Assembly (NCBI GenBank): GCA_013373085.1
Contig: JABXIM010000118.1
Span: 1 to 38,164, forward strand
Direction of reading: 5' to 3'
Source of the DNA: Oceanospirillaceae bacterium
GTDB taxonomy: Bacteria > Pseudomonadota > Gammaproteobacteria > Pseudomonadales > Balneatricaceae
Length of the DNA stretch: 38,164 bases
Part shown: positions 1 through 38,164 of the stretch, one piece after another
Layout: each line of letters starts with the position of its first letter
How positions within the stretch are numbered: position 1 is the first letter of the stretch
The notes under the pieces: generated by a model
Told to the model about the DNA's origin: nothing
Seen by the model: only the letters and a program-made list of their open reading frames with translations
Databases searched by the model: none
Translations under genes and position numbers: made by a program

Positions 1-1163
1 TCAAGCAGATCAACGATACCCTTGGCCACGATGTCGGCGACCGTCTGTTGCAGGCGGTCGCGTGCCGCCTGCGCCATACGCTGCGCGAGTCCGACATTAT
101 CGCCCGCCTCGGCGGTGATGAATTCATCATCCTGCTGCCCGAGGTCGATGGTCTGAGCCAGGCCAAGCAGGTGGCGGAAAAGCTGCTGCGGGCACTTCTG
201 AATCCTGTATCCCTCGGCGTTCACGAAGTACTGATCACCTTCAGCGTCGGTATAACCCTGGCGCCGGATGACGGCGACACCTGGGCGGTGCTGATGAAGA
301 ATGCGGACCTGGCGATGTATCGCGCCAAACGGCAGGGGCGCGACAACTATCAGTTCTTCACCCGGGAGATGAACGAAGAGGTGATGCGGCGGGCCAGGAT
401 GGAAGGCGAGTTGCGCGCGGCGCTCGACGATAACTGTTTCCGCCTGCACTTTCAGCCGCAGTGGAACCTGCTCGGCGGGCTCCAACTGGTGGCGGTGGAA
501 GCGTTGATTCGCTGGGAACACGCCGAGCACGGTTCGATTTCGCCGGCGGAGTTCATTCCGGTGGCAGAGGAGCTTGGCCTGATCGTGCCGCTGGGGCACT
601 GGGTCATCAGGGAGGCCTGCCGCGCCGGCCGGGTGCTGCTCGACCAGGGCCATGAGGTACGGGTCGCGGTAAACCTGTCGCTGCGCCAGTTCCGCGATCC
701 GCTGCTGCTCGAGACGGTGAGAATGGCGCTCGACGATGCGCGCCTGCCGGCCCGGTACCTGGAGTTCGAGATCACCGAGTCGATGATCATGGACGATATC
801 GACCGGGTTCTTGAAATTCTCGGTTCGCTGAAGGCGCTGGGCGTGACCCTGGCGATCGACGACTTCGGCACCGGCTACTCGTCGCTGAGCTACCTCAAGC
901 GATTGCCGGTCGACCAGCTCAAGGTCGATGCCTCCTTCGTGCGTGACATCCCCCACGACCGCAACGATATGGAGATCGCCGCGGCGGTTATCGCCATGGC
1001 CCACAAGCTCGGGCTCAAGGTGGTGGCCGAAGGAATCGAAACCCAGGAACAGCTCGCCTTCCTGCGCGACAATCGCTGCGAAATGGGACAGGGCTACCTG
1101 CTGGCGCGACCGGCACCGCTCGACGACGTACTGGAGTTGCTGGAGGTCGAGCTCACCGACTGA
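1..1163 (+). CDS. GGDEF-EAL c-di-GMP turnover protein, 5' end outside the window
   Basis: This is the C-terminal part of a dual-domain c-di-GMP protein. The frame is open from base 3, so the start codon lies upstream; about 386 residues are visible. The GGDEF domain has an intact GGDEF motif (bases 111-125), and an RESD sequence exactly five residues before it fits the RxxD product-inhibition site. The EAL domain follows with EALIRW, an NLSLRQ asparagine, an EITES glutamate, a DDFGTGYSS loop, KVDASF and AEGIETQ, so the usual phosphodiesterase residues are all present. Both cyclase and phosphodiesterase activity are possible; which one dominates cannot be told. Any N-terminal sensor domain is missing from view. 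The next gene, 103 bp downstream on the same strand, also belongs to c-di-GMP signalling. Confidence 0.93.
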   Translation, partial: KQINDTLGHDVGDRLLQAVACRLRHTLRESDIIARLGGDEFIILLPEVDGLSQAKQVAEKLLRALLNPVSLGVHEVLITFSVGITLAPDDGDTWAVLMKNADLAMYRAKRQGRDNYQFFTREMNEEVMRRARMEGELRAALDDNCFRLHFQPQWNLLGGLQLVAVEALIRWEHAEHGSISPAEFIPVAEELGLIVPLGHWVIREACRAGRVLLDQGHEVRVAVNLSLRQFRDPLLLETVRMALDDARLPARYLEFEITESMIMDDIDRVLEILGSLKALGVTLAIDDFGTGYSSLSYLKRLPVDQLKVDASFVRDIPHDRNDMEIAAAVIAMAHKLGLKVVAEGIETQEQLAFLRDNRCEMGQGYLLARPAPLDDVLELLEVELTD

Positions 1164-1266
1164 GGCACCACGTTGCAGGGCTGGCGCCGTGCGTCCGGAG
1201 CGCTGTCACGGTACTGTCATTCCGGGGCGCTATTCTGGCTGCTATTTCCCCCGGTGATCCCACGAA

Positions 1267-3033
1267 ATGCAAGCAACTCTCTGCGCCGAACCGGCGCCGA
1301 ATCTATCCAGCCTGCTGGATGATGTGATTCTCCAAGAGTCACTGGTTCCATTCTTTCAGCCCGTCGTCGATATTCAGAGCGGCGAAGTGATCGGCCACGA
1401 GGCGCTGATACGCGGTCCCGAACACTCGGAGTTGCGCATGCCCGACGCCCTGTTCGGCACGGCCATGGCCGATGGGCGCCTGTCGGAACTGGAACTGCTG
1501 TGCCGGCGCCTGGCGTTGCAGCGTTTCGCTGAACTGCGCCCGGCCGGCAAGTTGTTCATCAACGTCAACGCGTCCCTGCTGGGGATGCCGGACCATCCCC
1601 AGGGGCTGACCCGGGAGTGGCTCGAGGCGCTCGACATCCCGCAGGACCGCATTGTCATCGAGTTGTCCGAAGAGCATCCCTTCGATCATGGCGGGCTCAC
1701 CCAGTTGGCGGTGCGACACTACCGGGACATGGGGTTCTGGATCGCCATCGACGATCTCGGCTCCGGATACTCGGGTTTGCGGCTGTGGTCGGAGCTGGAT
1801 CCTGCCTACGTCAAGATCGACCGGCACTTCGTGCAGGGGATTGATCGCGACAGCGTCAAGCGCGAGTTCGTGAAATCGATCATCAATATCGGTAATAGTA
1901 CCGGCTGCCGTATCGTTGCCGAAGGCATCGAAACCCAGGGCGAGCTGCATACGCTGCAACTGCTCGGCGTCCGCTACGGGCAGGGTTTCCTGCTCGGCGG
2001 GCCCGAGCCGCTGCCGGTCACGGCCGGCGCCTGCCGGCATATCGCCATGCAGCCCGCCGACCGGACCCCCGGACGCCAGTTGGCGGAAACGGCATCGGTG
2101 CTGCTGCGTCAGGCACCGGCGGTATCGCTGGGCGATCTTATCGCCGAAGCCTACCGGCTGCTGCGGGAACATCCGGCGCTGACCGTACTGCCGGTTCTGG
2201 ACGAGGGGCAGCCGGTTGGTGTGATTCGCCGTAACGAGTTGCTGGAGCTGTACTCGAGCCCTTACGGTCGCTCGCTGTACGAACAGAAGCCGGTGTCGCG
2301 GTTGCTCTGCACCGACTTTCTGGCGGTCGATCAGTCGATGCCGCTGGAGGAGGTGTCGCGTCGTGTCACCGGTCGCGACGACCGGAACCTGCAGCAGGAT
2401 ATCCTCATCACCCAAGAGGGCGGCTACCTCGGCATGGGGCACTTGCGCGATCTGCTGCACGCCATCACCGAAATGAAGATACGCAGCGCGCGCCAGGCCA
2501 ACCCGTTGACCCTGCTGCCGGGCAACCTGCCGATCAACGAAGAGCTAAACCGCCTGCTTAGCGGCACCTGCGACGTTCACGTCGCCTATATCGACCTGAG
2601 CAATTTCAAGGCCTACAACGATCGTTACGGTTACGCCCGTGGCGACCAGGTGATCCGCTTTCTCGGCGAAGTGATTGCTCGCCATGCCGGCGGTCCCGAC
2701 AGTTTTGTCGGCCATCTCGGCGGTGACGATTTCGTCGTGATTTTCCGTCACGGCGGCTGGCGTGAAACCTGCGAGCGTATCGTCGAGGTGTTCGATCATA
2801 CCGTCGCCGAGTTCTACAATCCGGAGCACATGAAAGCGGGTGGTATCTGGTCGCTCGATCGCGACGGCGAGCGCCAATTCCACGGCCTGCTGAGGGTTGC
2901 GGTCGGTGTCGTTCATCCCGATCCCTATCGCTGTTCGAGCTGCCAGGAGGTGGCTGAACTTGCCGCCACGGCCAAGAAGGCCGCCAAGGGCAGTCAGGGG
3001 CCCGTCTATCTCGCTGCGCGCCGGGCGCTGTGA
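1267..3033 (+). CDS. EAL-CBS-GGDEF domain protein
   Basis: A 588-residue cytoplasmic protein with the order EAL (about 20-250), a CBS-pair region (about 280-400) and GGDEF (about 410-580). It has no predicted membrane segment. The EAL part keeps EALIRG (45-50), FINVNAS, IELSEE, IDDLGSGYSG, YVKIDRHF and VAEGIETQ, so it looks competent to bind and probably cleave c-di-GMP. The GGDEF part starts with the usual NPLTLLPGN segment and has YIDLSNFKAYND, but the signature is GGDDF (485-489), with Asp where the catalytic Glu normally sits. No RxxD inhibitory site precedes it. CBS pairs usually bind adenine nucleotides, which suggests energy-state sensing; that is inference. ATG at 1267 has no strong Shine-Dalgarno sequence. 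Confidence 0.9.
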   Translation: MQATLCAEPAPNLSSLLDDVILQESLVPFFQPVVDIQSGEVIGHEALIRGPEHSELRMPDALFGTAMADGRLSELELLCRRLALQRFAELRPAGKLFINVNASLLGMPDHPQGLTREWLEALDIPQDRIVIELSEEHPFDHGGLTQLAVRHYRDMGFWIAIDDLGSGYSGLRLWSELDPAYVKIDRHFVQGIDRDSVKREFVKSIINIGNSTGCRIVAEGIETQGELHTLQLLGVRYGQGFLLGGPEPLPVTAGACRHIAMQPADRTPGRQLAETASVLLRQAPAVSLGDLIAEAYRLLREHPALTVLPVLDEGQPVGVIRRNELLELYSSPYGRSLYEQKPVSRLLCTDFLAVDQSMPLEEVSRRVTGRDDRNLQQDILITQEGGYLGMGHLRDLLHAITEMKIRSARQANPLTLLPGNLPINEELNRLLSGTCDVHVAYIDLSNFKAYNDRYGYARGDQVIRFLGEVIARHAGGPDSFVGHLGGDDFVVIFRHGGWRETCERIVEVFDHTVAEFYNPEHMKAGGIWSLDRDGERQFHGLLRVAVGVVHPDPYRCSSCQEVAELAATAKKAAKGSQGPVYLAARRAL

Positions 3034-3066
3034 CAAGTATGGGGCGTAAGGCGGGGCTACACTGAT

Positions 3067-3122
3067 CCACGCCCCACGCCCCACGCCCCACGCCCCACGC
3101 CCCACGCCCCACGCCCCACGCC
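3067..3122. repeat. Heptamer tandem array, eight copies of CCACGCC
   Basis: Eight head-to-tail copies of the 7-mer CCACGCC run without error between the EAL-CBS-GGDEF gene and nudF. An upstream TGGGGCGT at 3040-3047 is the reverse complement of the array's ACGCCCCA, so the transcript could fold back on it. A degenerate relative (GCGTAAGGCGTGAGG, 27066-27080) appears after icd. Frames across the array give Gly/Trp/Arg-rich translations that I do not regard as genes. Short tandem heptamers are known from cyanobacteria and some proteobacteria. Copy number usually varies between strains. Confidence 0.95.
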
Positions 3123-3170
3123 CCCGCCGTCCTTCGGGCCACTCTCCGCTCACCGTGCGACTTTCTTTGC

Positions 3171-3176
3171 TATAGT
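3171..3176 (+). promoter_or_regulatory. Possible -10 element for nudF
   Basis: TATAGT lies 26 bp before the nudF start, between the heptamer array and the gene. No good TTGACA-like box is found 16-18 bp upstream, so this is only a plausible -10. Confidence 0.3.
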
Positions 3177-3202
3177 GTCGTTTTTTCGGCAGGAAAGACG
3201 GT

Positions 3203-3838
3203 ATGAGCGACAGCTGGAAACCACAATTCGGCCACCAGGATTTTCGTATCGAGCAGGACGAGCCGCTGTACCACGGCTTCTTCCGTCTCGATCGGGTCAA
3301 GGTGACGCACCGCTGCTTTCTCGGCGGTGAAGTGACGATCCAGCGGGAACTTTATCGCCGTCGCGATGCCGTCTGTGTGCTGCCTTACGATCCGCAGCTC
3401 GACTGCCTGGTGCTGATCGAGCAGTTCCGGGTCGGCACCCTCGATCACCCGGATACGCCCTGGCAGCTAGAGCTGGTGGCCGGGCTCATCGAAGCGGGGG
3501 AAAACGTCGAGGACGTCGCCCGGCGTGAAGCGATCGAGGAAGCCGATCTGACACTCGCCGAGATCGAACGGATCACCCGTTTCACGCCGAGCTCGGGGGC
3601 GGCGCGCGAATATATCGACCTGCTCTGTGCCAGGGTCGATGCCAGTGACGCCGGCGGCGTTCACGGCCTTGCCGAGGAGGGCGAGGATATCAAGGTGCAT
3701 CGGATCGCGGCCGAGGCTGCATTCGCGATGGTGCGCAGCGGGCGTATCGATAACGCCCCCGCGATCATTGCGATACAATGGCTGGAAATGAACCGTCCCC
3801 GCCTGCGGGCGTGCTGGACGAATACGGAGCGCGAATGA
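3203..3838 (+). CDS. nudF: ADP-ribose pyrophosphatase (Nudix hydrolase)
   Basis: Hydrolyses ADP-ribose, and related ADP-sugars, to AMP and ribose 5-phosphate in the cytoplasm. The 211-residue length matches E. coli NudF (about 209). The Nudix box is visible as G-x5-E-x7-R-E-x2-E-E: it starts at GLIEAGE and ends at REAIEEAD, with Asp where the box usually has Gly. An LELVAG strand before the box and a TPSSGAAREYIDL segment after it are typical of the subfamily. The ATG follows AGGAAAG at a good distance. The stop overlaps the yqiB start (ATGA), so the two are translationally coupled. The order nudF-yqiB-cpdA-yqiA-parE is the conserved gammaproteobacterial arrangement and supports the call. Confidence 0.95.
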   Translation: MSDSWKPQFGHQDFRIEQDEPLYHGFFRLDRVKVTHRCFLGGEVTIQRELYRRRDAVCVLPYDPQLDCLVLIEQFRVGTLDHPDTPWQLELVAGLIEAGENVEDVARREAIEEADLTLAEIERITRFTPSSGAAREYIDLLCARVDASDAGGVHGLAEEGEDIKVHRIAAEAAFAMVRSGRIDNAPAIIAIQWLEMNRPRLRACWTNTERE

Positions 3839-4275
3839 AACGCAAGTACGTACCCGACCTGACGCGGCAGATGGCCCAGTGCGAGGCCAACTACGCGCGC
3901 ATGCTGAAACTGCTGCCGGACCTGGATAGCCGCGACAGTCGCGAGTTCCAGGTCTGCTGGCGGCAGCATCAGGTCGTGGTGCGGCTGCAGGTCGAGGAAC
4001 GTTTCGCCTACACCACCACCATCCTGGTGCAACAGCAGCACGAGGGCGTTTCGGCCTGGCTCGAGCCGCCGACGCTGGTGGTGCGCCTGTACCATGACGC
4101 GGCCATGGCAGAGGTCATCTGTCTCAAGAGTCGTCGCCAGCTGGCCGGTGTCTACGGTTACCCCAACCGGGACATGCACCATCCCGACGAAAAGGCCCAG
4201 CTCAACGAATATCTCGGCGAGTGGTTGAGTCAGTGCCTCAGCCATGGCCACCATAACGAACCCGTCTTTGTTTGA
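3835..4275 (+). CDS. yqiB: DUF1249 family protein YqiB
   Basis: A 146-residue protein of unknown biochemical role, recognised by MKRKYVPDLTRQM at the N-terminus, by its length (E. coli YqiB is about 140) and by its place between nudF and cpdA. The frame is open further upstream, but the ATG at 3835 is preferred: it forms an ATGA overlap with the nudF stop, has GGAG 5-8 bp before it, and removes a low-complexity extension not expected in the family. No signal peptide or membrane segment is seen. Co-translation with nudF suggests a linked role, but none is established. Confidence 0.9.
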   Translation: MKRKYVPDLTRQMAQCEANYARMLKLLPDLDSRDSREFQVCWRQHQVVVRLQVEERFAYTTTILVQQQHEGVSAWLEPPTLVVRLYHDAAMAEVICLKSRRQLAGVYGYPNRDMHHPDEKAQLNEYLGEWLSQCLSHGHHNEPVFV

Positions 4276-4329
4276 GTGCCGGCCTGTGGTCCGTCGCAGC
4301 AGACCTAAGACGCTGAGCAGGCGTTAGCC

Positions 4330-5100
4330 ATGGGACGCCTGCTCATCCAGATCAGCGACTGCCATCTGCCGGCCGAGGCCGGCGGTCTGTTCCGCGGCAT
4401 CGACCCGGAGCGGCATTTGCGCGCCATTGCCGACGATGTCCGCATGCGCTTCCCCGATGCCGACGCCCTGCTGCTGACCGGCGATCTGACTCACCACGGC
4501 GGCGCCGACGCCTATCGGCGCCTGCTCGACACGCTGGACGGCCTGGCGCCCGCCCGTTACTGGCTGCCGGGCAATCATGACCTGAACGGGGTAATGGCTG
4601 ACGTCGCCAGGGAGAGCCTTGGACAGAAATGCATCGACCTGGTCCGCTGGCGCCTGTTGATGCTCGACTCGACAGCGCGACCGGACGGTCGCGGTGGTGG
4701 TAGCCTGGCGCAGGAAGAACTCGACTGGCTCGAGGCATCGCTGGCGACGGCGGGGGAACGTCCGGTGCTGATTGCGCTGCACCATAACCCGGTACCGGTG
4801 GACAGCGAATGGCAGGACCAGATCATGCTCGGCAATGCCGCCGATTTCTGGCGTGTCGTCGACCGTTATCCACGGGTGCGGGGGGTGATCTTCGGTCATG
4901 TGCACCAGGTGCAGGCGTTGCAGCGGGGCGACGTGGCGTTGTATTCGGCCCCCTCGACCGCGGTGCAGTTCCAGGCCCGACAGGCGGAGTTCAGCCTCGA
5001 GCCGGATCCGCAGCTGGCACAGCCCGGTTACCGCGTTTACCGGCTGCAGGATGACGGCCGCCTGAAGTCCCGAGTGCTCCGGGTCGAATGCGGCGCCTGA
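4330..5100 (+). CDS. cpdA: 3',5'-cyclic-AMP phosphodiesterase
   Basis: A calcineurin-like class III cAMP phosphodiesterase of 256 residues that lowers cytoplasmic cAMP. The two-metal site motifs appear in order: SDCHL (D-x-H), LTGDLTHHG, PGNHD, ALHHNP and GHVHQ. Length and position between yqiB and yqiA agree with E. coli cpdA. It starts 54 bp after yqiB and probably shares its transcript. cAMP relevance here is notable because a cyclase-homology protein is encoded 5 kb downstream at 10234-11718, but that protein lacks clear evidence of activity. Confidence 0.94.
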   Translation: MGRLLIQISDCHLPAEAGGLFRGIDPERHLRAIADDVRMRFPDADALLLTGDLTHHGGADAYRRLLDTLDGLAPARYWLPGNHDLNGVMADVARESLGQKCIDLVRWRLLMLDSTARPDGRGGGSLAQEELDWLEASLATAGERPVLIALHHNPVPVDSEWQDQIMLGNAADFWRVVDRYPRVRGVIFGHVHQVQALQRGDVALYSAPSTAVQFQARQAEFSLEPDPQLAQPGYRVYRLQDDGRLKSRVLRVECGA

Positions 5101-5137
5101 CGGCACGGTCCAAAACACCCCACCAGGATGAACCCGC

Positions 5138-5165
5138 GGGCCTCCTCAGGTTAATATGAGGCGGC
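5138..5165. other. Imperfect inverted repeat upstream of yqiA
   Basis: GGCCTCCTCA and TGAGGCGGCC face each other across an 8-base gap, with one mismatch in ten. There is no T-run, so it is not a standard terminator. It could be a processing hairpin or an operator between cpdA and yqiA. Confidence 0.35.
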
Positions 5166-5189
5166 CATGCAGTCTTCGGAAGGATGAGA

Positions 5190-7740
<2,551 letters not shown>

Positions 7741-7792
7741 CGGCTTTTGCACCCGGCCCTGGGGTCTATGGTGATGCGCGGATGCGTCACGC

Positions 7793-7811
7793 TAATCCGA
7801 ATAGCGGATTA
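7793..7811. promoter_or_regulatory. Inverted repeat before parC
   Basis: TAATCCG and CGGATTA are separated by five bases in the 87-bp gap between parE and parC, ending 16 bp before the parC ATG. The arms are perfect. It could be an operator or a small RNA hairpin; no T-run follows. Confidence 0.4.
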
Positions 7812-7827
7812 ATTACGGAACACCTTT

Positions 7828-10080
<2,253 letters not shown>

Positions 10081-10081
10081 G

Positions 10082-10233
10082 ATGGGCGGAGCGATGCATT
10101 GGCTCTCTGCTCAACGGCCTACCTCGTGATACGGGCATCGCGTACCCTATCATATCGATCGCATTACAGATCGATTGGCTGCGGCTGGCGCCGCCGCTGT
10201 TGGGTTACGGCCGTCCCGGCCTTCACCCAACGG
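10082..10233 (+). repeat. Dispersed intergenic element A, copy A1
   Basis: First of four related intergenic copies. It opens with GGGCGGAGCGATGCATTGG and has the core CATCGCG..CC..CATATCGATCGC..TACAGATCGATTGG at 10136-10178. It closes with a hairpin: GTTGGGT (10199-10205) pairs with ACCCAAC (10225-10231), with an inner GGCC/GGCC pair. It fills almost all of the space between the convergent parC and the gene at 10234, where the terminal hairpin could also end transcription in either direction. No T-run is present. Confidence 0.75.
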
Positions 10234-11718
10234 TCAGGGTTTGTTGAGCAGGTGCTCGGCCTGCTTGTGCAGCAGCTCCTCGTAGCCTTCGCTGAGCGTC
10301 AGAATCAGTACCTTGTCTTCGCTTTCGCGCCGCACGTCGGCGCCGTCCAGCAGGTTTTCCTTGAGTGCAGGGGCTTCGGTCAGGGCGGTATGGCTGATCA
10401 GCTCGTTGCTCTGGGTCGAACGGGTCAGGAACTGGGCCTCGTCGAGTATCCGCTCCTGACGTTCGCGGTTTCCGCGTACCAGCGCCATGTGCAGGCTCAG
10501 CACCGGCTGGAAACCGCGGATACGGGCCTGGTTCCAGCCGCGATACAGCAGCGTGAAAAGCTTGGCGGCACAGAGCGCGTTGGCGCCATGGCTGTCGTCT
10601 TCGACCGGCTCGCGGAACCAGATGCGGATATCGCCATTGTCGAGTGCCTCGACCTCGCCGCTGTAGATGCCGGCGATCTGCTCTGCCTGGCGTCGATACT
10701 GCTGCAGCAGCGCCGCGCGCTCCTCTTCCCCGACGTAGTCGGCGTGGCCGCTGGCGGCATCGATCAGCAGCAGGTACTGGGCGTCTTCCGGCGCCAGGAT
10801 CAGCTCCAGCTCCTGCTCGAAACTGTACAGGCCCAACTGCTCTTCCTCGCGCCCGCGCAGGGGGTTGGGGCGGCGTGGTTCGGCTCGCATCGGCGGCAGC
10901 TCTTCGGGCTCGTCGTCGATATCGACGAACTGTTCGTCATCGGGCCCCTGTGGTGCGGACGGCTCGAAACGTGGCATCAGCCGCTCTTTCACCGGACGCA
11001 GCAGATCTAGCAGTCCTTCGAAGCCCGGCTCCTGTCGCGGGCTATCCCGCTCGGGTTCGGGCGCCGCTTTCGGTTCGGGTTCCTCGAGCTGTACCGCATT
11101 CGCCGCGGCCTGCATCGCTTCGGCCTCGTCGACAGGCGGTGGCGGCGGCGTTTCCGCTCTGACCGGTTCCGCTACCGAGTAGGGCACCGTCTCGATCTTT
11201 TCGCGGCGCGGCCGCAGGCCCAGCCAGAGGGTCGCCAGTGCGGCCAGGGCTGTCAGGATCCAGCAGATTGCCAGGCTGTACAGCTGTGACAGGCGCTGCT
11301 GCTCGAGTGGTGCTGGGTCCAGCCAGAACTGCAGGCGACCGAGGTTCTGCTGTTCGCGCTCCAGGTCCATCGACTGTTCGATCGGCCCTTCGCTGGTACC
11401 GCTGCGTGCGACCAGTTCGCCATCGGGGCGGTGCAGGGCGATACCCACCACGTCGGGCCGCTCGCCCAGTTCGTTGATCAGGTAGTTGAGGCTGACACGA
11501 TCGTCCGCCAGCAGCAGCGGCTGCAACAGCTGCGCCGCCTGACCCATCAGGGCGCTGCCGGAGTCCAGGGTCTGCTGCCGTGCGGCCTGCGCGGCGTCGT
11601 ACCGCAGGAAGCCGATGCTCAGCAGCAGTCCGCAGAACAGGACCAGGCCGACCTGGGTCAGGATGCGCCGCCGCTGCGGGCGGAATGCGGTGGTGGGGGT
11701 TGCTTGTGCTGCGGACAT
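10234..11718 (-). CDS. Membrane protein: AhpA/YtjB-like N-terminus with cyclase-homology-like C-terminus
   Basis: 494 residues. Residues 1-170 have the Smp/AhpA/YtjB layout: a basic start, a membrane segment at about 19-38, a periplasmic stretch to about 145 with a DxVSLNYLINEL-type sensor-like segment, and a second membrane segment at about 147-168. A Pro/Glu-rich linker (170-310) follows. Residues 312-480 resemble a class III nucleotide cyclase homology domain: LLLIDA (Asp320), an ALLQQYRRQAEQIAGIYSGE helix, NGDIRIWF (Asp363 at the second metal position), an alanine-rich helix, then LSLHMALVRG. The lysine that selects ATP is not evident, so it may be inactive or only bind nucleotide. Function is not known. 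It is transcribed convergently to parC and divergently from proA; the ATG has no clear Shine-Dalgarno sequence. Confidence 0.75.
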   Translation of the reverse strand: MSAAQATPTTAFRPQRRRILTQVGLVLFCGLLLSIGFLRYDAAQAARQQTLDSGSALMGQAAQLLQPLLLADDRVSLNYLINELGERPDVVGIALHRPDGELVARSGTSEGPIEQSMDLEREQQNLGRLQFWLDPAPLEQQRLSQLYSLAICWILTALAALATLWLGLRPRREKIETVPYSVAEPVRAETPPPPPVDEAEAMQAAANAVQLEEPEPKAAPEPERDSPRQEPGFEGLLDLLRPVKERLMPRFEPSAPQGPDDEQFVDIDDEPEELPPMRAEPRRPNPLRGREEEQLGLYSFEQELELILAPEDAQYLLLIDAASGHADYVGEEERAALLQQYRRQAEQIAGIYSGEVEALDNGDIRIWFREPVEDDSHGANALCAAKLFTLLYRGWNQARIRGFQPVLSLHMALVRGNRERQERILDEAQFLTRSTQSNELISHTALTEAPALKENLLDGADVRRESEDKVLILTLSEGYEELLHKQAEHLLNKP

Positions 11719-11763
11719 GGCGTGCCGATCGATCTCGCAATCCGGGAACGGGGAAAGTAGCCG

Positions 11764-11769
11764 ATCATA
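11764..11769 (-). promoter_or_regulatory. Possible -10 element for the leftward membrane-protein gene
   Basis: On the minus strand TATGAT lies 46 bp before the ATG at 11718. The expected -35 position reads TGTGCC, a poor match, so support is weak. Confidence 0.25.
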
Positions 11770-11870
11770 GCAGTTCGGGCTGGACGGGCACAGCCTTGCC
11801 GGGGGCGGCGCCGTCAGTCATCCCGGGACGATGCGAAGGACGCGTTCATACAGCGCCGGCAAAATTCCAA

Positions 11871-11907
11871 TTCCCTCATGCAATAAGGGAACTGGCGACG
11901 GTATAAT
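11871..11907 (+). promoter_or_regulatory. Promoter of the proA operon with overlapping inverted repeat
   Basis: A perfect TATAAT (11902-11907) sits 35 bp before the proA start. No strong -35 is present, but the -35 zone is covered by an inverted repeat, TTCCCT (11871-11876) and AGGGAA (11886-11891). This suggests an activator- or repressor-controlled promoter. The protein that would bind is unknown. Confidence 0.5.
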
Positions 11908-11941
11908 GCGCAGGTTTAGGACCGGATACCAAGGGCGGGGA

Positions 11942-13198
11942 ATGAACGTAGAGTCATACATGATCGAACTGGGGCAGCGTGCGCGTGAAGCTTCCCGGCT
12001 GATGGCGCGTGCCGATACCGGCAAGAAGAACGCTGCGCTGCAGTACATGGCGGAGGCGATCGAGGCGAACCGCGAGCGGTTGGCCGAGGCCAATCTCCAG
12101 GATCTCGAGAACGGCCGTGCCAACGGTCTCGACGCGGCGATGCTCGATCGTCTGGAGCTGACCCCGGCCCGTATCGACACCATGATCGAAGGTTTACGCC
12201 AGGTCGCGGCGCTGGCCGATCCGATCGGCGGCATCACCGGCATGAACTACCGACCGAGTGGCATCCAGGTCGGCAAGATGCGCGTACCGCTGGGCGTGAT
12301 CGGCATCATCTACGAGTCGCGCCCGAACGTCACCGTCGAGGCTGCCAGCCTGTGCCTGAAGTCGGGTAATGCCACCATTCTGCGCGGTGGTTCCGAGGCC
12401 ATTCATTCCAACCAGGCGGTAGCGGCCTGCATCGCCGAAGGGCTCAAGCGCGCCGGATTGCCGGAAACCGCGGTTCAGGTGGTCGAGACCACCGATCGCG
12501 CCGCCGTCGGCCAGCTGATCACCATGCCGGAGTACGTCGACGTGATCGTTCCCCGGGGCGGCAAGGGCCTGATCGAACGGATCAGCCGCGAGGCGCGGGT
12601 GCCGGTGATCAAGCACCTGGATGGCATCTGCCACGTCTATCTCGACAGCGAAGCCGACCGTGCCAAGGCGATCAACATCGCTCTGAATGCCAAGACGCAT
12701 CGTTACGGCACCTGCAACACCATGGAAACTCTGCTGGTGGATGGCGCCGTGGCTGCCGAACTGCTGCCCGAGCTGGGGGAGGCGTACTATCAGGCCGGCG
12801 TAGAGCTGCGGGGCTGCGAACGCACCTGTGCGCTGTTGCCCGACGCCAAGGCGGCGACCGAAGAGGACTGGTCGACCGAGTACCTGGCGCCGGTGCTGGC
12901 GATCCGTATCGTCGACGGCCTCGACGAGGCGATCGATCATATCAATCGCTACAGCTCGCAGCATACCGACGCCATCGTTACCGAAAACTACACCAAGGCG
13001 CGGCGTTTCCTGCGTGAGGTGGACTCGAGCTCGGTGATGGTCAATGCCTCGACCCGTTTCGCCGACGGCTTCGAATATGGTCTCGGTGCCGAGATCGGTA
13101 TCTCCACCGACAAGATTCACGCCCGAGGCCCGGTCGGGCTCGAGGGACTGACGTCGGAGAAATACGTGGTACTGGGCGATGGCCATATCCGCCAGTAA
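11942..13198 (+). CDS. proA: Gamma-glutamyl phosphate reductase
   Basis: Second enzyme of proline synthesis: NADPH reduction of L-glutamyl 5-phosphate to glutamate semialdehyde. From ATG 11942 the protein has 418 residues (E. coli 417). An aldehyde-dehydrogenase-type fold is evident: the [10 protein letters not shown] segment, [32 protein letters not shown], and the catalytic Cys in [12 protein letters not shown]. The frame extends upstream to 11831, but the ATG at 11942 follows a purine-rich GGGCGGGGA Shine-Dalgarno sequence, matches the family N-terminus and lies behind a TATAAT. nadD follows after 6 bp, so proA heads the long rightward cluster. Confidence 0.97.
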
Positions 13199-13204
13199 CG
13201 CTGC

Positions 13205-13897
13205 ATGAGTCAGCCGACGGTACAGGGCGTCGAAGGCGCAGCCGCCTCCGACGCCTATGTCTTTATGGGCGGCACCTTCGACCCGGTTCATAATGGCCAC
13301 CTGCGTACCGCGCTGGAGCTGCAGCAGTGGATGGGTGTCGAGCGCGTCCTGCTGGTCCCGTCCCGCAAGCCGGTGCACCGCGAAGCGCCGGGCTCGTCGT
13401 CCGAGGCGCGGCTGGCGATGGCGCAGCTGGCGGTCGCGGACGAGCCGGCCCTGGGGGTCGACGACCGCGAGGTCCGCTCGGACAAGCCGTCCTACAGCTA
13501 CCTGACGCTGCGCTCGCTGCGCGCCGAGCTGGGACCTGCGCGGCCGCTGTGCATGGTTCTGGGGATGGATGCCTACCTGGGGCTGCCGAGCTGGCACCAG
13601 TGGGAAGAGCTAATCGAACTTTGTCATATCATCGTGGTCCGTCGTCCCGGTTATATCTACGAGCCGGACCCGGTCATGGCCCGCTTTACCCGGGCCCATG
13701 AAACGACGTCTTTGGCCTCGGTACTCGGATCGCCCTGCGGCCGGGTGCTGATGCACGAACTGACGCCGTTGAGTATTTCCGCCACCCAGATTCGACAGCT
13801 GGTGGCCAAGGGGCTGTCGCCCCGTTATCTGTGCCCCGACCCTGTCTGGCACTTTATTCAACAACACCGGCTTTACGGTCTTAACGAGGGTAGTTAA
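13205..13897 (+). CDS. nadD: Nicotinate-mononucleotide adenylyltransferase
   Basis: Adenylates nicotinate mononucleotide to deamido-NAD in NAD synthesis. 230 residues; E. coli NadD has 213, the excess being an N-terminal extension before the nucleotidyltransferase motif MGGTFDPVHNGHL. The C-terminal ISATQIR matches the ISSTxIR signature with one Ala for Ser, followed by the family ending PDPVWHFIQQHRLY. An internal ATG at 13265 begins the motif itself and is too far in to be the start. proA precedes it by 6 bp and rsfS follows by 6 bp, suggesting one transcript. Confidence 0.95.
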   Translation: MSQPTVQGVEGAAASDAYVFMGGTFDPVHNGHLRTALELQQWMGVERVLLVPSRKPVHREAPGSSSEARLAMAQLAVADEPALGVDDREVRSDKPSYSYLTLRSLRAELGPARPLCMVLGMDAYLGLPSWHQWEELIELCHIIVVRRPGYIYEPDPVMARFTRAHETTSLASVLGSPCGRVLMHELTPLSISATQIRQLVAKGLSPRYLCPDPVWHFIQQHRLYGLNEGS

Positions 13898-13903
13898 CCG
13901 AAG

Positions 13904-14251
13904 ATGCAGATCGACCAACTGATCAAGGTGGCGCAGCAAGCGCTGGAAGATATGAAGGCCAAGGATGTGGTGCTACTGGACGTGCAGGGAAAGTCCAGCG
14001 TCACGGACTTCATGCTCATCGCCAGCGGCACCTCCCGTCGGCACGTCAACTCCATCGCCGACGAGGTGGTCGAGAAGGTCAAGGAAGCTGGCCTGCGCCC
14101 GCTGGGTACCGAAGGGCAGGAGACCGGTGACTGGATCCTGGTGGACCTGGGTGACCTCATCGTTCACGTGATGATGCCGGATGCCCGCAGTTTCTACGAT
14201 CTGGAACGCCTCTGGCGCTTCGACGAGGACCTGGCCGAGGTGACCGAGTAA
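13904..14251 (+). CDS. rsfS: Ribosome silencing factor RsfS
   Basis: A 115-residue protein that binds ribosomal protein uL14 and keeps 50S subunits from joining 30S during starvation. Family features seen: [60 protein letters not shown]. Length is normal. It lies between nadD and rlmH, the standard order; rlmH starts 2 bp after its stop. Confidence 0.96.
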
Positions 14252-14253
14252 CA

Positions 14254-14721
14254 ATGAAGGTCCGTCTGATCGCCATCGGCGGCAAGATGCCGCGCTGGGT
14301 GACCGAAGGCTACGAGGAGTATGCCAAGCGGCTACCCCAGGATCTGTCGCTGGAGCTGGTCGAGCTGGCGCTCGGCCACCGTGGCAAGGGCGCGGATCTG
14401 GCGCGCGCCAAACGCCAGGAAGGCGATCAGATGCTGGCGGCGATCCCCAAGGGGGATCGGGTGGTGGCGCTGGAAGTCGGTGGCCGCAACTGGTCGACCG
14501 AACAGCTGGCGGCGCAGCTCGAGGACTGGCGCATGGACGGTCGCAACCTGTCGCTGCTGGTCGGCGGCCCCGATGGCCTCGACGCCCGCTGCGTTGCCGC
14601 GGCAGACCTGAAATGGTCGCTATCGGCGCTGACGCTGCCGCACCCGCTGGTGCGGGTACTGCTGGCCGAACAACTCTACCGTGCCTGCACCATCCTGCAG
14701 GGCCATCCCTACCACAAATAG
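14254..14721 (+). CDS. rlmH: 23S rRNA (pseudouridine1915-N3)-methyltransferase
   Basis: SPOUT-class methyltransferase that modifies pseudouridine 1915 in helix 69 of 23S rRNA on assembled ribosomes. At 155 residues it matches E. coli RlmH. The trefoil-knot SAM site is visible as LLVGGPDG, and the characteristic C-terminus [20 protein letters not shown] is intact. Start ATG lies two bases after the rsfS stop, and mrdA follows by 7 bp. Confidence 0.97.
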
Positions 14722-14728
14722 CGATTTC

Positions 14729-16651
14729 ATGGCCTTCGAACGCTTCAAGGATTACAGCCAGGAGAGCCGCACCTTCCGCATCCGGGCGGCGCTTGCTTTC
14801 CTGGTGGTGCTGGCGCTGATCGGGCTGCTGGTGGTGCGACTCTATTACCTGCAGGTGCTCGAGTACGATCGTTTCGCGGCCATGTCGGAAGACAACCGGG
14901 TGCATCTGCAGCCGGTGGCCCCGACCCGCGGCCTGATCTACGATCGCAACGGTATTCTGCTGGCGGAGAACCGCCCCAGCTACAGCGTGACACTGCTGAA
15001 GGAGGAGGTGAAGGACCTCGAAGGCACGCTGCAGGCGCTGCAGCAGCTGATTCCTATCACCGACCGCGAGCTTGAACGTTTCCGCCAGCGCTACGCCCAG
15101 CGTCGCCGCCCGTTCGAAACGGTGCCGCTGCGCTTTCGTCTGACCGAGGACGAGATCGCCCATATCGCCGTCAACTACCACCGGCTGCCCGGGGTCCAGG
15201 TCGAGGCCGATCTGATCCGCCACTATCCCTACGGCGAGGCGCTGGTACATGCGCTCGGCTATGTCGGGCGCATCAACGAGGCCGAATTGAAGCGCCTTGA
15301 CCCGAACAATTACGCCGCCACCCACTACATCGGCAAGCTCGGCATCGAGAAGTTCTACGAACCGGTACTGCACGGCCAGGTCGGATTCCAGAAGGTCGAA
15401 ACCAACGCCCGCGGCCGTGTACTGCGCGTGCTCGAGCGCACCGATCCGGTACCGGGCGAGGACCTGGTGCTGAGCCTCGATCTGCGTCTGCAGCAGATCA
15501 CCGAGAAGCTAATCGACAACCGTCGCGCGTCGGTGGTGGCGATCGACCCGAAAAGCGGCGGCATCCTGGCGCTGGTCAGCGAACCGGGCTACGACCCCAA
15601 CCTTTTTGTCACCGGCATTTCCAGCAAGGATTACAGCGCGCTGCGCGACTCGCCGGACCTGCCGCTGTTCAACCGGGCACTGCGCGGCGGCTATCCGCCG
15701 GGATCGACGATCAAGCCGATCATCGCGCTGGCGGCACTGGACGGTGGCGTCGTGAGCGCCAGTCACACCGTCTGGGACCCGGGGTTCTTCACCCTGAGCC
15801 AGGGCGGGCGCCGTTATCGCGACTGGAAACGCGGCGGTCACGGACGTGTCGACATGAACCTGGCGATCGCCCAGTCCTGCGACGTCTGGTTCTACGACGT
15901 CGGCTATCGCATGGGTGTCGATCAGATGTCCGACTATCTCGGTCGCTTTGGTTTTGGCGCAATCACCAGCCTTGACCTGCCGGAAGCGATACCCGCAGTG
16001 CTGCCGTCCAAGGAGTGGAAGCAGGCGACACGCAATCGCCCCTGGTATCCAGGCGACTCGGTCAACCTCAGTATCGGTCAGGGTTTCCTGGTGGCGACGC
16101 CGCTGCAGCTGGCCACGGCCGCGGCGGTGCTGGCCAACCGTGGCAAGTGGGTGCAGCCGAAACTGCTGCAGGGCGCGCTGCGGCATGACGAGAACGGCAA
16201 ACCGCTGATCGAGATGCCGCAGCTTGAGGATGCGCGACCGACGCCCCCCGACGTGGTGACCCGCACTCCACTCTACTGGGACCAGGTGATCCACGGCATG
16301 GTCGAAGTGATGCACGGCGAGCGTGGCACCGCGCGCAAGGTCGGCCACGGCGCCCCTTACACCATTGCCGGCAAGACCGGTACCGCCCAGGTGGTCGGCA
16401 TCAAGCAGGATGAGCGGTATGACGCCGAGAAACTCGACGAGCGCCACCGCGACCACGCGCTGTTCATCGCCTTTGCGCCGGTGGAGGATCCGCAGATCGC
16501 GGTCGCGGTGGTGGTCGAGAACGGCGGCGGCGGCTCCAGCACGGCGGCACCGATCGCACGGCAGGTCATGGACGCCTGGCTGCTGGGGACAGACCCCACT
16601 GCCGAACCAGCGGATGAAGAGGCCGCCCGGGAACTGGAGGTATCGCGATGA
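14729..16651 (+). CDS. mrdA: Penicillin-binding protein 2 (elongasome transpeptidase)
   Basis: Class B PBP that cross-links peptidoglycan during cell elongation, partnered with RodA. 640 residues from ATG 14729. One membrane segment spans about 18-40, then a pedestal domain, then the transpeptidase domain with SxxK as STIK (Ser326), SCD (383-385) in the SxN position, and KTGT (549-552). The frame could start at 14681, inside rlmH, but that adds 16 residues of non-family sequence. ATG 14729 gives the expected cytoplasmic MAFERFKDYSQE start. The stop overlaps the rodA ATG (ATGA), so the two partners are translationally coupled. Confidence 0.97.
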   Translation: MAFERFKDYSQESRTFRIRAALAFLVVLALIGLLVVRLYYLQVLEYDRFAAMSEDNRVHLQPVAPTRGLIYDRNGILLAENRPSYSVTLLKEEVKDLEGTLQALQQLIPITDRELERFRQRYAQRRRPFETVPLRFRLTEDEIAHIAVNYHRLPGVQVEADLIRHYPYGEALVHALGYVGRINEAELKRLDPNNYAATHYIGKLGIEKFYEPVLHGQVGFQKVETNARGRVLRVLERTDPVPGEDLVLSLDLRLQQITEKLIDNRRASVVAIDPKSGGILALVSEPGYDPNLFVTGISSKDYSALRDSPDLPLFNRALRGGYPPGSTIKPIIALAALDGGVVSASHTVWDPGFFTLSQGGRRYRDWKRGGHGRVDMNLAIAQSCDVWFYDVGYRMGVDQMSDYLGRFGFGAITSLDLPEAIPAVLPSKEWKQATRNRPWYPGDSVNLSIGQGFLVATPLQLATAAAVLANRGKWVQPKLLQGALRHDENGKPLIEMPQLEDARPTPPDVVTRTPLYWDQVIHGMVEVMHGERGTARKVGHGAPYTIAGKTGTAQVVGIKQDERYDAEKLDERHRDHALFIAFAPVEDPQIAVAVVVENGGGGSSTAAPIARQVMDAWLLGTDPTAEPADEEAARELEVSR

Positions 16652-17790
16652 GCCTGAGGGATTTCCAGCGCTCGATGCCCGAATCGGGCCAGCATTTGGC
16701 GAACCGGCCGGGCTGGTGGTCCCATACCCATCTCGACGCCTGGCTGATGCTGTTCCTGCTGATGCTCTGTGGCTTTGGGCTGTTCGTTCTCTACAGCGCG
16801 TCCGGGCAGGATATCGGCTACGTGACCCGGCAAGCGATCCGCATGGGGGCGGGCTTCGCCATTATGATCCTGATGGCGCAACTGACGCCGCGCTTCCTGT
16901 CGCGCTGGGCGCCCTGGCTGTACGCGGTCAGTGTGGCACTGCTGGTGGCGGTACTGCTGTTCGGGGTCGGCGCCAAGGGTGCGCAGCGCTGGTTGGCGTT
17001 GCCAGGATTTCGTTTCCAGCCATCGGAGATCACCAAGCTGGTACTGCCGCTGATGATCGCCTGGTACCTGGCGAGCCGGCCACTGCCGCCACGGATCTGG
17101 CACATCCTGATGTCGCTGGTTCTGATCGGAGTGCCGACGGTTCTGATCATGAAACAGCCCGATCTCGGCACTTCGCTGCTGATCGCGGCGTCCGGCGTGT
17201 TTGTGCTGCTGATGTCCGGCGTCTACTGGCGCTATGTGTTTCTGGCGCTGGCCGCCGCCGGCGCGGCATTGCCGGGACTCTGGATGGTGATGAAGGACTA
17301 CCAGCGACAGCGGGTACTGACGTTTCTCGATCCCGAAAGCGACCCCCTCGGCAGTGGCTGGAACATTATCCAGTCCAAGACCGCGATCGGCTCCGGTGGC
17401 GTCTGGGGCAAGGGCTATATGCACGGCACGCAGTCGCAGCTGGACTTCCTGCCGGAATCGCATACCGACTTCATCATTGCGGTGATCGCAGAGGAACTCG
17501 GACTCGTTGGCGTACTCGTATTGCTGTTCCTGTACATGCTGGTGATCGGGCGCGGCCTGATTATCGCCACCCAGGGCCAGGATAGCTTCGGTCGCCTCGC
17601 GGCCGGCAGTATCATCCTGACATTTTTCGTCTACGTCTTCGTGAATATCGGCATGGTCAGCGGACTGCTGCCGGTGGTGGGAGTGCCGCTGCCCTTGATC
17701 AGTTATGGCGGTACCTCTATTGTGACGCTGATGGCTGGATTCGGCATCATGATGTCGATCCATACCCACCGGCAGATGCTGCGTCGATGA
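16648..17790 (+). CDS. rodA: Peptidoglycan glycosyltransferase RodA (SEDS family)
   Basis: Polytopic inner-membrane SEDS glycosyltransferase that polymerises lipid II in the elongasome with PBP2. 380 residues; the E. coli protein has 370. About ten hydrophobic segments can be read. Family marks are LYSASGQD, RWLALPGFRFQPSEITKL, MKQPDLGTSLLIA with the catalytic-region Asp, GSGGVWGKGY, LPESHTDFIIAVIAEELG and the C-terminal VPLPLISYGGTS. The ATGA overlap with mrdA implies matched expression. Confidence 0.97.
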   Translation: MSLRDFQRSMPESGQHLANRPGWWSHTHLDAWLMLFLLMLCGFGLFVLYSASGQDIGYVTRQAIRMGAGFAIMILMAQLTPRFLSRWAPWLYAVSVALLVAVLLFGVGAKGAQRWLALPGFRFQPSEITKLVLPLMIAWYLASRPLPPRIWHILMSLVLIGVPTVLIMKQPDLGTSLLIAASGVFVLLMSGVYWRYVFLALAAAGAALPGLWMVMKDYQRQRVLTFLDPESDPLGSGWNIIQSKTAIGSGGVWGKGYMHGTQSQLDFLPESHTDFIIAVIAEELGLVGVLVLLFLYMLVIGRGLIIATQGQDSFGRLAAGSIILTFFVYVFVNIGMVSGLLPVVGVPLPLISYGGTSIVTLMAGFGIMMSIHTHRQMLRR

Positions 17791-17846
17791 CAAAACAAAC
17801 TGCAACGTGCCAACGCCGGTGAAACAGCCGGTTTAAAGGATTGAAC

Positions 17847-18860
17847 ATGCGTAAAGTACTAGCCCCCGCGATGGTTACACTGGCACTGGTGCTGCAAAGC
17901 GGCTGTGCTTCGACGGCGACCGGTATGGGTACCGGCTATGCCAATCACCCCGAAGCCCAGCCACTGATCAACGACCTCGTGGCCGAGGGTATGGACCGGC
18001 GCTATCTCGAAGAGCTGCTCGGCAATGCCAAGCGCCAGGATTCGATTCTCAAGCTGATGTCGCGCCCGGCCGAGAAGCGGCTTAACTGGGGCGAGTACCG
18101 CAATATCTTCATCGAACAGAAACGCATCGATCAGGGCGTGCAGTTCTGGAACGAGAACGCCGACGCCCTGGCCCGGGCGGAGCGGGAATTCGGCGTGCCG
18201 GCGGAGATTATCGTCGCCATTATCGGCGTCGAAACGCGCTACGGCCGCATTACCGGCAACTATCGCGTGATCGATGCGCTGTCGACGCTGGGCTTCGACT
18301 ATCCCAAGCGTGCCGAGTTCTTCCGCGGCCAGCTCAAGGAATACCTGCAGCTGGTCCAGGAAGAGCAGCTCGACCCGCTGGCGCTCAAGGGCTCCTACGC
18401 CGGCGCCATGGGCTACGGCCAGTTCATCCCGTCCAGCTATCGCGCCTATGCGGTGGACTTCGACGGCGACCACAAACGCGATATCTGGAACAACACTACC
18501 GACGCTATCGGCAGCGTGGCGAATTATTTCGCCGAGCACGGCTGGAAGCAGGGCGAGCCGGTGATCACCAATGTGGTGATCAACAAACCGGCGGACCCGT
18601 CCTGGTTCAATGCCGGTCTGACGCCGGAAGTCTCACTGGCGCAGTGGGCCGAGCGCGGCATCAGCACTCGCCAGGACCTGCCCCCCGCGCAGCTGGCGAC
18701 GCTGATGGAGTTCGAGACCGCCGACGGCGACTTCTACCGCTTCGGGCTGCATAACTTCTACGTCATTACCCGCTACAACCACAGCCGCCTCTACGCCATG
18801 GCGGTGTACGAGCTGAGCCAGCTGATCCGCGAGGCTCATGCCGGGAGCGCCCGGGGATGA
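17847..18860 (+). CDS. mltB: Membrane-bound lytic murein transglycosylase B
   Basis: Outer-membrane lipoprotein that cleaves glycan strands to 1,6-anhydro ends. 337 residues from ATG 17847, chosen over the in-frame TTG at 17841 because AAAGGA (17835-17840) is correctly spaced from it. The signal peptide ends in the lipobox LQSGC (Cys20). The catalytic Glu is Glu129 in AIIGVETRYGR, followed by the MltB-specific DALSTLGFDYPKR and GAMGYGQFIPSSY. It starts 56 bp after rodA and its stop overlaps the rlpA start (ATGA). Confidence 0.96.
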   Translation: MRKVLAPAMVTLALVLQSGCASTATGMGTGYANHPEAQPLINDLVAEGMDRRYLEELLGNAKRQDSILKLMSRPAEKRLNWGEYRNIFIEQKRIDQGVQFWNENADALARAEREFGVPAEIIVAIIGVETRYGRITGNYRVIDALSTLGFDYPKRAEFFRGQLKEYLQLVQEEQLDPLALKGSYAGAMGYGQFIPSSYRAYAVDFDGDHKRDIWNNTTDAIGSVANYFAEHGWKQGEPVITNVVINKPADPSWFNAGLTPEVSLAQWAERGISTRQDLPPAQLATLMEFETADGDFYRFGLHNFYVITRYNHSRLYAMAVYELSQLIREAHAGSARG

Positions 18861-19783
18861 CGGTGCCGGCGCTGCGTGTGGCCACGCTGCTGGCGCTGGG
18901 CCTGCTTGCAGGCTGCGCCGGCAAGGTCCGTGAAGGACAGGAATCGCAGGCGTCGGCCGGCCCCAACGCCGGACGCTACGCGCTGCAACACGATATCGCC
19001 CCCGACGACCCGGTCGACGTCTCCCGGGTGCCCGATGCGGTCCCCCGGATCGAGCCGAAAAGTCGTGGCGGCAACCGCAGCCCCTACGAGGTGTTCGGCC
19101 AGACCTATCACGTGCTGGACAGTGCCAGCGGCTACCACGAGCGCGGCACGGCGTCCTGGTACGGCCGCAAGTTTCATGGTTACGAGACCTCCAACGGCGA
19201 AGTCTACGACATGTACACCATGACCGCGGCGCACAAGTCGCTGCCGTTACCGAGCTATGTCCGCGTCACCAACCTCGACAATGGCCACCAGGTAGTGGTG
19301 CGGGTCAACGACCGGGGACCCTTCCACGAGGGGCGTATCATCGATCTGTCCTACGCTGCCGCCTACCGGCTGGGCATGCTCGGCAAAGGTACCGCGCGGG
19401 TCGAGGTTGAGGCGATCGATCCCCGCCGTTCACTCAGCAGCTCGGCACTGGTGAAGGCCGGCGCCGCGCAACTGAAGGCATCGTCCGACAGCGTCGCTGC
19501 AACGGCGCCCAGGCCGGCTGCCGCGCAGAGACCCATGTCCGCGTCTGGCCGCTATCTGCAGGTGGGAGCCTTTTCCGACCGCGGCGCAGCGGACCGCATC
19601 GGTCAGCGCCTGGGACCCTTGTCGCCGGGTCTCGATCTGCGTGTCACACCGGTGCAGCTTGAGGGCCGTACCCTGTATCGTGTGCAACTCGGGCCTGTGC
19701 CCGACCATGAAACCGAAGAACAGCTGATGCGTCTTCTGGCGGATGCGGGCTACGGCTCGGCGCGGCCGGTGGACTTACCCTGA
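18857..19783 (+). CDS. rlpA: Septal ring lytic transglycosylase RlpA, SPOR domain
   Basis: Outer-membrane lipoprotein; in Pseudomonas RlpA cleaves naked glycan strands at the septum. 308 residues: signal peptide with lipobox LAGC (Cys20), a double-psi beta-barrel domain at about 90-185 (GTASWYGRKFHG, YDMYTMTAAHKSLPLPS, VRVNDRGPF, IIDLSYAAA), an Ala/Pro linker, and a C-terminal SPOR domain from about 230 (YLQVGAFSD, YRVQLGPV). The Asp in VNDRGPF and the His in AAHKSLP are the residues tied to activity. Translationally coupled to mltB through ATGA. Confidence 0.96.
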   Translation: MTVPALRVATLLALGLLAGCAGKVREGQESQASAGPNAGRYALQHDIAPDDPVDVSRVPDAVPRIEPKSRGGNRSPYEVFGQTYHVLDSASGYHERGTASWYGRKFHGYETSNGEVYDMYTMTAAHKSLPLPSYVRVTNLDNGHQVVVRVNDRGPFHEGRIIDLSYAAAYRLGMLGKGTARVEVEAIDPRRSLSSSALVKAGAAQLKASSDSVAATAPRPAAAQRPMSASGRYLQVGAFSDRGAADRIGQRLGPLSPGLDLRVTPVQLEGRTLYRVQLGPVPDHETEEQLMRLLADAGYGSARPVDLP

Positions 19784-19865
19784 ACGCCCCGATAGAGTAG
19801 AACTTTTGCCCGCCCGGGGCGTCTATCCAGCACCTTATTCCCTTAAACTCCAGCAAACTCTGACC

Positions 19866-21029
19866 ATGGCTTATAGACTGATTTCAAAAACGTTTCTCTG
19901 CTTCTTTCTGTTCGCCTTCGGCCTGGTAGGTCAGCTGCAGGCGGCGACGATGATCCCGGCCGCGCCCCAGATCAACGCCACTTCCTATCTGGTGATGGAT
20001 GCCGATACCGGCGAGGTGCTGCTGTCCGACCGGGCGGACGAGCAGTTCGCCCCGGCGAGCCTGACCAAGATGATGACCAGCTATATCGTCGAGTACGAGC
20101 TGGCCAAGGGGAATCTGTCCAAGGACGACATGGTGCCGATCAGCGTCAAGGCGTGGCGTACCGAAGGCTCGCGCATGTTCGTGCGCGAGGGTACCTCGGT
20201 CAAGCTGATCGACCTGCTCAAGGGCATTATCGTTCAGTCGGGTAACGATGCCTCCGTGGCCGTCGCCGAACATATCGGCGGCAGCGAATCGGCATTCGCC
20301 GACCTGATGAACCAGCACGCTGCACGACTGGGCATGAACAACACCCATTTCGCCAATGCCACCGGTCTGCCGGCGGACGGGCACCTGTCGACTGCGCACG
20401 ATCTGGCCAAGCTGGCTGCGGCAATCATCCACCGTTTCCCCGAAACCTATCCGATCTACTCGGAGAAGTACTTCACCTACAACGATATCCGTCAGCCCAA
20501 CCGTAACCGGCTGCTGTGGCGCGACGATTCCGTCGACGGCCTCAAGACCGGACACACCGAAGAGGCCGGTTACTGCCTGGTGGCGTCGGCCAAGCGTGAT
20601 GACATGCGCCTGATCACCGTGGTGCTCGGTACCTCCAGCGAGGAAGCCCGTGCCCAGGAAACGCAGAAGCTGCTGTCCTATGCCTTCCGCTACTTCCGTA
20701 CCCACAAACTGTATGACAGCGGCTCTCCGCTCAATACCGCCAAGGTCTGGGGCGGTACCAGCGACGAGGTGCACCTGGGTCTGACCGAGCCGCTGGCGGT
20801 GACTGTGCCGCGCGGCCAGTCGGAACAGATCGAGGCCTCGCTGGACATCGACCGCGTGATCGAGGCGCCGATAACCGAAGGCCAGGAGTTCGGCAAGGTG
20901 CGGGTAACACTGAACGGCGAAACCGTGCGCGAAGTGCCGCTGGTGGCGCTCGAAAGCGTGGAAGCCGGCGGTCTGCTCAAGCGTATTTGGCATAGTATCC
21001 TGCTGTTCTTCTACAGCCTGATCGGCTAA
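19866..21029 (+). CDS. dacA: D-alanyl-D-alanine carboxypeptidase (PBP5/6 type)
   Basis: Removes the terminal D-alanine from peptidoglycan stem peptides. 387 residues from ATG 19866. The signal peptide ends at LQA-ATM. Active-site motifs are SLTK (Ser65-Lys68), SGN (125-127) and KTG (227-229). The C-terminal beta-domain is present, and the last 19 residues form an amphipathic anchor (LLKRIWHSILLFFYSLIG), as in membrane-attached PBP5/6. The frame is open back to 19743 inside rlpA, but only the chosen start gives a proper signal peptide. Equivalent to dacA in E. coli and dacC in Pseudomonas by position. The next gene can consume the released D-alanine. Confidence 0.95.
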   Translation: MAYRLISKTFLCFFLFAFGLVGQLQAATMIPAAPQINATSYLVMDADTGEVLLSDRADEQFAPASLTKMMTSYIVEYELAKGNLSKDDMVPISVKAWRTEGSRMFVREGTSVKLIDLLKGIIVQSGNDASVAVAEHIGGSESAFADLMNQHAARLGMNNTHFANATGLPADGHLSTAHDLAKLAAAIIHRFPETYPIYSEKYFTYNDIRQPNRNRLLWRDDSVDGLKTGHTEEAGYCLVASAKRDDMRLITVVLGTSSEEARAQETQKLLSYAFRYFRTHKLYDSGSPLNTAKVWGGTSDEVHLGLTEPLAVTVPRGQSEQIEASLDIDRVIEAPITEGQEFGKVRVTLNGETVREVPLVALESVEAGGLLKRIWHSILLFFYSLIG

Positions 21030-21065
21030 ACCTTAAGTATCCCGGCGCAAGCCTTTCCGGACGCT

Positions 21066-21104
21066 GTCCGCCTGTGCCTTCGGGGCCGGGCGGACGTTGC
21101 TTTT
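21066..21104 (+). terminator. Possible terminator after dacA
   Basis: GTCCGCC (21066-21072) pairs with GGCGGAC (21089-21095), with an inner GCC/GGC pair closing a small loop and TTGCTTTT following. The stem has an internal bulge, and the T-run merges with the Shine-Dalgarno region of the next gene, so it may act as a partial terminator. Confidence 0.4.
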
Positions 21105-21113
21105 AAGGTGAAG

Positions 21114-21968
21114 ATGAATACCGTATATCTCAACGGCCGCTACCTCCCGGCCGACGAGGCGCGTATCTCGCCGTTCGATCGCGGATTTTTATTCGGCGAC
21201 AGCGTCTATGAAGTGATACCCTATTTCCGCGGTACGGGTTTCCGTCTGCAGGAGCATATCGCCCGTCTCGAGCACAGCCTGCGAGCGGTACGCATCCGCG
21301 GCGATCTCGACTGGGTCGGCATTCTTGACCAGTTGGTGACACTCAACGGCGGCGGCAACCTGTCGGTGTACCTGCAGGTGACCCGCGGCGACAGCGGCAG
21401 CCGCAGCCATGTGTACGATGCGGATCTCGAGCCGACCGTCTTCGCCTGCTGCGCGCCGGTGCGCGACTTTGCCTCGATCGCCACCGAAGACGTCAAGGGA
21501 CTGGTGGCGATCGTGACCGCGGATCTGCGTTGGCGCCGCTGCGATATCAAATCCACCTGCCTGCTGCCCAACATCCTGGTGGTGCAGCAGGCCAGGGATC
21601 ACCAGGCCGACGAAGCCCTGCTGCTGCGTGACGGCCTGGTCACCGAAGGGACCTCGAGCAATGTCTTTGTGGTGCGCCAGGGGGTGATCTACACGCCCAA
21701 GCGCAGCTCGGAGATTCTGGGCGGCATCACGCGCGAGCTGGTGCTGGAACTGGCCGACGAGAACGGCATCCAGTATCAGGAAACGGACATCGACTACGAA
21801 GCGCTGATGGCGGGCGACGAGGTCTGGATCTCCAGTTCGACCCGCGGCGTGCTGCCTGTAACCGTTATCGACGGGCACCCCGTCGGTGATGGTGAGAAAG
21901 GGCCGCTCTGGGCCCGGATGTTTGAACTGTTGACCCGTTACCAGCGCAAGCTGATGACGGGGGAGTGA
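21114..21968 (+). CDS. dat: D-amino-acid aminotransferase (class IV, PLP)
   Basis: Fold-type IV aminotransferase that would exchange amino groups between D-alanine and 2-oxoglutarate, giving pyruvate and D-glutamate. 284 residues. The PLP lysine is Lys146 (CDIKSTCLLPN) and the cofactor-binding Glu is in VTEGTSSNVF. An R-S-H sequence (97-99) matches the RxH carboxylate trap known from Bacillus D-amino-acid transaminase (Arg98/His100), which favours this over branched-chain transaminase or aminodeoxychorismate lyase. ATG 21114 is chosen over GTG 21108 because AAGG (21105-21108) is correctly spaced from it. It sits directly after dacA, suggesting recovery of D-alanine or a D-glutamate supply for wall synthesis. 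Confidence 0.87.
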   Translation: MNTVYLNGRYLPADEARISPFDRGFLFGDSVYEVIPYFRGTGFRLQEHIARLEHSLRAVRIRGDLDWVGILDQLVTLNGGGNLSVYLQVTRGDSGSRSHVYDADLEPTVFACCAPVRDFASIATEDVKGLVAIVTADLRWRRCDIKSTCLLPNILVVQQARDHQADEALLLRDGLVTEGTSSNVFVVRQGVIYTPKRSSEILGGITRELVLELADENGIQYQETDIDYEALMAGDEVWISSSTRGVLPVTVIDGHPVGDGEKGPLWARMFELLTRYQRKLMTGE

Positions 21969-21971
21969 GTA

Positions 21972-22244
21972 ATGAGCGAGCAACAACCTCCGAAAATCGA
22001 GTTTCCCTGTCCCGACTACCCGATCAAGGTGATCGGCCACAACGAAAACGACTTCCGCGGTTTCGTTATCGAGACGGTGCAGATCCATGCGCCCGATCTC
22101 GATATCACGCAGGTCACGGTGCAGGACAGCCGTAACGGGCGCTACCAGTCGGTGCGCTTCACCATCACCGCCACCGGCGTCGACCAGCTCAAGGCGCTGC
22201 ACGCCGACCTGATGGCGTCCGGCCGCGTGCACATGGTGATCTGA
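21972..22244 (+). CDS. ybeD: DUF493 family protein YbeD
   Basis: A 90-residue ACT-like-fold protein of the YbeD family, recognised by the [12 protein letters not shown] start and the C-terminal [18 protein letters not shown], and by its fixed place upstream of lipB. Biochemical role is unknown; a link to lipoate metabolism is assumed from gene order only. Its stop overlaps the lipB start (TGATG), so the two are coupled. Confidence 0.93.
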
Positions 22245-22924
22245 TGCCCGTAGCCGAACAGCCAAGCGAAGTCGCCGAGGCATCGGCCACCGACACCCTG
22301 ATTCTGCGTGAACTGGGCCAGGTCGAATACCAGTCGACCTGGCAGCGCATGCAGACGTTCACCGATACCCGCGATGCCGATACGCCGGACGAAATTTGGC
22401 TGCTCGAGCACGAGCCGGTCTATACCCAGGGCCAGGCGGGCAAGGCCGAGCACCTGCTGAATCCCGGTGACATACCGGTGGTGCAGGCGGACCGCGGCGG
22501 TCAGGTGACCTATCATGGCCCGGGGCAGCTGGTGATCTACCTGATGCTGAATCTGCGCCGTAAGGGGCTCGGCATCCGCGATCTGGTCGACCTGATGGAG
22601 CAGAGTGTGGTGGCGCTGCTGGCGGAATACGGCGTCGAGGCCTACCCCAAGCCGGACGCACCCGGTGTCTATGTCGACCAAGCCAAGATCTGTTCGCTGG
22701 GACTGCGGGTGCGCCGCGGCTGTTCCTTCCATGGCCTGGCGCTGAACCTCGACATGGATCTGGAGCCCTTCCTGCGCATCAACCCCTGCGGCTACGCCGG
22801 AATGGCCATGACCCAGCTCGCCAATCTGGTGCCTGGGCTGGATCGCGCAGCGGCCAGTCGCCGTTTAGGCGATATTTTGATCAATAAAATCGGGTATACT
22901 ACGGTGCTTCGTCGCACTGATTGA
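22244..22924 (+). CDS. lipB: Octanoyl-[acyl carrier protein]:protein octanoyltransferase
   Basis: Transfers octanoate from ACP to lipoyl domains, the first step of lipoate synthesis. 226 residues with a slightly long N-terminus. The signature [16 protein letters not shown] is present. Catalytic Lys148 (AKICSLG) and Cys182 (RINPCGYAG) can both be seen, as can [10 protein letters not shown]. The start overlaps the ybeD stop. lipA, the next enzyme, begins 98 bp downstream. Confidence 0.97.
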
Positions 22925-22926
22925 TA

Positions 22927-22948
22927 CCGTCAGTAGGCCACCTGACGG
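22927..22948 (+). other. Small hairpin between lipB and lipA
   Basis: CCGTCAG (22927-22933) and CTGACGG (22942-22948) form a 7-bp perfect stem with an eight-base loop and no T-run. It is more likely an mRNA processing or stability element than a terminator. Confidence 0.35.
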
Positions 22949-23022
22949 GCGGCCGAACGCATGTGATCAGTATGAACGAGTACCGTATGTCCCGCGAAAA
23001 CAGAGTGGATTAGAGCGTTTAT

Positions 23023-24000
23023 ATGGCAGATACCCCAAGCAAATCCGCAGTACGCGTCGAGCAGGGCGTGAAACTGCGAGGCGCCGAGAAAGTTGCCCGC
23101 ATTCCGGTCAAAGTTATCCCGACGGAAAAAGACGAGATGCCGCGCAAGCCCGAGTGGCTGCGGGTACGCATGGGTTCGTCGGCCGAGGTTAAGCGCATCA
23201 AGGACAAGCTGCGCAAGCACAAGCTTGCGTCGGTCTGCGAGGAAGCCAGCTGCCCGAACCTCGGCGAGTGCTTCAGCCACGGTACTGCGACTTTCATGAT
23301 CATGGGTGATATCTGCACCCGTCGCTGCCCCTTCTGCGACGTGGCTCACGGCCGCCCCAATGCGCTCAACCCGGACGAGCCGGTCGAACTGGCAACCGCT
23401 ATCGCCGACATGGGGCTGCGTTACGTGGTCATCACTTCCGTTGATCGCGACGACCTGCGTGATGGCGGTGCCCAGCACATTGCCGACTGCGTGCGCGAAA
23501 CCCGTGAACGTTCGTCGTCGATCCAGATCGAGACCCTGGTACCGGACTTCCGCGGCCGCATGGATATCGCGCTGGAAATCCTCGCCGCGACCCCGCCGGA
23601 CGTGTTCAACCATAACCTCGAAACCGTGCCGCGGCTGTACAAGCAGGTGCGTCCGGGCGCCGACTACGAGTGGTCGCTGGATTTGCTGGAAGGCTTCAAG
23701 GCACGCCAGCCGGACATCCGTACCAAGTCAGGCTTGATGGTTGGCGTTGGTGAAACCAACGAGGAGATCATCGAAGTGATGCGCGACCTGCGTGCGCACA
23801 ACGTCGACATGATCACTATTGGCCAGTACCTGCAGCCGAGCCGCAGCCACCTGCCGGTGGATCGCTTCGTGACGCCGGCTGAATTTGACGAGTTCGCCCG
23901 TCTCGCCAAGGAGATGGGCTTCAGCCACGTTGCCTCCGGTCCGCTGGTGCGCTCGTCCTATCATGCCGACCTCCAGGCCAAGGGCGAGAAGGTCGGCTGA
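23023..24000 (+). CDS. lipA: Lipoyl synthase
   Basis: Radical-SAM enzyme that inserts two sulfurs into protein-bound octanoyl chains. 325 residues. The auxiliary-cluster motif C-x4-C-x5-C is Cys72, Cys77 and Cys83 ([12 protein letters not shown]). The radical-SAM motif C-x3-C-x2-C is Cys98, Cys102 and Cys105 (CTRRCPFC). The C-terminal VRSSYHAD holds the serine ligand of the auxiliary cluster. It closes the long rightward cluster; a strong hairpin follows 20 bp after the stop. Confidence 0.98.
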
Positions 24001-24020
24001 AAACAGCACGCTATCGTTAC

Positions 24021-24050
24021 GTAAAAGGGAGCCTTCGGGCTCCCTTTTAC
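24021..24050 (+). terminator. Intrinsic terminator after lipA
   Basis: A perfect 13-bp stem, GTAAAAGGGAGCC (24021-24033) with GGCTCCCTTTTAC (24038-24050), closed by a TTCG tetraloop. The A-tract on one arm and T-tract on the other allow termination on both strands. Confidence 0.92.
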
Positions 24051-24051
24051 A

Positions 24052-24230
24052 TAGGTTGGGTGGAGCAGGCGTCCTGCCTGTGACATGGATCGTCAGCCGG
24101 GCTTTCGCGCTGCGTAATCCAACGGCGGTCTGCGGCCAAACGATCTGAACAGCGATCGATATGACGGGTCCGCGATGCCCGGGTTGCGAATTACAGCGTC
24201 GGGCCCGTGCCCATGCATCGCTTGACTCAT
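24052..24230 (-). repeat. Dispersed intergenic element A, copy A2 (inverted)
   Basis: Reading the minus strand, this copy opens with CAAGCGATGCATGGG and has the core at 24177-24136, including CATATCGATCGC and CAGATCG. It then runs through GTTGGATTACG and ends at CTCCACCCAACC. It follows copy A1 closely through CGGGCATCGCG, CATATCGATCGC and the ending. It lies directly behind the lipA terminator. It holds no gene. Confidence 0.7.
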
Positions 24231-24318
24231 TCTACACACTCAGCAGACCTCAGGGCCGTAAACCGTTGTAGCGTTACTACAGGAAATCACCGATGCCGGT
24301 TGCTGTCTGCGCGCTCGA

Positions 24319-24361
24319 CCGCCTCTGTAGCGGGGCTGCAGCCGCCCCGCTACAGAGGCGG
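24319..24361. repeat. Large perfect inverted repeat (REP-like hairpin)
   Basis: Eighteen bases at 24319-24336 are fully complementary to 24344-24361, with a seven-base loop. The arm includes CTGTAGCGGGGC. No T-run follows, so it is not a typical terminator. GC-rich palindromes of this kind are often REP sequences mobilised by RAYT transposases, but no second copy is seen in the window. Confidence 0.7.
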
Positions 24362-24389
24362 GGACGGAACCGCTCCGGCATCCTGAATA

Positions 24390-24403
24390 CTGATCCAGAT
24401 CAA
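24390..24403. promoter_or_regulatory. FNR/ANR-like site
   Basis: CTGATCCAGATCAA matches the TTGAT-N4-ATCAA consensus at nine of ten fixed positions. It lies about 350 bp before icd. A promoter using it would have to lie near 24436 (TTATAA), and the spacing is not ideal. Treat as a candidate only. Confidence 0.35.
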
Positions 24404-24489
24404 CGGAAATGACCATATATCGCTGCTCCTGGCCTTTATAAGGCTGGTGAATGTTAAATATAACAGCCATAAATGGCGTGTCTATCCGC

Positions 24490-24498
24490 TGTGGATAA
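24490..24498 (-). promoter_or_regulatory. DnaA-box match in the icd leader
   Basis: TGTGGATAA is the exact reverse complement of TTATCCACA, the strongest DnaA-box form. It is a single site, but it belongs with the cluster of such sites at 27379-30545. Confidence 0.45.
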
Positions 24499-24621
24499 AG
24501 TCTCTAAACGTAGGATTTTAGGGCCTTTCCCGGTTTTGTAGTCGAGCTTCAAAATAGCCAATTGGTCGCAAAGTGGGGCTAATTTGGTTCCGACTACTTA
24601 AGTCTTGGGGCCTAGTCGGCA

Positions 24622-24627
24622 TACAAT
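24622..24627 (+). promoter_or_regulatory. Possible -10 element of icd
   Basis: TACAAT within CATACAATAG. The same ten bases occur upstream of the ybeL-type gene (35141-35150). No clear -35 lies 16-18 bp upstream. It would give a leader of roughly 115 bases. Confidence 0.3.
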
Positions 24628-24751
24628 AGCCGCCGGAATATCGAATCCTTCGGCTCCGAATCGAAAGGACGACGACCACAAGTCGCCATCCATCGGGGCT
24701 GTTGGCAGTTTAGCCGCGCAAGACGGCGAGCCGTAAAACTCAGGGGGCACC

Positions 24752-26983
<2,232 letters not shown>

Positions 26984-27006
26984 ACGGTCAAACGTTTACC
27001 GAAAAT

Positions 27007-27042
27007 AAAAAGCCCGGGCTGCTTCGCAGTCCGGGCTTTTTT
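27007..27042 (+). terminator. Intrinsic terminator of icd
   Basis: GCCCGGGCTGC (27012-27022) pairs with GCAGTCCGGGC (27026-27036), with one G-T wobble and a TTC loop. It is flanked by an A-run upstream and TTTTTT (27037-27042). A textbook rho-independent terminator starting 23 bp after the stop. Confidence 0.95.
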
Positions 27043-27112
27043 GTTGCAAAGAATACGTTGTGAAGCGTAAGGCGTGAGGGGAGGCAATTGCGTCAATGGA
27101 ACTCCGTATCGG

Positions 27113-27262
27113 AGGGTGGGTGAAGCGATGCATCGCAGCGGATTAAAAACTTACCCGATAAGGTTCGTACATCGCGGGAACCCGCCATATCAATCGTGGT
27201 ACAGATCGATTGGTGTCGGTTGGCATAGTGCGATCCCTAAACCCTGGTTTTGGGTTCACTGC
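27113..27262 (+). repeat. Dispersed intergenic element A, copy A3
   Basis: Opens with GGGTGGGTGAAGCGATGCATCGC and has its core at 27170-27213 (CATCGCGGGAACC, CCATATCAATCG, TACAGATCGATTGG), then GTTGGCATAGTGCG. It is closest to copy A4, sharing CATCGCGGGA and GTTGGCATxGTGCG. The 613-bp gap 26984-27596 holds this copy, the icd terminator, a short hairpin and element B1; no gene is supported there. Confidence 0.72.
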
Positions 27263-27283
27263 CATTTGCTCTTGCAATGGCAG
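27259..27283. other. Short hairpin after element A3
   Basis: CTGCCATTTGC and GCAATGGCAG pair around a TCTT loop with one bulged T. TATTTCG follows. It may be a weak terminator for either strand or the end structure of the repeat. Confidence 0.35.
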
Positions 27284-27364
27284 TATTTCGACCGTCCCTG
27301 GCGGTTGCGGTCCTGACCCCTTGCCCCCATCCTCGCATAGCTCACAGCAGACCTGCTCGATACC

Positions 27365-27595
27365 TTCTCCCCACTTTCTGTGGAAAACCGTCTGAATAAC
27401 TTATGGGTACTTGTCCCCAGGCCTCCAGCTACGGCATCGAAGTCGAGTTGAACACGAATTAAACGGAAAAAATCCCCTTTTTTCAGGCTATTGAAGAAGT
27501 CAAGCAGCGGTGGATAAGTTGCTTTTGGTTGCTGAATGTCAAGCGGTCTGCGGGAGTTATTCTGCCTGTGGAGAGTCGGTTTTCCACATAGATGC
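27365..27595 (+). repeat. Element B, copy B1, with DnaA-box-like sites
   Basis: About 230 bp that match copy B2 (30296-30525) in the same order. Shared segments include TCTGTGGAAAAC, CTGAATAACTT, TTGTCCCCAGGC, ATTGAAGAAGTCAAGC, GTGGATAAGTTG and TTTTCCACA. Two sites fit TTWTNCACA exactly (27379-27387 on the minus strand, 27580-27588 on the plus strand), and GGTGGATAA (27509-27517) is one base off. It ends two bases before the stop codon of the leftward transglycosylase gene. Confidence 0.75.
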
Positions 27596-27596
27596 T

Positions 27597-29408
27597 TTAC
27601 GCACTACCAGGCGCGCCATAGCAGGCCTTTACCGCTTCCGGGCCCTGGGATGCCATTGCCTGGTATTTCTTCCAGAACTCCGCATCGATTGCCCTCAGGC
27701 GCTTCGATGTGCTGTCCTTGCGATAGCGGCTGAGATGGCCCGGCCCACCGTTGTAGACGGCGTATGCTGCACGGGCGAGATTGCGCGGATCGCCGGTGGT
27801 TTCGTGTTCCCGGCGCTTGATGGCGAAATCGACCAGGTAGTGGACCAGGATTTCGCTGCCGGCTCGGGCGTTATAGCCGATGTCGCGGGTTAGCGCATCG
27901 ATGTTATAGACACCGCGCCAGACGTGACGGTTGATCTGCATCAGGCCGAGGGCGCCGCCGGTGGACTGGATAGTCTTCACCTGGCCGCCGGCTATGACGA
28001 ACTGTCGCCAGCAGCTTTCCTGCCAGGCCGTTGTACGCAGCGTATTGGCGTAGATGTTGAAAAAGGCCACCGGCACCTTGTCTTTTTGCCGCTCCGCCGA
28101 GATCACCTGGTCGAGCAGCAGCGCGAGGGTTTTCAGATAAGCATCAAGGTCCGTTGTCGTCGGTACCCAGCCGGTCAGCTCCGTCACCAGCACAGGATCG
28201 ATCTGCCCCGCATGGGCAGTTGGGATCAGCCAGGCAAAAGGGGAGAGCGGATCCTCCGGTTCTTCGCTCAGTTCAGGCTCCAGTCCCAGCAGGGTGCGCA
28301 GGGCCGGATCAACCTCAGTCCCGTAGTCGAGGCTGTCGTCGCTGACGCCGGGCACCAGCAGTCGGGCCAGGCTGCGCAGGCTGTTGCGGTTCAGTTGCAG
28401 GCCCAGGTGCGGTGCAGCGCGATCGAGCGCCTGCAAGGCGTCCGCGGCGCCGATAAAGGTGGCGTATTGCAACGCGTCGCCACCGGGAATGTTCAAGCGG
28501 CTATCGTGCAGCAGCGGCGCTAGCCGATCCCAGGTTTTAAGGAACAGGTCGCGGACCGGATCCCGGCTGCGGTCTCCTTCAGCCAGGGCATCGCGCAGGT
28601 CGTAGCGAGCGTCGAGCAGAATATCGGCCAGCGCCTCCGCCAGCTCCGGCTCGGAGGCGCTGGCGATGGTCTTGATCAGCCAGGTGGCGAAGCCATCCCA
28701 GGCTTGCCAGGCGGTATCCCAGCGGGCCAGTTCATCGTCGGACAGCGGTGCCACGTCGGGTGGGAACAGGTCGGGTACAGGCTCCGGCGTCTCTAGCTTC
28801 AGCTCGACCCTGAGCCCCGCTGGCGTGGCGCTGACGTCGCTCAAGGCGATGGCGACAGGCGCTTTGCCGGGATGCGCCGTGATCTCCATCAGTCGTTGCA
28901 ACCCATCCAGGGCCGGGGATAGCTCGATGCGGATGGCATTGAAACGGGGATGAACCGCGTCCTTGATCCAGCTCCATACGATGCCGGGCAGAGCGCGGGT
29001 CTGCTGATCTGTTTTGAGAATGTCCGAGTCGATGACCCGGAAATCCAGGGTGCTGCCATTGGCGTCGAGATAGGCTTCCAGACGGGTGTCGAGCACGCCC
29101 TGCCACTGAAGCGGGAACAGGCAGCGATCCGATGCCGGCGAGCCGACGCGGGTGTCGATGTCGCTGAGGATACGGATGTGCCCATCATCGCCGCTGTCGA
29201 TGCGCGGGTTGATCAGTTGCAGGCTGTTGCAGCCGCTGGCGTCGGAATAGAGCGCTGCGACCTGTTGTGGGCCCTGGAATAGCTGTTCGGCGAGCGCCTT
29301 GTCGAGAATACGATAGTCGAGGGTAAGCGGGATCCTCAGCACCTCCGCATGGGCTTGGAGGGGCAACAGTATCCAAAGTAATAGCGCGACCCACAACGCC
29401 GCAGGCAT
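27597..29408 (-). CDS. Exported protein with C-terminal SLT lytic transglycosylase domain
   Basis: 603 residues. Residues 1-21 form a signal peptide ending LQAHA. Residues about 22-440 match no family I recognise; two cysteines (60, 96) could pair in the periplasm. Residues about 450-590 are a transglycosylase domain of the Slt/MltE fold: AWQESCWR with catalytic Glu464, GGALGLMQIN (484-493) and VYNGGPGHLSRY (551-562). It would cleave glycan strands in the periplasm. The frame extends to ATG 29435, but ATG 29408 gives a clean signal peptide and has AGAGGA at proper distance. It lies downstream of the glyoxalase-fold gene on the same strand, and the pair is bracketed by A+B repeats. Confidence 0.85.
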   Translation of the reverse strand: MPAALWVALLLWILLPLQAHAEVLRIPLTLDYRILDKALAEQLFQGPQQVAALYSDASGCNSLQLINPRIDSGDDGHIRILSDIDTRVGSPASDRCLFPLQWQGVLDTRLEAYLDANGSTLDFRVIDSDILKTDQQTRALPGIVWSWIKDAVHPRFNAIRIELSPALDGLQRLMEITAHPGKAPVAIALSDVSATPAGLRVELKLETPEPVPDLFPPDVAPLSDDELARWDTAWQAWDGFATWLIKTIASASEPELAEALADILLDARYDLRDALAEGDRSRDPVRDLFLKTWDRLAPLLHDSRLNIPGGDALQYATFIGAADALQALDRAAPHLGLQLNRNSLRSLARLLVPGVSDDSLDYGTEVDPALRTLLGLEPELSEEPEDPLSPFAWLIPTAHAGQIDPVLVTELTGWVPTTTDLDAYLKTLALLLDQVISAERQKDKVPVAFFNIYANTLRTTAWQESCWRQFVIAGGQVKTIQSTGGALGLMQINRHVWRGVYNIDALTRDIGYNARAGSEILVHYLVDFAIKRREHETTGDPRNLARAAYAVYNGGPGHLSRYRKDSTSKRLRAIDAEFWKKYQAMASQGPEAVKACYGAPGSA

Positions 29409-29534
29409 GACCGGATCCTCTTTCCACAGATCCATTTACGGAGCTTGCATCTTACACCCAGTTGGCGCGTTCCGGATGGGGGGAGACTCGAAAATACTGG
29501 GTCCGGTCTTGAACAGCCTGTTAAGGAGAAAAGG

Positions 29535-29975
29535 TCAGCCGCCGCGGTTCAATTTGGCGAAATCCTCGGCGCCCGGTCCCAGTGGCTGGCCGTAACTGAA
29601 CTCGACGTAGTTGCCGTTGGGATCGCGCATGCCGCAGTAGTAACCCACCGGGAAGGGTTCGTCCCGCGGCGCCCAGACCAGGCAGCCGGCTTCCGCGGCC
29701 CGCTCGGCGATCCGGTCCACCGCTTCGCGGCTTTCGAGCGCGAAACCGAAATGACGGTAGTCGTTGTCCGGCAGATCGAGGTCCCGGCCACCATTCATCA
29801 GCACGAAAATGAAGTCGGTCTCGCGGCCGGGTTCAGCCATCCAGGCGATAGTCTGGTGTTCGGTATGACGCTCGTGGATCACCTCCATACCGCAGAAATC
29901 GCGGTAGAAAGTGATACAGGCATCGATATCGCGGACATGCAGTGCGATATGGGTGATTCTGGGTGTGACGGGCAT
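29535..29975 (-). CDS. VOC (glyoxalase/dioxygenase fold) protein
   Basis: A 146-residue vicinal-oxygen-chelate protein with two beta-alpha-beta-beta-beta modules. Likely metal ligands are His in THIALHV near the start, His in YRHFGFALES mid-protein and Glu in NYVEFSYG near the end. RDPNGNYVEF is the usual second-module signature. Length and motifs resemble lactoylglutathione lyase (GloA, about 135 residues), but substrate cannot be assigned; VOC proteins also include dioxygenases and resistance proteins. GGGAGTTCACC, on the minus strand, precedes the ATG. It probably shares a transcript with the transglycosylase 126 bp downstream. Confidence 0.85.
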   Translation of the reverse strand: MPVTPRITHIALHVRDIDACITFYRDFCGMEVIHERHTEHQTIAWMAEPGRETDFIFVLMNGGRDLDLPDNDYRHFGFALESREAVDRIAERAAEAGCLVWAPRDEPFPVGYYCGMRDPNGNYVEFSYGQPLGPGAEDFAKLNRGG

Positions 29976-30069
29976 GGTGAACTCCCGGATAAGGTATCTG
30001 TATTAAAGCTAGAGGAGAAAGTGGAATGGGGAAAGGCGAGGGGGCCGGAGGCCCCAACCGAGTCCACGA

Positions 30070-30290
30070 CCGGGTGGGTGCAACGATGCATCCCAGTTAA
30101 TTTGACCGGTTTGCTCGTCGTACCGGCATCGCGGGACCGCCATGGACGGCGGAAGTCCTGAAAACGCAGGAGCAGTTTTTCTGGGAAGCCGCCAAAGCGA
30201 TCGCAGTACAGATCGATTGGTTTCAGTTGGCATCGTGCGGTTTCGGTCCCCACTAGTGTTGGGTTACGTGGCTCCGCCTACCTTGGCAGT
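30070..30290 (+). repeat. Dispersed intergenic element A, copy A4, with internal insertion
   Basis: Opens with GGGTGGGTGCAACGATGCATCCC. The core begins at 30127 (CATCGCGGGACCGCCAT), is interrupted by about 50 bases (roughly 30144-30195, edged by GGCGG and CCGCC), and resumes with GCGATCGCAGTACAGATCGATTGG up to 30220, then GTTGGCATCGTGCGG and GTTGGGTTACG. The 769-bp gap 29976-30744 holds this copy, element B2, a further DnaA-box match and about 150 bp in which I see nothing. Confidence 0.72.
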
Positions 30291-30295
30291 TCAAG

Positions 30296-30525
30296 CTTTT
30301 CCCCAATGTCTGTGGAAAACGACCTGAATAACTTCTGGGTATTTGTCCCCAGGCAGCTAATGGCGGTGCCAACGCCGTCTGCACACAGTTTGATCGGTAA
30401 AATACACGTATTTTCAGGTGATTGAAGAAGTCAAGCGGCAGTGGATAAGTTGAACTGAAGGGACGAAAGTCAAGCCTGGAGGCTGTTTTTTGTCGGCTGT
30501 GGAAAATGGCTTTTCCACAAAATGC
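30296..30525 (+). repeat. Element B, copy B2, with DnaA-box-like sites
   Basis: Second copy of element B. Sites that fit TTWTNCACA exactly lie at 30311-30319 and 30498-30506 (minus strand) and 30511-30519 (plus strand). AGTGGATAA (30440-30448) is one base off. The middle third (about 30355-30410) has diverged from B1, while both ends are well kept. Confidence 0.75.
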
Positions 30526-30536
30526 CGGAGTAAGTC

Positions 30537-30545
30537 TGTGGATAA
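30537..30545 (-). promoter_or_regulatory. DnaA-box match next to element B2
   Basis: TGTGGATAA, the exact complement of TTATCCACA, lies 12 bp beyond the end of B2. With the three matches inside B2 this makes four consensus sites in 235 bp. Confidence 0.5.
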
Positions 30546-30744
30546 CAATGGGGTAAAATCCACAGACTCCATCATTACAGCGTTGTGACCGAGCGGTTAA
30601 ACAATGTACAGCTGCCGGCTGCGGCGGCAACGCCTCCGGGCGTCAGACCCGAGCAGGCTGAGGATGTGCCGGGATGGTCGGTTGGTGAGCGGGTATGAAT
30701 TGCGTTCGCGGCAGCAGCGGGCTGTTCGTCAGCGGACTGAGGTA

Positions 30745-31773
30745 TCAGACGAGCGATACCAGCGGCAGCGGGTGGCCGGAGAGATGCAGCACGATGCCGG
30801 TCAGCGGTACCCAGGGATCGCCGGCGCTGGCGCCCTTGATCATGCGGTCCACTTCGGCGCATTCCTGCAGCAGGCCTTCGAGGGCCGCAGGGGAGATGCG
30901 TTTGGCGCAGCCCCGTACCAACTGTTTGCGCTTGCCGAATATACGCTGTTGCTGGCACAGGTTGTCGAACGGCAACCCCTTGTTGAGGCCCGCCTGCACC
31001 GCATGCAGGGTACGGATTTCCCGGGCAAGAGCCCAGAGCAGTACCGCCGCTTCGGTGCCTTCCTGACGCAATACCTGGATGATGCGGGTACAACGCTGCG
31101 GCTGACCGCCGAGGGCTGCATCGGTGAGGCCGAAGATGTCGAAACGAGAACTGTCGGAAACGGCGTCCGTTACGTCTTCGGCGCTGAGGGTTTTGCCCGG
31201 ATAGAGCAGCTGCAGCTTGCTCATCTCCTGACGTGCCGCCAGCAGATTGCCCTCTATGCGCTCGGCGAGCAGCTCCACGGCGCTGTCGTCGAGGCGCAGG
31301 TCCATGGCCGCGGCGCGCTGCTTGATCCAGCCAGGCAGCTGCGGCGGTTCCACCGGCCAGATCTCGACGATGACACCGGTCTTGTCGAGCGCCTTGAACC
31401 AGGCGCTCTTCTTGGCCGAGCCATCGAGCTTGTCGGCAATGATCAGCAGGACGTTGTCCGGGGCGGGATTGGCAAGGTATTGCTGCAGGATATCGCTGGC
31501 GTTCTTCTGCAGCTTCTGGCTGCCGAGACGCAGTTCGATGATCTTGCGTTCGGCGAACAGCGACAGTGCGCTGGCGCATTCGAGCAGGTATTCCCACTTG
31601 AAGCCGCCATCGACGTGCAGCACTTCCCGTTCGGTGAAACCCTGCTCCTGGAAGGCCTTGCGCAGTGTATCGACGCTTTCCTCGCACAGCAGCGGTTCAT
31701 CGCCGGTCACCAGGTAGGCGGGGGCGATGCCCTGCTTGAGACGTCCGGCCAGTTGTTCCGGCTTGAGTTTCAT
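30745..31773 (-). CDS. holA: DNA polymerase III subunit delta
   Basis: Delta subunit of the clamp loader, which opens the beta ring. 342 residues; E. coli HolA has 343. The N-terminus MKLKPEQLAGRL and the YLVTGDEPLLCEES segment are typical, followed by the RecA-like domain (ERKIIELRL, PDNVLLIIADKLD), a GNLLAARQEMSKLQLLYPG helix-rich part and the C-terminal collar domain (LLWALAREIRTL). It is the last gene of leftward leuS-lptE-holA; lptE ends 70 bp upstream. No obvious terminator follows. Confidence 0.95.
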   Translation of the reverse strand: MKLKPEQLAGRLKQGIAPAYLVTGDEPLLCEESVDTLRKAFQEQGFTEREVLHVDGGFKWEYLLECASALSLFAERKIIELRLGSQKLQKNASDILQQYLANPAPDNVLLIIADKLDGSAKKSAWFKALDKTGVIVEIWPVEPPQLPGWIKQRAAAMDLRLDDSAVELLAERIEGNLLAARQEMSKLQLLYPGKTLSAEDVTDAVSDSSRFDIFGLTDAALGGQPQRCTRIIQVLRQEGTEAAVLLWALAREIRTLHAVQAGLNKGLPFDNLCQQQRIFGKRKQLVRGCAKRISPAALEGLLQECAEVDRMIKGASAGDPWVPLTGIVLHLSGHPLPLVSLV

Positions 31774-31843
31774 CGACTAGTTCATATGGGGGGATCCAGC
31801 GGGCGTGCCAGCCATGCTGACCCGCCGGCCGAAGCCACCGGAG

Positions 31844-32338
31844 TTAGTTGGACGCGGCGGCGGCAGCGATATAGCGGCGCAGGATCTGGTGGGCGATATC
31901 GCGCTGCATCTCGCGCCGCAGCAGGGCTTCCTGCTCATTCTCCGCGGTAATGGCGTCGCTGTTGTAGCTGTAGACGCGCTCGGTTCGGGCGACGCTCGGT
32001 GGTACCAGCAGCTCCTCGCCGCGGGTAACCTGGAAGTGTACCTCGGTACGCAGCTCGTACTCGTCGACCTTGATCCTCTCATCGAGACTCGCCGTACGAC
32101 GTCCCTGCTTCTCTCTGAGGATCTCCAGCTTCTGCGGTGCCGCGGCCGCCAGGTCGATGCCATTTGCACGCAGCGTCCGGGTCAGTTCGGTTCGCAATGC
32201 GCTGCGCCCTGCGGGCATCACCAGCTCCAGCTCGCGCATCGACTCGGGTACGTCCGCTTCACCCCGCAGCTGGAAGCCGCAGCCTGCGACCCCCAGGGTC
32301 ACGAGCAGCAGCAACAGGTATCTCAGTTTCACTCGCAT
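31844..32338 (-). CDS. lptE: LPS-assembly lipoprotein LptE
   Basis: Outer-membrane lipoprotein that plugs LptD and helps place lipopolysaccharide in the outer leaflet. 164 residues. Signal peptide with lipobox VAGC (Cys20), directly followed by GFQLRG, the family hallmark. C-terminal helix EALLRREMQRDIAHQILRRY is typical. Its presence shows a gram-negative envelope. Middle gene of leuS-lptE-holA, 77 bp after leuS. Confidence 0.95.
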   Translation of the reverse strand: MRVKLRYLLLLLVTLGVAGCGFQLRGEADVPESMRELELVMPAGRSALRTELTRTLRANGIDLAAAAPQKLEILREKQGRRTASLDERIKVDEYELRTEVHFQVTRGEELLVPPSVARTERVYSYNSDAITAENEQEALLRREMQRDIAHQILRRYIAAAAASN

Positions 32339-32415
32339 CGAATCGGTCCGTCCGTGTTTTCAGCGTCGCCCGCCGGCGGCCGGCAAGTGCCGGGCCGCTG
32401 GCGGGGAGGGCGGTA

Positions 32416-35109
<2,694 letters not shown>

Positions 35110-35120
35110 TCAATGGAAAG

Positions 35121-35147
35121 TTCACAATATGCGGCATAGCATACAAT
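35121..35147 (+). promoter_or_regulatory. Possible promoter of the ybeL-type gene
   Basis: TTCACA (35121-35126) and TACAAT (35142-35147) with a 15-bp spacer, 34 bp before the start codon. The short spacer weakens the call. Confidence 0.35.
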
Positions 35148-35180
35148 AGAAGCATCGCCATCAACAGTGGAACGCATTTT

Positions 35181-35726
35181 ATGAGTGAAGCCCCGCGCGA
35201 CCCGCAAGACAAACAGGACAAGGCCACCACCGCCTACGACCGCATCCTCAAACGTCTGCTCGACGACCTCGAGGACGCCGAGATCCGCTCATGGGATTAC
35301 CTGCAGGAACGGATCGAGGAAGCGGCCAAGCTCGAGCTGACTGCGGAGGAGATGACCCGTGACGAGATGGACCTGCTGACCGCCTACCTCAAGCGGGACC
35401 TGAAAAAGCTCGGCTACTACGCCCATGAAACCGGCGAAGGGATCGCCGCCTGGCTGCACTTCGATCTCAACGTGCTGGAAAGCCGGCTGATGAATCTGCT
35501 CAAGGGCCTGGCGGACCGAACCCGCATCGATCAGGAGTCGCTGCGCGAACGGCTCGACCACGGCAGTGACGATTATATCGCCGGCGAAATCGCCACCGCC
35601 GGTACCCTGGCCTGCCTCAACTGCGGCGCCACCCAGGAACTTACCGAGACGTCGCGTATCGGCCCCTGCGCCACCTGCGGCAAGGAATATTTCCGCCGCA
35701 TCTCGCGTCCCTGGCCCGGAGCCTGA
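35181..35726 (+). CDS. ybeL: DUF1451 zinc-ribbon protein (YbeL type)
   Basis: 181 residues. The first 140 are charged and largely helical (LLDDLEDAEIRSWDYLQERIEEA, read in parts), with the conserved DLxxTAYLKRDLKKLGYY and WLHFDL segments. A C-terminal zinc ribbon has Cys145, Cys148, Cys163 and Cys166 (CLNCG and CATCG). E. coli ybeL also neighbours leuS. Function is unknown. It is divergent from leuS and starts what looks like a three-gene set with the amidoligase gene 17 bp downstream. Confidence 0.92.
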   Translation: MSEAPRDPQDKQDKATTAYDRILKRLLDDLEDAEIRSWDYLQERIEEAAKLELTAEEMTRDEMDLLTAYLKRDLKKLGYYAHETGEGIAAWLHFDLNVLESRLMNLLKGLADRTRIDQESLRERLDHGSDDYIAGEIATAGTLACLNCGATQELTETSRIGPCATCGKEYFRRISRPWPGA

Positions 35727-35743
35727 GGCGAGCGTTGCAACGG

Positions 35744-36724
35744 ATGGCCACGATGAGCGATGACATGCTCCGGCGGGAGGATGGCGAAGAACGTCGTGTG
35801 GGGGTCGAGATCGAGCTGGCCGGTATCGAGCTGGACGATATCGCCGCCTGCATACGGGATACCTTTGGCGGGCATGTGCAGCGGGTCTCGCCCTGCGAGC
35901 AGCGTGTAGTGGGGACCGGGCTGGGCGATTTCGCGCTCGAACTCGATCTGTCCTATCTCAAACAGCTGGGCCGTGAGCAGAGCCACGGCCACAGCAGCGA
36001 GCTGGAACAACTCGCCACCGAGGCACTGGCCGCGGTGGCGAAGAACCTGGTTCCGTTCGAGGTGGTGGCGCCGCCGGTGGCGATATCGCAGCTGCCCGTG
36101 CTCGACAGGTTGGTACAGGCGCTGCGCGAAGCCGGTGCGCTGGGGACCCGCAGTGCCGCCCGGTACGCCTTCGGAGTGCATTACAACCCGGAAATGCCGG
36201 CCACCGACACCGCGACACTGCTGCGCTACTTCAAGGCCTACCTGTGTCTGCATGACTGGCTCAGCGCCCGCGAGCGGACCGACCTGGTGCGGCGGCTGAG
36301 CACCTTTATCCAGCCATTCAGCCGCGATTACTGCCGACGGGTTCTGAATCCGGAATACTGGCCCGACCGCGATACCTTCATCGACGACTATCTGGCCTGG
36401 AACCCGAGCCGCAACCGCTCGCTCGATCTGCTGCCGCTGCTGGCCTGGCTCGATCCCGAGCGGGTGCGCACGGCGCTGCCAGAGGAGAAGATCAGCGCCC
36501 GTCCGACGCTGCATTACCGGCTGCCCAACTCCGACGTCGACAATCCCGACTGGTCGTTGCTCGATGCCTGGAGCGACTGGTTGCAGGTCGAGTGGCTGGT
36601 AAGGGATGCCGAACGTCTCGACGACCTCTGTCGCCGCTACCTGCAGCACTTTTCCAAACTGGCGCCGCAGTTGCTGGTGCCCTGGGCCGAACGGGTGGAA
36701 CCTTGGCTGCACAACCCGTCATAG
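35744..36724 (+). CDS. Predicted amidoligase (Amidoligase_2 family)
   Basis: 326 residues, no signal or membrane segment. The N-terminal RRVGVEIELAGI holds the paired glutamates (Glu22, Glu24) of the glutamine-synthetase-like COOH-NH2 ligase fold. ALELDLSY (65-72) and RYAFGVHYNPEMP (140-152) fit further active-site strands, and RVLNPEYWPD and HYRLPNS are conserved-looking. The family is predicted to join a carboxylate and an amine using ATP; in proteobacteria it commonly neighbours a glutamine-amidotransferase-like thiol hydrolase, which is the case here. Substrate unknown. ATG 35744 is preferred over TTG 35735; ATG 35753 is also possible. The stop lies inside the next gene. Confidence 0.82.
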   Translation: MATMSDDMLRREDGEERRVGVEIELAGIELDDIAACIRDTFGGHVQRVSPCEQRVVGTGLGDFALELDLSYLKQLGREQSHGHSSELEQLATEALAAVAKNLVPFEVVAPPVAISQLPVLDRLVQALREAGALGTRSAARYAFGVHYNPEMPATDTATLLRYFKAYLCLHDWLSARERTDLVRRLSTFIQPFSRDYCRRVLNPEYWPDRDTFIDDYLAWNPSRNRSLDLLPLLAWLDPERVRTALPEEKISARPTLHYRLPNSDVDNPDWSLLDAWSDWLQVEWLVRDAERLDDLCRRYLQHFSKLAPQLLVPWAERVEPWLHNPS

Positions 36725-37401
36725 GGATCACCGGACCCAACCGGGCTTTCTCACCCGCCTGGTGGGCGACACGCCGGGCGGTACGTCAGGCGGGCGGGTC
36801 GCCGCTGCGACTGACGTCTATGACCTACCGGCTACACAGTCACGACAAGCTGCAGGGGCTGATCATCGGCGGCGGCGACGATATCGCCCCCGGCCTTTAT
36901 GGCGGCAACGACGATGGCAAGGCACCGATCGACCCGGATCGGGACCGCTTCGAGATCGAGATGATCGAACACGCTTTGCATACCCAACTGCCGTTACTGG
37001 GTATCTGCCGTGGTGCCCAGCTGATCAACGTGGTACTCGGCGGCTCGCTGTACGGCGATATCCGCGGCATGCGCAAGCGTACCTCCAACTTCCGCACGCC
37101 GTTGCCGCGCAAGACGGCGCTGGGGGCCAACGGTTGTCGCCTGGCCCAGATCCTCGGCAGCGAACGTTGGCGCATCAACAGCCTTCACCACCAGGCGATC
37201 GATCGGCTCGGCGATGGTCTGATTATCGCGGCGCGGGACCTCGACGGTTTCGTCCAGGCAGTGGAGTGCAGGCAGGGGCGCGAGATCATCGGCGTGCAGT
37301 GGCATCCGGAGTACCTGCCCTATCTTTCCGCGCAGCGACGGCTGTTCCGGCACCTGATCGAATGCGCGCTGCGGTCGAAACCGGAATCGTTGGACGAATA
37401 A
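36703..37401 (+). CDS. Class I glutamine-amidotransferase-like hydrolase (peptidase C26)
   Basis: 232 residues from a TTG codon. Family start QPVIGITGPN, then GLIIGGGDDIAPGLYG, the nucleophile elbow GICRGAQLINV (Cys102), NSLHHQAI, and the catalytic dyad in GVQWHPEY (His201, Glu203). This is the gamma-glutamyl-gamma-aminobutyrate hydrolase (PuuD-like) group, which cuts gamma-glutamyl amides. No ATG, GTG or CTG gives a sensible N-terminus closer than TTG 36703, which follows GGTGGAA and overlaps the amidoligase end by 22 bases. Coupling with the amidoligase suggests that one makes and the other trims or recycles an amide. Earlier open frame to GTG 36592 is judged non-coding. Confidence 0.85.
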   Translation: MAAQPVIGITGPNRAFSPAWWATRRAVRQAGGSPLRLTSMTYRLHSHDKLQGLIIGGGDDIAPGLYGGNDDGKAPIDPDRDRFEIEMIEHALHTQLPLLGICRGAQLINVVLGGSLYGDIRGMRKRTSNFRTPLPRKTALGANGCRLAQILGSERWRINSLHHQAIDRLGDGLIIAARDLDGFVQAVECRQGREIIGVQWHPEYLPYLSAQRRLFRHLIECALRSKPESLDE

Positions 37402-37414
37402 TGTGGCTTTGTGG

Positions 37415-37447
37415 GTTGGGTGGAGCGCCGCAGGCGCGAGAACCAAC
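37415..37447. repeat. REP-like inverted repeat
   Basis: GTTGG (37415-37419) pairs with CCAAC (37443-37447), enclosing a perfect GCGCC-GCA-GGCGC hairpin. GTTGGGTGGAGC also occurs, in the same orientation, at the end of element A2 (24056-24066), so it belongs to the same class of intergenic sequences. Confidence 0.6.
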
Positions 37448-37549
37448 ACCGATTATGGCTCGAAACCCGAATGCCATCCGACACCAAGGCGCCTATGATG
37501 ATGGGTTTCATGATGCCCGATTGACGGGTAGGCAACGGAAGCCTGACGG

Positions 37550-37981
37550 ATGCTCGAATATTTTCTCTTGTTTGCCGGCGCGTTCGCCGCCGCGACCATA
37601 CTGCCGTTCTATTCGGAGGTCTATCTCGCGGCATTGCTGATGGATCATCCGCAGCAGTGGCCCTGGCTCTGGCTGGTGGCGACCCTCGGCAACACCGGTG
37701 GCGCTGTGGTGAACTGGTGGCTCGGCCGCTTTATGCTGCACTATCAGGACCGGCGCTGGTTTCCCGCCAAGAAGAAGGATATGGAACGGGCGCAGCGCTG
37801 GTTCCAGCACTTCGGCATTTGGAGTCTGCTGCTTGCCTGGCTGCCGATCGGCGGCGATGCACTGACCTTTATCGGTGGCCTGATGAAGGTGCGGCTCGAT
37901 GTCTTTGTCGCACTTGTCGGCATCGGCAAGGGGCTGCGCTACCTGGTCGTCATCCTTTTTGCCGATGCGTTATTGTTTTGA
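37550..37981 (+). CDS. yqaA: YqaA family inner-membrane protein (VTT/DedA-like)
   Basis: 143 residues with about four hydrophobic segments; E. coli YqaA has 142. Family marks: TILPFYSEVYLAAL (the Glu near the first re-entrant loop), TLGNTGGAVVNWWLGR, LLAWLPIGGDALTFIGG and GIGKGLRYLVV. These fit the VTT (SNARE-associated) fold of DedA-type lipid or solute handlers; the exact substrate is unknown. It lies 148 bp after the C26 hydrolase on the same strand, with a REP-like repeat between, so co-transcription is uncertain. Confidence 0.88.
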   Translation: MLEYFLLFAGAFAAATILPFYSEVYLAALLMDHPQQWPWLWLVATLGNTGGAVVNWWLGRFMLHYQDRRWFPAKKKDMERAQRWFQHFGIWSLLLAWLPIGGDALTFIGGLMKVRLDVFVALVGIGKGLRYLVVILFADALLF

Positions 37982-37982
37982 C

Positions 37983-38164
37983 GTAGGGCATCCTTGAGTG
38001 CAACGAAACGTGCCGGTTTTTTTCTGCAGTGCCGTTTGGTGGTGCCGTTCGCTCCGCTCAGGGGCACCCTACGATGTGCCCGCTGGGTAGGGCACCCTTG
38101 AGTGAAACGAAACGTGCCGGCTTTTTTCTGCGGTGCCGTTTGGTGGTGCCGTTCGCTCCGCTCA
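37983..38164. repeat. Direct repeat of 78 bp, period 104 bp, reaching the window end
   Basis: Bases 37983-38060 recur at 38087-38164 with four differences (for example GTAGGGCATCC against GTAGGGCACCC). Both units contain GAAACGTGCCGG and GGTGGTGCCGTTCGCTCCGCTCA. After the first unit, GGGGCACCCTAC (38061-38072) is close to the inverse of its GTAGGGCA start, so each unit looks like a small element with inverted ends. The second unit is cut by the window edge. No gene is seen. Confidence 0.85.

Follow-up and report, generated by a model that had tools for sequence, protein, structure and literature searches.

Two DnaA-box clusters near holA in an Oceanospirillaceae genome as candidate DARS2-type DnaA-reactivating sequences

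Description of the locus

The window analysed here is an entire contig of 38,164 nucleotides (G000:C106) from an Oceanospirillaceae genome of 5.78 Mb in 249 contigs. Compared by HolA, the named species closest to it is Marinobacterium nitratireducens (L070, 91% identity, among the best 80 of 234 holA loci). The DnaA-box consensus TTWTNCACA has eight exact matches in the window (24490, 26920, 27379, 27580, 30311, 30498, 30511 and 30537) against 0.56 expected (sd 0.67), and eight or more were obtained in none of 100 shuffles. A preliminary description of this DNA had listed seven of them, including four in the 235 bp adjoining holA (30311-30545); all seven are exact and correctly placed, and their number is indeed far above chance. 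The eighth site, at 26920 on the minus strand, is inside the isocitrate dehydrogenase gene (idh). No exact equivalent of the 24490 box was found in the genus member G002, and this box was excluded from the element. Across the genome, the consensus is found 191 times in total (about one per 30 kb; places were given for the first 100 only), compared to 120 matches for the reversed pattern. At this rate, most intergenic regions would not display a similar density of sites.

Three collinear direct repeats link the two groups of sites: 27364-27422, 27449-27521 and 27566-27588 correspond to 30296-30354, 30380-30452 and 30497-30519, with an offset of 2931-2932. Both clusters are therefore copies of a single block of about 225 bp (Table 1). 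The preliminary description had recognized neither this relationship between the diverged 27.4-kb and 30.3-kb sites nor the near-consensus boxes with which the DARS-type core of each copy is complete. The holA-side copy is intergenic, upstream of a gene of the glyoxalase/VOC family and flanked on its other side by the 3' end of holA. The second copy is also intergenic and lies between the 3' ends of the convergent idh and transglycosylase genes, the latter recognized by its SLT domain (25.4 bits for a cut-off of 21.3). A scan for sigma-70-like promoters, considered below, also returned eight terminator-like sites against 2.9 expected.

Table 1. Position of the features of the two putative DARS2-type elements and of their surroundings in the window.
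Feature	Positions	Strand	Sequence or evidence
Putative DARS2-type element, second copy	27364..27588	+	Collinear with 30296-30519; also in G002
Second copy, box I	27365..27373	+	TTCTCCCCA, weak
Second copy, box II	27379..27387	-	TTTTCCACA, exact
Second copy, box III	27391..27399	-	TTATTCAGA, 1 mismatch
Second copy, IHF-type site	27481..27493	+	TTTCAGGCTATTG, 1 mismatch; +116
Second copy, near-consensus box	27509..27517	-	TTATCCACC
Second copy, exact box at +215	27580..27588	+	TTTTCCACA
Dispersed-repeat pieces adjoining second copy	27114..27232	+	Repeat comparison
Glyoxalase/VOC-family gene, opposite flank from holA	29535..29975	-	PF00903
Pieces of the same dispersed repeat adjoining holA-side copy	30072..30239	+	
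Putative DARS2-type element, holA-side copy (VOC-holA intergenic)	30296..30545	+	Core and box layout; ortholog in 7/7 genus genomes
holA side, box I	30297..30305	+	TTTTCCCCA, 1 mismatch; TTATCCCCG in 5 relatives
holA side, box II	30311..30319	-	TTTTCCACA, exact consensus
holA side, box III	30323..30331	-	TTATTCAGG, weak; exact consensus in 5 relatives
holA side, IHF-type site	30412..30424	+	TTTCAGGTGATTG, 1 mismatch to WATCARNNNNTTR; +115 from core start
holA side, near-consensus box	30440..30448	-	TTATCCACT; similar box in G002, absent in the other 5 genus members
holA side, exact box	30498..30506	-	Left arm of a 22-bp palindrome
holA side, exact box at +214	30511..30519	+	Position 1 of second, degenerate triplet
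holA side, second triplet, degenerate middle position	30525..30533	-	CCGGAGTAA; GGGGTA in the other 6/7
holA side, second triplet, third position, exact box	30537..30545	-	TTATCCACA
holA (DNA polymerase III delta), anchor gene	30745..31773	-	TIGR01128, 298 bits

The three-box core

In both copies, box I on the plus strand is followed at 14 bp by box II and at a further 12 bp by box III, both on the minus strand (starts at 27365/27379/27391 and 30297/30311/30323). The spacing 14/12 and the orientations +/-/- are identical in the E. coli DARS1 and DARS2 stretches that were scanned, the coordinates used being those which we take to contain DARS1, DARS2 and datA. A core model of 24 positions, scored by the number of mismatches, gives two mismatches for DARS1, three for DARS2 and for both G002 copies, and two for the other five genus members. 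The window contains two matches with at most three mismatches, against none in 300 shuffles, the best of which reached five mismatches once. In 800 kb scanned from the genome G005, no core was found below six mismatches (one at six). In the E. coli datA stretch, the three-box core was not found (best match with 6 mismatches of 24); judged by its core, the window does not fit the datA arrangement, in which boxes and IHF site occur without one. PMC4585315 prints the primers used for a deletion, and the E. coli DARS2 core corresponds to the sequence that they delimit.

Boxes I and III are under consensus strength. Box I carries a C instead of an A at position 7 in all holA-side copies (7/7), and box III is weak in the window. 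The second, degenerate triplet that starts at +214 shows four mismatches to the core model in the window.

IHF-type and Fis-type sites

The IHF consensus is matched at a single alignment place in the nine copies of the block, with one mismatch in eight of them and two in the ninth; within the genus, G002 has the two mismatches. This place, at +115/+116, is the best among 510 offset/strand positions. At the level of sequence matches, the core is thus followed by an IHF site at a fixed distance, as in DARS2. In E. coli DARS2, matches with one mismatch were detected at +93 (minus strand) and +109 (plus strand), 3 bp apart, in agreement with the sites IBS1-2, also 3 bp apart according to PMC4245941.

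Related cores beside nrdB show no BLAST match to the holA/idh-side block, and three out of four have a plus-strand IHF match at +120/+121. Among the 45 distinct family cores at the loci examined (out of 331 pattern matches), 21 have a plus-strand IHF match within +105 to +130 and 24 have none at this place. These 21 matches, of 59 on the plus strand, fall in 26 of 740 positions; the corresponding value for the minus strand is 1 of 41. In the order, an IHF match at +116 to +123 was found on the plus strand for 19 of 29 loci and is missing at the expected place in 10; one of these 29, which come from 30 loci, is in the window's own genome, and in the family set as in the order set orthologs are not independent. 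The number of plus-strand matches within 26 positions is here 21 of 55, versus 1 of 33 on the minus strand.

A Fis-consensus match at 30381 (+84) is exact in four of the nine copies and has one mismatch in the five others. A second Fis-type match, with one mismatch, is located at 30441 (+144) in the holA-side copy of the window only, and E. coli DARS2 has a match at +145; the Fis consensus used for both sites is loose. The window's genome encodes DnaA, Hda, Fis and IHF-alpha, all above curated cut-offs.

Conservation in the genus and age of the duplication

The VOC-holA gap has kept the core, the IHF-type site and the plus-strand box at +214/+215 in all seven genomes of the genus. From the holA-side alignment, the commonest base has a mean frequency of 0.917 over five boxes, without the degenerate middle box of the second triplet, and of 0.740 elsewhere; in 20000 random draws of five 9-mers, this value was never reached. 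The variation of box II is confined to positions 3 and 5, which are those left open by the consensus.

The second copy was detected in two of the seven genomes, G000 (the genome of the window) and G002. The two second copies share 72% identity with each other, but only 66% and 61% with the partners located in the same genome. The duplication therefore probably predates the split of G000 and G002.

Distribution in the family and in the order

With at most two mismatches, the core pattern has 331 matches in 116 family genomes, compared to 31 for the reversed control, and at least one match is present in 112 genomes (28 for the reversed pattern). The seven genus members have four to six matches each. 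The fifth match of the window's genome (C96:20862) resembles a chance palindrome and was not counted as a DARS. In the order, the core was found with at most one mismatch in 80 of 145 genomes and is absent from 65; the reversed pattern gave a single match. The neighbours of the related cores include lexA, dUTPase, SAICAR synthetase, gpsA, cation efflux, metA and nrdB genes. Neither dnaA, mnmG nor any other origin-linked gene was found among 20 flanking proteins (two of them without Pfam match) at 15 of the 29 order loci. Some core matches of the family and the order may be other DnaA sites, origins included.

An element linked to holA throughout the family was considered and rejected: among the named holA loci (the best 80 of 234, three of them with less than 1 kb of downstream sequence), at least two exact boxes within 1 kb downstream were found in nine, one in six and none in 65. 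The holA location is therefore narrowed to the genus and, outside it, to a small number of neighbours, a holA-side core being present in L078, L080 and L088. When summed, the regions downstream of holA contain 33 exact boxes in 78.4 kb (reversed pattern, 4), versus 25 in the remaining 371 kb (reversed pattern, 15).

Position relative to oriC

As noted in the preliminary description, the window lacks dnaA and gidA; these genes (the latter as mnmG) are localized on another contig, C153. The likely oriC of the window's genome is the gap between mnmE and mnmG, which contains four exact boxes; one more is found just upstream of dnaA. In G005, the GC skew, for which 40 stretches were sampled, changes sign between 3.585 and 3.64 Mb, dnaA being at 3.594 Mb, whereas the samples on either side of holA (3.046 Mb) are of one sign; the element lies about 21% along one replichore. 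The distance between holA and dnaA is 522 kb in G002, 549 kb in G005 and 619 kb in G001. Judged from these relatives, the intergenic element is away from oriC, and it is neither at the skew switch nor beside dnaA or mnmG. No match to the block was found among the phage records searched for a phage origin.

Interpretation of the element

From these sequence characters, we consider that the two clusters are probably paralogous DnaA-reactivating sequences of the DARS2 type. The preliminary description had proposed a datA- or DARS-like locus; the core, its spacing, the position of the IHF-type site and their conservation speak for the DARS half of this proposal, and the datA half is not supported, the E. 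coli datA having no such core.

A passive DnaA-titrating cluster, whose boxes would sequester DnaA and postpone initiation with no exchange of nucleotide, is the best of the alternatives and remains unlikely. It would account for four exact boxes within 235 bp and for a location at about one fifth of a replichore in G005. Titration demands, however, neither the 14/12 spacing, nor the opposed orientation, nor an IHF site at a fixed distance, which are exactly the characters conserved here, and the E. coli datA has no core. A DnaA-dependent control of the transcription of a neighbouring gene appears clearly improbable. DnaA is able to act as a regulator and the holA-side copy is upstream of the VOC gene, but the second copy is situated between two 3' ends, the related cores adjoin unrelated genes, and the scan of 26980-30745, limited to promoters of the sigma-70-like type, found none (1.4 in shuffles). 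The duplication of the block, the dispersed repeat beside both copies and two-sided changes in 10 of 59 predicted pairs would be in line with a structured RNA or with a mobile repeat rich in boxes. We give this reading very little credit: the overall RNAalifold covariation term is close to zero (+0.05), no Rfam match reached the gathering score in 24000-31000 and none falls within either block, and the block has only two copies in the genome where the neighbouring repeat has tens. Finally, origin DNA, either an active second origin or the copy of oriC suggested in the preliminary description, is the least credible reading: oriC too has clustered DnaA boxes with an IHF site, but the skew of G005 turns near dnaA and not at holA, and the block matches the dnaA/mnmG loci of G000 and G005, including the likely oriC, over 13 and 16 bp only (E 0.38).

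For a DARS2-type element, the working can be proposed from the E. coli scheme, in which, according to PMC8682772, ADP-DnaA assembles head to head on boxes I and II and IHF activates the complex. By analogy, ADP-DnaA would bind boxes I-III. The two molecules facing each other on boxes I and II, which lie 14 bp apart on opposite strands, would lose their ADP, in a complex shaped and activated by the bend that IHF would introduce some 80 bp beyond. The apo-DnaA released would take up ATP and become competent for the start of replication at oriC, and the second copy would raise the DARS dose. The binding of DnaA and IHF, the release of ADP with nucleotide exchange, its timing and its effect on initiation are thus what we infer from E. 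coli.

At the scale of the order, we lean, with more reserve, towards a module in which the core is followed, at about +115 to +123, by one IHF site; this module would be non-syntenic and present in several copies per chromosome across Pseudomonadales, and DnaA recharging would then be tuned by four or five DARS, one of them doubled near holA. Among the literature matches listed, DnaA recharging has been little tested outside the E. coli lineage. If these elements are DARS, genome sequences would reveal the number of recharging sites, their spacing and their chromosomal distance across a large order, and the natural duplication (two of seven genus members) would constitute a ready dose experiment.

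Comparison with known systems

The element shares with E. coli DARS2 the core I(+)/14/II(-)/12/III(-) and an intergenic position away from oriC. The plus-strand IHF-type site is at +115/116 in the window and at +109 in DARS2, and a further plus-strand box is at +214/215 and +211, respectively. On the other hand, the element lies beside holA and the VOC gene whereas DARS2 is near mutH; in the published text available, a mutH-side position is described for DARS2 homologues and not as a requirement for activity. The element has one IHF-type site instead of two, is doubled 2.9 kb apart and has a C at position 7 of box I. In E. coli DARS2 the Fis sites FBS2-3 adjoin the IHF sites, whereas the Fis sites of the element are uncertain. 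The three-box core and its spacing are common with DARS1, but the E. coli DARS1 stretch that was scanned has no IHF match with at most one mismatch, unlike the element. With datA, the element has in common clustered DnaA boxes and an IHF match, but not the core.

DARS-like sequences are conserved in many proteobacteria according to PMC10380432. DARS2 homologues in E. coli relatives are reported in PMC4245941, where they are those at a similar genomic position, and in PMC8682772, which names Vibrio and Shewanella; this kind of element is therefore already known. The core is conserved outside E. coli in the Vibrio, Shewanella and enterobacterial homologues as in the present elements, which differ in coming from Pseudomonadales-side relatives, at other positions and with several cores per genome. 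No survey of DARS in Pseudomonadales was among the literature matches listed, subscription papers being mostly outside this scope. As far as these matches show, what is new here is that Pseudomonadales have putative DARS2-type elements at other locations and in several copies to a genome, that the interval between core and IHF-type site is narrowly defined in them, and that one of them is doubled.

Dispersed repeat and further DnaA-box loci

A dispersed repeat lies beside both copies of the DARS2-type element and may have helped in the duplication of the element. It occupies tens of places in the genome to which the window belongs: the query has 48 matches there, including those of the window itself, with 40 of 121 candidates scored, and the best matches are to window positions 30126-30232.

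Positions of the dispersed repeat and of further DARS-type cores in the window genome and in G001, the genome of a relative
Feature	Genome	Position	Remark
Dispersed-repeat pieces	Window	27114-27232 and 30072-30239	Further places L002-L020
Paired DARS-type cores beside nrdB	Window genome	L234 6616 and 7277	Spacing 0.66 kb
Paired DARS-type cores beside nrdB	G001	L230 5410 and 6942	Spacing 1.5 kb
DARS-type core upstream of metA	Window genome	L233 5757 (G000:C173)	2 mismatches

A core similar to the metA-side one is present in G001 (L231 5967), not necessarily at the same locus. In one member of the order (L254 1636-2313), a DARS-type core is flanked by a pyruvate kinase gene and lexA.

Five exact DnaA boxes are clustered on contig C94 of the window genome (L193 2230-2984; G000:C94:35729-36483), adjoining a gene of the MsnO8 oxidoreductase family. 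By eye, this cluster seems to be built of two repeated halves, and its DARS-core score is at best 6 mismatches. At the likely own oriC (L040 11168-11750) the boxes are mainly TTATGCACA, whereas the window element has TTTTCCACA.

Comparison with E. coli DARS2

In the E. coli stretch (L151 952-1083), a second core-like triplet (5 mismatches) is located 316 bp to the right of the DARS2 core, with an exact match to the IHF consensus at +119.
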